From: Polaribacter sp. MED152
GTDB taxonomy: Bacteria; Bacteroidota; Bacteroidia; Flavobacteriales; Flavobacteriaceae
Direction of reading: 5' to 3'
Assembly (NCBI RefSeq): GCF_000152945.2
Contig: NC_020830.1
Location: 2,428,501-2,492,500, forward strand
DNA: 64,000 bases
Shown: piece by piece, positions 1-64,000 of the stretch
How the letters are laid out: every line of letters starts with the position of its first letter
Numbering within the stretch: the stretch's first letter is position 1
Position numbers and translations under genes: made by a program
The notes under the pieces: model-generated
Told to the model about the DNA's origin: nothing
Database searches by the model: none
Seen by the model: only the letters and a program-made list of their open reading frames with translations

Positions 1-570
1 AGCTGCAATAGGCACCCAATCTGCATTACCTTTATACATTTGAGCACGAGTTCTACCATGAATAGAAATTGCCTTACAACCAACATCTTGCAAACGTTCT
101 GCAACTTCTACAATTCGTATTGAGTCATGATCCCAACCCAATCTTGTTTTTACAGTAATAGGTAAATTTGTATGCTTAACCATGGCTTCTGTAAGTGAAA
201 CCATTAAATCGATATCTTTTAAAATACCTGCACCTGCACCTTTAGAAACCACCTTTTTTACTGGGCAACCAAAATTAATATCAATGATATCTGGATTCGA
301 TTTTTCTACAATTTCTATTGTTTTTAACATCGAATCTAAATTCGCACCAAAAATCTGAATTCCTACAGGTCTTTCTTTCTCGTAAATATCTAGTTTAATT
401 ACACTTTTAGCAGCATCTCTTATTAAACCTTCTGATGATATAAATTCGGTATACACTACATCTGCACCATTTTCTTTACACAAAGCTCTAAAAGGTGGGT
501 CAGACACGTCTTCCATTGGTGCAAGTAGCAATGGAAAGTCAGGAAGTTCTATTTGATCAATTTTTACCAA
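1..570 (-). CDS. dus: tRNA-dihydrouridine synthase (DusB-like), 5' part only
   Basis: Flavin-dependent enzyme reducing uridine to dihydrouridine in the D-loop of tRNA. The first 190 codons are visible and the C-terminus lies beyond the left edge. Seen on the minus strand: the N-terminal LLLAPMEDVSDPPFRALC signature, then INFGCPVKKV with the FMN-domain cysteine, TVKTRLGWD and ISIHGRTRAQMYKG, in the order expected for the Dus TIM barrel. The start is probably TTG at 570: an in-frame stop (577-579) lies two codons further upstream, and the next ATG falls inside the conserved APMED motif. That upstream stop is the stop codon of the DUF4345-type gene, so the two genes are in the same frame six bases apart and are probably translationally coupled. 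Which Dus subfamily it belongs to cannot be settled from this part. Confidence 0.9.
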   Translation of the reverse strand, partial: MVKIDQIELPDFPLLLAPMEDVSDPPFRALCKENGADVVYTEFISSEGLIRDAAKSVIKLDIYEKERPVGIQIFGANLDSMLKTIEIVEKSNPDIIDINFGCPVKKVVSKGAGAGILKDIDLMVSLTEAMVKHTNLPITVKTRLGWDHDSIRIVEVAERLQDVGCKAISIHGRTRAQMYKGNADWVPIAA

Positions 571-576
571 AACGAA

Positions 577-978
577 TTAATTTTTTGCAAAATTACTGTT
601 TTTATATGTTAAAACCCAAAGACCGTAAAAACCTAGAAATAGTTCTGCATACATACCAAATAAAAAGCCGAAGGTTGGTGAACCATCTAATACAAAACTT
701 AGCACTCTACCAAAACCTAAACCCAACATAAATATCATATTGGTTACTAAAGCAGTTTTTAAAAATTTTGGTTTTATGATGCCTAAAAGCCAAAGTAGGG
801 CAAATCCCAAATACAAACCCATAATAGCTTTAAATGCATTTTGCTCATCTAACGTTTCTGGGTAGATTTCAAATTCTGAACTAGGGTTGAAGCCATAAAC
901 AAACGCAACAGGAATTACAATACATACAGAAATAATAAGATGTATTTTTTGTATAAATTCCTGTTTTGTTTTTAGCAT
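577..978 (-). CDS. DUF4345-type small integral membrane protein
   Basis: A 133-aa protein with four hydrophobic stretches (roughly residues 12-30, 50-66, 76-92 and 104-122) and short loops. The middle part (GLYLGFALLWLLG, then MLGLGFGRVLSFVLDG) resembles the DUF4345 family of four-helix membrane proteins of unknown function. There is no signal peptide or catalytic motif. It lies directly upstream of dus, in the same frame and six bases away, so the two probably share a transcript; a functional link is not implied. Family assignment is from memory of the motif. Confidence 0.75.
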   Translation of the reverse strand: MLKTKQEFIQKIHLIISVCIVIPVAFVYGFNPSSEFEIYPETLDEQNAFKAIMGLYLGFALLWLLGIIKPKFLKTALVTNMIFMLGLGFGRVLSFVLDGSPTFGFLFGMYAELFLGFYGLWVLTYKNSNFAKN

Positions 979-1014
979 CTACTTACCTTTAAGCTTTTCT
1001 TTTGTAAAGATAGC

Positions 1015-4000
1015 TTATTTGATAATTAGTTTTTTAATTCCAAAATCTACTTGACTACTCACAATGCGAACAAATTTAACTCCTGAACTTAAATCTAAAT
1101 TAAAATCGAACTCATTCTTACCTTTTTGAATAGTAACCGCTGATGAAAACAAGGTTTTACCAGTAATGTCTGATATCATTAAATTGGCTTTTGTGTTGAC
1201 ATCACTAAATAAAATACTTTTAAAGTTTCCAACAGAAGGATTTGGGTATACATCAAATTCGTTAAATACTAAGTTGCTATCTGTTTCTATTGATGTATTT
1301 AAACTACCATTTTTAGAGGCAGCTTCACCAACTATAGTAATAGTAACAGTAGCAGAATCTGCAAAACCATTTCCATCTGTAATTGTGTAAGTAAACGTAT
1401 CTGTACCTACAAAATTAGCAGGAGTAGAATAATTAATTTGTCCATCAATAACACGAATATCACCTCCATTATCGCTAGCTGTAACCATTTTGCCATTGGT
1501 TAAAGTTAAAGGATGAGAAGAGTTTTTACCATTTGCACCATAATTGTCATTTGCAGTAACATCTATAAGTATATCTTCACTTTTTTCTGTTACTGTTATT
1601 TCATCATCAAGAGCATCTACAGTTCCTGTTTGAACCACTTCCTCTTCAACCGTTAAGAAAACAGTGGCAGTAGATTGTATCCCTTCATTATCTTCTATGG
1701 TATAGGTAAAAGAGTCTTCACCTTCAAAATCTCCTGTTGGTGCATATACCATTAAATGATTATCTCTAGAAATAGTAAAACCTTCAGTACTTAAAGCATC
1801 ATATTCAATGATAGTACCATCGTTTGTAATATCGTTCTCTAAAACATCTAAGGCTGTTGCTGAATTTATGTGAATTGTAAAAGTATCATTATTGGCCTTT
1901 GTTTCTAAAGGTTCTGAGGTTACTGTAATTCTTACATTTGCTTTAGAGGCAAATCCTTTTTTATCTGTAATTGTATATTCAAAAGTATCTATACCTGTAA
2001 AACCTGTTGGTGTACTATATTCAATATTGCCATTTAAAACTCGAATGGAACCACCATTAGTACTCTCTGTAGATAATTTACCATTGGTTAAGGTTAATGG
2101 ATGATTTTCATTAGGTCCGAAAGTTCCAAAACTATCATTGGCTAAAACATCAATACTAATATTGCTGCTATCAGCAAGTAGCGCTAAAGTATCATTTACG
2201 GCTGTTATTGGCCCACTTTCTATAATTTCTTCTTCTACAATAAGGGTAACTGTGGCAGTAGATTGCACTCCATTTGCATCTTCTATGGTATAGCTAAAAC
2301 TATCATTGCCTTCAAACCCGTTTATAGGTTCATAAACAAGTTCTGAATTCACCAAAGAAATGGTAAAACCTTGTTCACTGGAATTATCAAAATTTACAAT
2401 TGTAGCAGTTGTTGGAAAATCATTTTTAAGCACATCTAAACTTGTACTTTCGTCTATTTTTATGGTATAACTATCACCTTTAGCATCCGCAGGCAAATCT
2501 CCACCAACAGTTATGTTTACAGTGGCATAATCTGCAAAACCTTTGGCATCTGTAATGGTATAGGTAAATGAATCTGAGCCTACAAAATTTAAGGGAGTTG
2601 TGTAGATTACTGTACCATTAGCAACACTTATAGTTCCACCATTATTGCTGGCAGTAACTAATTTACCATTAGTTAATGTTAATGGGTGAGAGCTGTTCAT
2701 ACCATTTACACCATAATTGTCATTTGCTAAGACTTCTATCACATTATTTTCACTACCAATATTTACACTTACGGTATCGTCTATAGCTTCTAATGAACTT
2801 GAATTTACAGTTTTTGGTTCAACCGTTAATGAAACTATTGCACTAGATTGATTGCCATCTGCATCTTCTATGGTGTACGTAAACTCATCCATACCTATAA
2901 AACCATTAGTTGGGGTATATAAAATTGCTGAGTTCTCTATAGATAATGTGAAACCTTGGTTACTATTCGCATCTACAGATACTATACTTACATTTTCTGG
3001 TAAGTCGTTAACCAAAACATCTAAACTAGTTGCAGTATCTACATCTATCGAAAAATTGTCATTTGCAGCTTCTGCAGGATAATCGCCTCCAATAGTTATG
3101 GTAACTGTTGCAGTATCTGCGTAACCATTGGCATCTGTAATTGTGTACACAAACGTATCTATACCTGCAAAATTCGCTGGAGCAGTGTAATACACTTTTC
3201 CATTGTAAACACTAATAAGTGCACCATTATCACTGGCAGTTGCAGTTTTACCACCTGGAAGTGTTAAAGGATGTGTTGGGTTTTCGCCAAATTCACCATA
3301 AAAATCATTCGCTAAAACATCAATAGCAATATCAGAGCTACCAACATTTATGGTAATAGCATCATCTGCTGCTTCTAAAGGTCTTTCGTTTACTTTTACA
3401 GTAACTGTTGCTGTTGCTTGCACCCCTTCTGAATCTTCTAAAGTATAGGTAAAACTATCATTTCCAGAAAATCCGCTTGCAGGTGTAAAGGTTAGAACAT
3501 TATTACTTTCTGTTATTAAATTTCCGTTTACAGAGTTGTTATCAAAAGAAATTATAGCAGTGTTTTTTGTATCGTTTTCTAAAACATCTAAATCAATTGG
3601 CGTATTAAATTCGGTGATAAAGTTATCATTTGCAGCAAAGGTTTCTACCTCAATTGGTTCTATTTTTAAATAGTCTATAACCATGGTTTGAGTTCCACTC
3701 CAATTAAAATCATTAGCCCAAGGTAGTTGTCTAAAGCCAAAAATAACTTCAGATTTTCCTGTGGCAATATTTGTAGTAATGGTTTCTTGTAAAACATTGT
3801 CTATAAAGAAATCAATTCTATCTGCTCTCCAATCAATAGTATAGGTATGAAACTGATCGTCTATCAATGAAATTTTTTCATTATTATCATTAATAATAGC
3901 TTTCTTAGTACCTGTAAAAGGGCGTGCAGAATTTTCGTTTGCGTTTCTCCATGTGTTGAATCTAGCATCTGTCCAGCCATTATTTTCTGGTAAAGTTTCA

Positions 4001-4476
4001 TGAGAAGGAGTGGCACTATCATTAGCAACAACCTCTATATCTACTTCATTAAATTTAATACCTTCTTGATTGTAGGTAAATAAAAAACCTACTAAGCCAC
4101 CATCTACAACTGCACCTTTCATTCTCACTTCAAGACGATGATTTTCGGCAACTCCACCAAAAATTAAAGTTTGAAAAGGATGAATCCAATCTAAATCGTT
4201 AGTAATATCTGCATCTACTTGTATGTAGGCATTACCATCTCCAGGAATAAATTTATTCCAAGAATCTTGATTGGGATGAATTTCGTTGTAAAAAGACCAA
4301 TAGGCACCTGTAGGTGTATTTGCTGGATAACCAGGATTGTCAAAATCTTCAAAATAAGTTAAACTTTCAGGGTTAAATTGTGCTAAAGAGTTAACAGTCG
4401 TTAGAAGAATGCAGGTTATAAGTATATATTTTTTATATACGTATAACTTACAAGCATTGGGTAATGTTGTAGTCAT
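1015..4476 (-). CDS. T9SS-exported GH16-like protein with eight Ig-like (Big_9) repeats
   Basis: An 1153-aa secreted protein. Residues 1-32 hold a signal peptide after a short charged extension. Residues 33-278 look like a GH16 concanavalin-type glycosidase domain: E144-V-D-I-E148 fits the GH16 catalytic ExDxE signature, with E144 as nucleophile and E148 as acid/base by family analogy, and the WRADRIDFFIDN stretch is also typical. Residues 280-1050 are eight cadherin/Big_9-like repeats (VLAND ... DTFTYTITD ... ATVTITV) alternating strictly between a short type A (280, 470, 664, 861) and a long type B carrying HPLTLTNGK (368, 563, 758, 955). Residues 1070-1153 are a T9SS type A sorting domain (VYPNPSVGNF ... 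KKLIIK). It is probably a surface-anchored or released polysaccharide-binding or -degrading protein; the substrate (laminarin, agar, carrageenan or other) cannot be read. It sits alone, with no SusC/SusD neighbours. Confidence 0.85.
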   Translation of the reverse strand: MTTTLPNACKLYVYKKYILITCILLTTVNSLAQFNPESLTYFEDFDNPGYPANTPTGAYWSFYNEIHPNQDSWNKFIPGDGNAYIQVDADITNDLDWIHPFQTLIFGGVAENHRLEVRMKGAVVDGGLVGFLFTYNQEGIKFNEVDIEVVANDSATPSHETLPENNGWTDARFNTWRNANENSARPFTGTKKAIINDNNEKISLIDDQFHTYTIDWRADRIDFFIDNVLQETITTNIATGKSEVIFGFRQLPWANDFNWSGTQTMVIDYLKIEPIEVETFAANDNFITEFNTPIDLDVLENDTKNTAIISFDNNSVNGNLITESNNVLTFTPASGFSGNDSFTYTLEDSEGVQATATVTVKVNERPLEAADDAITINVGSSDIAIDVLANDFYGEFGENPTHPLTLPGGKTATASDNGALISVYNGKVYYTAPANFAGIDTFVYTITDANGYADTATVTITIGGDYPAEAANDNFSIDVDTATSLDVLVNDLPENVSIVSVDANSNQGFTLSIENSAILYTPTNGFIGMDEFTYTIEDADGNQSSAIVSLTVEPKTVNSSSLEAIDDTVSVNIGSENNVIEVLANDNYGVNGMNSSHPLTLTNGKLVTASNNGGTISVANGTVIYTTPLNFVGSDSFTYTITDAKGFADYATVNITVGGDLPADAKGDSYTIKIDESTSLDVLKNDFPTTATIVNFDNSSEQGFTISLVNSELVYEPINGFEGNDSFSYTIEDANGVQSTATVTLIVEEEIIESGPITAVNDTLALLADSSNISIDVLANDSFGTFGPNENHPLTLTNGKLSTESTNGGSIRVLNGNIEYSTPTGFTGIDTFEYTITDKKGFASKANVRITVTSEPLETKANNDTFTIHINSATALDVLENDITNDGTIIEYDALSTEGFTISRDNHLMVYAPTGDFEGEDSFTYTIEDNEGIQSTATVFLTVEEEVVQTGTVDALDDEITVTEKSEDILIDVTANDNYGANGKNSSHPLTLTNGKMVTASDNGGDIRVIDGQINYSTPANFVGTDTFTYTITDGNGFADSATVTITIVGEAASKNGSLNTSIETDSNLVFNEFDVYPNPSVGNFKSILFSDVNTKANLMISDITGKTLFSSAVTIQKGKNEFDFNLDLSSGVKFVRIVSSQVDFGIKKLIIK

Positions 4477-4560
4477 TAGGTTAGGGGTTAAAAAGTTGGA
4501 AAAGGGGTTAGTTTGTAGTTAAGGGGTTAGTAGGTTTTAAGGGGTTTAGTAATTTGTTTA
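4477..4560 (-). promoter_or_regulatory. C-tract repeat leader of the GH16-like gene
   Basis: Four copies of AGGGGTTA/T on the plus strand (4483-4490, 4503-4510, 4522-4529, 4540-4547), which read as AACCCCT in the leader of the GH16-like gene. Their start-to-start distances are 20, 19 and 18 bp, about two helical turns. They lie immediately 5' of the ATG at 4476. They could be stacked operator sites or a C-rich mRNA element; the function is unknown. Confidence 0.5.
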
Positions 4561-4600
4561 GCTGTATAAAAAACACATAAAGTGTTCATTTATTCGAAAT

Positions 4601-4608
4601 CAAAGCTA
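4601..4608 (-). promoter_or_regulatory. possible -7 element of the GH16-like gene
   Basis: The minus strand reads TAGCTTTG, a match to the Bacteroidota -7 consensus TAnnTTTG. No good TTTG -33 box is visible. If used, the leader would be about 120 nt and would contain all four C-tract repeats. Confidence 0.3.
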
Positions 4609-4737
4609 ATAATAAAAATTTAAGTAATCACTAAAAAATGATATTTTTTTAATGATTTAAATTTAATAAATAATTGACAGTCAAGTGGTGCACCAGTTTT
4701 AATTCTCCTTTTTTGGACTGAGAAATAGCTTTAGATC

Positions 4738-4868
4738 TTAGAAATTAACTTCCTTTTCAGCTTTTTAAACTCTTCTTGTGCTAAGTGCTTTAGTTGTGTT
4801 GCCTTTATCAAAAATAGATTATACACGCCTATTGCTCATTGTATTTGTAACAACACAATCAGCTTAGT
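4738..4868 (-). pseudogene. remnant of a second M28/PDZ peptidase C-terminus
   Basis: The minus strand aligns without gaps to the 3' end of the intact M28 peptidase gene at 5303-5431. The ancestral stop codon (4738-4740) corresponds exactly to the stop at 5303-5305, and the shared TTTATCAAAAA and ATTTGTAAC blocks sit at identical offsets. My hand count gives about 74% identity over the last 114 nt. Translated, it reads like the end of the PDZ domain (SIFDKGN, KAEKEVNF then stop) but with two in-frame stops. It is a decayed copy, probably left by an old duplication. The rest of the 4561-4895 gap shows no other gene. Confidence 0.7.
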
Positions 4869-4895
4869 AAATCATAAAATATATTTGAAACTGAT

Positions 4896-5279
4896 TTAAT
4901 CAATGCTTAGAATAACACATTGTTCTAAAAACAAATCACCCATCAAACTGTCATATTTAGCCACTTTACCTTTAATGGTAACTTTTTGATTTAGTTTTAT
5001 AGGTTTATCTAGTTTTTGATATTTACAAAAAGCCTGGCTATTTAGCGTAAAACTTGTTGCAGTTATAAAAGTAACTCTACCTTTTAAAGAAACAGTTTTA
5101 TTTGTCCAACTTAAGGGATCTTTATGAATTTCTGCATAAAATTCTTCTGTTGTGCCCGTAAATTGTATTGTTTGTGTATTTGTACTTGATGAATTTTTAA
5201 AATATGTATAACTACCAAAACCAATACATAATGTAGCTAATACAAAAATAATAATGATTTTATTTTTTCGTGCTTGCAT
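4896..5279 (-). CDS. membrane-anchored OB-fold protein (tRNA_anti-like)
   Basis: A 127-aa protein with an N-terminal transmembrane or signal-anchor segment (about residues 8-26) and a C-terminal domain of about 85 residues. The pattern SWTNKTVSLKGRVTFI ... FTLN ... KLNQKVTIKGKVAKYD suggests a small OB-fold of the tRNA_anti-like type, in which KG[RK]V strands are typical. It probably lies outside the inner membrane. It starts 23 bp after the M28 peptidase stop on the same strand, so the two are likely co-transcribed. Function is unknown; OB folds of this kind are not necessarily nucleic-acid binding. Confidence 0.6.
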   Translation of the reverse strand: MQARKNKIIIIFVLATLCIGFGSYTYFKNSSSTNTQTIQFTGTTEEFYAEIHKDPLSWTNKTVSLKGRVTFITATSFTLNSQAFCKYQKLDKPIKLNQKVTIKGKVAKYDSLMGDLFLEQCVILSID

Positions 5280-5302
5280 AACTTTACTAATTATATACCT
5301 GT

Positions 5303-6526
5303 TTAAAAATTAATTTCTTTCTCTACTTTTTCTTCTCCTCTTTTAACAACCACTTTTGTTTTGCTGCCTTTATCAAAAACAGAAAGTGCACGCATGTAGC
5401 TCATCATATTTGTAACAGTGCTATCACCTAATTGAATTACAATATCACCTTTTTGTAAACCTGCTTTTTGTGCTGGTTTATCTTCAGAAATACCATCAAT
5501 TCTCATACCTACACCATCAAATAAATAATCTGGAATTACACCTAAACCTACTTTAAAACGAGGAGTGCTATCACTTTCGTTTTTTGTTTTTCTAAATGCC
5601 AACTTTCCATTATCATCTAAATCAGAGATGATAGCATAGATGTAATCAGAAATTAAATACATACCCTCATAATTTAATTTTTCTGAGTCATCACCTGGTT
5701 TATGATAGTCTTCATGTTGCCCCGTAAAAAAATGTAATACAGGCATATCTGCCAAGTAAAAGCTTGTGTGATCACTTGGGCCAACACCAGATTCTTGCTG
5801 AACTAGTTTAAAATTATCATTATGAGATTTTAAAACTTGTTTAAAAATTGGCGAAGTTCCTGTGCCATAAACAGCTAACGTAGAATCTTTTTTCATTCGG
5901 CCAACCATATCCATATTTATCATATAAGATACTTTTTTGGTATCAATAGTTGGGTTTTTTACAAAGTAATTCGAACCTAAAAGGCCCATTTCTTCTCCAG
6001 AAAATGCCATGAATAAATAATTATTGTTGGTATTTTTGTCTTTAAGCTTGGCAGCCAAATTTAAAAGAATGGCAACACCAGAAGCATTATCATCTGCTCC
6101 ATTATGAATAGCTTTTATAGAATCTCTGTACAAAGAACCTTCACCTCCAAAACCTAAATGATCGTAATGTGCACCAATAATAATGGTATTTTCTGCTTGG
6201 TTGTCTAAATAACCTATTACATTATTTCCTGTAATAGTTCCATCACCATTTACATCGAACTTTACTTCATCATGAGGATTGGTTTTTGGTTTAAATGTAA
6301 AGGGTTGTAAATAGTTGGTAGTACCTTTTTCTAATAAACCCAACTCTGAAAATCTTTCTGAAATGTATTTAGCAGCTTTTTTCTCACCTTCAGTACCTGT
6401 TTGCCTGCCTTCTAAGGCATCAGAAGCTAAAAAAGCTACATCTTCTTTTATTCGGTTTTCTTGGTTAATTTCTGGTTTACAAGAAACTAAAATGCTCAAA
6501 AAGATTAGAATTATACTGTATTTCAT
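5303..6526 (-). CDS. M28-family zinc peptidase lipoprotein with C-terminal PDZ domain
   Basis: A 407-aa lipoprotein (lipobox ending at C16). Residues 25-310 form an M28 aminopeptidase domain with all metal ligands visible: H120 and D122 in AHYDHLG, D145/D146 in NGADDNASG, E178-E179 in SGEEMGLLG (general base and ligand), D206 in NMDMVGR and H253 in SDHTSF. Two zinc ions and aminopeptidase activity are expected from the family. Residues 325-405 form a PDZ domain (VGLGVIPDY ... AQKAGLQKGDIVIQLGD) that may bind substrate C-termini. It lies divergent from the PD40 lipoprotein gene, 43 bp away, and upstream of the OB-fold gene on the same strand. A decayed copy of its 3' end lies at 4738-4868. Confidence 0.93.
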   Translation of the reverse strand: MKYSIILIFLSILVSCKPEINQENRIKEDVAFLASDALEGRQTGTEGEKKAAKYISERFSELGLLEKGTTNYLQPFTFKPKTNPHDEVKFDVNGDGTITGNNVIGYLDNQAENTIIIGAHYDHLGFGGEGSLYRDSIKAIHNGADDNASGVAILLNLAAKLKDKNTNNNYLFMAFSGEEMGLLGSNYFVKNPTIDTKKVSYMINMDMVGRMKKDSTLAVYGTGTSPIFKQVLKSHNDNFKLVQQESGVGPSDHTSFYLADMPVLHFFTGQHEDYHKPGDDSEKLNYEGMYLISDYIYAIISDLDDNGKLAFRKTKNESDSTPRFKVGLGVIPDYLFDGVGMRIDGISEDKPAQKAGLQKGDIVIQLGDSTVTNMMSYMRALSVFDKGSKTKVVVKRGEEKVEKEINF

Positions 6527-6569
6527 GATGATAATATTATTTTTGTAAAGTTAATTAATAAAATAGAAA

Positions 6570-7667
6570 ATGAGAATTATTTCCTTTGTAGTATTAGCTT
6601 TATTGATGCTTTCTTGTAAAAACGAACAAAAACCAAAAGTAGTTTCAAATTCAGAAGTAGAGGTTGCTAAAGATTCTTTAATATATCCTGAAGAAAAATA
6701 CTTTAAGAGTTTAAGACAAGTAACCTTTGGTGGAGATAATGCAGAAGCTTATTGGAGTTTTGATGACAAGCAATTGGTTTTTCAATCAAATTACACAAAG
6801 TGGAATGTTGGTTGTGATCAAATGTTTTTAATGAATGCAGATGAGAATTTTAAGAACAGCATGCCACCAATGATTTCTACAGGAAAAGGACGTACAACCT
6901 GTGCTTATTTTTTACCTGATAACAAACATATTATTTACGCTTCTACACATTTGGTAGATGAAGAGTGCCCAGAAGTTCCTCTTCGTAAAAACGGAAAATA
7001 CATTTGGCCTGTTTATGATAGTTTCGACATTTTTGTGGCAGATTTAGAAGGTAATATTGTAAAACAACTTACTAATGAAGTGGGTTATGATGCAGAACCA
7101 ACTGTTTCTCCTAAAGGCGATAAAATTGTTTTTACATCAACAAGAAGTGGAGATTTAGAATTGTATACTATGAATATAGATGGCACTGATGTTAAGCAAA
7201 TAACAGATGAATTGGGTTATGATGGTGGTGCTTTCTTTTCACCTGATGGGACAAAAATTATCTTTAGATCTTCTAGACCAAAAACAGAAGAAGAAATTAA
7301 AGCCTATAAAGATTTATTGGCTGAAGGTTTAGTAGAGCCTACAGAAATGGAGCTTTATATTTGTAATGCTGATGGTTCTGATTTAAGACAATTAACAGAT
7401 CTTGGAAACGCAAATTGGAGTCCGTTTTTTCATCCTTCAGGAAAAAAGATTCTTTTTTCATCGAATTTTGAGGCAGAAAGAGGCTTCCCATTTAATTTAT
7501 ATTTAATAGATATAGATGGTAAAAATTTAGAAAGAGTAACACATGGCGAAACTTTTGATGCATTTCCTGTTTTTTCTAACGATGGTAAAAAACTAGCCTT
7601 TTCTTCAAATAGAAATAATGGAGGTGGTAGAGATACCAACTTATTTATTGCAGAATGGCAGGACTAA
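6570..7667 (+). CDS. TolB/PD40 beta-propeller lipoprotein
   Basis: A 365-aa lipoprotein (lipobox LLMLSC, C16). From about residue 40 it is a series of PD40/WD40-like propeller blades: repeated units of the type FSPDGTKIIFRSSR followed by ELYxxNxDGxxxxQLT are seen at about residues 170, 215, 275 and 320. This is the periplasmic TolB propeller fold. It lacks a separate N-terminal TolB domain, and no pal or tolA gene is adjacent, so it should not be called TolB of the Tol-Pal system. It diverges from the M28 peptidase gene (43-bp intergenic), suggesting shared regulation. Possible roles are peptide binding or an accessory function to the peptidase. Confidence 0.85.
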   Translation: MRIISFVVLALLMLSCKNEQKPKVVSNSEVEVAKDSLIYPEEKYFKSLRQVTFGGDNAEAYWSFDDKQLVFQSNYTKWNVGCDQMFLMNADENFKNSMPPMISTGKGRTTCAYFLPDNKHIIYASTHLVDEECPEVPLRKNGKYIWPVYDSFDIFVADLEGNIVKQLTNEVGYDAEPTVSPKGDKIVFTSTRSGDLELYTMNIDGTDVKQITDELGYDGGAFFSPDGTKIIFRSSRPKTEEEIKAYKDLLAEGLVEPTEMELYICNADGSDLRQLTDLGNANWSPFFHPSGKKILFSSNFEAERGFPFNLYLIDIDGKNLERVTHGETFDAFPVFSNDGKKLAFSSNRNNGGGRDTNLFIAEWQD

Positions 7668-7695
7668 AAGGATAGACATTCTGAAATCAATAAAA

Positions 7696-7735
7696 AGAGA
7701 GATCAATCTATTGCTTATAGAATGGCAAGACTAAA
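7696..7735 (+). pseudogene. short imperfect copy of the 3' end of the PD40 gene
   Basis: The stretch from AGAGAT at 7698 to ACTAAA at 7735 resembles the last 39 bases of the upstream PD40 gene (from 7629 to just past its stop). Both end in AGAATGGCARGACTAAA, with small indels in between. It has no open reading frame of its own and ends just before the EF-hand start codon. It may be a remnant of a duplicated PD40 gene end, but it is short enough to have arisen otherwise. Confidence 0.35.
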
Positions 7736-7737
7736 TT

Positions 7738-8016
7738 ATGGCTTGGACAAAAGATAAAATCTTAGTGAATATAGAAGCTTTAATGCGAAGTAAATTTACG
7801 AACCCTAAAGAGGCCTTCGATTTTTATGATGCAGATAAAGATGGTTTTTTAACTAAAAGTGATTTTAAAGTACTTTTAAAAGAGGCCAAAGTGAGTAGCT
7901 TAATTCGAGGTTTGGTTGCAGAATTTATGATGCAAAGCTTCGATCAGAATAAAGATGATTTAGTAAGTTGGGATGAATTTCAAGAAGCTATTAAAGAATC
8001 TGGAATGAAAGAATAA
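7738..8016 (+). CDS. EF-hand calcium-binding protein 1
   Basis: A 92-aa soluble protein with no signal peptide. It has two EF-hands. Loop 1 at residues 31-42 (D31, D33, D35, G36) ends with aspartate at position 12 instead of glutamate. Loop 2 at residues 69-80 (D69, N71, D73, E80) has D where glycine is usual at position 6. It is a calmodulin-like pair, probably cytosolic. Six bases separate it from its paralogue downstream. The role is unknown: calcium buffering or signalling is inferred only from the motif. Confidence 0.85.
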   Translation: MAWTKDKILVNIEALMRSKFTNPKEAFDFYDADKDGFLTKSDFKVLLKEAKVSSLIRGLVAEFMMQSFDQNKDDLVSWDEFQEAIKESGMKE

Positions 8017-8022
8017 TTTAAA

Positions 8023-8298
8023 ATGGGAGCAAAAGAAAATATTTTAAGAGATATACATACGTTAATTACCACTAAATTTGCGACTACTGAAGAAGCCTTT
8101 TTAAATTTTGATAAGGATAAAGATGGTGCTTTAAACAAAGATGAAATTAAAGATTTGCTAAAAGAAGCAGGTGTAAATGGTTTTATTCGAGGTATGGTTG
8201 CAGGAGAAATGCTCAAAGGTTATGATAAGTCTGGAGATGACACCATCAATAAACAAGAGTTTAACATAGCTATTTCAGAACTAAAAAGAGACTATTAA
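8023..8298 (+). CDS. EF-hand calcium-binding protein 2 (paralogue)
   Basis: A 91-aa paralogue of the preceding gene with the same layout: loop 1 at residues 30-41 (D30, D32, D34, G35, E41) is canonical and loop 2 at residues 68-79 (D68, S70, D72, E79) is near-canonical. Between the loops both proteins share the KDLLKEA ... IRGMVA helix pattern, which shows tandem duplication. No signal peptide. The start ATG at 8023 is six bases past the stop of paralogue 1, so the two are one transcriptional unit that ends in the terminator at 8320-8350. Confidence 0.85.
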   Translation: MGAKENILRDIHTLITTKFATTEEAFLNFDKDKDGALNKDEIKDLLKEAGVNGFIRGMVAGEMLKGYDKSGDDTINKQEFNIAISELKRDY

Positions 8299-8319
8299 TT
8301 TCAGCTCAAAATTAAAGTT

Positions 8320-8350
8320 AAAGTACAATGATTTTCGTTGTACTTTTTTT
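8320..8350 (+). terminator. terminator after the EF-hand genes
   Basis: Perfect stem AAAGTACAA (8320-8328) / TTGTACTTT (8338-8346) followed by a T-run. Confidence 0.8.
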
Positions 8351-8351
8351 G

Positions 8352-8382
8352 TTTGAGAAGGTGTGTAAATAGCATATCTTTG
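8352..8382 (+). promoter_or_regulatory. lepA promoter
   Basis: TTTG (8352-8355), 19 bp, TATCTTTG (8375-8382): a close match to the Bacteroidota sigma-ABfr consensus, 28 bp before the lepA start codon. Confidence 0.6.
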
Positions 8383-8410
8383 TAGATTGAAAGTAGTTAG
8401 ATAACGAAGT

Positions 8411-10207
8411 ATGAAGAACATTAGAAACTTTTGTATAATTGCACACATAGATCATGGTAAAAGTACTTTAGCAGATCGATTGTTAGATTATACTGGCTCT
8501 GTAACTGAACGTGAAAAACAAAATCAGTTATTAGACAATATGGATTTGGAGCGTGAACGTGGAATTACCATAAAATCACATGCAATTCAGATGGATTTTA
8601 TTCATAATGGAGAGCCTTATATTTTAAATTTAATTGATACTCCAGGTCACGTAGATTTTTCATATGAAGTTTCAAGATCAATTGCTGCTTGTGAAGGTGC
8701 TTTATTAATTGTAGATGCTGCACAAAGTATACAAGCACAAACCATATCTAACCTATACTTGGCTTTAGAGAACGATTTAGAGATTATTCCAATCTTAAAT
8801 AAAGTAGATTTACCTTCTGCAAATCCAGAAGAAGTAACAGATGATATTGTAGACTTATTAGGTTGTGACCCAGAAGAAGTAATACACGCAAGTGGTAAAA
8901 CTGGTTTTGGTGTAGACAATATTTTAGAGGCAATTATAGATAGAATTCCTGCACCAAAAGGTGAGCCAGATGCTCCTTTACAGGCACTAATTTTCGATTC
9001 AGTTTATAACTCTTACAGGGGAATTGAAACGTATTTTAGAGTAATTAATGGCGAAATAAAAAAGGGTCAAGAAATTAAATTCATGGCTACAGGCAAAAAT
9101 TATTTTGCAGATGAGGTAGGAACTTTGAAATTAAGTCAGGTTGTTAAAAAATCTGTAAAAACAGGAGATGTTGGGTATTTGATTACAGGTATTAAAACAG
9201 CAAAAGAAGTAAAGGTAGGTGATACTATTACAGATGCACATAAACCAACTACAGAAATTATTGATGGTTTTGAAGATGTAAAACCAATGGTTTTTGCTGG
9301 TATTTATCCTGTGGATACAGAAGATTATGAAGAGTTGCGTTATTCTATGGAAAAACTGCAATTAAATGATGCTTCTTTGGTGTTTCAACCAGAAAGTTCT
9401 GCAGCATTAGGTTTTGGTTTTCGATGTGGATTCTTAGGAATGTTGCATATGGAAATTATTCAAGAACGTTTAGAACGTGAGTTTAACATGACAGTGATTA
9501 CTACTGTACCAAACGTGTCTTACCATGCATTTACAAACAAAGAACCAAACGAAATATTAATTGTTAATAATCCTTCGGATTTACCAGAACCTTCTAAATT
9601 GAATAGAGTAGAAGAGCCTTTTATTAAAGCTTCTATTGTAACTAAATCAGATTTTGTAGGGCAAGTAATGTCACTTTGTATCGAAAAAAGAGGGCAAATT
9701 GTAAATCAAACGTATTTAACTACCCAAAGAGTAGAACTTATTTTCGAAATGCCTTTGGCAGAAATTGTTTTCGATTTTTACGATCGTTTAAAAACCGTTT
9801 CTAAAGGTTATGCTTCTTTCGATTATCATCCAATAGGTATGAAAGAATCGAAACTAGTAAGAGTAGATATTCTATTAAATGGTGATACTGTAGATGCACT
9901 TTCTGCTTTATTGCATGCAGACAATGCTTACACTATTGGTAAAAAAATAGTAGAAAAATTAAAAACGTTAATACCTAGACAACAGTTTGATATTCCTATT
10001 CAGGCTGCAATTGGTGCCAAGATTATTGCTAGAGAAACCACAAAAGCTTTACGTAAAGATGTAACTGCAAAATGTTATGGAGGAGATATTTCTAGAAAAC
10101 GTAAGTTATTAGAAAAGCAGAAAAAAGGTAAGAAAAGAATGCGTCAAGTAGGTAATGTAGAAATTCCACAAGAAGCATTTATGGCAGTTTTAAAACTGAA
10201 CGATTAA
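8411..10207 (+). CDS. lepA: elongation factor 4 (LepA)
   Basis: A 598-aa ribosome-bound translational GTPase, the usual full length. Seen: P-loop AHIDHGKST (G1), RGITIKS (G2 switch), DTPGHVDF (G3) and NKVD (G4) near the N-terminus, followed by EF-G-like domains II, III and V and the LepA-specific C-terminal domain rich in basic residues ([18 protein letters not shown]). It can back-translocate or remodel stalled ribosomes according to family knowledge. It has its own promoter just upstream and is followed after ten bases by a small membrane-protein gene. Confidence 0.98.
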
Positions 10208-10217
10208 CAAAAGCTAA

Positions 10218-10388
10218 ATGAATAAATTTAGAATTATTGGTGTTTTAATTTTAGCAGTAAGTACACTTTACTTAATTGTTTTTAATTTTAGTAACGATGT
10301 TTTAGATTTCATTGCAGGTATGCTAATGGCTGTTGGAACTGCATTTACGTTTGGTATTTTACCGAAGAAAAAGCAACAAAAGAAATAG
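10218..10388 (+). CDS. 56-aa small membrane protein
   Basis: Short gene starting ten bases after the lepA stop and ending just before a terminator. The 56-aa product has two hydrophobic segments (about residues 6-22 and 29-47) joined by a polar NFSNDVLD turn, and a lysine/glutamine-rich tail (PKKKQQKK), giving a helical hairpin with both ends probably cytosolic. No family recognised. Its position between lepA and a terminator, with an intact frame and a plausible membrane topology, supports a real gene co-transcribed with lepA. Confidence 0.65.
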   Translation: MNKFRIIGVLILAVSTLYLIVFNFSNDVLDFIAGMLMAVGTAFTFGILPKKKQQKK

Positions 10389-10412
10389 TCTAAAACTAAA
10401 AATAAAATACAG

Positions 10413-10443
10413 AAAACCTCTTTAAGAAATTAAAGAGGTTTTA
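10413..10443. terminator. bidirectional terminator between lepA unit and barrel gene
   Basis: Perfect stem AAAACCTCTTTA (10413-10424) / TAAAGAGGTTTT (10431-10442) with A and T flanks, able to serve both convergent units. Confidence 0.8.
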
Positions 10444-10472
10444 AATTTGTAGCTACTTGCTGCTTGTAAAGT

Positions 10473-12845
10473 TTAATTATCTGCGTTTATTCTATTTTCT
10501 TCGTCTCTATTTCTATTTCTGCTTGCTTTTTTCTTACCAAATTGATCTCCAAAACTGTAGGTTAATCTAAATTGAATATTTTGTCTAGAGCCATTACTTT
10601 CAACAGCTGCAGTTCCATTTCCATAATCTATATTACCTACAAAACCTCTGTTTAGCATTTTATTGAATCCTAAATTTGCTTTTAATTTTTTGTTTAAGAA
10701 AGATTTACCAAAAGAGAAGTTTAATTCGGCTAACCAATCTACTTCTATTTGACCTTCTAAAGCTCCTGTTCCATAATTACCATTTACTTCAAAAGTAACA
10801 TCCCAAGGCAATTCATAGCTTGCTTGTACAAACCAAATTAGGTTCCATTTGTTTAAATCTACTCCATAAGTAGAAGATTGAAAATCTGTATTTGTAACTA
10901 TTATACCTGTGTACCCTTCTAAACCATCAGTTAAATTTAAAGGGGCAAATAATCTAAAATTCCAATTGGTGTTGTTTTCTACATTTACTTCTTGTTGGCG
11001 AATTTGTGCTGTGTCATTATCTTGACGAATTAATTGAAAAATTACATCATCTGTTTTGCTATAGCCAATTGTAAAAAATGGTTGGCCTTCATAGGTTAAG
11101 TTAAATTGATAATTGTTAGTGTAAGAAGGAGTTAAAAATGGGTTTCCTTCACCTGCAGAAAAAGGATCTAAAAAAGTCGCGAAAGAGTTTAAACTATTGT
11201 AAGATGGTCTCTGTATTCTGTAACTGTAAGAAACACTGGCTCCTAAAACATCAGTAATTTTTCTACTGATAGAGGCACTTGGAAAAAGTTTTTTTATGGG
11301 CCTTTCTAAAATCTCTGTTCTTAAATTTCCATTGTCCATAAAAATAGAAGTACCATCTGTATTACTATCTTCATAACGTAAACCTCCAGAGAAAGACCAT
11401 TTGCCAGATGTTGCATTAATTTTAGAATATATGGCAAATATGGTTTCATCAATTAAAAACTGGCTGCTTTCATCTTCAACAAAGTCAAAACCACCAGAAT
11501 TGTTTGCAATTAATGACTGTAAATCATTATTAGTGGCAACATCTGCAAATCGTGATCCTAAACTTAATTTAAAGTTATCTGTAAATTGCTTGCTGTAATC
11601 TATACTGTAGGTTTTTATATTATAGGTACCATCTTGTATGTATCTTCTATCTGTAAACGGAATTGTACTGCCTGCAACATCATATAAAGTATTGGTGTTG
11701 TCATTTACAAAATCTAAATAATTAAAATCAATTAATAGTCGATCTGTATCTGTTTTATATTCATAATATGGGTTTATTGAATAGTTTTTACGTTCTCTAT
11801 CAAAACTATTCTCAGAAAAAAGCGTGTTGGTATTATTGGCATCAGAAATAATGGTTTCACTAGATGCTATTCTGGTTGAATTTCTAGTATTAAAGCTTGT
11901 ACCTAAACCAATAGAATTTTTGTCATTTATGTAATAATCTAAACTACCACTTATTCTAAAATTATCTGGATCATAAGGTTCTCTTGTAGTTTGATCGTAG
12001 GTTTCGTTACCTACAGTTCTTACCAAGAATAAATCTTCTCTAAATGTTGGTTGTGAGTAGCCTACACTTGTTTGCCAATTTAATTTGTTTTTGTAGCTGG
12101 CAATTGAAAAGCCTGAACCCCACTCAAAACCTTGGTCTTCACCAATCCAAGAATTTACACTTCCATGGGTGCCTAATTTTACATTTTTCTTTAAAATGAT
12201 ATTAATTATGGCAGCAGAACCAGATGCTTGATATTCTGCTCCTGGTTGTTCTACAACTTCTATTTTAGAAATATTATCTGCAGGAAAATCTCTCAATAGT
12301 GTCTCAACATCCATGTATTCAGTAGTTTTTCCGTTTATTAAAATTCGAACACCACTATTTCCAGCAATGGTAATTCCATTATTGGTTACTAAAACACCTG
12401 GCACTTTACGCATTACATCCTGCAAAGAGGTATTAATCATTTCAGATTGTTCTAAATCTACAATTAATTTTTCTGCAGTTTGCTTAATTACAGGTCGTTT
12501 GCTTTTAACGATAACTTCATTTAAAGATTGACTTGTTTCTTTTAAAGTGATGTTAAATGTTTTGTTTGATGATAAACTGAATTTATCAATTTTCTCAGTT
12601 TCGAAACCTAGCATTGACACTTCTAAAGTGTAGTTTCCATCTGCAATGTTTTCAAGAATGTAAGTACCATCATCTTTAGATACAGTTCCTTTAGGATTTT
12701 CGGCTTTATCAGCATTATACAAAACAACGTTTGCAAATGGTAATGGTTGATTTTGTTCGTCTACTATTTTACCATTGATATTATTTTGTGCAATACAAGT
12801 TAAAATTCCGAAGAAAAATAGCGTTGAGGTTAAAAGAAATTTCAT
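10473..12845 (-). CDS. TonB-dependent-receptor-like outer membrane beta-barrel protein
   Basis: A 790-aa protein. Signal peptide at residues 1-19; CarboxypepD_reg-like domain at about 22-107 (INGKIVDEQNQPLPFANVVLY); plug-like domain at about 125-220 (LQDVMRKVPGV ... INGKTTEYMDVETLLRDFPADNISKIEVVEQPGAEY ... AAIINIILKK); the rest is an OMP_b-brl_3-type barrel of many aromatic-rich strands. The tail is basic and asparagine-rich. There is no SusD partner gene, so this is the stand-alone outer membrane barrel family common in Flavobacteriia rather than a SusC transporter. The ligand is unknown. It is a single-gene unit between two terminators. Confidence 0.88.
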   Translation of the reverse strand: MKFLLTSTLFFFGILTCIAQNNINGKIVDEQNQPLPFANVVLYNADKAENPKGTVSKDDGTYILENIADGNYTLEVSMLGFETEKIDKFSLSSNKTFNITLKETSQSLNEVIVKSKRPVIKQTAEKLIVDLEQSEMINTSLQDVMRKVPGVLVTNNGITIAGNSGVRILINGKTTEYMDVETLLRDFPADNISKIEVVEQPGAEYQASGSAAIINIILKKNVKLGTHGSVNSWIGEDQGFEWGSGFSIASYKNKLNWQTSVGYSQPTFREDLFLVRTVGNETYDQTTREPYDPDNFRISGSLDYYINDKNSIGLGTSFNTRNSTRIASSETIISDANNTNTLFSENSFDRERKNYSINPYYEYKTDTDRLLIDFNYLDFVNDNTNTLYDVAGSTIPFTDRRYIQDGTYNIKTYSIDYSKQFTDNFKLSLGSRFADVATNNDLQSLIANNSGGFDFVEDESSQFLIDETIFAIYSKINATSGKWSFSGGLRYEDSNTDGTSIFMDNGNLRTEILERPIKKLFPSASISRKITDVLGASVSYSYRIQRPSYNSLNSFATFLDPFSAGEGNPFLTPSYTNNYQFNLTYEGQPFFTIGYSKTDDVIFQLIRQDNDTAQIRQQEVNVENNTNWNFRLFAPLNLTDGLEGYTGIIVTNTDFQSSTYGVDLNKWNLIWFVQASYELPWDVTFEVNGNYGTGALEGQIEVDWLAELNFSFGKSFLNKKLKANLGFNKMLNRGFVGNIDYGNGTAAVESNGSRQNIQFRLTYSFGDQFGKKKASRNRNRDEENRINADN

Positions 12846-13000
12846 TTTTGGTTGGATTGTTTTTATTATAACACTGAAAAAGTGACATTTTGTTACACAA
12901 GAAATATGAAAATCTGATAAAGTGCCTATAATTTTCTTTAACAGAGATTAAATTTCTATAAAAACATAGACGCCAAAAATGTGCAAATAGTTTCCTAGCA

Positions 13001-13036
13001 AAAAAAAGCACTCTTAAAAAAGAGTGCTTTTTTTAG
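13001..13036 (-). terminator. terminator of the YugP-type peptidase gene
   Basis: Stem AGCACTCTT (13007-13015) / AAGAGTGCT (13020-13028) flanked by A7 and T7; the U-run on the minus strand follows the peptidase gene. Confidence 0.8.
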
Positions 13037-13056
13037 AATACTTTTTTTGATAAAGT

Positions 13057-13755
13057 TTAATCTCTACCTCCAAGAACTTGTAATGCCCAATATAAAAGCA
13101 TTGCTAAAGAACTTAATGCAGCAACTAAATATGTTCTTGCTGCCCATTTTAAAGCATCTTTAGACCCTGCATATTCATCAGGAGTTACCATGTTTTTATT
13201 TTTTAACCAAGCTAAAGCCCTGTTACTGGCATCATACTCTACAGGTAAGGTAATAAAGCTAAAAATAGTTGCAAGTGCCATCATTGCTAAACCAGCAACA
13301 GCAACATAAAAACCAATGCCTGAAGCACCAGATGCAGCTCCTAAAATTAAACCACCAATTACTAGCCATTGAGAAAATCTTGAAGAAACGCTTACAACAG
13401 GCACTAATTTAGAACGCATTGTAAGCCAGTCATAAGCAGTAGCATGTTGTACTGCATGCCCAACTTCATGTGCTGCAACTGCAGCAGCAGCAGCATTTCT
13501 TTGGTTGTAAACAGCCTCGCTTAAATTTACAGTTTTATCTTTTGGGTTGTAGTGATCTGTTAATCTACCAGGAGTAGAAATTACTTTTACATCATAAATG
13601 CCATTATCTGCCAACATTTTCTCAGCAATCTCAGCACCACTCATTCCATTTCTTAAAGCAACTTTAGAGTATTTTTTAAATTTACTCTTTAAAGTGTTGC
13701 CTACAAGCCAGCTTATTAGAGAAATAACTCCAATAAGTATATAAAATCCCATCAT
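13057..13755 (-). CDS. YugP-family zinc metallopeptidase
   Basis: A 232-aa membrane peptidase of the YugP/Zn_peptidase_2 family. Residues 1-20 form an N-terminal helix, H96-E-V-G-H100 is the zinc-binding HExxH motif in an alanine-rich helix, and three further hydrophobic segments occupy about residues 118-135, 143-172 and 208-228. RLTDHYNPKDKTVNLSE just before the active site is typical of the family. It probably cleaves membrane or peri-membrane proteins, but natural substrates are not known. Single-gene unit with its own terminator, divergent from ansA with 145 bp between them. Confidence 0.9.
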   Translation of the reverse strand: MMGFYILIGVISLISWLVGNTLKSKFKKYSKVALRNGMSGAEIAEKMLADNGIYDVKVISTPGRLTDHYNPKDKTVNLSEAVYNQRNAAAAAVAAHEVGHAVQHATAYDWLTMRSKLVPVVSVSSRFSQWLVIGGLILGAASGASGIGFYVAVAGLAMMALATIFSFITLPVEYDASNRALAWLKNKNMVTPDEYAGSKDALKWAARTYLVAALSSLAMLLYWALQVLGGRD

Positions 13756-13900
13756 AATTTATAATTTTTAAAATTGTATATCATATTTGTTTGATAAATT
13801 TACAACATAAATTATTCCATTTTATTTTTTATCAATAAAAATGTAGAATAATCACAAATAGGCAGATTATACAAGAAGTAGCTAATTTAGAAATGACAAT

Positions 13901-14932
13901 ATGACAAATAAACCTAATATTCTTATTGTTTATACAGGTGGAACCATTGGAATGATTAAAGATTATAAAACCAATGCATTAAAGGCGTTTGATTTTAGTC
14001 AGATTACCAAAAACATTCCAGAATTACATCAATTAAATTGTAATATAGAAAGCATTTCTTTTGATGAACCTATAGATTCATCGAACATGAATATCGACTT
14101 TTATCGAAAAATTGTAGATATCATAGAAGAAAATTATAAAAAATACGATGGATTTGTTGTGCTTTCAGGTTCAGATACCATGTCTTACGTATCTTCTGCA
14201 ATTAGTTTTATGCTAGAAAATCTTCAAAAACCGATCATTTTTACAGGATCGCAATTGCCAATTGGAGATTTAAGAACAGATGCTAAAGAAAACTTAATTA
14301 CTTCTATAGAAATTGCATGTGCTAGAAAAGAGAATAAGCCAATTATTGCAGAGGTTTGCTTGTATTTTGAGTATAAACTTTACAGGGCGAATAGAACTAC
14401 AAAAATTAACGCAGAGCAATTTGAGGCATTTACTTCCATGAATTATCCGCCTTTAGCAGAAAGTGGTGTGCACTTAAACTTTAATGAATATTATATTCAT
14501 AAACCAGATTTCAATAAAGAGTTAGTGGTTAGAAAAAATCTAGTAAATGATATTGCTATTCTAAAACTCTTTCCAGGAATTACAAATAATGTAGTAGAAA
14601 GTATTTTAAATGCTAAAGGTTTAAAAGGGGTAGTTTTAGAAACTTATGGTGCAGGTAATGCTCCAGATCAAGAATGGTTTTTAAATTTACTTAAAGATGC
14701 TGTGCAAAAGAATATTAAAATAATTAATGTAACACAGTGTGTAGCGGGTTCTGTTTCTCAAGGGCATTATGAAACAAGTGTGGTCTTAAAAGAACTGGGC
14801 GTAATTAGCGGAAAAGACATAACAACTGAAACTGCAATTGCAAAATTGATGTATTTATTGCATGAAGATTTAAGTAATGATGAATTTACTCACTATTTTG
14901 AAAAACCATTAAGAGGAGAATTAACGATTTAA
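13901..14932 (+). CDS. ansA: type I (cytosolic) L-asparaginase
   Basis: A 343-aa enzyme hydrolysing L-asparagine to aspartate and ammonia. No signal peptide, consistent with the cytosolic AnsA type. Catalytic threonine motif YTGGTIGM near residue 12, the second motif SGSDTMSY with the Thr/Asp pair at about residue 90, and the conserved TGSQLPIGDLRTDAKENL stretch are all present. It precedes the ExbB/ExbD operon on the same strand, but 237 bp with a strong AT-rich inverted repeat separate them, so they are probably separate units. Confidence 0.95.
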   Translation: MTNKPNILIVYTGGTIGMIKDYKTNALKAFDFSQITKNIPELHQLNCNIESISFDEPIDSSNMNIDFYRKIVDIIEENYKKYDGFVVLSGSDTMSYVSSAISFMLENLQKPIIFTGSQLPIGDLRTDAKENLITSIEIACARKENKPIIAEVCLYFEYKLYRANRTTKINAEQFEAFTSMNYPPLAESGVHLNFNEYYIHKPDFNKELVVRKNLVNDIAILKLFPGITNNVVESILNAKGLKGVVLETYGAGNAPDQEWFLNLLKDAVQKNIKIINVTQCVAGSVSQGHYETSVVLKELGVISGKDITTETAIAKLMYLLHEDLSNDEFTHYFEKPLRGELTI

Positions 14933-14998
14933 TGCATTTTTCATAAGAATTAGATAATATTATCAAATTATTAATAAATGTGCTTAGAAAACAGAAAA

Positions 14999-15022
14999 GC
15001 ATAAAAAAAAATTTTTTTATGC
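14999..15022 (+). terminator. AT-rich hairpin after ansA
   Basis: Perfect inverted repeat GCATAAAAAAA (14999-15009) / TTTTTTTATGC (15012-15022). The T-run lies inside the stem rather than after it, so termination is uncertain. Confidence 0.45.
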
Positions 15023-15110
15023 ATAACATTTTTTGTTACTTGGCACTCTCTTAAAAGAAAAGGTTATGTTTTAAGCGCGAAAAAAGATAAAGTGCTACAT
15101 AATTTCTATT

Positions 15111-15135
15111 TTTGAGATGAAAATTTATATCTTTA
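15111..15135 (+). promoter_or_regulatory. possible promoter of the ExbB/ExbD operon
   Basis: TTTG at 15111-15114 and TATCTTTA at 15128-15135 (one mismatch to TAnnTTTG). The 13-bp spacer is shorter than usual, so the -33 choice is doubtful. The -7 element lies 34 bp before the start codon. Confidence 0.35.
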
Positions 15136-15169
15136 ACCCGTTAACTATTAAAATTAATTTATAACTAAG

Positions 15170-15892
15170 ATGAAAAAAGTAGTAAATGTCTTATCTGTAA
15201 CAGGATTTATGTTTTTTGGAGCTGTACAATCTACATTCGCTCAAGAAGCAGCAACTGAATCGCAAACATTTCACCAAATATTAAAGCAAAACTTTATTGA
15301 TGGTGGACCAGGATTTATGGGAATTGTATTAGTAGCTTTAATTTTAGGTTTAGCTATTGCCATTGAAAGAATTATTTATTTAAACATGGCAACTACAAAC
15401 ACTAAAAAATTATTAGCAAACGTAGATGATGCATTAAGTTCAGGAGGAGTAGAAGCAGCAAAAGAAGTTTGTAGAAATACAAAAGGACCTGTAGCATCTA
15501 TTTTTTATCAAGGTTTAGATAGAGTTGATGAAGGTATTGAAGAAGCTGAGAAAGCAGTAGTTTCTTATGGAGGAGTTCAAATGGGACAATTAGAGAAAAA
15601 CGTATCTTGGATTTCTTTATTTATTGCATTAGCACCAATGCTTGGTTTCATGGGTACTGTAATTGGTATGATTGGAGCATTTAACGACATTGCTGTAGCA
15701 AACGATATTTCTCCAGCAGTAGTAGCAGGAGGTATTAAAGTAGCCTTATTAACAACCGTATTTGGTTTAATTGTGGCTATTATTCTTCAAATTTTTTACA
15801 ACTACATCGTTGCAAAAATCGATAGTATTGTAAACAATATGGAAGACGCGTCTATCTCATTGATAGATTTATTAGTAAAGTATAAAAAATAA
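15170..15892 (+). CDS. exbB: MotA/TolQ/ExbB proton channel protein
   Basis: A 240-aa inner membrane protein. It begins with a hydrophobic, signal-like segment ending in STFAQ at about residue 25, followed by three transmembrane segments: about 48-68 (FMGIVLVALILGLAIAIERI), about 145-165 (SLFIALAPMLGFMGTVIGMIGAF) and about 180-205 (AGGIKVALLTTVFGLIVAII). The GFMGTVIGMI and ALLTTVFGL motifs are the ExbB/TolQ channel helices. With the ExbD proteins encoded downstream it should couple the proton gradient to envelope work. First gene of a four-gene operon (gaps 8, 3 and 24 bp). Confidence 0.95.
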   Translation: MKKVVNVLSVTGFMFFGAVQSTFAQEAATESQTFHQILKQNFIDGGPGFMGIVLVALILGLAIAIERIIYLNMATTNTKKLLANVDDALSSGGVEAAKEVCRNTKGPVASIFYQGLDRVDEGIEEAEKAVVSYGGVQMGQLEKNVSWISLFIALAPMLGFMGTVIGMIGAFNDIAVANDISPAVVAGGIKVALLTTVFGLIVAIILQIFYNYIVAKIDSIVNNMEDASISLIDLLVKYKK

Positions 15893-15900
15893 AACTTAGT

Positions 15901-16362
15901 ATGAAAAGTAATAAAATTTTAAGTATTTTAATTGCTGCAATTGCTCTAATTGGAGGTTTCCTTTTCATAAGAATATTTATGGAAGATGCTGAAGTGATTG
16001 AGACTGACGTAGACGTAGCTAATAGCGTGGTTAGCCCATTAATCTATTATTCAACATATTTATTTTATGCTGCAGTAATAATTACTATAGGTTTATCGTT
16101 AATTAGTTTGGTAAGAAACCCTGAAAATCTAAAGAAAACTTTAGGTGGTTTGGCTATCTTAGGAGTTCTATTACTTGTAGCTTATTTCTTATCAGACAGT
16201 GAAGCAGTTTATAATGCAGCTGGTGGTATAGAAGAAGGAGGAGAAGAAGGCTCTGCAGTAAACAAATGGGTTGGAACAGGAATTTGGTATAGCGTTATCT
16301 TAGGAGGTATAGCTAGTTTATTCTTTGTTTGGGACTTATTAAAAGGATTATTTAAATCATAA
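15901..16362 (+). CDS. membrane protein of the ExbB/ExbD operon
   Basis: A 153-aa protein with four hydrophobic segments (about residues 7-27, 48-70, 78-97 and 128-147) and an acidic glycine/glutamate loop (GGIEEGGEEGS) before the last one. Its position between ExbB and two ExbD genes, eight and three bases from its neighbours, implies that it works with the proton channel. I recognise the gene order as common in Flavobacteriia but not a named family. The role is unknown; it could be a scaffold or channel accessory subunit. Confidence 0.8.
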   Translation: MKSNKILSILIAAIALIGGFLFIRIFMEDAEVIETDVDVANSVVSPLIYYSTYLFYAAVIITIGLSLISLVRNPENLKKTLGGLAILGVLLLVAYFLSDSEAVYNAAGGIEEGGEEGSAVNKWVGTGIWYSVILGGIASLFFVWDLLKGLFKS

Positions 16363-16365
16363 TAT

Positions 16366-17010
16366 ATGGCAAGAAGAGATAACCCAGAAATTAACGCAGG
16401 TTCTATGGCAGATATCGCTTTTCTGCTATTAATTTTCTTTTTAGTTACTACTACAATGAACGTAGATTCAGGTATCTCTAAGAAGTTATCAGAAAAGCCA
16501 CCTATTGATTATGTACCACCTGTAATTAAGAAAAAGAACATTTTTGAAGTAAATATTAACAGAAATAACGAGTTACTTGTAGAAGGCGAACGTATGGATG
16601 TTAAAGATCTTAAAGATGAAGCTGTAAAGTTTATTGATAATGGTGGAGGTGTAGGAAACCCTGGAGAGGATGGTACACCTGGAAAAGCATGTGATTATTG
16701 TAAAGGAGAAAGAAGCGATGCTTCTTCAGATCATCCTAACAAAGCAATTATTTCTGTTCAAAGTGATAGAGGTACAGATTATGGTACTTATATTGTAGTT
16801 CAAAATGAGCTTTTAAAAGCTTATACTGAGTTAAGAAACAGATTAGCTAGAGAACGTTATGGAATGTCTTATCAAGAATTAGAACAAGCTTTTTCTGATG
16901 CTAAGAAAAGTGCAGATCTATCTAGCGAAGTAGATAAGTTGAGAAAAAAGGTTGAAGATATTAAAACATCTTATCCTCAAATTATTTCTGATGCAGAACC
17001 AACTTCATAA
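16366..17010 (+). CDS. exbD: ExbD/TolR-family protein with glycine-rich insert
   Basis: A 214-aa protein with one N-terminal transmembrane helix (about residues 15-31), in which D16 within SMADIAF is the proton-carrying aspartate of ExbD/TolR proteins. The rest is periplasmic. Between the halves of the ExbD domain there is an unusual glycine-rich insert (about residues 94-118) containing a CDYC pair, and the C-terminus has a predicted coiled coil (SEVDKLRKKVEDIKT). It pairs with the ExbB and second ExbD proteins of the same operon. Confidence 0.92.
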   Translation: MARRDNPEINAGSMADIAFLLLIFFLVTTTMNVDSGISKKLSEKPPIDYVPPVIKKKNIFEVNINRNNELLVEGERMDVKDLKDEAVKFIDNGGGVGNPGEDGTPGKACDYCKGERSDASSDHPNKAIISVQSDRGTDYGTYIVVQNELLKAYTELRNRLARERYGMSYQELEQAFSDAKKSADLSSEVDKLRKKVEDIKTSYPQIISDAEPTS

Positions 17011-17034
17011 TTAATTTAAATTTAAAACAAAAGT

Positions 17035-17505
17035 ATGTCTAAATTTAGAAAAAAGAAAAAAGGAATGCCAGCTGTGAATACAGCAGCTCTGCCAGATATT
17101 GTATTTATGTTACTATTTTTCTTCATGGTTACAACTACTATGAGAGAAACAAATTTAGTAATAGAAAATCCAAGACTTCCTGGAGCTACAGAGATTAAGA
17201 AGTTAGAAGATAAAAGTTTAGTAAGTACTATTTATATTGGTAAATCTAAAGATCCTAATAGAGATGGTGTTGGTTATAACAAGATTCAGTTGAATGATAA
17301 GATATCATCAGCAGATCAAGTACCAGCTTTTATTTTTAGCAAGAGAGATAAGATAGCAGAGGCTTTACACCCTTTTATGACAACGTCAATAAAAGCAGAT
17401 AAAGAATCTAATGTAGGTACCATTATAGATGTTAGATTAAAATTAAGAGATGTTAATGCTCTTAAAATTAACTACTCTACAACAGCAGCTGCACAGAATA
17501 ATTAA
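17035..17505 (+). CDS. exbD: second ExbD/TolR-family protein
   Basis: A 156-aa protein. Basic N-terminus (SKFRKKKKG), then one transmembrane helix at about residues 20-36 with D21 in ALPDIVF as the conserved channel aspartate, then a periplasmic ExbD domain. It lacks the glycine-rich cysteine insert of the preceding paralogue. Two different ExbD proteins in one operon suggest a mixed ExbD dimer in the ExbB pore. Last gene before the operon terminator. Confidence 0.93.
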   Translation: MSKFRKKKKGMPAVNTAALPDIVFMLLFFFMVTTTMRETNLVIENPRLPGATEIKKLEDKSLVSTIYIGKSKDPNRDGVGYNKIQLNDKISSADQVPAFIFSKRDKIAEALHPFMTTSIKADKESNVGTIIDVRLKLRDVNALKINYSTTAAAQNN

Positions 17506-17525
17506 AGACATTTAGTTATATATAC

Positions 17526-17558
17526 AAGGGGTTAATTCATTAGAATTAACCCTTTTTT
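17526..17558 (+). terminator. ExbB/ExbD operon terminator
   Basis: Stem GGGTTAATTC (17529-17538) / GAATTAACCC (17543-17552), loop ATTA, followed by TTTTTT. Confidence 0.85.
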
Positions 17559-17618
17559 ATTGAACCTATTTTATTTATTATATCGAATCTTGTATCTTTA
17601 AAATCGATTAATGCATTC

Positions 17619-18293
17619 ATGAAAAATATTTTATTTCTTACTATTTTCTTAATCTTTTCTCAGTTAAGTAACGCCCAAAAAGATTCGTTACAACTTGGAG
17701 ATAGATATTCTGAAGATCATTTGTATGCATCTATTTCTTATGCACAATTAATGAATCAGCCAACAGGAATTACTAGAAGTGGCTTTTCTTATGGTATTTC
17801 TTTAGGATTTATAAAAGATTTTACGCTAAATAAACAAGGTAATATCGCTGTTGCAGTAGGTGTAGGTTATGGTTATGATTTCTTTAACCATGAGTTAAAA
17901 GTAGAAGATGTAAATGGTAATACAACCTTTGATTCAGGTATAGATTTAGAGTCTAATAAATTCTCAGCACACAATTTAGAAATTCCTATTGAATTTAGAT
18001 GGAGAACGTCCACAGCTAAAAAGTATGATTTCTGGAGAATTTATCCTGGTATTAAGTTCTTATATAACTTCTCTAATAATTTTAATTTTATTGATAACAA
18101 TACATCTTTTTCTTTTGATGATGTGGCTAGTTATCGAAAATTACAATATGGTTTAACTTTATCTGCAGGATATGATGAATTCAATTTTCATGTTTATTAT
18201 AGCTTAACACCTCTTTTTGAAAATGCTACTTTAAATGGAGAAGAGATTAATAGTTCTATCATAAAGTTCGGTTTGATATTTTATATCTTATAG
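17619..18293 (+). CDS. porin-family outer membrane barrel protein
   Basis: A 224-aa protein with a signal peptide (residues 1-19, ending SNAQ) and repeated amphipathic beta-strands with tyrosine/phenylalanine edges (GFSYGISLGFIKDF, IAVAVGVGYGYDFF, LQYGLTLSAGYDEFNFHVYYS). The protein ends in a strand with terminal hydrophobics, as in small eight-stranded barrels of the porin/PorT-like family. A weak -7 element (TATCTTTA, 17593-17600) follows the operon terminator, so it may be expressed separately. It overlaps the convergent PAP2-like gene by six bases. The true PorT is at 56443-57141; this one should not be given that name. Confidence 0.75.
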   Translation: MKNILFLTIFLIFSQLSNAQKDSLQLGDRYSEDHLYASISYAQLMNQPTGITRSGFSYGISLGFIKDFTLNKQGNIAVAVGVGYGYDFFNHELKVEDVNGNTTFDSGIDLESNKFSAHNLEIPIEFRWRTSTAKKYDFWRIYPGIKFLYNFSNNFNFIDNNTSFSFDDVASYRKLQYGLTLSAGYDEFNFHVYYSLTPLFENATLNGEEINSSIIKFGLIFYIL

Positions 18294-18887
18294 CAACCAA
18301 TACAATCCAAATACAGCACCTATTCCTATAAAAAAGCCCAAGTATACTTCTTTTGGCGTATGCGCTTTTAAATGTAATCTAGCACTTGCTAATAGGCCTG
18401 CAATCAAAAAAATAATAATTATAATTGGCATATAAGATCTATTATCTACATAGCTTAACAGCATAAAAAATCCGCAGGAAATACCAATAGATAGTAAGTG
18501 AATACTAGATTTTATATTAAAATGAAGTAATATATAGGTAATTATTAATCCAATTGAGGTTGCATAAAAAAGTAAAGATAAATCTTGTAGCGCATCTACA
18601 TAACTAAATAAATTACCAAGGCCATAAAACAACAAAACCATTAAGCCTATTGGTATTCTCCTTTCCTTCTTGCTTTTGAGTTGATAACTATTAATCAAAT
18701 TAAATTTCTTTAAAAGAATTAAGAGTAAAAGAGGTAAAATGTAAGTAGCTCCAAAAATTAGAATTAGTGTGACTAATTTTTGATTGCGCTCTATTGCTAA
18801 TGGTGAAATTAAGAAATAAATGATGACACCAACTGTAGGAATTACAATTGGGTGAAATACAGTTGATATAATTTTGTTAAACCTCAC
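18288..18887 (-). CDS. PAP2-like membrane phosphatase, divergent
   Basis: A 199-aa protein with about six transmembrane helices. The C-terminal part carries a recognisable PAP2 motif: R170-x5-H176-x3-E180 in ARLHLKAHTPKEVYLG, where the usual last residue is aspartate, and S128-x-H130 stands in for PSGH. The first PAP2 motif is only suggested by the lysine/arginine cluster at about residues 71-77. It may dephosphorylate a lipid phosphate such as undecaprenyl pyrophosphate, or may be inactive. The start codon is GTG at 18887; it overlaps the rpoN stop by one base (TAGTG), implying translational coupling. Confidence 0.6.
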   Translation of the reverse strand: MRFNKIISTVFHPIVIPTVGVIIYFLISPLAIERNQKLVTLILIFGATYILPLLLLILLKKFNLINSYQLKSKKERRIPIGLMVLLFYGLGNLFSYVDALQDLSLLFYATSIGLIITYILLHFNIKSSIHLLSIGISCGFFMLLSYVDNRSYMPIIIIIFLIAGLLASARLHLKAHTPKEVYLGFFIGIGAVFGLYWLL

Positions 18888-20341
18888 TAAATTTCTTTAC
18901 GTAAACGAGCAACAGGTAAGTCTAATTGTTCTCTATATTTAGCCACAGTTCTTCGAGCAATTGGGTATCCTTTTTCTTTTAATATACCTGATAATTTTTC
19001 GTCAGTTAAAGGCTTCTTTTTGTTTTCTTCTGCAATAACTGTTTCTAAAATTTTCTTTATTTCTCTTGTTGAAACATCTTCTCCCTGATCGTTTTTCATA
19101 GATTCAGAAAAGAATTCTTTTATTAATTTAGTTCCATAAGGTGTAGAAACATATTTGCTATTGGCAACTCTAGAAACCGTAGAAACATCCATGTTTATTT
19201 TATCTGCAATGTCTTTTAATATCATTGGTTTTAACTTGCGTTCATCACCAGTTAAAAAATAATCATATTGATAATGCATAATGGTGTTCATAGTAACCAA
19301 TAAAGTCTGCTGACGTTGTTTTATAGCATCTATAAACCATTTAGCAGCATCTAGTTTCTGTTTGATAAAAAACACTGCATCTTTTTGCGATTTACTTTTT
19401 GTACTAGATTCTTGATACCCTTTTAACATGTTATTGTACTCTCTAGAAACATGAAGTTCAGGTGCATTTCTTGCATTTAGGGTTAAGTCTAACTCTCCAT
19501 CTATAATTTTAATAGAAAAATCGGGTACAATTTGTTCTGCAATTTTATTATTGCCTGCATAAGAACTTCCTGGTTTAGGGTTTAACTTAGAAATTTCGGT
19601 GTTTATTTCTTTTAATTCATCTTCAGAAATACTGAACTTTTCTTGAAGTTTTTTGTAATGTTTTTTTACAAAATGATCAAAAGCATTTTCTAGAATTTCT
19701 ATAGCTAAGCTTCTAACTTTATTAGATTCTTTGGTTTTTAATTGAATGATTAAACACTCTTTTAAATCTCTTGCTCCAACTCCTGTTGGATCTAAAGTGT
19801 GAATTACCTTTTTTAAAACTTCGACAACCTTTTCCTCTGTGGTAAAAACATTTGCAGTAAAAGCAAGGTCATCTACTAGATCTATAATTTCTCTTCTAAT
19901 ATAACCACTATCATCTATGCTACCTACTAAAAAATCTGCAATAGCTCTTTCTTCCTCATCTAAATTAAATGTGTTTAGTTGATTTACTAAGGATTGATGA
20001 AAAGAGGTGCCAGCTGCATAAGGCACATTTTTTTCTTCATCATCAGAAGAGTAATTGTTGGCCTGAGTTTTATAGTTTGGTATTTCATCATCACTCAAAT
20101 ACTCATCTATATTAATATCTTCAGCTTCAATTTTTTCGGTACCAGCATCTTCATATTCATTAGAGAAATCATCGTCTGTATCTGAGGTATCTTTACCTGT
20201 ATCTAAAGCAGGATTTTCTTCTATTTCTTGTTTCAATCTTTCTTCAAAAGCTTGTGTTGGCAATTGAATCAATTTCATTAATTGAATTTGCTGAGGAGAT
20301 AACTTTTGTAAGAGTTTATATTGTAAACTTTGTTTTAGCAT
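18887..20341 (-). CDS. rpoN: RNA polymerase sigma-54 factor
   Basis: About 484 aa. Region I, glutamine- and leucine-rich, is at residues 2-45 (LQYKLLQKLSPQQIQLMKLI); an acidic region II follows; then the core-binding domain; a helix-turn-helix at about residues 370-390; and the RpoN box ARRTVAKYREQ near the C-terminus, which reads the -24 GG element. The long frame begins with GTG at 20347, but ATG at 20341 matches the usual MLKQ start of Bacteroidota RpoN and is preferred. It directs transcription dependent on AAA+ activators; none is visible nearby. Coupled to the PAP2-like gene downstream. Confidence 0.97.
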   Translation of the reverse strand: MLKQSLQYKLLQKLSPQQIQLMKLIQLPTQAFEERLKQEIEENPALDTGKDTSDTDDDFSNEYEDAGTEKIEAEDINIDEYLSDDEIPNYKTQANNYSSDDEEKNVPYAAGTSFHQSLVNQLNTFNLDEEERAIADFLVGSIDDSGYIRREIIDLVDDLAFTANVFTTEEKVVEVLKKVIHTLDPTGVGARDLKECLIIQLKTKESNKVRSLAIEILENAFDHFVKKHYKKLQEKFSISEDELKEINTEISKLNPKPGSSYAGNNKIAEQIVPDFSIKIIDGELDLTLNARNAPELHVSREYNNMLKGYQESSTKSKSQKDAVFFIKQKLDAAKWFIDAIKQRQQTLLVTMNTIMHYQYDYFLTGDERKLKPMILKDIADKINMDVSTVSRVANSKYVSTPYGTKLIKEFFSESMKNDQGEDVSTREIKKILETVIAEENKKKPLTDEKLSGILKEKGYPIARRTVAKYREQLDLPVARLRKEI

Positions 20342-20372
20342 ATACACAAATATAACAAAACGTATAAAATAA

Positions 20373-20400
20373 AATCGCCATTCTTGTAGGAATGACGATT
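20373..20400 (-). terminator. asnS terminator
   Basis: On the minus strand, stem AATCGTCATTC / GAATGGCGATT (one G-U pair) followed by TTTTATTTTA. It reads best on the minus strand, downstream of asnS. Confidence 0.7.
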
Positions 20401-20424
20401 GAATATTTTATAGAATTTAGTTTC

Positions 20425-21858
20425 TTAAAATTCTGCATTTTGTGGTGTTCTTGGAAAAGGAATTACATCTCTAATATTACCCATTCCTGTTGCAAATTGT
20501 ACTAATCTTTCAAATCCAAGACCAAATCCTGAGTGAACTGCTGTACCAAATTTACGAAGGTCTAAATACCACCATAATTCTTTCTCCTCTATATCTAAGG
20601 TTTTCATTTTTTCTACCAAAACATCAAAACGTTCTTCTCTTTGAGAACCACCAACAATTTCTCCTATTCCTGGAAAAAGAACATCCATGGCTCTTACCGT
20701 TTTTCCATCGTCATTCAAACGCATGTAAAATGCTTTGATATTTGCAGGATAATCAAATAAAATAACAGGACATTTAAAATGCTTTTCTACTAAAAAACGT
20801 TCGTGCTCAGATTGTAAATCTGCACCCCATTCATTAATTGGGAATTGAAACTTTTTCTTTTTGTTTGGTTTTGAGTTTCTTAAAATATCAATGGCTTCTG
20901 TATAAGAAACACGCTTAAAATTATTGTCTACCACAAACTTAAGTTTTTCAATTAAACTCATTTCGCTTCTTTGTGCTTGTGGCTTGCTTTTTTCTTCTTG
21001 GGTTAATCTTTGATCTAAAAACTCTAAATCGTCTTTACATGTTTCTAATACATCTTTTAAAACCGATTTTATAAAGTCTTCAGCCAAGTCCATATTACCA
21101 TCTAAATCCATAAAGGCAACTTCTGGCTCAATCATCCAAAATTCAGCTAAATGACGAGTAGTATTAGAGTTTTCTGCTCTAAATGTTGGGCCAAAAGTGT
21201 AGGCTTTACCCAAAGACATTGCAAAGGTTTCTGCCTCTAGTTGGCCAGAAACAGTTAGGTTGGTTTCCTTACCAAAAAAGTCTTTACTATAATCTATTTT
21301 ACCATCTTCTGTTACTGGTGCTTTATTATCTTCAAAATTGGTTACCCTAAACATTTCTCCTGCTCCTTCTGCATCAGAACCTGTAATTATAGGCGTGTTA
21401 ACGTAGTTAAAACCATTTTCTTGAAAGTATTTGTGAACTGCGAAAGAAAGTTTAGAACGCACACGCATAACAGCACTAAACGTATTTGTTCTCATGCGTA
21501 AGTGTGCATTTTCTCGCAAAAATTCAAAGCTATGTTTTTTAGGCTGAATTGGGTATTCATCAGGATTTGAATCTCCTAATATTTCAATATCTGCAACCTG
21601 AATTTCTACTCTTTGTCCTCTTCCTTGACTCTCTACAATTGTACCTTTAATTGCAATTGCTGCTCCTGTAGTAATTCTTTTTAGTGTTTCTTCTGCAGTG
21701 TTTTCAAAATCGATAACACATTGTATATTTTTTATGGTTGAGCCATCATTTAAAGCAATAAATCGATTACTTCTAAATGTTCTAACCCATCCCTTTACAT
21801 GAACTTCTTGTAAAATTGTACTCGATTCCAATAATTCTGCAACGTTGCTCACTTTCAT
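20425..21858 (-). CDS. asnS: asparaginyl-tRNA synthetase
   Basis: A 477-aa class IIb synthetase charging tRNA-Asn. N-terminal OB-fold anticodon-binding domain at about residues 15-105 ([22 protein letters not shown]); catalytic domain with motif 2 ([22 protein letters not shown]) and motif 3 ([15 protein letters not shown]). The asparagine-type signature is present and length is normal. Single-gene unit with its own promoter and terminator. Confidence 0.98.
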
Positions 21859-21903
21859 CTTTACTTTTTTCTTTGATTAATACAATATCATTTTACTAAA
21901 GTG

Positions 21904-21934
21904 TAAAGATACTTTTTTGAGGTTATTCTGGCAA
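21904..21934 (-). promoter_or_regulatory. asnS promoter
   Basis: Minus strand: TTG (21934-21932), 20-bp spacer, TATCTTTA (21911-21904), about 45 bp before the asnS ATG. Confidence 0.5.
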
Positions 21935-22004
21935 TTGAATATTTAAACTTAGTATTCCTAAAAAAATAATGTATTTTAGTGTTCTAAATCCCTGTAAGTA
22001 AGCT

Positions 22005-22982
22005 ATGAAACTTAAATTTACATTGGCAATTTTATTGATTGTTTCTAGTGTTTATGCTCAGTCAGAATTATATCCTATTGGAGAAGATGCAAGTGTTAAC
22101 TTTAATTTTACCAATAAATCTGCCATTGACGAAGCCATACTTTTTGAGGCTAAACCTATAGTTCGTTATAGTTTTTACAACAATATTAAAGATAGATTAT
22201 TGGTAGATAAGCCTAAAAATGCATCTACAACTTATGCCATATTTTCTCCTCATTTAAGAATGTATAATGAAAATTCTGCACCTGTAAGAATGCCTTCATA
22301 TAAAGTTGCTTTGGGTTTTCAGCAAGTGTGGAAACTTAAAGTAAGTAAGCTACTTACAACTAATATGATTTCTTTTTTAATTGAAAATGGTCATTATTCA
22401 AATGGTCAATCTGGCTGTGCTTTTTCTAGTGATTACAATGATGGTTCTGTGCCTTGTAATTCTATCTATCAAACAATAAATAATAATCAAAATATTAATT
22501 TATCTGATTTGGTAAATAGGGAAAATGGTCATTTTCAAACTAATTTTACAACACTCTACCTTAATCATAGAATTAACACAAAATCTAATAAGTCTATTTC
22601 ATACTCTTTTGGATACACACTTTATCATAAAAACATGTTTTTATTGTTTGATTTAGGTGGTTATAGTGATAATGATATTCAAGTTTATGGCAAACACAGA
22701 TTTTATTTTGATGCAGAATTTTCGTTCAAATTTTGTAATAATACTTATGGCGTTTTACAGCAAAAACTGGCTCTTATAAATGGTTCGCATCAAAGTATTA
22801 CCAATTACAGATCAAATACTTCGTTTTCTGTGTTTCCTTTTGATATTACCAAAAACTTCGGATTTAAAATAGCTTATATAAGAGGTTTTGATGATTATAA
22901 TTTACGTTTTGTAGATAATGTAGATCAATTAACAGTTGGCGTAGTTTTTAGTCCTTTTGGTATTTTTTCATTTGATAATTAA
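22005..22982 (+). CDS. outer membrane barrel protein resembling phospholipase A1 (OMPLA)
   Basis: A 325-aa protein with a signal peptide (residues 1-18) and beta-barrel composition. Residues 128-134 read NGHYSNG: H130-x-S132-N-G matches the catalytic HxSNG motif of PldA-type outer membrane phospholipase, with the strand before it (FLIEN) in the right place. A candidate third residue is N145, close to the OMPLA spacing. Upstream, residues 78-84 (AIFSPHL) could be the barrel-opening strand. If the match holds, it would hydrolyse phospholipids misplaced in the outer leaflet. The LytTR regulator gene starts ten bases downstream, so they form an operon. A generic barrel without activity remains possible. 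Confidence 0.5.
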   Translation: MKLKFTLAILLIVSSVYAQSELYPIGEDASVNFNFTNKSAIDEAILFEAKPIVRYSFYNNIKDRLLVDKPKNASTTYAIFSPHLRMYNENSAPVRMPSYKVALGFQQVWKLKVSKLLTTNMISFLIENGHYSNGQSGCAFSSDYNDGSVPCNSIYQTINNNQNINLSDLVNRENGHFQTNFTTLYLNHRINTKSNKSISYSFGYTLYHKNMFLLFDLGGYSDNDIQVYGKHRFYFDAEFSFKFCNNTYGVLQQKLALINGSHQSITNYRSNTSFSVFPFDITKNFGFKIAYIRGFDDYNLRFVDNVDQLTVGVVFSPFGIFSFDN

Positions 22983-22992
22983 TTAAATAAAT

Positions 22993-24390
22993 ATGATTAA
23001 AAATAAACACTTTGTACTTTTTATTCTTTTATTTTTTTCTTTCGTTCTTAGAGCTCAAGAAAATTCCGATGTAGAAACTAAAATTAATCAACTTTTTCAG
23101 AAAGTATATGAAGCTGGTAAGGATACAGAAAAGGCTACTGGATATGGAAAAGAAATTTTAGAATTAGCTGAAAAGCATAAGTTGCCAGAATTCCAAATTA
23201 GAGCTTATTTACTTTTAGGTTCTGTAAGTAGTAGAAACCAAAAGTTTGAAGAAAGCATAGGGTATTATTATAAGGCAAAATCATTAGCAAAAAGAACAGG
23301 TAATGAAGAATGGTTTTTTAAATCTAATCAGAATATAGGTAACCTTCACTTAAGAACATCTTACTTAGATTCAGCTTTATATTACTTCAATAAATCTGTT
23401 GATTATTCAGAAAAGATTGCAGATAATTTTCAGATTGCAACATCAAGAGTAGGTTTGGCAAATACATTTTTTAGACTAAATAAACTAGATTCTGCAATGC
23501 TGAATTTTGAAAGAGCCAATGTGAGCATTAATGCGATTAAAGATCAGAGATTTAAAAATCAATCAGGCAGATTATTTGGGAATAACTATATAAGAATGGG
23601 CGAAATCTGCTTTCTTAAAAAGGATTATGAATGTGCCATAAATTATGCAGAAAATTCGTTAGAAATTGCAGAGAAATATAACATACCATACATTTTTAAA
23701 AGTAGCTTTAGTCTTTTAGGTAGAAGTTACACGAAGTTAGGCAAAACAGCTAAAGCTGAAGAATATTTTGACAAGCAATTAAACTTAGACGTTCGTAAAA
23801 TTGACCCTAAAAGGATTACAGTAACCGAACCAAGAAATTCAACTGTAATTTCTGAACGCAATTTTGCATTAGATAAAACAATAAAAAAAACTGTAGAAAA
23901 AAGGAAATTTTATCAATCTGGTTTGTTTATTAGTTTAATTATAGTCATTATTCTGTTACTTGGTCTTATTTATTACATCAACAAAAAAAGAACTATTGAA
24001 AAAGAATTTTTAGTTATTCAAGAAGAGCTAGATCTTCTAAAAAGTAATAAAGAAGACGTTGTTAAAGAGCAAAAATTTCTTAAGCTAAAAAGCAATGCCA
24101 TTATTAATGTAGCAGATATTTTATATGTAAAGTCAGATGGTCATTATGTAGAATATTATTTGGTTAATAAAGAAAGGCCTGAGATAGATAGGAACACTTT
24201 AACTGAGGTTACTAAAGAACTGCCATCAGACACGTTTGTAAGAATGCATAGGTCTTACATTGTAAATATTTACAAAATTAAAATCATCAATTCTACAAAG
24301 CTGATGTTAGATAATGGAGTTTGGCTAAATTTATCTAGAACCTATAAGCAACATTTAAAAGATTTACTACAACAACAGGTTAATTACTAA
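22993..24390 (+). CDS. TPR sensor with transmembrane helix and LytTR DNA-binding domain
   Basis: A 465-aa one-component membrane regulator. Signal peptide (1-21); tetratricopeptide repeats at about residues 30-265, which would lie in the periplasm; one transmembrane helix at 311-330; a short coiled coil (332-362, EKEFLVIQEELDLLKSNKE); then a LytTR DNA-binding domain at 363-462 (INVADILYVKSDGHYVEYYL ... FVRMHRSYIVNIYKI ... LNLSRTYKQHLKDLL). The layout implies that a periplasmic signal is transmitted to DNA bound by a membrane-tethered LytTR domain. It shares an operon with the OMPLA-like gene upstream; likely targets, inferred from position, are that operon and the LuxR/LRR genes downstream. 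Confidence 0.85.
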   Translation: MIKNKHFVLFILLFFSFVLRAQENSDVETKINQLFQKVYEAGKDTEKATGYGKEILELAEKHKLPEFQIRAYLLLGSVSSRNQKFEESIGYYYKAKSLAKRTGNEEWFFKSNQNIGNLHLRTSYLDSALYYFNKSVDYSEKIADNFQIATSRVGLANTFFRLNKLDSAMLNFERANVSINAIKDQRFKNQSGRLFGNNYIRMGEICFLKKDYECAINYAENSLEIAEKYNIPYIFKSSFSLLGRSYTKLGKTAKAEEYFDKQLNLDVRKIDPKRITVTEPRNSTVISERNFALDKTIKKTVEKRKFYQSGLFISLIIVIILLLGLIYYINKKRTIEKEFLVIQEELDLLKSNKEDVVKEQKFLKLKSNAIINVADILYVKSDGHYVEYYLVNKERPEIDRNTLTEVTKELPSDTFVRMHRSYIVNIYKIKIINSTKLMLDNGVWLNLSRTYKQHLKDLLQQQVNY

Positions 24391-24416
24391 AAACTTTAAT
24401 TTAAAGGATGTGTTAT

Positions 24417-24443
24417 TCGTGAATAATATCTTGTCATTCACGA
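24417..24443. promoter_or_regulatory. inverted repeat upstream of the LuxR-type gene
   Basis: TCGTGAAT (24417-24424) / ATTCACGA (24436-24443), perfect eight-base arms separated by 11 bp. No T-run follows, so it is more likely an operator than a terminator. It lies between the LytTR and LuxR-type genes, 77 bp before the latter. Confidence 0.45.
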
Positions 24444-24519
24444 CATAAATTTAAAAGGTAGCTTTTTTTAGTATTCATTTGTATTGACTTAGAAAAAAAA
24501 TGAAAAGTCAATTCAAACT

Positions 24520-25269
24520 ATGGAAACTATTTATTCGAGTAATTATTTACAAACCTTTTACGATGTAGAAAGTAATTTAATCATCCAAAAGTGGCTTTCA
24601 TCTCCAAATTCTTTAGAAATTTTTAAAAGTGAAATGTTAGCATTCGTTTATTTGTATAAAAAATATCGAGCTAAAAATTTACTTTGGTTGCAAAAGAATT
24701 TTAGTCTAGAACTTAATTCAGATACACAAATTTGGTTAGAGGAAAATGTAAATATTCCTCTATTAAAAAATGGCAATAAAAAATGTGCTTTTGTAATTGG
24801 TAGCGATTTATATGCTCATTTGACCATTTTAGAATCTTTTGATAAATGTCACTCTTGCATTGCACCAAAACATTTTGCGACAGAAAAATTAGCTCGTAAA
24901 TGGCTCGAAGAAGAGTTGTTAATTTCTCACGGTAGTAGTAAGAAAAGATTCTTTTTTGATGGTTTAGATGATGAAGATAACTTGATAATTAGGCTACCAT
25001 CAAAGGATATAAAGCATACTTTAAAATCTTTAAATATTTTGTTGGAAAAAGAAAATTTCAAAACTAATAATCAGAAGAAATTTAATTTGCTTACCAATAG
25101 AGAAAAAGAAATAATGATGTACATCTCAAAAAGAGAAAATCATCAAACCATTGCAGAAAAGCTATTTATCTCTGTGCATACTGTAAGAACCCACTATAAA
25201 AATATAAAAGCCAAACTAAACTTTGAAAGCAATAAAGAGTTATTGAGGTTTATGAATTCTTACGGCTAA
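24520..25269 (+). CDS. LuxR-type transcriptional regulator
   Basis: A 249-aa protein. The C-terminal 65 residues (about 183-247) are a GerE/LuxR helix-turn-helix: LTNREKEIMMYISK ... QTIAEKLFISVHTVRTHYKNI. The N-terminal 180 residues show no receiver, PAS or autoinducer-binding signature I can recognise; it is a soluble domain with two cysteines close together (CHSC, about residues 110-113). It lies 129 bp after the LytTR gene and 79 bp before the LRR giant, on the same strand, so it is the closest candidate regulator of the LRR gene. Confidence 0.85.
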   Translation: METIYSSNYLQTFYDVESNLIIQKWLSSPNSLEIFKSEMLAFVYLYKKYRAKNLLWLQKNFSLELNSDTQIWLEENVNIPLLKNGNKKCAFVIGSDLYAHLTILESFDKCHSCIAPKHFATEKLARKWLEEELLISHGSSKKRFFFDGLDDEDNLIIRLPSKDIKHTLKSLNILLEKENFKTNNQKKFNLLTNREKEIMMYISKRENHQTIAEKLFISVHTVRTHYKNIKAKLNFESNKELLRFMNSYG

Positions 25270-25283
25270 ATATTATCTAAATA

Positions 25284-25299
25284 TACCTAAAAGTAGGTA
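25284..25299. promoter_or_regulatory. inverted repeat upstream of the LRR gene
   Basis: TACCTA (25284-25289) - AAAG - TAGGTA (25294-25299), perfect arms, 50 bp before the LRR start codon and 15 bp after the LuxR-type gene. A plausible operator for a dimeric regulator. Confidence 0.4.
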
Positions 25300-25348
25300 T
25301 TGCTTTCAGTACCATTTTTAATGAATTTTGAACATAAAATAAATAGCT

Positions 25349-28300
25349 ATGAAAACAAAATTATTTTTATTCTTAACTTTTTTCTCATTTTTTGTAAACG
25401 CTCAAGTCTCTCAGCAAGAAAGACAAGCATTAATCGATTTTTATAACGCTACAGATGGCGATAATTGGACCAATAATACCAATTGGGATACAGACCCAAA
25501 CTCTACTTCTGATGTTTCTACTTGGTTTGGGGTTACAACCGTAAATAGTAATGGGCAAGAATATGTTGCTAGATTATTTCTAAATAGTAATAATCTTGTT
25601 GGCAATTTACCAGATTTTAAAAATTTAACAAAATTATTGCGTTTGGAAATTGCTAATAATACTATCTCTGGTGAGATTGATATTAACAAATTACCATTAA
25701 CACTAAATGTTTTACAGTTATCTAGTAACCAAATAACTGGAAGCATCCCAGATTTAACGCCCTTTACTAATTTACTGCATATACAATTAACTCGAAATAA
25801 ATTTGTAGGAAATGTGTCTGAAAAACTGTTTCCTTCATCAATTCAAACTATTTCAATTGGTTATAATGATATTTCAGGAACATTAGATTTTAGGTCTTTT
25901 CCAGATTTAAGAACCATAATACCAGCAGAATCCAATATTAGTTTTTTAAAATTTCCAAGTAATGGAATAATATCATCAGTATTTAATTCAACAACTTCTT
26001 TTTCTGTAAAAAATATGCCAAACTTGGCTTTTATTGAAGTACCTAATGTTTCAGGTTTTACAAATTTAAGAGAAGAATATTTCGATTTAGGTTTACGAAT
26101 TGTTGATTATGACCAAGCAGATCAAACAGCAACTCCAAATGCAAATGAGCGAGAAGCTTTAAAAAAATTATACGAAAACAAATCTTACACGTATGCAAGT
26201 ACTATTAAATCTGATATAAATGACACAGAGTGGCTAGAAATCGAAGTAATAAATGGAGAAACTAGAGTTACAGAAATTCATGCAACCAATTTAGCCGTAA
26301 ATGGAGAAATGCCAACAGAAATAGGTGTTTTTACAGAGTTAACACATTTGCATATTCCAAGTTCTGGGATTAATACTATAGCTACAGAACTAAAAAATGT
26401 TACAAAATTAGAAGAATTGTATTTGAATAATAATTCTATTACTGAAATTCCTAGTGATTTTTATGATTTGGTAAAATTAAAAACACTAAACCTTAATAAC
26501 AACCAAATACCTTCAATAGCAAATGGTTTAGGTAATTTTATAGATTTAGAAGAACTCTATTTTAGCAATACACAAGTAGATGTAATACCCACAACAATTG
26601 GTAATTTAAAAAAATTACAAATTTTAGAGTTTGCCAATACAAGAATTACTTTATTACCTCCAGAAATTGGTGGTTTAATAGAGCTTACAAGGTTGGTAGC
26701 AGCACCCAATAACATTGCAAGTATTCCTAGTGAATTTGGGCAATTAACCAAACTACAGTTTTTAGATTTTGCCAATTGTGAGCTATCAAATACACCTGCT
26801 GCTTTTGCCAATTTAACAGAACTACAAACCTTATTTTTAAATGATAATGAGCTGCAAGTAGTTGTTGGTTTAGGTGGTTTTACCAAGTTAAAGTTTTTAC
26901 GTTTACATAATAACAGATTAGGAGAAGACAACCCAAATTTTAATACTGATTTACCAGAAGATATGTCTGATTTAGTTGATTTGGAAGAGTTGACTTTATA
27001 TAATAATAAATTGACAAAACTGCCTGCTAATATTGGTAATTTGAATAAGTTGACAGAATTAAGATTGGAAAATAATAGACTAACCAATTTACCAGAATCA
27101 ATAGGAAACATCATAAGTTTACAGCAATTAACTTTAGATAATAATAACTTAAAGTCACTACCGACAACAATAGGAGCTTTATCTAATTTAAAGATATTGC
27201 AATTGACAGGTAATGAATTGACGAGTTTACCAAATGAGATTGGAGATTTATCGAATTTGGAGAATTTAAGTATCGGTCAACAGTCAAAGGTAGAGAATAA
27301 TGAAACGATAAGGACGTTAACAGCTGTTCCTGCTACATTAACAAACTTGGCAAAGCTTACTAGTTTTTCAGCAAGTTCAAACAAGATAACAGGTTTAGTA
27401 GATTTAAGTGGCATAAATACATTACGTTTTATATCTCTTGAAAATAATGAGATTACTGATTTAAAATTAGGGGAAGTACCAACAGGAGTTAGTACCACTT
27501 ATCGCATTCAGCAAAATCCATTTATCACCTGTGTAGAAGTACCTACTTCACAAATTACTATTTGGGAGCAGCGTTTACAAAGAGATAATGGAGTAGCTAT
27601 TAGCGATAATTGTACAGGATTTAGAGTTCCACAAAAAGAACGTCAGGCTTTAATAGACTTTTATAATGCTACAGGAGGAGGAGATACTTGGGAAGGAACT
27701 AATTGGGATAATGACCCAACAAGATTAACCAACGTTGGCTCTTGGGCTGGAATAACAACAGAGGTTGTTAATAGTCAAAAACACGTTACTAAAATCAATA
27801 TCACACAGTTTATAGGTATAACAGGACAAATTACAGGAGATATAGCATCATCTATAAAAGATTTGGAAGAATTAACTGAATTAATAATTTCTTCTACAAA
27901 TTCTAGTTTGAATGCTGATATTGAAAGTTTACCATCAGAAATAGGTCTTTTATCAAAGTTGGTAAAAATAAACTTACAGAGAAATAAGCTTTCAAGTCTA
28001 CCAAATGAAATAGGAGATTTACCATTATTAGAAGAATTAAATGTACAAGAAAATGAATTAACTAGTTTGCCATCAGGTATTGGAAACGCTGTTGCATTAA
28101 AAAACTTGTATGTAAGAAATCAATCGAAGGTCAACCCAACAACAGGTAGTGAACAAACATTAACTAGTTTACCAAATGAAATTGGGAATATTAATACGCT
28201 TGAAATTTTGGATGTAAGCTCTAATATATTGGCTACTTTACCATCTACTATTGGCGATTTAGATAATTTGGAAGACTTAACTTTAGATAATAATAACTTA

Positions 28301-29206
28301 AAGTCACTACCGACAACAATAGGAGCTTTATCTAATTTAAAGATATTGCAATTGACAGGTAATGAATTGACGAGTTTACCAAATGAGATTGGAGATTTAT
28401 CGAATTTGGAGAATTTAAGTATCGGTCAACAGTCAAAGGTAGAGAATAATGAAACGATAAGGACGTTAACAGCTGTTCCTGCTACATTAACAAACTTGGC
28501 AAAGCTTACTAGTTTTTCAGCAAGTTCAAACAAGATAACAGGTTTAGTAGATTTAAGTGGCATAAATACATTACGTTTTATATCTCTTGAAAATAATGAG
28601 ATTACTGATTTAAAATTAGGGGAAGTACCAACAGGAGTTAGTACCACTTATCGCATTCAGCAAAATCCATTTATCACCTGTGTAGAAGTACCTACTTCAC
28701 AAATTACTATTTGGGAGCAGCGTTTACAAAGAGATAATGGAGTAGCTATTAGCGATAATTGTACAGGATTTAGAGTTCCACAAAAAGAACGTCAGGCTTT
28801 AATAGACTTTTATAATGCTACAGGAGGAGGAGATACTTGGGAAGGAACTAATTGGGATAATGACCCAACAAGATTAACCAACGTTGGCTCTTGGGCTGGA
28901 ATAACAACAGAGGTTGTTAATAGTCAAAAACACGTTACTAAAATCAATATCACACAGTTTATAGGTATAACAGGACAAATTACAGGAGATATAGCATCAT
29001 CTATAAAAGATTTGGAAGAATTAACTGAATTAATAATTTCTTCTACAAATTCTAGTTTGAATGCTGATATTGAAAGTTTACCATCAGAAATAGGTCTTTT
29101 ATCAAAGTTGGTAAAAATAAACTTACAGAGAAATAAGCTTTCAAGTCTACCAAATGAAATAGGAGATTTACCATTATTAGAAGAATTAAATGTACTAAGA
29201 AAATGA
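25349..29206 (+). CDS. giant T9SS leucine-rich-repeat protein, N-terminal part (frameshifted)
   Basis: A 1285-aa open frame. Signal peptide at residues 1-18, then an N-cap (ERQALIDFYNATDGDNW ... W) like those starting plant-type LRR domains, then leucine-rich repeats of about 23 residues (LxxLxLxxNxLxxLPxxIGxLxx). Each module closes with a cysteine-containing C-cap (FITCVEVP ... DNC) directly followed by the next N-cap. Residues 594 onward are the first of almost three near-identical 383-aa copies. The frame ends because one extra T at 29196 turns the GTA-CAA-GAA of sister copies into GTA-CTA-AGA-AAA-TGA. Without it the gene would read on to 32660 as a single 2436-aa protein with a T9SS sorting domain. 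Probable role: adhesion or recognition at the cell surface. As sequenced, this part would reach the periplasm but lack the sorting domain. Confidence 0.85.
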   Translation: MKTKLFLFLTFFSFFVNAQVSQQERQALIDFYNATDGDNWTNNTNWDTDPNSTSDVSTWFGVTTVNSNGQEYVARLFLNSNNLVGNLPDFKNLTKLLRLEIANNTISGEIDINKLPLTLNVLQLSSNQITGSIPDLTPFTNLLHIQLTRNKFVGNVSEKLFPSSIQTISIGYNDISGTLDFRSFPDLRTIIPAESNISFLKFPSNGIISSVFNSTTSFSVKNMPNLAFIEVPNVSGFTNLREEYFDLGLRIVDYDQADQTATPNANEREALKKLYENKSYTYASTIKSDINDTEWLEIEVINGETRVTEIHATNLAVNGEMPTEIGVFTELTHLHIPSSGINTIATELKNVTKLEELYLNNNSITEIPSDFYDLVKLKTLNLNNNQIPSIANGLGNFIDLEELYFSNTQVDVIPTTIGNLKKLQILEFANTRITLLPPEIGGLIELTRLVAAPNNIASIPSEFGQLTKLQFLDFANCELSNTPAAFANLTELQTLFLNDNELQVVVGLGGFTKLKFLRLHNNRLGEDNPNFNTDLPEDMSDLVDLEELTLYNNKLTKLPANIGNLNKLTELRLENNRLTNLPESIGNIISLQQLTLDNNNLKSLPTTIGALSNLKILQLTGNELTSLPNEIGDLSNLENLSIGQQSKVENNETIRTLTAVPATLTNLAKLTSFSASSNKITGLVDLSGINTLRFISLENNEITDLKLGEVPTGVSTTYRIQQNPFITCVEVPTSQITIWEQRLQRDNGVAISDNCTGFRVPQKERQALIDFYNATGGGDTWEGTNWDNDPTRLTNVGSWAGITTEVVNSQKHVTKINITQFIGITGQITGDIASSIKDLEELTELIISSTNSSLNADIESLPSEIGLLSKLVKINLQRNKLSSLPNEIGDLPLLEELNVQENELTSLPSGIGNAVALKNLYVRNQSKVNPTTGSEQTLTSLPNEIGNINTLEILDVSSNILATLPSTIGDLDNLEDLTLDNNNLKSLPTTIGALSNLKILQLTGNELTSLPNEIGDLSNLENLSIGQQSKVENNETIRTLTAVPATLTNLAKLTSFSASSNKITGLVDLSGINTLRFISLENNEITDLKLGEVPTGVSTTYRIQQNPFITCVEVPTSQITIWEQRLQRDNGVAISDNCTGFRVPQKERQALIDFYNATGGGDTWEGTNWDNDPTRLTNVGSWAGITTEVVNSQKHVTKINITQFIGITGQITGDIASSIKDLEELTELIISSTNSSLNADIESLPSEIGLLSKLVKINLQRNKLSSLPNEIGDLPLLEELNVLRK
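27128..28276 (+). repeat. LRR tandem repeat copy 1 (1149 bp)
   Basis: First copy of a 1149-bp (383-codon) direct repeat inside the LRR gene. It covers LRRs, a C-cap, an N-cap and further LRRs, so the unit boundary is in the middle of an LRR block, as expected from unequal crossing over. Confidence 0.9.
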
Positions 29207-29426
29207 ATTAACTAGTTTGCCATCAGGTATTGGAAACGCTGTTGCATTAAAAAACTTGTATGTAAGAAATCAATCGAAGGTCAACCCAACAACAGGTAGT
29301 GAACAAACATTAACTAGTTTACCAAATGAAATTGGGAATATTAATACGCTTGAAATTTTGGATGTAAGCTCTAATATATTGGCTACTTTACCATCTACTA
29401 TTGGCGATTTAGATAATTTGGAAGAC
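28277..29426 (+). repeat. LRR tandem repeat copy 2 (1150 bp, with inserted T)
   Basis: By eye identical to copy 1 except for one inserted T at 29196, which causes the frameshift. Confidence 0.9.
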
Positions 29427-32400
29427 TTAACTTTAGATAATAATAACTTAAAGTCACTACCGACAACAATAGGAGCTTTATCTAATTTAAAGATATTGCA
29501 ATTGACAGGTAATGAATTGACGAGTTTACCAAATGAGATTGGAGATTTATCGAATTTGGAGAATTTAAGTATCGGTCAACAGTCAAAGGTAGAGAATAAT
29601 GAAACGATAAGGACGTTAACAGCTGTTCCTGCTACATTAACAAACTTGGCAAAGCTTACTAGTTTTTCAGCAAGTTCAAACAAGATAACAGGTTTAGTAG
29701 ATTTAAGTGGCATAAATACATTACGTTTTATATCTCTTGAAAATAATGAGATTACTGATTTAAAATTAGGGGAAGTACCAACAGGAGTTAGTACCACTTA
29801 TCGCATTCAGCAAAATCCATTTATCACCTGTGTAGAAGTACCTACTTCACAAATTACTATTTGGGAGCAGCGTTTACAAAGAGATAATGGAGTAGCTATT
29901 AGCGATAATTGTACAGGATTTAGAGTTCCACAAAAAGAACGTCAGGCTTTAATAGACTTTTATAATGCTACAGGAGGAGGAGATACTTGGGAAGGAACTA
30001 ATTGGGATAATGACCCAACAAGATTAACCAACGTTGGCTCTTGGGCTGGAATAACAACAGAGGTTGTTAATAGTCAAAAACACGTTACTAAAATCAATAT
30101 CACACAGTTTATAGGTATAACAGGACAAATTACAGGAGATATAGCATCATCTATAAAGGATTTGGAAGAATTAACTGAATTAATAATTTCTTCTACAAAT
30201 TCTAGTTTGAATGCTGATATTGAAAGTTTACCATCAGAAATAGGTCTTTTATCAAAGTTGGTAAAAATAAACTTACAGAGAAATAAGCTTTCAAGTCTAC
30301 CAAATGAAATAGGAGATTTACCATTATTAGAAGAATTAAATGTACAAGAAAATGAATTAACTAGTTTGCCATCAGGTATTGGAAACGCTGTTGCATTAAA
30401 AAACTTGTATGTAAGAAATCAATCGAAGGTCAACCCAACAACAGGTAGTGAACAAACATTAACTAGTTTACCAAATGAAATTGGGAATATTAATACGCTT
30501 GAAATTTTGGATGTAAGCTCTAATTTAATTAGTGAATTGCAATTCAATTTTGAAAAATTAGAAAAACTAAAAACTTTAAACTTAAATTACAACAGAATAT
30601 CAGGTAATTTAGATTTAATTAACCAAAAAGTAATTACATCTTTAAATATTCAGTATAATAATATTAATACTTTAAAATTAAATGTGTCACCAACAACATT
30701 TGGTTCTAATGTAGGAAGTTTTTCAGCAAATAGAAACGCTCTAGGTTGTATAGAAGTACCAACAGATGAGTTAGTGGCTTGGCAATTGTCTGAAGCAAAT
30801 GAAGCAAATAATAAAATAGATAATGGTGTAGTCTATTCAGACAATTGTGCAGCAGTTACCAACAATTCTATTCCAGATACAGAAAGAGACGCTTTAATTG
30901 CTTTATATAACAACACAAAAGGCGATGATTGGAGAAACGATTTATCTGGTTCTTATAATGGGGTGACTTGGGTTAATGATGCTACTCAAAAAAGAAATGT
31001 AGGTGCTTGGTTTGGGGTAACTACTGCAATAATTAACGGTCAAAAACATGTTGCCAAAGTTGAGTTGAATAGCAATCTATTGGATGGTACTATTCCATCA
31101 GTAATTAAAAATTTAACGCAATTAAAGGAGCTAGAATTCAATAGTAATGCTATTTCAGAAATTCCTTCTGAAATAGGTGACTTGGCTAATTTGGAACAAC
31201 TAACGTTTACGAATCAATATCATTCTGAGAACCAAGAATATGTTTTAAAGAGCATCCCAACAGAAATTAATAACATTGTCTCTTTAAAAAGATTAGAATT
31301 AAGCTCTAATCAATTAGAAGGAAATTTAGATTTTTCAAATTTGGTTAATTTAGACAATTTATCAGTTTCATCTAATCAAATAACAGGTTTAAGAATAGGC
31401 ACTTCGCCATCAGTTTTTGATAATGGCTATGATTCTGAAAGACAGTATCGTAGAAGTTTTGATTTTTCAAATCAATATTTAAATTGTGTTGCTGTGCCTC
31501 AAAATACAGTTGCAGATTGGGAAGCAAGTTCTTTTGCAACAAGTGCACCAAGTATTGTTTGGGGGCAAGATTGTACGCTTTATAACAATGTGCCTGAGAA
31601 AGAAATTCAAGCTTTAGTAGATTTGTATAATAATTTAGATGGTGCAAATTGGGTTAATAAAACCAATTGGGATGGTAATTTAGCTAGAGCAATGATAAAC
31701 AACCCATTTAACGCTACTAAATGGCAAGGTATAACTACTAAAATAGTAAATGGAGAAAAACATATAACAGATATATCGCTTAGTAATAATGGCTTGAAGG
31801 GTGAACTACCAGAAAGTTTTGGAGATTTAACGAAGCTAGTAAACTTACAATTAAGTTCTAATGAAATTTCAGGTAATCTTCCCGCAAGTTTTGGTAATTT
31901 AACTGCATTAAAAGCTATTTATTTAAATAGTAATTCTATAGAAGGTTTACCTGTAGAGTTAGGTAATTTGTCAACCTTAGAAACTGTTTATCTTCAAAAT
32001 AATGAAATCTTTGGTCAATTACCAGACTTGACAAATAATGCAAACTTGGCACAATTATTTATTAATGGTAATAAACTGCAATTTGGAGATTTTGAAAATG
32101 AATTCAATTCATATCAAAATTTACAGGCATTTAGTTACACAAATCAAGCTAAGGTTGGTGAAGAACAAGTTATAGATTTTGGCGAAGGTTATAGTACAAC
32201 CTTTACAGCAGAAGTGTCAGGTGTAAATAATACATATCAATGGTATAAGAACTTTTCATCAATTACAAATGAAACAAATAAAACTTTAGTAATAACTAAC
32301 GCTAATCAGCAAGATGCAGGTTCATATTATTGTAAAGTGTCTAATACAGTAATAACTAATTTAGATATTGACACAGAAACAATTACACTAAATTTTGATG

Positions 32401-32660
32401 CTGCTCTTTCTACAGAGGATAATAGTCTAATAAATGAGATTTCTTTATATCCAAACCCAGTAAGTGGAATATTACAGATCAAAATTAGTAATGACATTTC
32501 AATAGAAGAAGTAGAAGTATTTAACACTATTGGAAAAAAAGTTAGAGTATTTCATAAACCAAAAGATATAATTAATCTTACCAGTTTATCTAAAGGTATT
32601 TACATAATTAATATGATTACAGAAAAAGGAAAAGTTACAAAAAGAATAGTGAAAAAGTAA
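29217..32660 (+). CDS. giant LRR protein, C-terminal part with Ig-like and T9SS domains
   Basis: A continuation of the frameshifted LRR gene in the next frame (in phase from about 29197); the TTG at 29217 is not a credible start. It holds the rest of repeat copy 2, copy 3, then two diverged modules starting ERDALIALYNNTKGDDW and EIQALVDLYNNLDGANW. An Ig-like domain follows (about residues 985-1060, with YQWYKN ... DAGSYYCKVSN), then a T9SS type A sorting domain over the last 75 residues (LYPNPVSGILQI ... KRIVKK). Alone it has no signal peptide and would not be exported. The intact protein would be a very long solenoid held at the surface by the T9SS. Confidence 0.8.
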   Translation: MPSGIGNAVALKNLYVRNQSKVNPTTGSEQTLTSLPNEIGNINTLEILDVSSNILATLPSTIGDLDNLEDLTLDNNNLKSLPTTIGALSNLKILQLTGNELTSLPNEIGDLSNLENLSIGQQSKVENNETIRTLTAVPATLTNLAKLTSFSASSNKITGLVDLSGINTLRFISLENNEITDLKLGEVPTGVSTTYRIQQNPFITCVEVPTSQITIWEQRLQRDNGVAISDNCTGFRVPQKERQALIDFYNATGGGDTWEGTNWDNDPTRLTNVGSWAGITTEVVNSQKHVTKINITQFIGITGQITGDIASSIKDLEELTELIISSTNSSLNADIESLPSEIGLLSKLVKINLQRNKLSSLPNEIGDLPLLEELNVQENELTSLPSGIGNAVALKNLYVRNQSKVNPTTGSEQTLTSLPNEIGNINTLEILDVSSNLISELQFNFEKLEKLKTLNLNYNRISGNLDLINQKVITSLNIQYNNINTLKLNVSPTTFGSNVGSFSANRNALGCIEVPTDELVAWQLSEANEANNKIDNGVVYSDNCAAVTNNSIPDTERDALIALYNNTKGDDWRNDLSGSYNGVTWVNDATQKRNVGAWFGVTTAIINGQKHVAKVELNSNLLDGTIPSVIKNLTQLKELEFNSNAISEIPSEIGDLANLEQLTFTNQYHSENQEYVLKSIPTEINNIVSLKRLELSSNQLEGNLDFSNLVNLDNLSVSSNQITGLRIGTSPSVFDNGYDSERQYRRSFDFSNQYLNCVAVPQNTVADWEASSFATSAPSIVWGQDCTLYNNVPEKEIQALVDLYNNLDGANWVNKTNWDGNLARAMINNPFNATKWQGITTKIVNGEKHITDISLSNNGLKGELPESFGDLTKLVNLQLSSNEISGNLPASFGNLTALKAIYLNSNSIEGLPVELGNLSTLETVYLQNNEIFGQLPDLTNNANLAQLFINGNKLQFGDFENEFNSYQNLQAFSYTNQAKVGEEQVIDFGEGYSTTFTAEVSGVNNTYQWYKNFSSITNETNKTLVITNANQQDAGSYYCKVSNTVITNLDIDTETITLNFDAALSTEDNSLINEISLYPNPVSGILQIKISNDISIEEVEVFNTIGKKVRVFHKPKDIINLTSLSKGIYIINMITEKGKVTKRIVKK
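29427..30524 (+). repeat. LRR tandem repeat copy 3 (partial, 1098 bp)
   Basis: Third copy, ending at 30524 where the sequence changes to a diverged LRR. One synonymous difference seen (G at 30158 for A), otherwise identical by eye to copy 1. Confidence 0.9.
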
Positions 32661-32684
32661 AAAGTGTTTTTTAATTATGTTAGT

Positions 32685-32718
32685 AAACCAGATGCTTGTA
32701 AAGTGTCTGGTTTTTTTA
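32685..32718 (+). terminator. LRR gene terminator
   Basis: Stem AAACCAGA (32685-32692) / TCTGGTTT (32706-32713) followed by a T-run. Confidence 0.75.
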
Positions 32719-32739
32719 TATTTATAAAAAATTAGGCGG

Positions 32740-33771
32740 ATGAAAAATCATATATCAGTAAAACGAATTTTTCAACAAATTAAGGCAGATGCTATAGGTA
32801 AAGATTCACATAGAGGAATTACGTTAACCTATGCTTGGCTGGCCAATCAATTTGGACATATATCTCTGGGTTTCATTCCATCATTTCTAGTATATCAATT
32901 ATTTGATGTAACTCCTTTAAAATCTGCATTGTACGTAAGTTTATTTTGGCTTTGTTTTGAAGCCTATAATTTTTTAGGTCCTTTATTACTTAAAAAAGAA
33001 TCGCAATCGGATGCTGTTTATATACCTAAAAAATCCAATTATAAGTTTAAACCCAAATGGCTTAATGTTGCTTTTGACACCTTTACTGATGTTTGTTTTT
33101 TTGCTTTAGGAGCTTGTTTATTTTGCCTTAGCATGATTGGTTTTGAGAATAAAACAATAAACATAGTTTTCATAGTGCTTTTCATTTATTTGTTAATTGC
33201 TGGCAGGTATTGGTTCATTACTAAAATGTATCAATTTTATGCACGTTTCCCTTTTCAGTTTAGATTAAGTCAGTGGGATTTTAACATCAGTAAAGGTCAA
33301 AAAGATATTGTTGATGACTTTTTGAGTGCTACAGATGTTGGAAATCATTTGTTAATTTATGGTAATTTAAATACAGGGAAAACTAGTTTGGGAGTAGGTA
33401 TTTTAAATGAATTAAGTATAAAGAATTATGCCTGTTTGTATGTAAATGCCATTAAATTGTACAATTATCTTTTTAAAGATGAGAATGACGTGTTAGAAGC
33501 TCATGAAATTTGGGATTGGAGAGGAGCCGAGTTTTTAATGATAGATGATATAAATCCAACAGATCCTATAAAGGAAGAACTTATAAAACCTGAAAAGTTA
33601 TTGTCCTTTATAGATAATTTTGGAAAACCAAATTGTAACAATAGAAAAACGTTGCAAAATAAAAACGTAATATGGGTTTTAGGCAATAGAGAAATTGCTA
33701 CAGATTCTTGGGCAGCAATGCTTATTTCAATGGGAATTCAACAAGATAAAATTAGCACGATAATTCTGTAA
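32740..33771 (+). CDS. membrane-anchored P-loop ATPase (AAA/DnaC-like), unknown function
   Basis: A 343-aa protein. Residues 40-160 hold about four hydrophobic segments in two pairs (38-55, 62-84, 112-134, 140-160), and residues 180-343 form a nucleotide-binding domain. Walker A is G208-N-L-N-T-G-K-T215, Walker B is FLMIDD ending D269-D270, and N316 in WVLGNRE could be sensor 1. The layout resembles DnaC/IstB-type AAA ATPases attached to a membrane hairpin domain; an arginine finger is not evident. No named family recognised. It follows the LRR gene terminator by about 20 bp and is convergent with the PAS-LuxR gene, two bases away. It could drive remodelling of a membrane partner; that is speculation. 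Confidence 0.7.
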   Translation: MKNHISVKRIFQQIKADAIGKDSHRGITLTYAWLANQFGHISLGFIPSFLVYQLFDVTPLKSALYVSLFWLCFEAYNFLGPLLLKKESQSDAVYIPKKSNYKFKPKWLNVAFDTFTDVCFFALGACLFCLSMIGFENKTINIVFIVLFIYLLIAGRYWFITKMYQFYARFPFQFRLSQWDFNISKGQKDIVDDFLSATDVGNHLLIYGNLNTGKTSLGVGILNELSIKNYACLYVNAIKLYNYLFKDENDVLEAHEIWDWRGAEFLMIDDINPTDPIKEELIKPEKLLSFIDNFGKPNCNNRKTLQNKNVIWVLGNREIATDSWAAMLISMGIQQDKISTIIL

Positions 33772-33773
33772 GA

Positions 33774-34502
33774 TTATAGAATATAATTATCGTAAGAAAA
33801 ACTAATTAAATGTGGTAAACTGTTTACTTTAAATCTTTTATATAAAGGTATGATGCGCTTTTCTATCGCAGACTGACTCACATTTAGCTTATTAGCAATC
33901 TCTTTAAAGGCAAATCCTTTTGCAGCTAGTTCTAATGCTTCTTTTTCTCTATTAGAAATACGAAATTCACTAAAAAGTTCTTGGTCTAAACTTTCTTCAA
34001 AATTAGAAGTTTCTGGTCCAAAAACTGCATATTGCATAATGTTTCCTAACTTTCTGGAATGTAATTTTTCTGATATTCCAATAACTTCAAGAATTTGTCC
34101 ATTATGAGATTTGTATATACCTACTCTTGAGAATAAAGGAACTATGGTTCCGTTCTTATGTATTTTTTCTACTTCAATTGTAAAACTGTATTTATCTAAA
34201 TCCTTATCTAAAGTATTTAAGTATTGCAGAGCTTTGTCATTCAATTCATTAGAAAAATTAAAGTGTCTTTTAGAGGTGGAATTTACAATTTTATAAAGGG
34301 TAATTTCATCATTTTTATAACCCAACAATTCTTCCCATCCATTAGCAAATACCATTCTTTGTTTTACAAAAGAATAGATATAAACAGCTTGCCCCATAAA
34401 TAGCGGAACCTTCTCTTTATATTCATTATACAAAGGATCTTCAATGTCAAAAGGAACATCAGAAACTCTTTCTCTAGTGTATTTACCAAACTCACTTTTC
34501 AT
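33774..34502 (-). CDS. PAS-LuxR transcriptional regulator
   Basis: About 242 aa, counted from the ATG at 34502; a TTG five codons upstream extends the frame but is less likely. A PAS domain covers about residues 33-150 (MVFANGWEELLGYKNDEI ... KNGTIVPLFSRVGIYKS), with no obvious heme or flavin ligand. A LuxR helix-turn-helix covers about 180-240 (RISNREKEALELAAKGFAFKEIANKL ... SAIEKRIIPLYKRFKV). It is probably a cytosolic sensor-regulator. It faces the P-loop ATPase gene, stop to stop, two bases apart. It is the third regulator within 12 kb of the LRR gene. Confidence 0.85.
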   Translation of the reverse strand: MKSEFGKYTRERVSDVPFDIEDPLYNEYKEKVPLFMGQAVYIYSFVKQRMVFANGWEELLGYKNDEITLYKIVNSTSKRHFNFSNELNDKALQYLNTLDKDLDKYSFTIEVEKIHKNGTIVPLFSRVGIYKSHNGQILEVIGISEKLHSRKLGNIMQYAVFGPETSNFEESLDQELFSEFRISNREKEALELAAKGFAFKEIANKLNVSQSAIEKRIIPLYKRFKVNSLPHLISFSYDNYIL

Positions 34503-34647
34503 AAGTCTAAGATACAAAAACTGCGTAAAAACACAGTTGTAAATTATAGAATACTAGCTTATTTTTGATATAAATCTATTGAACAAGAAATAAAAATTGC
34601 TATGAAAAGAAATGTTTGATATATTTATTATAATCCTCCAAGATAAG

Positions 34648-34682
34648 CCTTTACTAATAAGTTAATTAGTAAAGGTTTTTTA
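34648..34682 (+). terminator. hairpin at the end of the MMPL transporter gene
   Basis: Perfect 11-bp stem CCTTTACTAAT (34648-34658) / ATTAGTAAAGG (34665-34675). The T-run follows on the plus strand only, while the adjacent gene is on the minus strand, so its use as that gene's terminator is doubtful. Confidence 0.45.
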
Positions 34683-37058
34683 TTTAGAAGGCTCTTCTAA
34701 ATCTTTGGGTGGTATAATTTTCATTGCAGGTTCTCTGAACACTTTTTTGTTGGCAATCTTCTTTTCGAATGTTAAAAGTAAAGATGGTAAAAGTAGTAGG
34801 TTAGATACCATTGCTAATAATAGTGTTACAGAAACCAAACCACCAAGTGCAATTGTACCTCCAAAGCTAGAAAGTGTAAATACTAAAAAGCCAAAAAATA
34901 ATACAATTGATGTGTAGAACATACTCACTCCAGTTTCACGCAAAGCTGCATAAACAGAGGGTTTAATTTTCCATTTATTTGAGATCAATTCCTGTCTGTA
35001 TTTTGCTAGGAAATGTATAGTATCATCAACAGAAATTCCAAATGCTATACTAAATACTAATATCGTTGATGGTTTTATTGGAATATCTAAAAAGCCCATA
35101 AGACCTGCTGTAATTAACAATGGTAATATGTTAGGAATTAGAGAAATTAGTATCATTTGCGGTGATCTAAACATCCAAGCCATAAACAATGCAATCAGTA
35201 AAATGGCTAAGGATAAAGAGAATACCAAATTGGTTATTAAATAATTTGTTCCTTTAATAAATACTAAGGCTTTACCTGTAATAGAAACAGCATACTTTTC
35301 AGAAGGAAACTCCTTATCAATTACAGCTTGTAAACGTTCTTGAATAATATCCATTTTATCTGTACCAATATCTTTCATAAACGTGGTAATTCTTGCATAA
35401 CGTCCTGTAGAATCTACAAAAGTATTCAGCATTCCAGCATCAGAATTAGAGTTTTTGGTATAAGAAAATATATAACTTTGTTCTTGACTTGTGGGCAACT
35501 GATAGTATTTTGGATTCCCCTTATAATAGGCTTGCTTAGAGTATTTAACCAAATTAACTATTGATATTGGCTTAGATAATTCAGGAAAAGATTCAATAGT
35601 TTCATTAAGTTCATCCATCTTTTTCAAGGTGGATAATTTCATAACACCTTTGTCCTTTTTAGTATCTATAAAAATTTCTAAAGGCATAATACCACCAAAT
35701 TCTTTTTCGAAAAATTTAATGTCTTTATAGAAGCCCATACTTTTAGGCATGTCTTCTATTAAGCTACCAGAAACTCTAATTTTATAAACACCAATAATAC
35801 CTAAAACAATAACAATAACTGTGGCAAAATAAATGGCAATTCTTTGTTCTTTTACGGTTTTTTCCATCCAATTTACCACATTTTCAATCCATCTTCTTTC
35901 TAAATGATTTAAATGCTTCTTTTTAGGTAAAGGCATAAAACTGTATATGATTGGAATAATCAATAAAGCAAGAATAAATATACTTACAATATTTACGGAA
36001 GCTAGAATTCCAAATTCACGTAAAAGCGAACTTTTTACAAATACAAAGGTTGCAAAACCAGATGCAGTTGTAATATTGGTCATTAAAGTAGCATTCCCAA
36101 TTTTAGAAATTACTCTTTGTAATGCCTTCGCTTGCTGACCGTGTTTTTTTATTTCTTGTTGATACTTATTAATTAAGAATACAGCATTTGGTACACCAAT
36201 AACAATTATTAAAGGTGGTATTAAGGCTGATAATACTGTGATTTCAAATCGAAATAAACCAATAAATCCAAAAGCCCAAGTTACACCAACCATTACTACT
36301 AAAAGAGTGATGAATGTTGCTCTGTAAGACCTAAAGAAGAAGAAAAATATTACTGCTGTTATTAAAAGGGCACCACCAACAAATAAAATTATCTCATCTT
36401 GAATGTTTTGGGCGTTTAATGTTCTAATATATGGCATACCAGAAATTCGAACATCTACATTGTAATCCTTTTCAAATTTTTCAATAATGGGAATTAATGT
36501 ATTGAAGATGAAATCTCTCCTTTTCGGAGTATTTATAATTTCTCTTTTAATGTAAATGGCAGTCTGTAAAGTACCAGTCTCCTTATTAAATAGAAGATTG
36601 TCGTAGAAAGGTAGCTTTTCAAAAAGTTGATCTTTTATAGTTTCAACTTCTGCTTTAGTAGAAGGCTCTTTATCATATAAAGGCTCTAAAATAAATTTTC
36701 GTTGTTTACGGTCTGCTTTTAATTTTTGAACATCAGCAATAGAAAGTGTAAAGTCAATTTCATCTAAATCATTAAATTGATTAACTAAACTATTCCAAGC
36801 ATTAAATTTGGCTGGTGTAAATACTGTAGAATCTTTAATACCTAAAATAACCAGGTTGCCTTCTTCACCAAAAATTTCTAAAAATTTGTTGTATTCTAAA
36901 TTAGCTTCATGATTTTCTGGTAACAAATTAGCTTCTGTATATGAAAATTTCATATACTTCATTTGAGAAGCCAACAAAGCTGTAATTATTGCAATGCCTA
37001 TTAAAACCAAATAACGGTTTCTTAAGATGATACCTGCAACTTTAGTCCAAAAATTCAT
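34680..37058 (-). CDS. MMPL/RND-family transporter
   Basis: A 792-aa inner membrane protein with the classic RND layout: one N-terminal helix, a large periplasmic loop (about residues 35-215), five helices, a short cytosolic region, one helix (about 405-425), a second periplasmic loop and five C-terminal helices. The SIAFGISVDDTIHFLAKYR motif in the second half is typical of MMPL/SSD members that move lipids or hydrophobic compounds. No adaptor or outer membrane channel gene is adjacent, so it is not a classic tripartite drug pump. It follows frr on the same strand, but a terminator separates them. Confidence 0.88.
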   Translation of the reverse strand: MNFWTKVAGIILRNRYLVLIGIAIITALLASQMKYMKFSYTEANLLPENHEANLEYNKFLEIFGEEGNLVILGIKDSTVFTPAKFNAWNSLVNQFNDLDEIDFTLSIADVQKLKADRKQRKFILEPLYDKEPSTKAEVETIKDQLFEKLPFYDNLLFNKETGTLQTAIYIKREIINTPKRRDFIFNTLIPIIEKFEKDYNVDVRISGMPYIRTLNAQNIQDEIILFVGGALLITAVIFFFFFRSYRATFITLLVVMVGVTWAFGFIGLFRFEITVLSALIPPLIIVIGVPNAVFLINKYQQEIKKHGQQAKALQRVISKIGNATLMTNITTASGFATFVFVKSSLLREFGILASVNIVSIFILALLIIPIIYSFMPLPKKKHLNHLERRWIENVVNWMEKTVKEQRIAIYFATVIVIVLGIIGVYKIRVSGSLIEDMPKSMGFYKDIKFFEKEFGGIMPLEIFIDTKKDKGVMKLSTLKKMDELNETIESFPELSKPISIVNLVKYSKQAYYKGNPKYYQLPTSQEQSYIFSYTKNSNSDAGMLNTFVDSTGRYARITTFMKDIGTDKMDIIQERLQAVIDKEFPSEKYAVSITGKALVFIKGTNYLITNLVFSLSLAILLIALFMAWMFRSPQMILISLIPNILPLLITAGLMGFLDIPIKPSTILVFSIAFGISVDDTIHFLAKYRQELISNKWKIKPSVYAALRETGVSMFYTSIVLFFGFLVFTLSSFGGTIALGGLVSVTLLLAMVSNLLLLPSLLLTFEKKIANKKVFREPAMKIIPPKDLEEPSK

Positions 37059-37093
37059 TCACTATTTTTATAAAGGGTAATTGTATTGATAAA

Positions 37094-37120
37094 AAAAGAG
37101 TGTTTGTAAAACACTCTTTT
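37094..37120 (-). terminator. frr terminator
   Basis: Perfect 12-bp stem AAAAGAGTGTTT (37094-37105) / AAACACTCTTTT (37109-37120) with a U-run on the minus strand. Confidence 0.8.
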
Positions 37121-37138
37121 AATTTTGCTTTCGAAATC

Positions 37139-37693
37139 TTAGATTGTCATGATCTCTTTTTCTTTGACAGCTAATTTTTCATCTATATTTTTAACGTAGG
37201 TATCTGTTAGCTTTTGAACATCATCTTCAGCTATTTTTTTCATATCATCAGAAATCTCTACTTTTTTAATATCGTTATTTGCATCTTTTCTAGCATTTCT
37301 AACACCAACTTTAGCATGTTCTGCTTCTGCTTTTGCTTGTTTTGCTAATCCTTTTCTGCGTTCTTCAGTTAATGGTGGTACATTAATCATAATTAAATCA
37401 CCATTATTCATTGGGTTTAAACCAAGATTTGCAATTTGAATTGCTTTTTCTATTGGTTGTAACATGTTTTTCTCCCAAGGTTGTATGCTTAAAGTTCTAG
37501 CATCTGGCGTATTTACATTTGCTACTTGGCTTAATGGAGTTTGAGAACCATAATAATCTACCATAACTGTACTTAGCATAGCAGGTGTTGCTTTACCAGC
37601 TCTAATAGATACCAATTCTTTTTCTAAATGCGTAATTGCATTACCCATTGCTTCTTTAGCCGTATCTAAAATAAATTCAATTTCTTCGTTCAT
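37139..37693 (-). CDS. frr: ribosome recycling factor
   Basis: A 184-aa protein that splits post-termination ribosomes with EF-G. It has the two-domain RRF pattern: a three-helix bundle (ELVSIRAGKATPAML at the start and RRKGLAKQAKAEAEHAKVGVRNARKDAN later) and domain II with DARTLSIQPWEKNML. Normal length. Second gene of a pyrH-frr unit, 26 bp after pyrH, the conserved bacterial order. Confidence 0.98.
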   Translation of the reverse strand: MNEEIEFILDTAKEAMGNAITHLEKELVSIRAGKATPAMLSTVMVDYYGSQTPLSQVANVNTPDARTLSIQPWEKNMLQPIEKAIQIANLGLNPMNNGDLIMINVPPLTEERRKGLAKQAKAEAEHAKVGVRNARKDANNDIKKVEISDDMKKIAEDDVQKLTDTYVKNIDEKLAVKEKEIMTI

Positions 37694-37719
37694 CTTTTTA
37701 AAATTTAAAAAGTTAGATT

Positions 37720-38427
37720 TTAATTTTCTACAATTGTACCAACCTTTTCTCCAGAAACTAATCGAATTAAGTTTCCTTGTTTATTCATATCAAAAATAAT
37801 GATTGGTAATTTATTTTCTTCACTTAATGTAAAAGCAGTCATATCCATAACTTTTAAACCTTTATTTATTACATCTTTAAATGTAATAGATTCAAATTTT
37901 ACAGCATCTTTTACTTTTTCTGGGTCTGCATTATACACACCATCAACTCTAGTACCTTTTAAAATAGCATCTGCTTGTATTTCTATTGCTCTTAAAACAG
38001 CTGCTGTATCTGTCGTAAAATATGGGTTACCTGTACCAGCACCAAAAATAACAACTCTTCCTTTTTCTAAATGACGAATTGCTTTTCGTTTAATGTAAGG
38101 TTCAGCAACTTCTTTTATTTCTAAAGCAGTTTGTAGACGGGTGTGTACATCTTCATCTTCTAAAGCACTTTGCAATGCTAAACCATTTATACAAGTAGCT
38201 AACATACCCATATGATCACCTTGAACACGATCCATACCATTTGCAGCACCTGCAACACCTCTAAAAATATTTCCACCACCAATTACAATAGCAACTTCAA
38301 TACCTTTTTCTACAACCTCTTTAATTTCTTTAGCATATTCTGCAAGGCGTTTAGGGTCTATTCCATATTGACGTTCACCCATTAACGCTTCTCCACTTAA
38401 TTTTAAAAGGACTCTTTTGTATTGCAT
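37720..38427 (-). CDS. pyrH: UMP kinase
   Basis: A 235-aa enzyme making UDP from UMP and ATP. Amino-acid-kinase fold: [10 protein letters not shown] at the N-terminus, [10 protein letters not shown] (phosphate-binding glycine loop), [15 protein letters not shown] and [17 protein letters not shown]. It forms a hexamer in other bacteria. Operon with frr. A -7 element (TAATTTTG on the minus strand, 38487-38480) lies about 55 bp upstream. Confidence 0.98.
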
Positions 38428-38479
38428 TTTATATTGCTGTTTGAATTTCTTTCTTAAAAATAAGAAATTTTGAGTTGTG

Positions 38480-38487
38480 CAAAATTA
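38480..38487 (-). promoter_or_regulatory. pyrH -7 element
   Basis: Minus strand TAATTTTG fits TAnnTTTG; no clear -33 box. Confidence 0.4.
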
Positions 38488-38581
38488 ATGTTTTTTTTTA
38501 TTTATAATGAAATGTGTCTTATAGTTTTAGTTTTTAAATATTTAACTAAAACGAAATAACTGAAATTGAACTATTTAAACT

Positions 38582-38612
38582 TTTGTGGGCTTAATTAAAT
38601 TGACTAATTTTG
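38582..38612 (+). promoter_or_regulatory. tig promoter
   Basis: TTTG (38582-38585), 19-bp spacer, TAATTTTG (38605-38612), 35 bp before the tig ATG. Confidence 0.6.
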
Positions 38613-38647
38613 CACTCGATTTTTTAAGAACTAGAGATTAATAAGAA

Positions 38648-39970
38648 ATGAATATTACAAAAGAAAACGTAGATGCATTAAATGCAGTTGTAAAAGTTGA
38701 TATTGTTGCAGATGACTATCAAGCTAAAGTAACAGAGGTTTTAACAGATTATCGTAAAAAAGCAGACATTCCAGGTTTTAGAAAAGGTCATGTACCAATG
38801 GGAATGATTAAAAAGCAGTATGGTAAGTCTGTAATGATCGATGAAGTTAACAAACTTATACAAGATTCATTAAATAAATTTTTAACTGAAGAAAAGTTAG
38901 ATATTTTAGGGAACCCTTTACCAAGAGTAAACGAAGACTTTAATTGGGATGCAGATACTTTTACATTTGAATTCGAATTAGGTTTAGCACCAGAATTTGA
39001 TGTTGATTTATCAGCAAAAAACAAAGTTAAACAGTACAATATTGTTGCTACTGAAGAGTTGATTGATGAAGAAGTGAAAAATATTCAGACTCGTTATGGA
39101 AAAATGAGTGCCATAGAGGAAGCAACTGAGCACTCTAATGTAACTGGTACTTTTGTAAATGAAGAAGCAGGTATCAACAAAAAATCTACTTTCTTAGTAA
39201 ATGATTTAAAGGGTAAAAAGAACGAGAAAAAAGTAATTGGTGCTAAAGTAGGCGATGTTATAGAATTAGGTACTAAGAAACTTTTTGAAGACGATCATAA
39301 ATTACAACACATTTTAGGTGTAGAGCATGATGTAATTCATGATTTAGATGTAACAGTAACTTTAACTGTAGAAGATATTACTAAAACAGAACCAGCTGAT
39401 TTAGATAAAGAATTGTTCGATAAACTTTTTGTAGATGGTAGTGTTTCTACTGTAACCGAATTAAGAGAAAAAATTAAGGAAGATGCAGAAAAACAATTCG
39501 CACAACAAGGAGATCAGCAATTGTTAAATGCTGTACAAGAGTATTTAATTGAAAATACAAAGTTTGATTTACCTGCAGAATTTCTTAAAAAATGGTTAGC
39601 AACTGCTGGTGAAAAAGAATTAACAGCTGAAGAAGCTGCTGCTGAATATGAAAAATCAGAAAAAGGATTACGTTATCAATTAATCGAAGGTAAGATTATG
39701 AAAGATAATGATATCAAATTAGATTATAAAGAATTAGTAGATTATGCTAAAGGATTTATCCGTCAGCAAATGGCTCAATTTGGTAACATGAATCCAGAAG
39801 AAAAAGAGTTAGATGATATTGCTGGTAGAATCTTACAAAACCAAGATGAAGCTCAAAAATTGCAAGGGCAATTAATTAGCCAGAAATTGTTAGCTTTCCT
39901 TAAAGAAAACATGAACTTTAAAACAAAAGAAGTTACTTACGAAGAGTTTATTAAAGAAGTTTATAAATAA
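38648..39970 (+). CDS. tig: trigger factor
   Basis: A 440-aa ribosome-associated chaperone. The N-terminal ribosome-binding domain contains the signature PGFRKGHVPMGMIKKQYG (residues 43-60). The middle PPIase/FKBP region (about 150-240) is divergent and lacks the usual active-site aromatic residues, so prolyl isomerase activity is doubtful. A long helical C-terminal domain follows. It stands upstream of clpP-clpX in the usual tig-clpP-clpX order, but with its own promoter and a terminator at its end. Confidence 0.95.
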   Translation: MNITKENVDALNAVVKVDIVADDYQAKVTEVLTDYRKKADIPGFRKGHVPMGMIKKQYGKSVMIDEVNKLIQDSLNKFLTEEKLDILGNPLPRVNEDFNWDADTFTFEFELGLAPEFDVDLSAKNKVKQYNIVATEELIDEEVKNIQTRYGKMSAIEEATEHSNVTGTFVNEEAGINKKSTFLVNDLKGKKNEKKVIGAKVGDVIELGTKKLFEDDHKLQHILGVEHDVIHDLDVTVTLTVEDITKTEPADLDKELFDKLFVDGSVSTVTELREKIKEDAEKQFAQQGDQQLLNAVQEYLIENTKFDLPAEFLKKWLATAGEKELTAEEAAAEYEKSEKGLRYQLIEGKIMKDNDIKLDYKELVDYAKGFIRQQMAQFGNMNPEEKELDDIAGRILQNQDEAQKLQGQLISQKLLAFLKENMNFKTKEVTYEEFIKEVYK

Positions 39971-40016
39971 GCTTAAGTAGCAATCTAAAAGTAGTTTTAG
40001 AATGCAATAAATATTA

Positions 40017-40045
40017 AAAACCTGAGCTTTTGAGCTCAGGTTTTT
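40017..40045. terminator. tig terminator
   Basis: Perfect stem CCTGAGCT (40021-40028) / AGCTCAGG (40033-40040), loop TTTG, flanked by AAAA and TTTTT. Confidence 0.85.
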
Positions 40046-40083
40046 CGTTTTAAAATGTAACACAATATTAAGAGAATAGTTCT

Positions 40084-40091
40084 TATCTTTA
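40084..40091 (+). promoter_or_regulatory. clpP -7 element
   Basis: TATCTTTA, one mismatch to TAnnTTTG, 29 bp before the clpP ATG; no clear -33 box. Confidence 0.35.
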
Positions 40092-40120
40092 CACAACCAA
40101 TAATTTAAAGACTTTAAGAC

Positions 40121-40780
40121 ATGAATTACGGAAAAGAGTTCGAAAAATACGCTACTAAACATCATGGTATTAGTAGTACTAGCTATACAAAAATCACAAG
40201 TAGTTTAACTCCATATATTATGGAAGAACGCCAAATGAATATTACTCAAATGGATGTTTTTTCGCGTTTAATGATGGATAGAATTATATTTCTAGGAACA
40301 GGAATTAATGATCAAGTAGCAAATATTATACAAGCACAGTTATTGTTTTTAGAAAGTGTAGATGCCAATAAAGACATATCAATTTACATTAATTCTCCAG
40401 GAGGAGGTGTATATGCAGGTTTAGGTATTTATGATACCATGCAATTCATAAAACCAGATGTTGCTACAATTTGTACAGGTATGGCTGCATCTATGGGAGC
40501 TGTTTTAATGTGTGCAGGAGAAAAAGGGAAACGTTCTGCTTTACCTCATTCAAGAATTATGATTCATCAACCTTTAGGAGGTGCTCAAGGTCAGGCTTCA
40601 GACATCGAAATTACTGCAAGAGAAATCTTAAAATTAAAAGATGAGTTGTATGCAATTATAGCGAATCATTCAGGTCAAACTGTAGAAAAAGTACATAACG
40701 ATTCTGATAGAGATTATTGGATGAAAGCAGATGAAGCTAAAGAATATGGAATGATTGATGAAGTTTTAGCTAGAAAATAA
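40121..40780 (+). CDS. clpP: ATP-dependent Clp protease proteolytic subunit
   Basis: A 219-aa serine peptidase forming the ClpP barrel. S124 in GMAASMGAV and H149 in [11 protein letters not shown] are the catalytic serine and histidine. The N-terminal propeptide-like extension (about 35 residues) is longer than in E. coli. Followed 42 bp later by clpX, with which it forms ClpXP. Confidence 0.98.
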
Positions 40781-40822
40781 AGCCCAAACATCAATTAAAG
40801 CAAAAGTAAAAAGCAGATTATA

Positions 40823-42061
40823 ATGTCGAAAGAAGAAAACTTAGAATGTTCATTTTGTGGACGTAAAAAAGCCGAAACAGATTTACTAATTGCTGGTATG
40901 GATGCCCATATTTGCGATAAATGTATAGAGCAAGCACATGGTATTGTAGAAGAGGAAATTTCGGAAGCAAAAACATCTAGTTTATCTAAAGATTTAACGC
41001 TAAAAAAACCATTGCAAATAAAGGAGTTCTTAGATCAATACATTATTGGTCAAGATGAAACTAAAAGAGCAATGGCTGTTGCAGTTTACAATCATTACAA
41101 AAGATTATTACAAGATAAAAATACAGAGGATGATGTAGAGATTGAAAAATCTAACATTGTTTTAGTGGGGGAAACTGGTACAGGTAAAACCTTGGTTGCA
41201 AAAACAATTGCAAAAATGTTGAATGTGCCTTTTTCTATTGTAGATGCAACAGTTTTAACACAAGCAGGTTATGTTGGTGAAGATGTTGAAAGCATTTTAA
41301 GTAGGTTGTTGCAGGTTGCAGATTATGATGTAGAAAAGGCAGAAAGAGGTATTGTTTTTATAGATGAGATTGATAAAATTGCCAGAAAAGGTGATAATCC
41401 ATCAATTACTAGAGACGTTTCTGGAGAAGGTGTACAACAAGCATTATTAAAACTACTAGAAGGTTCTGTGGTAAATGTTGCGCCTAAAGGAGGTAGAAAA
41501 CATCCAGAGCAAAAATTTATAGAAGTAAATACCAAAGATATTTTATTTATTGCTGGTGGGGCATTTTCTGGTATAGATAAAATTATTAGCAAACGTTTAA
41601 ACAGGCAAGCTGTTGGTTTTGGTGCATCTTTAGAAGAAGACAAGTTAGATGAGGATAATTTATTACAATACATAACACCTTTAGATTTAAAATCTTTTGG
41701 ATTAATTCCTGAGATTATTGGGCGTTTACCAGTATTAAGTTACATGAATCCTTTAGATGCAAAAACGTTAAGAGCTATTTTAACTGAGCCAAAAAACTCT
41801 ATTATAAAACAATATGCAAAGCTGTTTGTAATGGATGATGTTAACTTTACCATAGATGAAGAAGCTTTAAATTATATTGTAGAAAAAGCGGTTGAGTATA
41901 AATTAGGTGCAAGAGGATTACGTTCTTTATGCGAAGCTATTTTTACAGATGCTATGTTCGATTTACCAAGTTCAGAAGAAAAAGAATTTAATGTAACCAA
42001 AGATTACGCAGAAGCTAAACTATCTAATACAACCTTAAAAAAGTTGAGAGCAGCTTCATAA
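40823..42061 (+). CDS. clpX: ClpX unfoldase subunit
   Basis: A 412-aa AAA+ unfoldase. N-terminal C4 zinc-binding domain with C9, C12, C31 and C34 all present, Walker A GETGTGKT, Walker B VFIDEIDK, sensor and arginine residues in GRLPVLSYMNPLD, and pore loop GYVGED. It feeds tagged substrates to ClpP. The zinc domain is intact, in contrast to DnaG and AccD in this window. Confidence 0.98.
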   Translation: MSKEENLECSFCGRKKAETDLLIAGMDAHICDKCIEQAHGIVEEEISEAKTSSLSKDLTLKKPLQIKEFLDQYIIGQDETKRAMAVAVYNHYKRLLQDKNTEDDVEIEKSNIVLVGETGTGKTLVAKTIAKMLNVPFSIVDATVLTQAGYVGEDVESILSRLLQVADYDVEKAERGIVFIDEIDKIARKGDNPSITRDVSGEGVQQALLKLLEGSVVNVAPKGGRKHPEQKFIEVNTKDILFIAGGAFSGIDKIISKRLNRQAVGFGASLEEDKLDEDNLLQYITPLDLKSFGLIPEIIGRLPVLSYMNPLDAKTLRAILTEPKNSIIKQYAKLFVMDDVNFTIDEEALNYIVEKAVEYKLGARGLRSLCEAIFTDAMFDLPSSEEKEFNVTKDYAEAKLSNTTLKKLRAAS

Positions 42062-42082
42062 ATTATCAAATTATAAAATACT

Positions 42083-42116
42083 AAACCTCGCTATTTAATT
42101 TTAGTGAGGTTTTTGT
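42083..42116 (+). terminator. clpX terminator
   Basis: Stem AAACCTCGCTA / TTTAGTGAGGTTT with one G-U pair, followed by TTTTG. Confidence 0.75.
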
Positions 42117-42126
42117 TTTTATACAA

Positions 42127-42155
42127 TTTCGTTTTATAAACAAAGTTTATATTTG
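42127..42155 (+). promoter_or_regulatory. dnaG promoter
   Basis: TTTC (42127-42130, weak -33), 17-bp spacer, TATATTTG (42148-42155), 24 bp before the dnaG ATG. Confidence 0.5.
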
Positions 42156-42179
42156 TTTACTGTTTTACAAAATTAAATC

Positions 42180-44192
42180 ATGATTTCTAGAAGTACCATA
42201 GACCGAGTTTTTGAATCTGCAAGAGTAGAGGAGGTTATTGGTGAGTTTGTTCAGCTTAAAAAAGCAGGAAGTAATTTTAAGGGGTTAAGTCCTTTCACAG
42301 ATGAAAAATCGCCATCATTTATGGTATCTCCTGTAAAACAAATTTGGAAAGATTTTTCTACCGGAAAAGGGGGTAATGCTATTTCTTTCTTAATGGAACA
42401 TGAGCATTATTCGTACCCAGAAGCCATAAAGTGGTTGGCAAAAAAGTACAATATAGAAATAGAAGAAACTGAGCAAACAGATGAGCAAAAAGCGCAAATG
42501 AATGAGCGTGAAAGCATGTTTCTAGTTTCAAAATTTGCTAAAGATTATTTTCACGATTTAATGCTAAACACCAACCAAGGTAAAGCCATTGGTTTAAGTT
42601 ATTTTAAAGAACGTGGTTTTACAGATGAAACTATTAAAAAGTTTGATTTAGGCTATTGTTTAGATGAATGGGATAATTTTACAAATGCAGCTTTAGCCAA
42701 AGGTTACGATTTAAAATATTTAGCCTCTACAGGTTTAACAATTGTAAAAGAAAACAAACAATTCGATCGTTTTAAAGGCAGAGTAATGTTTCCTATACAT
42801 TCCATGTCTGGTAGAATTTTAGGTTTTGGAGGTAGAATTCTAAAAGCCGATAAAAAAGCCGCAAAATATCTTAATTCTCCTGAAAGTGATATTTATCATA
42901 AGAGTAAAATTCTTTACGGAATTTATCAGGCCAAAAAAGAAATTGCCAAACAAGACAATTGTTATTTGGTAGAGGGTTATACAGATGTAATTTCATTTAA
43001 TCAATCTAATGTAGAAAATGTAGTAGCCTCTTCAGGTACAGCATTAACTTCAGATCAAATTCGTTTGGTAAACAGGTTAACCAAAAATATTACAGTTCTT
43101 TTTGATGGTGATGCAGCAGGAATTAGAGCTTCAATTCGTGGTATAGATTTAATTTTAGAGCAAGGAATGAACGTTAAAGTGGTTCAATTTCCTGATGGTG
43201 AAGATCCTGATAGTTTTGCAAAAGCGCATACCAATTCTGAGCTTAAAGCTTATCTAGAGGATTCTGCTCAAGATTTCATCAACTTTAAAGTTTCACTTTT
43301 ATTAAAAGATTCTAATAATGATCCTGTAAAAAAGGCAGGTGTAATTAGAGATATTGTAACTAGTATTTCTAAAATTCCAGATTCTATTCAACGTGAAGTT
43401 TACATACAAGAATGTTCTAGAATTATGGAAATTTCTGAACGTGTTTTGTTTAGTGAATTGGCACAACTTTTAAAGAAAGAGGTTACTAATAAAGCTAGAA
43501 AAAGTAAACCTCAAGCATCTTCTAATCAAGATCCAAACCAACCACCTCCTGAGTATTTTGCAGAACTAGAACAGGCACAAATGGGTGTAGTAAAAGGTGG
43601 TGCAGTTGCTTTTAAAAAGGTAGATGAATTATCTATATTAGAAAGAGAAATTATTAGAATTTTGTTGCTTTACGGTAATGAGCAAGTAGATTTTATAGAA
43701 GAAATTATAAATGTTGATGAAGATGGTAAAGAAACCATAACAACTAGAAAATATCAAAACACGGTTTCTGCAGAAATATATGTGCATTTGCATGATGATG
43801 AAATCGAATTTTCGAATGATATTTTTCAAGAAATATATACAGAAGTTATTCATCAAATAAATCAATCAGACAAATTAAATATTGATAGTTTAGTCAATCA
43901 TCCAAATCCTTCTATTGCGAATACAGTAACTTCTATTTTAATGGATGAAGAAAAACATCAATTAAGTAATTGGGAAGGTCAAAACATTTTTGTAACCAAA
44001 GCAACAGAAGTGCTATACAAGGCTGTAAATGACTCTGTTTTTAACCTAAGAAGAATTTTAATTGGTAAAAAAATAGAGGAGTTAATGAATGAAGCTAAAG
44101 ACAATGAAGCTCCTATTTTAGATTTAGAGATGATTAAAGACTATACTTCACTAAAAATGAAGCTATTTAATAAACTTAATAGAGTAGTTTAA
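42180..44192 (+). CDS. dnaG: DNA primase without zinc-finger ligands
   Basis: A 670-aa replication primase making RNA primers. The N-terminal zinc-binding domain keeps its shape (GSNFKGLSPF, then SPSFMVSP), but all four metal ligands (CHCC in E. coli) are replaced by S37, T40, D58 and T61. The TOPRIM domain is intact (LVEGYTDVI and LFDGDAAG carry the catalytic Glu and Asp residues). A C-terminal DnaB-binding region (about residues 500-670) follows. I recall the same loss in other Flavobacteriia, so it is probably a lineage trait rather than damage. Single-gene unit. Confidence 0.95.
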   Translation: MISRSTIDRVFESARVEEVIGEFVQLKKAGSNFKGLSPFTDEKSPSFMVSPVKQIWKDFSTGKGGNAISFLMEHEHYSYPEAIKWLAKKYNIEIEETEQTDEQKAQMNERESMFLVSKFAKDYFHDLMLNTNQGKAIGLSYFKERGFTDETIKKFDLGYCLDEWDNFTNAALAKGYDLKYLASTGLTIVKENKQFDRFKGRVMFPIHSMSGRILGFGGRILKADKKAAKYLNSPESDIYHKSKILYGIYQAKKEIAKQDNCYLVEGYTDVISFNQSNVENVVASSGTALTSDQIRLVNRLTKNITVLFDGDAAGIRASIRGIDLILEQGMNVKVVQFPDGEDPDSFAKAHTNSELKAYLEDSAQDFINFKVSLLLKDSNNDPVKKAGVIRDIVTSISKIPDSIQREVYIQECSRIMEISERVLFSELAQLLKKEVTNKARKSKPQASSNQDPNQPPPEYFAELEQAQMGVVKGGAVAFKKVDELSILEREIIRILLLYGNEQVDFIEEIINVDEDGKETITTRKYQNTVSAEIYVHLHDDEIEFSNDIFQEIYTEVIHQINQSDKLNIDSLVNHPNPSIANTVTSILMDEEKHQLSNWEGQNIFVTKATEVLYKAVNDSVFNLRRILIGKKIEELMNEAKDNEAPILDLEMIKDYTSLKMKLFNKLNRVV

Positions 44193-44294
44193 TTAAGAGT
44201 TTACCATATTTCAATACCTTATTTTAAGATAACAATAAATTATAGATATTGATATTTATATTTCCATAAAACTTTCCAAAAAGGGTGTATATCC

Positions 44295-44326
44295 TTTGTT
44301 TCAACAAGGGTTTCGTAGTATTTTTG
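44295..44326 (+). promoter_or_regulatory. promoter of small gene 1
   Basis: TTTG (44295-44298), 20-bp spacer, TATTTTTG (44319-44326), 21 bp before the GTG start at 44348. Confidence 0.55.
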
Positions 44327-44347
44327 AACAGAAAAAGTTAAGCTACA

Positions 44348-44479
44348 GTGAAACGAATAGTAAGTATTATAAAGATTGCCCACTTGTTTTTAAAACTGCC
44401 TTTTGATATTTCAAATGGTTCAAAAAAGAAGTCATCAATTAGAATAAAAAAGTTAATGATATCTGCACGTTTGTTGTAA
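44348..44479 (+). CDS. 43-aa small protein 1 (paralogue pair)
   Basis: A short gene with GTG start, 43 codons. The product has a hydrophobic amphipathic first half (about residues 4-19) followed by PFDISNGSK and a lysine/arginine-rich helix ending in RLL. It is 25/43 identical by my alignment to small protein 2, 140 bp downstream, with mostly conservative changes (D/E, K/R, I/V) and no gaps, which shows selection on the protein. No family recognised. It could be a membrane-active peptide, a small regulator or a component of an envelope complex. A well-matched promoter lies just upstream. Confidence 0.7.
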   Translation: MKRIVSIIKIAHLFLKLPFDISNGSKKKSSIRIKKLMISARLL

Positions 44480-44506
44480 AAGCAAAATGTAAAGTGAATT
44501 GATTCA

Positions 44507-44531
44507 GAATGTTATCTTAATATTAACATTC
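44507..44531. promoter_or_regulatory. inverted repeat between the two small genes
   Basis: GAATGTTA (44507-44514) / TAACATTC (44524-44531), perfect eight-base arms, 9-bp spacer. No T-run. It could be an operator for small gene 2 or a weak 3' hairpin of gene 1. Confidence 0.4.
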
Positions 44532-44584
44532 ATTCTAAAACTTTAAATAAAACCTTCTAATAATACCTGTTAATTGTTTTTTTG

Positions 44585-44592
44585 TATATTTG
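44585..44592 (+). promoter_or_regulatory. -7 element of small gene 2
   Basis: TATATTTG, exact TAnnTTTG match, 25 bp before the ATG at 44618; no clear -33 box. Confidence 0.45.
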
Positions 44593-44617
44593 GCGCAAGA
44601 AAAAGAAATCGCACATT

Positions 44618-44749
44618 ATGAAAAGAGTATTACAAATTTTAAAAATTATTCAACTATTTATTTTCTTACCATTCGAAATTTCAAATGGTTCTAAGAGAAG
44701 AGCTTATATGAGAATTAAGAAAATGATGGTTGCAGCTAACCTTTTATAA
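44618..44749 (+). CDS. 43-aa small protein 2 (paralogue pair)
   Basis: A short ATG-started gene of 43 codons, the same length as small protein 1 and ungapped in alignment. Layout: MKR start, hydrophobic stretch (about residues 4-19, with LFIFLPF), the shared core PFEISNGSK, then a basic helix with RIKK and an AxLL end. Its own -7 element lies upstream and a strong bidirectional terminator downstream, shared with the convergent nadE gene. No function known. The 156 bp between the dnaG stop and gene 1, and the 140 bp between the two genes, hold only the promoters and the inverted repeat. Confidence 0.75.
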   Translation: MKRVLQILKIIQLFIFLPFEISNGSKRRAYMRIKKMMVAANLL

Positions 44750-44765
44750 AGGTAAGTAACAAAAT

Positions 44766-44802
44766 AAAAAACGGGCTATTAAAATTTACTAGCCCGTTTT
44801 TT
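44766..44802. terminator. bidirectional terminator, small gene 2 / nadE
   Basis: Stem AAAAACGGGCTA / TAGCCCGTTTTT, A and T flanks, loop of about 12. Confidence 0.85.
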
Positions 44803-44808
44803 ATGTTT

Positions 44809-45597
44809 TTATTTTAAATCTTCAGGAATTTCGCAAACAGGTATTGGTTGCATTTTATGCTGATTAATTCTATTTAGTCTTGTATAGATTTTGTAGACTT
44901 CTAGTTCTCTTCCAGAAAAGTCATTTTCACTTTTTCCTTCGTCTTGCATTTTCATAGCCCATTCTAATTCATCGTAAGAAGCTCCAATTTGGTCTTCATC
45001 AGTTCTACTATCGCCAAATAAACCATCTGTGGGTTGTGCAATTTGTATAGAATTTGGCACACCTAAATGTGCTGCTAATGCATAAACTTCAGATTTCATT
45101 AAATCTGCAATCGGACTTAAATCTACACCACCATCACCATATTTTGTGTAAAAACCTACACCAAAATCTTCAACTTTATTTCCTGTACCAGCAACTAAAG
45201 AACTGTTAATACCTGCTAAATAATACAAAGTTGTCATTCTAAGTCTTGCTCTTGTATTGGCTAAAGATAAATCTACTTTTGCTTGGTCATCTATTGTAGG
45301 TACAGCACTTTTAAAATCTTCAAAAGTAGAGGTTAAATCAACGCGAACTTCATTTACATTATCAAAACGTTCTTTTAATTGTGCAATATGTTCTTCTGCT
45401 CTAGAAACTTGACTAGCTGCTTGATGAATTGGCATTTCTACACATAAGGTTGGTAAGCCTGTTTTTGCACATAAAGTAGAAGTTAATGCAGAGTCTATAC
45501 CTCCAGATACACCAACAACAAAACCTTTTACACCAGCATTAGTTGCATAATCTTTTAACCAATTTATAATATATTCTGCTACTTTTTCGGTATTCAT
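44809..45597 (-). CDS. nadE: NH3-dependent NAD+ synthetase
   Basis: A 262-aa enzyme making NAD from deamido-NAD, ATP and ammonia. P-loop of the ATP pyrophosphatase type VSGGIDSALTS at about residues 28-38; NKVEDFGVGFYTKYGDGGVDLSPIADLMKSEVY is the NadE signature. It lacks the nitrilase domain, so it uses free ammonia. Divergent from gldB with 59 bp between, a gene neighbourhood I recall from gliding flavobacteria. Confidence 0.97.
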   Translation of the reverse strand: MNTEKVAEYIINWLKDYATNAGVKGFVVGVSGGIDSALTSTLCAKTGLPTLCVEMPIHQAASQVSRAEEHIAQLKERFDNVNEVRVDLTSTFEDFKSAVPTIDDQAKVDLSLANTRARLRMTTLYYLAGINSSLVAGTGNKVEDFGVGFYTKYGDGGVDLSPIADLMKSEVYALAAHLGVPNSIQIAQPTDGLFGDSRTDEDQIGASYDELEWAMKMQDEGKSENDFSGRELEVYKIYTRLNRINQHKMQPIPVCEIPEDLK

Positions 45598-45656
45598 TGA
45601 TAAACTATTTTAGTATTTTTATCGTTCTTTATTTCAATCACTAAGATACAAAGAAT

Positions 45657-46616
45657 ATGAGATTTTACTTTGCGCTATTCATGGTTTTGATGTTATTTTT
45701 TTCTTGTTCTGATAAAAATAAGTCGCAAATAGATGTTTCTAACATAAAAGTCGATTTTTCAATAGAACGATTTGATGAAGATTTTTATAATGCGAACAAA
45801 GAATCTCTGAGTAATGTAAAACAAAAATATCCATATTTATTTCCTTATTCACTTACAGATAGTATAGCGCTTTCTAAAATTAATGATGCACAAGAAAGAG
45901 AATTGTATAAAGAAACGAGACAGGTTTATGAGAATTTAACCAAGTTAAATAAAGATCTAACCTCGTTATTTAAACACGTAAAATATTATTATCCTTCTTT
46001 TGAATCACCTAAAGTGATTACCATGCTTAGTAATATCGACTATGATAATCGAGTAATTTATGCAGATAGTTTATTGCTAATTTCATTAGACGCTTATTTG
46101 GGTAAAACTCATCGATTTTATGCCGATTTTCCCAATTATATTAAAGAAACCAATACCGAAAACCATATTGTAGTAGATGTTGCAAATGCTATTATTGATA
46201 GTCAAATGCCAACATCAATGCAAAGACGCTTTGTAGATAAAATAGTTTATGAGGGTAAGAAAGCATATTTATTAAACAGCTACTTACCTTATGTTTCAGA
46301 AGCGATTAAAATGGGCTATTCACTAGAGAAATTGAATTGGGCAAAAATGCACGAAGAACAAATTTGGATGTATTTTATAGAAAAAAACTTATTGTTTGAT
46401 ACGAATTCAAAACTGAGTCAGAGGTTTATAGATAATGCACCTTTTTCCAAATTCTATACTGCAGAAGATAAAGCTACACCAGGCAGAATTGGTGTTTGGT
46501 TAGGTTGGCAAATTGTTACTTCTTATATGCAACATAATGATGTATCTTTGCAAGAATTATTGAAAAAAGATTCAGAAGAAATCTTTAATAAATCAAAATA
46601 CAAACCCAAAAAATAA
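45657..46616 (+). CDS. gldB: gliding motility lipoprotein GldB
   Basis: A 319-aa lipoprotein (lipobox ending at C17). The sequence pattern (IERFDEDFYN, YPYLFPYSLTDS, DALYLG-like LDAYLGKTHRFY, VDVANAIIDSQMPTSMQRRFVDKIVYEGKK, and GRIGVWLGWQIV near the end) matches GldB, which is required for gliding and T9SS function in Flavobacterium johnsoniae. It may have a peptidase-like fold but no active site is evident. Its stop overlaps the gldC start by one base (TAATG). Confidence 0.95.
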   Translation: MRFYFALFMVLMLFFSCSDKNKSQIDVSNIKVDFSIERFDEDFYNANKESLSNVKQKYPYLFPYSLTDSIALSKINDAQERELYKETRQVYENLTKLNKDLTSLFKHVKYYYPSFESPKVITMLSNIDYDNRVIYADSLLLISLDAYLGKTHRFYADFPNYIKETNTENHIVVDVANAIIDSQMPTSMQRRFVDKIVYEGKKAYLLNSYLPYVSEAIKMGYSLEKLNWAKMHEEQIWMYFIEKNLLFDTNSKLSQRFIDNAPFSKFYTAEDKATPGRIGVWLGWQIVTSYMQHNDVSLQELLKKDSEEIFNKSKYKPKK

Positions 46617-46951
46617 TGGCTGTTCTACATAATTCTGAGGTAAAATTTAATATAGGTTTAGACGAAAATAAAGTTCCTGAAGAAATTTCATGGACTGCAG
46701 AAGATGGTGGCATTCAAGATGATTCATCAAAAGCAGTAATGATTTCTGTTTGGGATCATAAGAAAAAAGATACTTTACGCATGGATTTGTGGACCAAAGA
46801 CATGCCTGTTGATGAAATGAAACAATTTTATCATCAAACCTTAGTGTCTATGGCAGATACTTTTGAAAGAGCTACAGACGATCAAAAAATGAGTGCAACA
46901 ATGCGTGATTTTTGCGATTATTTTGCAGAAAAGCTAGAGCTTAAAAAGTAA
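46616..46951 (+). CDS. gldC: gliding motility protein GldC
   Basis: A 111-aa soluble protein: SEVKFNIGLDENKVPEEISWTA at the start, then MISVWDHKKKDTLRMDLWTKDMPVDEMKQFY and an acidic C-terminus. It has no signal peptide, so it is cytosolic. In F. johnsoniae gldC acts with gldB, and mutants show reduced gliding. Translationally coupled to gldB. It ends four bases from the stop of the convergent folK-dNK gene. Confidence 0.93.
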   Translation: MAVLHNSEVKFNIGLDENKVPEEISWTAEDGGIQDDSSKAVMISVWDHKKKDTLRMDLWTKDMPVDEMKQFYHQTLVSMADTFERATDDQKMSATMRDFCDYFAEKLELKK

Positions 46952-46954
46952 GGT

Positions 46955-48076
46955 TTATCCTTTTTTTATTTGGTTGATGATATTAATGTAATCTTCAGGA
47001 TTATTTACAAAATCAAGTTCGGAAACATCAATAACTAAGGTGTTCAAATTTTGTTGGGTGCTTATAAAGCTCTTATAACCATCGTGTATTTTTTGTAGGT
47101 AAGAAGCTTCTATATTTTGCTCATACTCTCTACCTCTTTTTTTGATATTTTCTAAAAGACGGGTGGTGTTCTGATATAGATATACATACAAATCAGGTTT
47201 AGTAATCTCTTTATACATTAAATCGAACATTTTCCGATACAATAAGTACTCATCGTTTTGCAAAGTAATTTGCGCAAATATTAATGATTTAAAGATGTAG
47301 TAATCTGAAACCACGAAGTTTTTAAACAGATCTAATTGGGCCAAATCATCTGATAATTGTTGATATCTATCTGCCAAAAAACTCATTTCTAAAGGAAATG
47401 CAAAGCGCTCTTTATCTTCATAAAATTTTGGTAGAAAAGGGTTGTCTGCAAAGCGTTCTAAAACAATTTTTGCGTTAAACTCATCAGACATCATTTTAGA
47501 AAGTGATGTTTTACCTGCACCAATGTTACCTTCAATTGCAATGTAATTGTACTTCTCAGAAATAGGTATTGGCCTATTCAAATTTTCGTTTACTACTGAG
47601 ATTTCAGAAGAATCATTACAATTTTGTAAACAAACTCCAATTTTTTGTTTGGCTATAGGATGTATAACAGAACCTGCAATTTCGGCTAATGGTACCAGAA
47701 CAAATTTACGTTCTAGCATCTTAGAATGAGGTACAATTAAGGTTTTAGAAAAGATGATTTCATCATCAAACAATAAAATATCAATATCTATATTTCTATC
47801 TGCATAACCATCAGAATCATTACGCTCTCTGCCCAATGTATTTTCTATATCTAGCAGAATTTGCATTAATTTTTCTGGTGGATGGTAAGTGCTAATTTTA
47901 AGGCAAATATTATAAAAATCATTACTATCAAAACCCCAAGATGAAGTATTGTAGATAGAAGAAATACTTAGAACAGCTCCTGCTTTATCAGCAATAAGTT
48001 CTATTGCTTTTTGTAGGTGATTTAATCTGTTTCCTTGGTTTGTACCTAAGGATAAATAGGTAATTCTTTGAATTTT
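46955..48076 (-). CDS. folK: fused HPPK (FolK) and deoxynucleoside kinase
   Basis: About 373 aa, counted from the ATG at 48076. The frame opens ten codons further upstream inside the pnp terminator, which makes that start unlikely. Residues 5-150 are 6-hydroxymethyl-dihydropterin pyrophosphokinase (SLGTNQGNR at the start and DRNIDIDILL as the metal-binding signature), a step of folate synthesis. Residues 175-373 are a deoxynucleoside kinase with P-loop EGNIGAGKTSL (the motif starts at about residue 182) and an ERF (DRS-like) motif. Fusion of these two activities is known in Bacteroidota. No interdomain frameshift. A strong hairpin separates it from pnp upstream on the same strand. Confidence 0.92.
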   Translation of the reverse strand, partial: KIQRITYLSLGTNQGNRLNHLQKAIELIADKAGAVLSISSIYNTSSWGFDSNDFYNICLKISTYHPPEKLMQILLDIENTLGRERNDSDGYADRNIDIDILLFDDEIIFSKTLIVPHSKMLERKFVLVPLAEIAGSVIHPIAKQKIGVCLQNCNDSSEISVVNENLNRPIPISEKYNYIAIEGNIGAGKTSLSKMMSDEFNAKIVLERFADNPFLPKFYEDKERFAFPLEMSFLADRYQQLSDDLAQLDLFKNFVVSDYYIFKSLIFAQITLQNDEYLLYRKMFDLMYKEITKPDLYVYLYQNTTRLLENIKKRGREYEQNIEASYLQKIHDGYKSFISTQQNLNTLVIDVSELDFVNNPEDYINIINQIKKG

Positions 48077-48107
48077 CATAAGAATCACAAAGAAACAAAA
48101 AAGCATA

Positions 48108-48138
48108 AAAAAATCGCCAATTAATATTGGCGATTTTT
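48108..48138 (-). terminator. pnp terminator
   Basis: Stem AAAATCGCCAA / TTGGCGATTTT around TTAATA; U-run on the minus strand. Confidence 0.8.
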
Positions 48139-48158
48139 ACTATCTATTTAAAAAGAAT

Positions 48159-50399
48159 TTAATCTTCTTTTCTTTCTCTAGGTTTACGATCATCACGTTT
48201 GTTGTCACGTCCACGATTATCTCTTCCTCTGTTGTTGTCTCTTCCACGATTGTTATCTCTTGGAGCTCTTTCTTTATAACCTTCTGGTTTTGGTAAAAGT
48301 GCTTTTCTGGATACCTTTTCCTTACGTGTTCTTGGGTCTATACCAAAGTATTTAACATCTAAAACATCACCTAAATTAACAACGTCAGTAACATTGTCTG
48401 TGCGTTCCCAAGCTAATTCACTAACGTGTAATAAAACCTCGTTTCCTGGAGCTTCTGTATATTCTACAACTGCACCAAAATCTAACATTTTAATTACTTT
48501 AACTTCGTATACAGAACCTTTTTCTGGTTTAAAAAGCATAGATTCAATTTTAGTAATCACAGCATCCATTCCTGCTGGTTTTGTACCTAAAATTTCAATA
48601 ATACCTTCTTCTGTTACTGGGTCTTCTGTAATTACAATTGTAGTTTCAGTTTCTTTTTGTAACTCTTGAATATGTTTACCTCCTGGACCTATAAACGCAC
48701 CAATTAAATCGTTTGGAATACGTCTAGTAATCATTTTAGGAGCATGTGCTTTTACATCGCTGTTAGGAGTTTCAATGGTATCTGTTAACTTCCCTAAGAT
48801 ATGTAAACGTCCATCTCTTGCTTGTTTTAATGCTTTTACTAAAATCTCATAACTTAATCCTTTGATTTTAATATCCATTTGACAAGCTGTGATACCATCT
48901 GCAGTACCTGTAACTTTAAAGTCCATATCTCCTAAGTGATCTTCATCACCTAAAATATCAGATAAAACTGCATGATTTGTACCATCAGAAATTAACCCCA
49001 TTGCAATACCAGAAACAGGTTTTTTTAATTGTACACCAGCATCCATCAATGCCATAGTTCCAGAACAAACAGTTGCCATAGAAGAAGAACCATTAGATTC
49101 TAATACTTCTGATACTACTCTTACTGTATATGGGCAATCAGCAGGAATCATTCCTTTTAATGCTCTTTGTGCTAAATTTCCATGTCCAACTTCTCTTCTA
49201 GACGTTCCTCTTATTGGACGTGCTTCACCCGTTGAAAAAGGAGGGAAGTTATAGTGTAAATAGAAAGTTTCTTCACCTTCATAAGATGGCATATCTATTT
49301 GGTTAGCTTCTCTACTTGTACCTAAAGTAACTGTTGCTAAAGCTTGAGTTTCTCCACGTGTAAAGATTGATGAACCATGAGTTGATGGTAAGTAATCTAC
49401 CTCACACCAAATTGGTCTAATATCTGTAGTTTTACGTCCATCTAAACGTAAACCTTCTTTTAAAGTTAAATCGCGAATTGCATTTTTTTGAGCTTTCGCA
49501 ACATATTTAGAAATTAAATTTCCATATTCAGCTTGCTCTTCTTCAGAAAATGAATTTTTAACTTCTTCTTTAATTTCACTAAAAGCTGCACTTCTTTCGT
49601 GTTTAGCAGAACCTGCTTTCGCAATTTCGTATGTTTTATCATATACTAAATCATGAATCTTTTTCTCTAAATCTTCATCATTAGTTTCTGGTGTGTATTC
49701 ACGAGTTTCTTTTTTACCAAAAGCTTCAGCTAAGGCTACTTGTGCAGCACACTGTACTTTAATAGCTTCATGAGCAAACTTAATTGCTTCAGCCATTTCT
49801 TCTTCAGAACACTCATCCATTTCACCTTCTACCATCATTACAGAATCTGCAGAGGCACCAATCATCATATCAATATCAGCTTCTGCTAATTGTGCTCTTG
49901 TTGGGTTGATGATAAATTCACCATTTACTCTACCAACTCTTACTTCAGAAATTGGGCATTCGAATGGTAAATCTGATAACTGAATAGCAGCAGAAGCAGC
50001 TAAACCAGCCATTGCATCTGGCATAACATCATCATCATGAGACATCATCTGAATCATAACCTGAGTTTCTGAATGATAATCTTTTGGAAATAATGGACGT
50101 AAAACACGGTCTACTAAACGCATTGTTAATACTTCACCATCACTTGGTCTTGCTTCTCTCTTAAAGAAACCTCCAGGATAACGTCCTGCAGCAGCAAATT
50201 TTTCTCTATAATCTACAGTTAATGGTAAGAAATCTACATCTTTCTGTTCGTAGTTAGAAACTACTGTACATAATAACATACATTTACCTGACTGAACAAC
50301 AACTGAACCATGGGCTTGTTTTGCAAGCTTACCAGTTTCTAATGAGATGGTTCTTCCATCTCCAAGGTCTATGACCTCTCTAAATACTTTTGGAATCAT
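48159..50399 (-). CDS. pnp: polyribonucleotide nucleotidyltransferase (PNPase)
   Basis: A 746-aa 3'-5' exoribonuclease using phosphate. Two RNase PH-like cores, the second with the active-site pattern ([26 protein letters not shown]), then a KH domain (about residues 560-620, [15 protein letters not shown]) and S1 domain (about 625-695). The last 45 residues are a basic, asparagine/arginine-rich tail made of RGRDN repeats that could bind RNA or a partner. Follows rpsO on the same strand, the conserved bacterial order, though a terminator lies between. Confidence 0.97.
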
Positions 50400-50553
50400 A
50401 AATGAATTCTAAATTTTTAATTACTAATTTTTTGTTGTTGTGTTGTAGTTGTTGTGTGTTTTTTCCAATGGAAATACAAAAGGGTTGTTACTTCTTTTGA
50501 TTTTTTTATAAAGTGTCTGTTTTCATCAACAGAAATTAAGTACTTTAAATAAA

Positions 50554-50580
50554 AAAGAGGCACGTTTATAGAGCCTCTTT
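50554..50580 (-). terminator. rpsO terminator
   Basis: Stem AAAGAGGC (50554-50561) / GCCTCTTT (50573-50580); U-run on the minus strand. Confidence 0.75.
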
Positions 50581-50591
50581 ATTGTAAGAAA

Positions 50592-50861
50592 TTATTTTCT
50601 AATTCCTAATTCTTTAATAATTGCACGATATCTTGCAATATCTTTTTTCTTTAGATAATCTAATAAACTTCTACGCTTACCAACCATCATTACTAAAGAA
50701 CGCTCTGTATTAAAATCTTTACGATTGTTTTTTAAGTGCTCAGTTAAGTGGTTAATTCTGTGCGTGAATAACGCAATTTGACCTTCTGAAGAACCAGTAT
50801 CGTTTTTTCCTTTACCGTGTTTTTCGAAGATGCTTTCTTTTACTTCTTTAGTTAAGTACAT
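50592..50861 (-). CDS. rpsO: 30S ribosomal protein S15
   Basis: An 89-aa primary rRNA-binding protein of the 30S subunit: TGSSEGQIALFTHRINHLTEHLKNNRKDF and GKRRSLLDYLKKKD are the S15 signatures. Normal length. Single-gene unit with -7 element and a hairpin at the start of its leader. Confidence 0.98.
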   Translation of the reverse strand: MYLTKEVKESIFEKHGKGKNDTGSSEGQIALFTHRINHLTEHLKNNRKDFNTERSLVMMVGKRRSLLDYLKKKDIARYRAIIKELGIRK

Positions 50862-50892
50862 GCCAATATTATTTAAATGATTTTTATGTATA

Positions 50893-50911
50893 TCAATGAT
50901 GTATTCATTGA
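50893..50911 (-). promoter_or_regulatory. hairpin at the 5' end of the rpsO leader
   Basis: TCAATGA (50893-50899) / TCATTGA (50905-50911), loop of 5. On the minus strand it starts a few bases after the -7 element (50924-50917), so it would be at the very 5' end of the mRNA. Candidate S15 autoregulation site or 5' stabiliser. Confidence 0.4.
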
Positions 50912-50916
50912 AGGTG

Positions 50917-50924
50917 CAAATATA
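50917..50924 (-). promoter_or_regulatory. rpsO -7 element
   Basis: Minus strand TATATTTG, exact consensus match. Confidence 0.45.
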
Positions 50925-50967
50925 GTCTTATTTTTTAGAATAACTAATTGAACTTAAACCTTTTTAT

Positions 50968-51825
50968 TTAGGCTCTTACAGGTATATTTTGAATTAAATC
51001 TATATATAAGTTTACTTGTTTTTTTAATTCTTTACGCTCGTAAATAGCATCTAAAAATCCATGTTCTAAAACAAATTCTGATTTTTGAAATCCTTCTGGT
51101 AATTCTTTACCAGTAGTATCTTTTACTACTCTTGGTCCTGCAAATGCAATTAAAGCATTTGGTTCTGCTATATTGATATCACCCAACATTGCATAAGATG
51201 CAGTTGTACCTCCTGTTGTAGGGTCTGTACATAAAGAAATGTAAGGTATTTTAGCTTCTGCCAATTGTGCTAATTTTGCAGAGGTTTTTACCAATTGCAT
51301 TAAAGAAAGCGAAGCTTCCATCATTCTGGCTCCTCCAGATTTTGAGACCATTAAAAACGGAATCTTATTTTCTATAGAGTAGTTAATTGCTCTTGCAATT
51401 TTTTCTCCAACAACAGATCCCATAGAACCTCCAATAAAAGCAAAATCCATAGCAGCAATTACCAAATCTTTACCTAAAGACTTACCAACTGCAGTTCTTA
51501 CAGCATCTTTTAGCTTTGTTTTTTCTTGAGCCGCTTTTAATCTGTCTGGATATTTTTTTGTGTCCTCAAATTTTAGAGGATCTTTTGATGTTAGTGATTC
51601 GTTTAATTCTTCAAACTTATTGTCGTCAAAGAATAATTCGAAGTATTCCTTACTACCAATTCTTACGTGATAACCATCTTCTGGACTCACATAAAGATTT
51701 TTCTTTAATTCTTCTGTATCTATAATTTTACCACTAGGTGTCTTATACCAAAGACCTTTAGGAGTATCTTTTTTTTCTTCTGTTGGTGTTTGTATTCCTT
51801 TATCAGTTCTTTTAAACCAAGCCAT
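50968..51825 (-). CDS. accD: acetyl-CoA carboxylase beta subunit, zinc-less
   Basis: A 285-aa carboxyltransferase subunit for malonyl-CoA synthesis. The crotonase-type core is intact ([48 protein letters not shown]). The N-terminal zinc ribbon, normally four cysteines, has T29, G32, S47 and D50 in their places, although the surrounding sequence aligns well ([23 protein letters not shown]). I recall the same feature in other Flavobacteriia. The alpha subunit (accA) is not in this window. Single-gene unit. Confidence 0.95.
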
Positions 51826-51889
51826 ATAGTTTACTTTTAATTTACTTTTTTACAATTTAATATTTCTTTTTCATCCTAAAGCAAGTGCA

Positions 51890-51918
51890 CAAATATAAGT
51901 GTTTTTGTGAACTATCAA
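51890..51918 (-). promoter_or_regulatory. accD promoter
   Basis: Minus strand: TTG (51918-51916), 18-bp spacer, TATATTTG (51897-51890), about 65 bp before the ATG. Confidence 0.55.
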
Positions 51919-51956
51919 TATTTCTTTAATTGTTTATTTTTGAGTGTTTTGCATAA

Positions 51957-51988
51957 AAAAAGCATTTTGATTTTTACATCAAAATGCT
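51957..51988 (-). terminator. fba terminator
   Basis: Perfect 11-bp stem AGCATTTTGAT / ATCAAAATGCT; U-run on the minus strand. Confidence 0.8.
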
Positions 51989-52011
51989 TGTATTATTGTA
52001 ATTAGTTCTGT

Positions 52012-53079
52012 TTATAAAGTATCTACATTATTTAAATCTGCAAATGCTTGTTTTAAACGCGCTTTAAACGTTTCTTCTCCTAAACGTAACCATTTTCTTG
52101 GATCGTAATATTTTTTGTTAGGTTGGTCTGCACCATCAGGATTACCAATTTGAGTAGCTAAATAATCTGCTTTACCTTGCATGTAATCTCTAATTCCTTC
52201 TGTAAATGCAAATTGTAAATCTGTATCGATGTTCATTTTTATAACTCCATAACCTATAGCCTCTCTAATTTCCTCTAAAGTAGAACCAGAACCACCATGA
52301 AAAACAAAGTCGATATGATTTTCTTCCACACCATATTTTTTGGTGATGAATTCTTGAGAATTCTTTAAAATTTTCGGTGTTAATTTTACATTACCTGGTT
52401 TGTAAACTCCATGCACATTACCAAAAGCTGCTGCAATTGTAAATTGTGGAGATACTTTCATTAATTCTTCGTACGCATAAGCTACTTCTTCTGGTTGTGT
52501 GTATAATTTAGAAGCATCTACATCTGAATTATCTACACCATCTTCTTCACCACCTGTAATACCTAATTCTATTTCTAAAGTCATACCCATTTTGCTCATT
52601 CTAGCTAAGTATTCTTTACAAATCTCTATGTTTTCTTCAATTGGTTCTTCAGATAAATCAATCATATGAGAACTGTATAAAGGTTTTCCAGTTTCTTCGA
52701 AGTGTTTTTCTGATGCATCTAATAAACCATCAATCCATGGTAATAATTTTTTTGCACAGTGATCTGTGTGTAAAATTACAGGCACTCCATACGCTTCTGC
52801 TAATTCATTTACATGTTTTGCACCAGCTATACCACCAGCAATTGCAGATTTTTGATTTTCGTTAGATAAACCTTTACCTGCATTAAACTGAGCACCACCA
52901 TTTGAAAACTGAATAATTACAGGAGCATTTAATTCTTTTGCAGTTTCTAAAACAGCATTAATAGTATTAGAACCAACAACATTTACTGCTGGTAATGCAA
53001 AGCCTTTTTCTTTAGCGTAGTTAAATATTTCTTGAACTTCTTTACCTGTTGCAACACCAGGTTTTATGTTGTGACTCAT
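52012..53079 (-). CDS. fba: class II fructose-bisphosphate aldolase
   Basis: A 355-aa zinc aldolase of glycolysis/gluconeogenesis. Metal-binding histidines lie in VILHTDHCAKK, GNVHGVY and VFHGGSGS, and the substrate loop NIDTDLQFAFTEGIR is present. Class IIA length. Its promoter region has a perfect palindrome. Lies between tamL (same strand, upstream) and accD. Confidence 0.98.
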   Translation of the reverse strand: MSHNIKPGVATGKEVQEIFNYAKEKGFALPAVNVVGSNTINAVLETAKELNAPVIIQFSNGGAQFNAGKGLSNENQKSAIAGGIAGAKHVNELAEAYGVPVILHTDHCAKKLLPWIDGLLDASEKHFEETGKPLYSSHMIDLSEEPIEENIEICKEYLARMSKMGMTLEIELGITGGEEDGVDNSDVDASKLYTQPEEVAYAYEELMKVSPQFTIAAAFGNVHGVYKPGNVKLTPKILKNSQEFITKKYGVEENHIDFVFHGGSGSTLEEIREAIGYGVIKMNIDTDLQFAFTEGIRDYMQGKADYLATQIGNPDGADQPNKKYYDPRKWLRLGEETFKARLKQAFADLNNVDTL

Positions 53080-53104
53080 TTTTTTTATTTTAATTGATAG
53101 ATTT

Positions 53105-53112
53105 CAAAAATA
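53105..53112 (-). promoter_or_regulatory. fba -7 element
   Basis: Minus strand TATTTTTG, exact TAnnTTTG match, 25 bp before the ATG. Confidence 0.5.
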
Positions 53113-53115
53113 CTA

Positions 53116-53135
53116 AAAATTAACATGTTAATTTT
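53116..53135. promoter_or_regulatory. 20-bp perfect palindrome in the fba promoter
   Basis: AAAATTAACATGTTAATTTT, perfectly self-complementary, filling the spacer between the -7 element and the expected -33 position. Probable repressor or activator binding site; the protein is unknown. Confidence 0.55.
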
Positions 53136-53171
53136 AAATAGCTCCTGATAAAATAACGAAAACGTTTCCTT

Positions 53172-55643
53172 TTAAAAAGGATAATTGATACCTATATTGT
53201 ATACTGCATTGCTAAAATTGTAGTTTTTAAACCATTTATTTTCGTTTAAATACGGTTCATAGGTTTTGAAACCAACATCAAATCTTAAGATTAAAAAATT
53301 AAAATCTAATCTTGCTCCAACTCCAGAACCTATAGCAATATTTTGTAAAGAGGAGAAACTGTTTAGTTTTTCATTATCATTTACAAAACTAGAGCCAGAG
53401 ATATCCCAAATGTTTCCTGCATCTACAAATAGTGCTCCTTTTAATCTACCAACTACATCAAATCTATATTCTAAACTTGTTAAAAATTTGAAACTACCTA
53501 TATTAAATTCTAAACCATTATCTCTTGCTCCAGGTCCTAATTCATAAGTCTGCCAAGCTCTAATATCATTTGATCCACCAGCAAAATAGGCTTTTACAAA
53601 CGGAATGTTAGAATCATCGTAAGTAAAAATAGCTCCTATAAAAGTTCTAAATGCAAAAACAGAATTGTTACCCATGTCCCAAAACTTTTTGTACTCAATA
53701 TCTGTTTTGAAGTATTGTGCTAAAGGAATATTTAAAAAAGTCTTTTTATTATTAGCGTTTCTTTTATTTGATAATAAACCTAAGAAATTACCCGAGTTTG
53801 CAACTCTAGCTCTAAAAAAAGAAAAGTTATTATCTTTAAAACTGGTCTGGTTATTATAGGTAAATGAATAGGCTAAAATCGGGATTAAAAAATCGGAAGT
53901 AATAATATTATATCTGTTTAAAATATTTAAACTTGTATTGTATTCATCTGGATTTGATGCTTGGAAATTAGCGTCATTAACAACAGTATTCATAAAAGAA
54001 ACAGCGCCATCAGGTAACTGTAAATCTGCATTATTGTTATTGTAAATTTTAGCAATATCATTTAAAGTTTCGTACTCAGAATTATAGATATTAAAAAAAC
54101 TGCCTACATTTAAATTCTTAATATATTGCGTGTTTAAAATCTCTAATTGAATAGTTTTAGTTGGTGTATATTGCCATTTATAATCGGTTAAAAAAGTAAA
54201 GGTTTGCCTATCTAAACCAATGTTTTTTTGAAAACTAGAACCTAAAGAAAATAAGGTTCTTGGAGACATTTCTTTTGGTACGAATTTGCTCAAACCGAAA
54301 GGCGCAATAAACCTTGGAATTTCTAAAGATAAGTCTGAACCAATTTCCCAACCAGGACCATTTTGTGAATTAAACCAAGAGCCTAAAAAAGACATTTTAG
54401 CCAATTCTGCGCCTTTAAATGTATTTCTATTGGTAAGTGAAAATTTACCTGATACTCCAATATTTCTAATATTAGAATGGGTTAGTTCTGTTTCAAAACC
54501 TAAAGTGTATTTTTCTAAAGGCGATAAAAAAACATCCATTATTAATTCATCTTCAGAACCTGGAGTTGAAGAGAATTTAATATTTGTCGACTTAAAATTT
54601 TTAAGAGATTTTAAATTTATTCTTGTTAAATTATTTAAGGTGTCTTTATAAATTTCTCCCTTTTTTAAAAAGATATTTTCTGATAAATATTTTGGGTTAT
54701 ACAAGATCTTATCATAAGCAAAAAAGTTTATGCCCTTATAATTTGTAGAATCTGAAAACGTCTCTGAGTTATTATCAAAAGAATAATCTGTAATAACATT
54801 TATTTCTTTAATGTTATGAACTCTGTAAGGTTTTTCTAAGTATCTACCATTATCTTCTATAAGTCTGTTTGCAGATATTAAGAAGTCTACGTTTGTTTTG
54901 TAATCTGTTCTAGTAGAGTCTACATAAAACCCAAGAGCAGATTCTGTAAAATTATAAATTCCGTTATTTCTAAATAATTTTACGACTTCACTAGCTTCGT
55001 TTCTAAAGGTTTGATCTATGTACTGATCTCCTTTTTTTAGTAAACTAACTCTACCAGATTTTTGATAAATAGAATCTAAAACAGGTGACTTTATTTTAAT
55101 GTTTATGGTGTCAAAAAGGGTAGGTCTACCTTTTTTAATTTCATAAGTTACTTCTGCTTTTTTGTTGATCGTATCAATTTTACTGCTAACAGTAGATTTA
55201 AAGTAACCTTGAGTTTTGTAAAATGCCGCTAAATTTTCTGTCGTTTGTTTTACTTTTTTTTCGTTCAATAACTTAGGTTCATCAAAATTTAAAAACCATT
55301 GATTTAAATTAATAAAAGAATTGGCATAAGCTATACTTTGCTTTTCAGAAAAAACACTTTTTACAAATTTGTAAGAGGTAGGGTGCTCTAAGGCCCAATT
55401 AGATGGTGTTTTAGGTTTGGTATGGTTTCCTAAATTGTGTACATACAATCCAAAAGGCATTCCTAAAAAACGAGAATTTGGTTTTTGAAGTATGTATTTC
55501 TGTAACTCAGTACCATTTGTTTTTGTGCTGTCAATTACAATTAAATTTTTTGTAAGTAGGTATTGCCCATCAATAACATGTTCTGTAGAATTACATGAAA
55601 TTAAAAAGAGAATTAATAAAAAATAAAACGTAAGTTTTTTCAT
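53172..55643 (-). CDS. tamL: Omp85-family outer membrane lipoprotein (TamL-type)
   Basis: An 823-aa protein with a lipobox ending at C17, POTRA-like segments (TTENLAAFYKTQGYFKSTVSSK ... VTYEIKKGRPTLFDTINIKI ... VVKLFRNNGIYNF) and a C-terminal 16-strand barrel (about residues 370-823), including the conserved loop-6 style GGSNDIRAW. The lipid anchor plus POTRA and barrel matches TamL, the Bacteroidota form of TamA. It works in outer membrane assembly. No tamB gene is seen in the window. It is divergent from the SpoU-type methyltransferase gene, with fba downstream. Confidence 0.85.
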   Translation of the reverse strand: MKKLTFYFLLILFLISCNSTEHVIDGQYLLTKNLIVIDSTKTNGTELQKYILQKPNSRFLGMPFGLYVHNLGNHTKPKTPSNWALEHPTSYKFVKSVFSEKQSIAYANSFINLNQWFLNFDEPKLLNEKKVKQTTENLAAFYKTQGYFKSTVSSKIDTINKKAEVTYEIKKGRPTLFDTINIKIKSPVLDSIYQKSGRVSLLKKGDQYIDQTFRNEASEVVKLFRNNGIYNFTESALGFYVDSTRTDYKTNVDFLISANRLIEDNGRYLEKPYRVHNIKEINVITDYSFDNNSETFSDSTNYKGINFFAYDKILYNPKYLSENIFLKKGEIYKDTLNNLTRINLKSLKNFKSTNIKFSSTPGSEDELIMDVFLSPLEKYTLGFETELTHSNIRNIGVSGKFSLTNRNTFKGAELAKMSFLGSWFNSQNGPGWEIGSDLSLEIPRFIAPFGLSKFVPKEMSPRTLFSLGSSFQKNIGLDRQTFTFLTDYKWQYTPTKTIQLEILNTQYIKNLNVGSFFNIYNSEYETLNDIAKIYNNNNADLQLPDGAVSFMNTVVNDANFQASNPDEYNTSLNILNRYNIITSDFLIPILAYSFTYNNQTSFKDNNFSFFRARVANSGNFLGLLSNKRNANNKKTFLNIPLAQYFKTDIEYKKFWDMGNNSVFAFRTFIGAIFTYDDSNIPFVKAYFAGGSNDIRAWQTYELGPGARDNGLEFNIGSFKFLTSLEYRFDVVGRLKGALFVDAGNIWDISGSSFVNDNEKLNSFSSLQNIAIGSGVGARLDFNFLILRFDVGFKTYEPYLNENKWFKNYNFSNAVYNIGINYPF

Positions 55644-55712
55644 TATTTTAGCAATCCAAAGAAAATCAAAAATAGTATTTTCTTATGGTTTATTTTTATT
55701 TACATCCAATTA

Positions 55713-56441
55713 ATGAGCATCTCCAAAAATCAACTTAAAGTTATAACTAGTTTGTCTCAAAAAAAGTATAGAGAAAAACATGGTTTATTTATTGCAGAAG
55801 GCGTAAAAGTAGTAGAAGAGCTTTTGCAATTTTCGTTAAAAGTGATGCAATTGTTTGCTTTAGATGGTTATGATTTGGAAGGTTATGAGGATGTAGTAAC
55901 TCGAATTTCTGAAGCAGAGTTGAAAAAGATAAGTAAACTAAAATCACCTAACAAAGTAGTGGGGCTTTTTAAAATTCCTGATGAACAACAGTTACAACAT
56001 AAAGGGTTTATTTTAGCATTAGATGAAATAAATGATCCTGGAAATTTAGGTACTATAATTCGTCTGTGTGATTGGTTTGGAGTACAACAATTGGTTTGTT
56101 CTAAGAACACTGTAGATTGTTACAATCAAAAAGTTGTGCAGGCTAGTATGGGTTCTTTAACTCGTGTTTCTATTAAATATTTAGATTTAGAAGCCTATTT
56201 AAATTCAACTAAAACTCCTATTTATATTGCTGATATGCAAGGTTCAAATGTTTATAGTTCTCAATTACCAGAGGAAGCAATTTTAGTTATGGGTAATGAA
56301 GCAAATGGAATATCTGATGCAGTTAGAGCAATTGTACAAAATAAAATATCCATTCCTAGATTTGGAGATACCCAAGAAACAGAGAGTTTAAATGTTGCAA
56401 CTGCAACAGCTATTTTGTTAAGCGAATTTAAAAGAAGGTAG
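55713..56441 (+). CDS. SpoU/TrmH-family RNA 2'-O-methyltransferase
   Basis: A 242-aa methyltransferase with a trefoil-knot SPOUT domain: motif 1 NDPGNLGTIIRLCDWFG, motif 2 VMGNEANGIS and motif 3 IPRFGDTQETESLNVATATAILL. A short N-terminal substrate-binding domain (REKHGLFIAEGVKVVEELL) resembles RlmB/TsnR types that methylate rRNA. The exact target base is not readable. It ends one base before the stop of the convergent porT gene. Confidence 0.92.
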   Translation: MSISKNQLKVITSLSQKKYREKHGLFIAEGVKVVEELLQFSLKVMQLFALDGYDLEGYEDVVTRISEAELKKISKLKSPNKVVGLFKIPDEQQLQHKGFILALDEINDPGNLGTIIRLCDWFGVQQLVCSKNTVDCYNQKVVQASMGSLTRVSIKYLDLEAYLNSTKTPIYIADMQGSNVYSSQLPEEAILVMGNEANGISDAVRAIVQNKISIPRFGDTQETESLNVATATAILLSEFKRR

Positions 56442-56442
56442 T

Positions 56443-57141
56443 TTACTCGAAAGCAAAGTTTAGAAAAATACCACGAGTTCCCATAAAGTTTACAGGAGCT
56501 GTCCACTGGCTATTTGGGTTGTCATCGTATTTAATTTCGTTGTTAAATGCAAAAACGCCACGAATGGAAGGTGAAAACTTGAAGAAGTTCAAATAAATAT
56601 CTATACCCATACCAACTTCGTACATAAAATTATGCGATTGCATTCTAAACTGTCCTGCAGAATTATCATCTTGATTTTCTGCATTACTAGAAAAATTATA
56701 ATCGTAAGAAACTCCAGCTAAAACATAAGGTCTTATATTTTTGTATCTATCTGTACTAAATTTTAAGATAACAGGTACATGTAAGTAGGTAGAGCCAATT
56801 TCTCTAACACTGTCTTGAGCAGTATCAATATGATTAAAGTAGATATTTTTTGAATTTGTAACCAAGCCTGGTTCAAAGCGTAAGTTCAGGTTTTTGTGTA
56901 AACGTAAATCTGCAATTAAACCAACATTAAAACCCAGAGAAGGTTCTACTGTAATATTGGCATTACTAATATTACTATTTCTTAAGTTTAGTTTAAAATC
57001 GTTTTGGTTTACTCCTAAATAAAAACCATAATGCAGTTTTCTTTTATCGAACGTTGGTAAATTTTCAACACGATCTCTTTGCGCGAATATTGATGCTGAT
57101 ATAAATAAACAAATAGTTAGAAGAAATACTTTTTTGGCCAT
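56443..57141 (-). CDS. porT: T9SS/gliding protein PorT (SprT)
   Basis: A 232-aa outer membrane barrel with a signal peptide (1-20) and the start FDKRKLHYGFYLGVNQNDFKL typical of PorT. Strand-like segments follow throughout and the last one ends in FLNFAFE. PorT/SprT is needed for T9SS-dependent secretion and gliding. The gene order nfu-menG-porT, with gaps of 4 and 2 bp, is one I recognise from Flavobacteriia and supports the call. Confidence 0.85.
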   Translation of the reverse strand: MAKKVFLLTICLFISASIFAQRDRVENLPTFDKRKLHYGFYLGVNQNDFKLNLRNSNISNANITVEPSLGFNVGLIADLRLHKNLNLRFEPGLVTNSKNIYFNHIDTAQDSVREIGSTYLHVPVILKFSTDRYKNIRPYVLAGVSYDYNFSSNAENQDDNSAGQFRMQSHNFMYEVGMGIDIYLNFFKFSPSIRGVFAFNNEIKYDDNPNSQWTAPVNFMGTRGIFLNFAFE

Positions 57142-57143
57142 AC

Positions 57144-57875
57144 TTATTTTCTTGCAGTATAAATTGTTGCTACCCCAAAAGTAACAGGATCTGCTTTTGT
57201 ATGAGTAAACCCATTTTTTTGCAAAATATTGTTGAACGCTTCTCCAAAAGGAAAAGAATTTGCTGATTCAGACAAATAAGAATAAGCACTTTTATCTTTA
57301 GAGAATAATTTACCTACGGTTGGTAAAAATAAATTGGTGTATAATTTATATCCTTGTTTAAAAGGAAATTTTACAGGATTTGAAGTTTCTAAAATAACCA
57401 ATACACCTGTTGGTTTTAAAACCCTTGCTATTTCTTTTAAACCTTTATTAAGGTTGGCAAAATTACGCACCCCAAAAGAAACTGTAATAGCATCAAAAGT
57501 AGCATCATCAAAAGGCATTGCTTCAGAATCGCCAACGATCATTTCTATTTTATCAGATAAATTTGCCTTTGCAATTTTTTGTTTACCTACTTCTAACATT
57601 CCTGCAGAAATATCTAAACCTACAATTCTATCAGGATTTAGGTCTGACATCATTAATGCCAAATCTCCTGTACCAGTTGCAATATCTAAAATTTGCCTTG
57701 GGTTGTTTTGGCCAACAATTTCTACAACTTTTTTACGCCATTTAATATCAATACCTAAAGATATTACTCTGTTTAAACCATCGTAGTTTTCAGAAATATT
57801 ATCAAACATTTGGGCAACTTGTTCTTTCTTGCCTAGTTTTGAATCTTTATATGGATTGATTTTTTCTGCTGACAT
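57144..57875 (-). CDS. menG: demethylmenaquinone methyltransferase
   Basis: A 243-aa UbiE/MenG-type SAM methyltransferase, last step of menaquinone synthesis. Motif [31 protein letters not shown], and [24 protein letters not shown] are diagnostic. In Bacteroidota the quinone is menaquinone, so the MenG role is expected. In operon with nfu and porT. Confidence 0.95.
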
Positions 57876-57879
57876 TTGG

Positions 57880-58785
57880 TTATCCGTTAATTGCTACAAC
57901 TTCGTTAATTTGATTTGGTAACATCTCTTTTAAAAGAGATTCTATTCCGTTTTTTAAAGTGGCTGTAGAAGATGGACATCCACTACAAGCTCCTTGTAAA
58001 ATTACGCTTACTACCTTGTTTTGCTCATCATAAGAACGAAAAGCAATATTTCCTCCATCACCAGCTACAGCAGGTTTTATATATTCATCTAAAATATCAG
58101 AAATTTGAGCAGGTATACCTTCTAACTCAACTACTGGTGCAACCACTTCTGGAGTTTTGCTAGTTTCTACAGTTGGCAAATCTTTAATAATGGTTTTGCC
58201 ATCTACTAAATATTCACGAATAAAACTTCTTACTTCTGCAAAAACTTCATTCCACTCAACCATATCATATTTAGTAACAGATATATAATTGTCTGAAATA
58301 AAAACTTCTTTTACAAATGGAAAATTAAAAATTGCTTGTGCTAAAGGAGATGATTTACTAGCTTCCTCAATATTTTTATATTCAACATCAGTTTGAGTTA
58401 AAGCTTTATTAGTACCAAACTTCATTACTGCAGGATTTGGTGTAACCTCTGCATAAACTTCTATAGCCTCTTTTTTTGATGATGTTGTTTCTTCGTTCAC
58501 AACAATATTTCCATCAGAAATATATGCTTCTATTTGTTCTGCAACCTCATCTTGTACATCTGCCCATTCTACAATATCAAAACGTTGAATGGCAATAAAA
58601 TTTGCAGTAATAAAAACCTTTTTTACAAATGGTAAATAGAATAGTTGTTGTGCTAAAGGTGAGTTTTTAGCTTCATCTATATTTGAAAATTCATAACTAC
58701 CACCATTAATTAAAACCTTTGTACTATTAAATTTTAATATGGTTTCGTTGGTAGTTTCTTGAATAGTAATTTTTGTCTCTTGCAT
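57880..58785 (-). CDS. Nfu-type iron-sulfur cluster carrier with duplicated N-domain
   Basis: A 301-aa protein. Two copies of the Nfu N-terminal domain (residues 9-97 and 109-198), each with the pattern SPLAQxxFxxPFVKxVFI and YxMVEW/DIVEW, then a linker and a C-terminal NifU domain (about 224-298) with the cluster-binding C267-S-G-C270. It would carry Fe-S clusters to client proteins. First gene of nfu-menG-porT. A -7 element (TAATTTTG on the minus strand, 58810-58803) is close upstream. Confidence 0.92.
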
Positions 58786-58802
58786 GTGCTTGTCGTAAGT
58801 TG

Positions 58803-58810
58803 CAAAATTA
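58803..58810 (-). promoter_or_regulatory. -7 element of the nfu-menG-porT operon
   Basis: Minus strand TAATTTTG; no -33 box at normal distance. Confidence 0.4.
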
Positions 58811-58837
58811 AGGTAAAAAACTCAATTTAAATAAAAA

Positions 58838-58868
58838 AGACCTTGTATTTATTTTAAAATACAAGGCC
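58838..58868 (-). terminator. terminator of the FadL-type gene
   Basis: Stem ACCTTGTATTT / AAATACAAGGC (one mismatch at the base) with a U-run on the minus strand. Confidence 0.8.
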
Positions 58869-58887
58869 TATTTAGGGATAATTTTTC

Positions 58888-60270
58888 TTACAAACTAAGT
58901 GATACTGAAGCTGTAAAAACTTTATTATCTAAAGTTAAGTTGGCAGCATCTACATTAAAGCCCGAGTAAAAGTTATACGCTGCAGTTCTATTACTATCAC
59001 TATATGATAAGTCTACTTTAAAGTTACCAAAATTATAACCAGCTCCTAATGAATAACCCTTTAAATCGTCTGATTCTAGGGCATTGATATCTGGACTCTG
59101 CTCAAAACGATAACCACCTCTTAAACTTAATCTATCTAACCTCCATTCTGCACCTACGTTAAAATTGTGTGTATTTTGATAATCATCTTGAAAAGACTGG
59201 TTTTCTTGTGAAAAGTCTGCACCAGACAATGTAATATTTTTAAAGTTTTTGTTGGTGTAGTCGAAACTTAAAAGACCATTTTTACCAAAAATTAATGCAC
59301 CACTAGCTGTTAATTTACTTGGCGTTCTTAATCTGTACACCAATGCTTGAGATGGAAAAAATCCGCCAGCTGTATTGTCATAAATTGCGCTGTCATTACT
59401 TACAAAAATTTCAGTATCTCCAAGATAGCCATCGTTATCTAAAATATTACTTTCTTCAAGAACTTCTGAAAACCAGGTAGGTGTTTGGTAAGATAAACCA
59501 AATCTAAAATATTGATTTGCTTTGTAGATAAAACCTAAGTTAGCAGAAAAACCTTGTCCAGAAGTAAAATTTTCTTGGTACAAAAAGGCATCTAACTCGT
59601 TACCATTAGAATCGCTATTAAATTCTGATAATGTAGATCGTTGACTGAAATTTAAATCATAAAAATTAAGAGCCAAACCAACATGTAATTTGTTTTGATG
59701 TACTGCAGAGAAACCAATGTTAAATTCACTTAAATCACCTCCATAGGTGTTGTTAAAAGCTTGTTCATCTGCAATGTTATAGTTAATTGGAGGATTGTTA
59801 TTATCTAAAGGAAATTCAGTAAAAGTTGCTACCCCACTATTACCTCTCGCATTAAAATCATCTGAAAAATCTTTTGTAAGTCTGTAGTTAAAACCAACTG
59901 CGAATTTATCCCAGCCAGAATTGCTAAATTCTCTAAATACTAAAACAGCACCTGCTTGTGAAAGATTAATAAATTGATTGTCATTCATTAATGAATTTCC
60001 ATAATAGTCAGATGTAATTTGTGAGTTTCTAGAATTAAAAGTACCAGTAAAACTACTATTATTAAATACAGATAAACCTGCAGGATTGATATTTATTGAT
60101 GAAATGTCTCCACCAAGAGCACCAAATGCTCCACTCATAGCTGTAAAACGTGCTGTACCTATATTGTCATCTTGAGAGAATAAAAGACCTAAATCTTGGT
60201 ATCCTAAAGATTGAGAAAAAGACACAGTTGTAAACGCGCTTAAAATCGCTAGTATTAATAATTTCTTCAT
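58888..60270 (-). CDS. OmpP1/FadL-family outer membrane transporter
   Basis: A 460-aa protein with a signal peptide (1-19), then the FadL N-terminal hatch pattern (ARFTAMSGAFGALGGDISSININPAGLSVF) and a long barrel. The family imports hydrophobic compounds such as long-chain fatty acids or aromatics; specificity unknown. It starts 19 bp after the stop of the low-complexity lipoprotein gene on the same strand, so they are probably co-transcribed. Confidence 0.93.
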   Translation of the reverse strand: MKKLLILAILSAFTTVSFSQSLGYQDLGLLFSQDDNIGTARFTAMSGAFGALGGDISSININPAGLSVFNNSSFTGTFNSRNSQITSDYYGNSLMNDNQFINLSQAGAVLVFREFSNSGWDKFAVGFNYRLTKDFSDDFNARGNSGVATFTEFPLDNNNPPINYNIADEQAFNNTYGGDLSEFNIGFSAVHQNKLHVGLALNFYDLNFSQRSTLSEFNSDSNGNELDAFLYQENFTSGQGFSANLGFIYKANQYFRFGLSYQTPTWFSEVLEESNILDNDGYLGDTEIFVSNDSAIYDNTAGGFFPSQALVYRLRTPSKLTASGALIFGKNGLLSFDYTNKNFKNITLSGADFSQENQSFQDDYQNTHNFNVGAEWRLDRLSLRGGYRFEQSPDINALESDDLKGYSLGAGYNFGNFKVDLSYSDSNRTAAYNFYSGFNVDAANLTLDNKVFTASVSLSL

Positions 60271-60289
60271 AATGTATGCTATCTATTTT

Positions 60290-61390
60290 TTAATTTCTTC
60301 TTCTACTAGATGATGATCCTCTACTAGATGTTCCTCTACTTGAAGAAGAACTAGATGAACTTCTTGATGCAGATGATCTAGACGAACTTCTTGAATTTGT
60401 AGAAGAAGACCTATAAGATCTATTTGATGAACTAGAGGCTCTATTATTTCTACTTGAACTACTTCTTCTTGAAGTAGAGCTTCCTCTTCTAGAGGTTGTT
60501 CCACTTCTTCTGTTCGTAGTTGTAGTACCTCTTCTACTGGTGGTTGTTGTACCTCTTCTATTTGTAGTTGTAGTACCTCTTCTTCTAGTAGGAGTTGTGG
60601 TAGTATTTCTTCTAATAGTATTTGTAGTTCTTCTGCCTGTAGTTGTATTTCTTACAGTGTTGTTATTTCTATTTCTAGTGTAGGCATTATTTCTTCTATT
60701 ATTTGCAATTACAGTATTTCTTCTACCATATCTATAGCCACTATTGTTATTATGATATCTATTATTTCTAAACCCTGTTATTCCAAAATTTGGTAAAAAT
60801 GGATGTAAATACCCACCATTCCAAAACCCTGAATATGGGTTTATGAATCCCCAGTTTGCATAAGAGGCATCCCAAGTATTGAACCCCCAAGGTCTTCCAA
60901 ATCCTCTTCTCCATCTCCAAGGGTTATTGAAACCCCAATTATTCCAACCACCAACAGCCCAAACATTAAAACCCCAATTTCTAACAAATCCGCCCCAATA
61001 AGGATTGTTTCTAAAGTTTAAATTCACAATCACATTATTATCTTCATAACCCCAAGGTTGTGCTCCATTATAGCTCGTGTTTTCTCCAGCAAATTCTCCG
61101 TTATTTAAGCCATCATCGTAATAATAGTCATCTACATCTGTAAATATTTCGTTATTATCAATATTTTGTAAATCCTCTAGTTTTTTAGTAAAATAATCCT
61201 CCTCATAATCATTATATTCCTGTTCATTTACAACAATAATTTTCTTTTCTTGATTTTGAGGATTAGTATCACCATAGATACCATCGTCATTATAAACACT
61301 CTGATATGTACCACATGAAACTAAAAATAAATTAGCCGTAACAAATAGTACAAGTTGGGTAAGCTTTACGTTCTTATAATGTAGTTTCAT
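60290..61390 (-). CDS. lipoprotein with aromatic middle and Arg/Thr/Ser-rich tail
   Basis: 366 aa, counted from the ATG at 61390, which gives a clear signal ending in a lipobox (LFLVSC, C26); an ATG 14 codons upstream extends the frame but spoils the signal peptide. Acidic segment (about residues 30-100), then a Trp/Asn/Gly-rich middle (about 115-215, WGFNVWAVGGWNNWGFNNPW) and a highly basic low-complexity tail (about 216-366) with RRGTTTT repeats and then Ser/Arg stretches. Some repeats have a 24-bp period in the DNA (60525, 60549, 60573). No known family; it could bind anionic polymers or stick to the FadL partner. The gene is divergent from proS. Confidence 0.75.
   Translation of the reverse strand: MKLHYKNVKLTQLVLFVTANLFLVSCGTYQSVYNDDGIYGDTNPQNQEKKIIVVNEQEYNDYEEDYFTKKLEDLQNIDNNEIFTDVDDYYYDDGLNNGEFAGENTSYNGAQPWGYEDNNVIVNLNFRNNPYWGGFVRNWGFNVWAVGGWNNWGFNNPWRWRRGFGRPWGFNTWDASYANWGFINPYSGFWNGGYLHPFLPNFGITGFRNNRYHNNNSGYRYGRRNTVIANNRRNNAYTRNRNNNTVRNTTTGRRTTNTIRRNTTTTPTRRRGTTTTNRRGTTTTSRRGTTTTNRRSGTTSRRGSSTSRRSSSSRNNRASSSSNRSYRSSSTNSRSSSRSSASRSSSSSSSSRGTSSRGSSSSRRRN
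60525..60596 (-). repeat. 24-bp tandem repeat in the lipoprotein gene
   Basis: GTACCTCTTCT-type units start at 60525, 60549 and 60573, encoding RRGTTTT plus one variable residue. Confidence 0.6.
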
Positions 61391-61542
61391 AATTGTTTGT
61401 TTTTTAATGTTATGCTTTATTTCTAAAATCATTACTAAAAACTCCTAAATTATAGTAATTTTGCTACTATTAATGTTAAAAGTGATTTTAATTAAATAAT
61501 ATTCACTTTAAAGGTAGCAACATTTGTGCCAAAGTTTTAAAT

Positions 61543-63021
61543 ATGAGTAAGAAGTTAACAAAAAGAGCCGAAGATTATTCTAAATGGTATAACGAATTAG
61601 TGGTGAAAGCAGATCTTGCAGAAAATTCTGCGGTAAGGGGTTGTATGGTTATAAAGCCTTACGGATTTGCAATTTGGGAAAAAATGCAAGCAGAATTAGA
61701 TAGGATGTTTAAAGAAACTGGGCATGAGAATGCATATTTTCCTTTATTTGTTCCTAAAAGTTTGTTTGAAGCCGAAGAAAAAAATGCAGAAGGTTTTGCT
61801 AAAGAATGTGCAGTTGTTACTCATTATAGATTACAGAATGATCCTGATAACGAAGGTAAGTTAAGAGTTGATCCAGAAGCAAAGTTAGAAGAGGAATTAG
61901 TAGTAAGACCAACCTCTGAAGCTATTATTTGGAATACCTATAAAGGCTGGATACAATCTTACAGAGATTTACCCTTGTTAATTAATCAATGGGCCAATGT
62001 TGTTCGATGGGAAATGAGAACACGTTTGTTTTTAAGAACAGCAGAGTTTTTATGGCAAGAAGGGCATACTGCTCATGCTACTAAAGCTGAGGCAGTAGCC
62101 GAAGCAAAACAAATGCAAGATGTTTATGCAGAGTTTGCTGAAAACTTTATGGCAATGCCAGTTATTAAAGGAGTAAAATCAGATAGTGAGCGTTTTGCAG
62201 GTGCTGAAGATACCTATACTATAGAAGCATTAATGCAAGATGGTAAGGCATTACAGGCAGGTACTTCTCATTTTTTAGGTCAGAACTTTGCAAAAGCTTT
62301 TGATGTAAAGTATACCTCTAAAGAAGGTAAGCAAGAATATGTTTGGGCCACATCTTGGGGAGTTTCAACTCGTTTAATTGGAGGTTTAATTATGACACAT
62401 TCAGATGATAATGGATTAGTACTACCTCCTAAACTAGCTCCTATACAAGTAGTAATAGTTCCTATTTATAAAAATGATGAACAATTAGAGGCAATTTCTG
62501 ATAAAGTAAACGCTATAAGTATTGAGTTAGGAAAAAAAGGAATCTCTGTGAAATATGATAATAGAGATACTTTTAGACCAGGAGCAAAATTTGCCGAGTA
62601 CGAACTTAAAGGAGTTCCTGTAAGGATTGCATTAGGCGCACGTGATTTAGAAAATGGAACGCTAGAAGTTGCAAGAAGAGACACTTTAGAAAAAAATACA
62701 ATTGATATTAATGATGCTGTGAGTTATATTGATGGTTTATTAAAAGACATTCAAAATAATTTATTTGATAAAGCTATAAACTTTAGAAAAGAGCACACTA
62801 CAGAGGTTAACGATTTTAAAGAATTCAAAAAAGCCTTAAAAAATACTGGAGGATTTATTTCTGCACATTGGGATGGAACAGAAGAAACAGAAGATCGAAT
62901 AAAGGAATACACTAAAGCTACTATTAGGTGTATACCAAATGATGCTGAAAATGAGCCTGGAGTATGTGTTTTAACTGGTAATCCTTCTGCTAAAAGAGTG
63001 CTTTTTGCGAAGGCGTATTAA
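61543..63021 (+). CDS. proS: prolyl-tRNA synthetase
   Basis: A 492-aa class IIa synthetase of the archaeal/eukaryal-like type (no bacterial insertion domain): motif 2 [37 protein letters not shown] and motif 3 [18 protein letters not shown]-terminal anticodon domain and an extra zinc-like domain ending in [18 protein letters not shown] with only a few cysteines. Single-gene unit. Confidence 0.97.
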
Positions 63022-63048
63022 TTTTTTTGAAAAAAAAATAAAAAAAGG

Positions 63049-63078
63049 TTGCAGAATTTCAAAAACGTTGTATATTTG
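63049..63078 (+). promoter_or_regulatory. promoter of tRNA-Glu and rpsT
   Basis: TTG (63049-63051), 19-bp spacer, TATATTTG (63071-63078), 31 bp before the tRNA. Confidence 0.55.
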
Positions 63079-63109
63079 CATCCGCAATTGAGAGATAATT
63101 GATTGTTAT

Positions 63110-63181
63110 GGTCCGTTCGTCTAGGGGTTAGGACGCATGGTTTTCATCCATGTAACACGGGTTCGATTCCCGTACGGACTA
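63110..63181 (+). tRNA. tRNA-Glu (UUC)
   Basis: 72-nt cloverleaf: acceptor stem GGTCCGT / ACGGACT (one G-U pair), anticodon stem CATGG / CCATG with loop TTTTCAT giving anticodon TTC, T-loop GTTCGATTC, discriminator A at 63181. CCA is not encoded. Confidence 0.96.
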
Positions 63182-63216
63182 CAAAAGTTTTAAATAAAAA
63201 ACGAGAAAACAAAGTT

Positions 63217-63468
63217 ATGGCAAATCACAAGTCAGCATTAAAAAGAATTAGAAGTAACGAATCTAAAAGATTACGTAACAAATATCAGCACAAAACTACT
63301 AGAAATGCCGTTAGAGATTTACGTACAGTTGAAGATAAGAAGGAAGCTGAAGGTAAATTAAGTAATGTTATTTCTATGTTAGACAAATTAGCAAAGAATA
63401 ATATTATTCACAAGAATAAAGCTGCAAATTTAAAATCTAAATTAACTAAGCATGTTGCTGCGTTATAG
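63217..63468 (+). CDS. rpsT: 30S ribosomal protein S20
   Basis: An 83-aa protein starting at the ATG 63217 (MANHKSALKRI); a longer frame that begins inside the tRNA is spurious. Basic helical S20 pattern (SALKRIRSNESKRLRNKYQHKTTRNAVRD). It lies 35 bp after tRNA-Glu, with no promoter between, so both are probably on one transcript that is processed. Confidence 0.97.
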   Translation: MANHKSALKRIRSNESKRLRNKYQHKTTRNAVRDLRTVEDKKEAEGKLSNVISMLDKLAKNNIIHKNKAANLKSKLTKHVAAL

Positions 63469-63490
63469 ATTTTAATTTTAGAATATAAAA

Positions 63491-63523
63491 TGAAACTCTG
63501 ATAGAAATCAGAGTTTTTTTTTG
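63491..63523 (+). terminator. rpsT terminator
   Basis: Perfect 10-bp stem AAACTCTGAT / ATCAGAGTTT followed by a T-run. Confidence 0.85.
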
Positions 63524-63547
63524 CTCTAAAATTACGTAAAGTATTTT

Positions 63548-64000
63548 TTAGAAATCGTAGTTTTTGTGAGCATCTAATCTTATAAAGATAAATAGTAGGA
63601 TTGTAAAACCCCATAAAGATGATCCTCCATAACTAAAAAAGGGTAGAGGTATACCAACAGTTGGCAGTATTCCTATTACCATACCTATATTTACAATTAC
63701 ATGAAAAAATAGAATTGAAGCTAATCCATAGCCATAAATTCGACCAAATTTATTGGTGTGTGTTTCTGCTTGATAAATAATTCGAAACATAAGTAGCATA
63801 AAAAAGATGATTACCAAACTACTTCCTATAAATCCCCATTCTTCACCTACAGTACTAAAAATATAATCTGTATGTTGTTCTGGAACAAAATCTCCTTGTG
63901 TTAAGTTTCCATTTAAAAATCCTTTACCATACAATCCTCCAGAGCTTATTGTTAGTTCAGATTGATAAGAATTATAACCAATACCTTTATTATCAATTTT
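63548..64000 (-). CDS. rodA: rod-shape SEDS glycosyltransferase RodA, C-terminal part
   Basis: The last 150 residues are visible; the N-terminus lies beyond the right edge. SEDS-family signatures present: GYNSYQSELTISSGGLYGKGF, FVPEQHTDYIFSTVGEEWGFIG and GIPLPFFSYGGSSLWGF, typical of RodA/FtsW peptidoglycan polymerases. The PEQHTDYIF wording and the ending favour RodA over FtsW. Convergent with rpsT. Confidence 0.93.
   Translation of the reverse strand, partial: KIDNKGIGYNSYQSELTISSGGLYGKGFLNGNLTQGDFVPEQHTDYIFSTVGEEWGFIGSSLVIIFFMLLMFRIIYQAETHTNKFGRIYGYGLASILFFHVIVNIGMVIGILPTVGIPLPFFSYGGSSLWGFTILLFIFIRLDAHKNYDF

Follow-up and report, generated by a model that had tools for sequence, protein, structure and literature searches.

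Between dnaG and nadE of Polaribacter sp. MED152, the window analysed here (a stretch of 64,000 nucleotides of contig NC_020830.1) contains two short open reading frames in tandem, which raise the question of whether they encode proteins and, if so, what such small proteins may do for the cell.

Two paralogous 43-codon genes

The gene p43A, the first (A) copy, begins with GTG and occupies positions 44348..44479 of the forward strand, including the stop codon; the gene p43B, the B copy, begins with ATG and occupies positions 44618..44749 of the same strand, also including the stop codon. The mechanical list of open reading frames begins p43B upstream, at a TTG codon; the homologues begin at the ATG of position 44618. 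The upstream neighbour on the forward strand (42180..44192), which is taken here to be dnaG, going by its sequence and by the original prediction, adjoins p43 in 101 loci, and the convergent downstream neighbour nadE (44809..45597, reverse strand) is present in the same 101 loci. In a single BLASTP comparison, with GTG read as methionine, the two products were identical at 25 and positive at 37 of 43 positions, with no gaps (E 8e-19), and the coordinates, the lengths of exactly 43 codons and the ungapped count of identities given by the original prediction were right. Its remark that the genes are too short for routine annotation holds in part, although several sources carry members of the family as hypothetical proteins. 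Elsewhere in the window, the open reading frame at 46955-48106 looks, by eye, as if a folate-pathway pyrophosphokinase had been fused to a deoxynucleoside kinase.

Both p43A and p43B are genuine protein-coding genes. Compared with the copies of the sister species (G447), p43A shows 16 synonymous and two replacement changes and p43B eight synonymous changes and one replacement, dN/dS being about 0.02 for each; between p43A and p43B, synonymous sites are saturated and pN is 0.26. Across the family, the median dN/dS is 0.19, and 99.3% of the values are below 1 (1870 pairs with pS <0.65, which are not independent of one another). Selection at the protein level, which had been proposed for the two paralogues, is supported both by these ratios, near 0.02 and not near 1 for each copy, and by homologues between dnaG and nadE in other genomes; purifying selection among the homologues marks the 43-residue peptides as a protein family. 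The length of exactly 43 residues is kept in 111 of the 118 intact copies from the 101 loci. Among the copies of this length, P18 is invariant (111/111) and K34 nearly so (110/111), and the C-terminal residues N41, L42 and L43 are kept in 95, 96 and 98, respectively, of the 102 distinct 43-residue sequences.

All 102 distinct sequences have a net charge of +6 to +12 and, in the region of residues 10-19, a stretch that is uncharged to hydrophobic. The AlphaFold2 model contains two helices, at residues 2-21 and 26-39 (mean pLDDT 81.4, pTM 0.49), split at the conserved P18/G24 region. The helical hydrophobic moment of these sequences is near that of shuffled ones (mean z of 0.64 over residues 2-18 and of -0.12 over residues 26-43). 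The description of a hydrophobic amphipathic half with a basic tail stands as to the hydrophobic first and the basic second half, but not as to amphipathicity, which is not above the shuffled level. The hydrophobic run and the model helix would suit membrane association, but the moment is at the shuffled level and both ends carry basic residues. Membrane-spanning segments follow the positive-inside rule, and the basic character of both ends makes a simple membrane span unlikely. The peptide may lie on the cytoplasmic face of the membrane.

No match above noise was found in Pfam and NCBIfam for 26 members of the family, and Foldseek gave no structure match in PDB. Three matches of the PDB sequence search (E 0.49-0.55) were taken as chance. 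The NCBIfam model NF040918 (LPFR motif small protein), which resembles the family in its very small size and its LPF motif, was matched by one of the 26 members at E 0.18, far below the 40-bit cut-off, and was rejected; it gave no match for nine members scanned singly and none in the organism's own genome. No paper on the family, and no ribosome profiling or mass spectrometry of its peptides, was found among those searched, including the available parts of PMC9723704 and PMC11683478. By these searches the family is new, having no family model, structure or paper, while its kind, small stress-linked proteins, is known; the distribution of its copies among promoter types is unusual.

Distribution, inheritance and loss

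Relatives were found, with a profile of 26 members, in 139 of the 166 genomes of the genus, and in 112 of 128 among the good genomes. In all 101 loci with both flanks, which were chosen because they hold a p43 match and come from 100 genomes (L018 and L028 belong to one genome), p43 lies on the strand of dnaG between dnaG and nadE; in one further locus, L112, dnaG is absent from the fetched stretch. One copy is present in 86 loci, two copies in 13 and three copies in two, which gives 118 intact copies, excluding the duplicate loci L023, L024, L025 and L069 and the copies with stops. Two extra copies lie off the main locus (L026 and L027), one of them 1.4 kb beyond gldC.

Named records with close members, from 29 loci, belong to Polaribacter or, at family level, to Flavobacteriaceae; among 120 of the 170 proteins listed, most of those with a name are assigned to Polaribacter, one to Tenacibaculum xiamenense and one to Lutibacter sp. 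Hel_I_33_5. A wider search of the bacterial family gave matches at E 0.01 in 14 of 397 genomes, three of them of the same genus and the others weak; of the roughly 394 genomes from elsewhere than the genus, 11 match at E 0.01 or better, and as no more than 18 candidates per genome were scored, remote relatives may be missed there. The best of these matches (E 3.1e-5, one genome) is an open reading frame of 38 residues with a LPFVISHGEKQR-like core, located away from dnaG and nadE (L058:1501-1605), and is either a distant relative or a chance match.

Of 23 entries of the genus without a p43 match, 17 yielded nadE and 15 both flanks. No intact p43 was present in these 15 two-flank loci, and in 10 of the 15 readable loci the gap of 0-79 nt leaves no room for the gene. 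Locus L232 contains a decayed copy, and at least one lineage has lost p43 by decay. Given this decay and the gaps without room, p43 is dispensable though conserved. A search of phages, plasmids and viral contigs with p43 gave no match above noise; the gene is inherited vertically at one locus.

In other Flavobacteriaceae, a gene of a LuxR-type response regulator was found between dnaG and nadE, on the strand of nadE, in 25 of 29 loci (L131-L159), and the Polaribacter group is without such a regulator between these genes (44193-44808 in the window). Descent of p43 from the regulator was rejected: 28 open reading frames from relatives, 25 of them regulator-like, gave one weak match (E 0.06) when compared with the Polaribacter gaps. 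The nearest regulator matches in six genomes of the genus are 28-35% identical, as against 93% between two other genera, and accordingly a relocated regulator is absent from these six genomes or strongly changed in them.

Promoter classes of the copies

For the analysis of upstream regions, the first copies of five arrays were named A by hand from sequence (n=5), the last array copies near nadE were named C (n=12, with L124 placed by hand), and the other array members were named B (n=16); among the single copies, 38 overlap the end of nadE by about 9 nt and 47 do not. In the tree of the 43-residue proteins, drawn without support values, the five A copies group together and the C copies do not make up a single clade.

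Housekeeping-type -7 boxes are present on the forward strand before both genes, namely TATTTTTG for p43A (44319-44326) and TATATTTG for p43B (44585-44592). Both match TAnnTTTG exactly, as had been predicted, but an exact match in itself is at the chance level, the motif being no commoner in the window than expected (117 seen, 118.1 expected), and the weight of the two boxes comes solely from relatives, in which a box is retained at a similar distance. In 5/5 A copies, TAnnTTTG precedes the start codon by 25-35 nt; B copies have TAnnTTTG in 9/16, TAnnTTGY in 4/16 and neither in 3/16; TAnnTTGY is present in 33/47 of the singles not overlapping nadE. The proposal of an own promoter for each gene agrees with the promoter-like box that each copy retains in relatives. 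Many of these relatives carry the SM5-like TATATTGC at the distance of the TATATTTG box of p43B. In the available parts of PMC9723704, TAnnTTGY is the SM5 promoter motif mapped in Flavobacterium psychrophilum; it matches the TAnnTTGY of many relatives' B copies, whereas the boxes of the window are TAnnTTTG.

Upstream of p43A, a palindrome-like element, AAAGGGTGTATATCCTTT, was recognised by eye at 44280..44297 of the forward strand, and the sister species carries AAAAGGGTATAAAACCCTTG in its place, also by eye; the strict palindrome motif matches 0/5 A copies. The palindrome NNGTR-TTTW-YACNN precedes many of the B and single copies, being found in 32 of 118 upstream regions at a shuffle rate of <=0.0008, the pattern having been drawn from the same sequences in which it was counted. 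It often lies 33 nt before the -7 box, and its arms co-vary between species (L005-L010, L049, L053, L057, L115, L116). Genome-wide, a simpler palindrome, RGGTRTTTTYCCYT, matched 34 times in 12 genomes and its reversed control 21 times; nine of the 34 matches are p43 itself, and a wider palindrome regulon is not shown by these counts.

The predicted inverted repeat between the genes, with arms of eight bases (44507..44531), exists as read from the sequence, but by eye the sister species (L036) does not retain it, and it is therefore probably incidental. After p43B, the stretch 44747-44812, which has a folding energy of -20.8 kcal/mol (z -4.96 relative to shuffled sequences), contains a hairpin with T/A-rich flanks (44766..44802), likely a terminator shared by p43B and nadE; a simple terminator scan gives no terminator, the loop of the hairpin being longer than the scan allows.

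The C copies have a promoter of another type. An ECF-like pattern, GTGAC-N14/17-GTC at -47 to -52, was found in 9/12 of them (shuffle rate 0.0000, the pattern having been drawn from the sequences in which it was counted) and in 4/38 nadE-overlapping singles, and is absent from the A copies (0/5), the B copies (0/16) and the other singles (0/47). The ECF-type promoter that would mark an ECF regulon precedes nine of the 12 C copies of relatives and neither A nor B of the window, where the C copy is lost. The SM6 promoter of F. psychrophilum, the CGT box of which is read as ECF-type in the available parts of PMC9723704, loosely resembles that of the C copies, but belongs to another genus, and the genes listed there are T9SS and other genes, not those found here.

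In a genome-wide scan with a first, stricter ECF pattern, p43C was the sole match, in three of eight genomes. The pattern GTGACN{16,17}GTCTWA gave 28 matches in six genomes against nine for the reversed control; five of the 28 precede p43C and are there by construction, C copies having been the source of the pattern. Further matches precede six proteins of a single type (DUF3078 in the one scanned), four M48-type protease lipoproteins (M48 peptidase in the one scanned, best NCBIfam model BepA, below the cut-off), two large exported proteins and, once each, genes for an ECF sigma factor, a mechanosensitive channel, a DUF4197 protein and a lipocalin-like lipoprotein; the remaining ones comprise three without a near open reading frame, three inside long open reading frames and one over the start of lspA. 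The ECF-like promoters of envelope genes were seen in five genomes carrying C. In L268:1542-3027, the ECF sigma gene, a small open reading frame and a second mechanosensitive channel gene stand in a row with an ECF-like promoter ahead, divergent from a primary-sigma-like gene. The window's own genome has three matches, two in open reading frames and one over the start of lspA, and none before regulon genes (0/3); having neither the C copy nor this signal, its A and B copies are linked to stress through the family only. The promoter of the C copies in relatives points, short of proof, to envelope functions, a link that holds well for C but extends to A and B only indirectly.

Probable function of the peptides

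The reading preferred here, to which about an even chance is given, is that the p43 products are small cationic two-helix peptides, probably associated with the membrane and serving envelope homeostasis, with the copies split among promoter classes. The two open reading frames of the window would be functional A and B members of a Polaribacter/Tenacibaculum family of 43-residue peptides, the gene of which, located between dnaG and nadE, would have been duplicated in tandem to up to three copies, the protein being kept while the promoters diverged to a housekeeping type (A), a housekeeping or SM5-like type (B) and an ECF-sigma-like type (C). With a bend at the invariant proline, the hydrophobic N-terminal helix would dock on the cytoplasmic membrane from the inside, and the C-terminal helix, which is basic, would bind an anionic lipid or a membrane partner, by which the peptide may adjust envelope homeostasis under stress; A and B presumably do the same job as C. 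A further reading, advanced tentatively and somewhat less probable, is a sigma-partitioned array in which one membrane peptide, encoded by tandem copies under housekeeping, SM5-like and ECF promoters, would supply the same effector for different envelope conditions, having arisen where other Flavobacteriaceae keep the LuxR-type response regulator.

Tight conservation of sequence and length, including the last three residues, would also suit a specific contact, and the C copy and an ECF sigma gene have a promoter in common; p43 could accordingly be a small regulatory peptide tuning one protein (a sensor, a protease, a transporter or a sigma/anti-sigma factor), as small feedback proteins do. No such partner was found, the profile searches with 26 members and the Foldseek search described above offered no candidate, and this reading is given about one chance in four by judgement, that is, rather unlikely. 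The least credible of the alternatives, a leader peptide or a part of a regulatory non-coding RNA, draws on the short length, the own promoter and the downstream hairpin, and is already contradicted by the strong excess of synonymous changes; moreover, no gene of the same strand follows, nadE being convergent.

Size, charge and tandem copies are shared by p43 with type I toxins and leaderless bacteriocins. A type I toxin, silenced by the antisense RNA of a toxin-antitoxin pair and often encoded in tandem, would also fit the decay of some copies. However, the only recurrent reversed -7-like match (35/111, codon position +118) is explained by common A-N-L codons, the copies have no similar 5' regions in common, and the seven Rfam matches are all far under the gathering score; the consensus scan and Rfam thus gave no conserved antisense promoter or RNA, a search that an unusual promoter could escape. 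Vertical descent at one locus, with no phage or plasmid match, likewise makes a toxin improbable. Slightly less probable still is the secretion of p43 as an antimicrobial peptide, for instance a leaderless bacteriocin, pairs of which, of about 43 residues, exist and would resemble these basic tandem paralogues, as there is no transporter or immunity gene between dnaG and nadE and the nearly genus-wide presence at one locus is unlike the patchy spread expected.

Membrane-associated peptides acting at the envelope, as preferred here, have counterparts in MgrB, Prli42 and SpoVM, which are shorter than 50 residues, combine a hydrophobic helix with a basic part, and are each encoded by one gene with a stress-related or developmental promoter. 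To our knowledge, p43 has no sequence relation to them, and the likeness is one of manner of working only; p43 differs in being encoded by tandem paralogues with different promoter classes, and its membrane location is predicted.

That a tightly conserved, nearly genus-wide family has no model shows how many small proteins of marine Bacteroidota still await description. Its tandem copies with differing promoter types offer a ready system for asking why one tiny protein has several regulators, and candidate partners suggested by the C copies are an ECF sigma factor, an M48 protease and a mechanosensitive channel.
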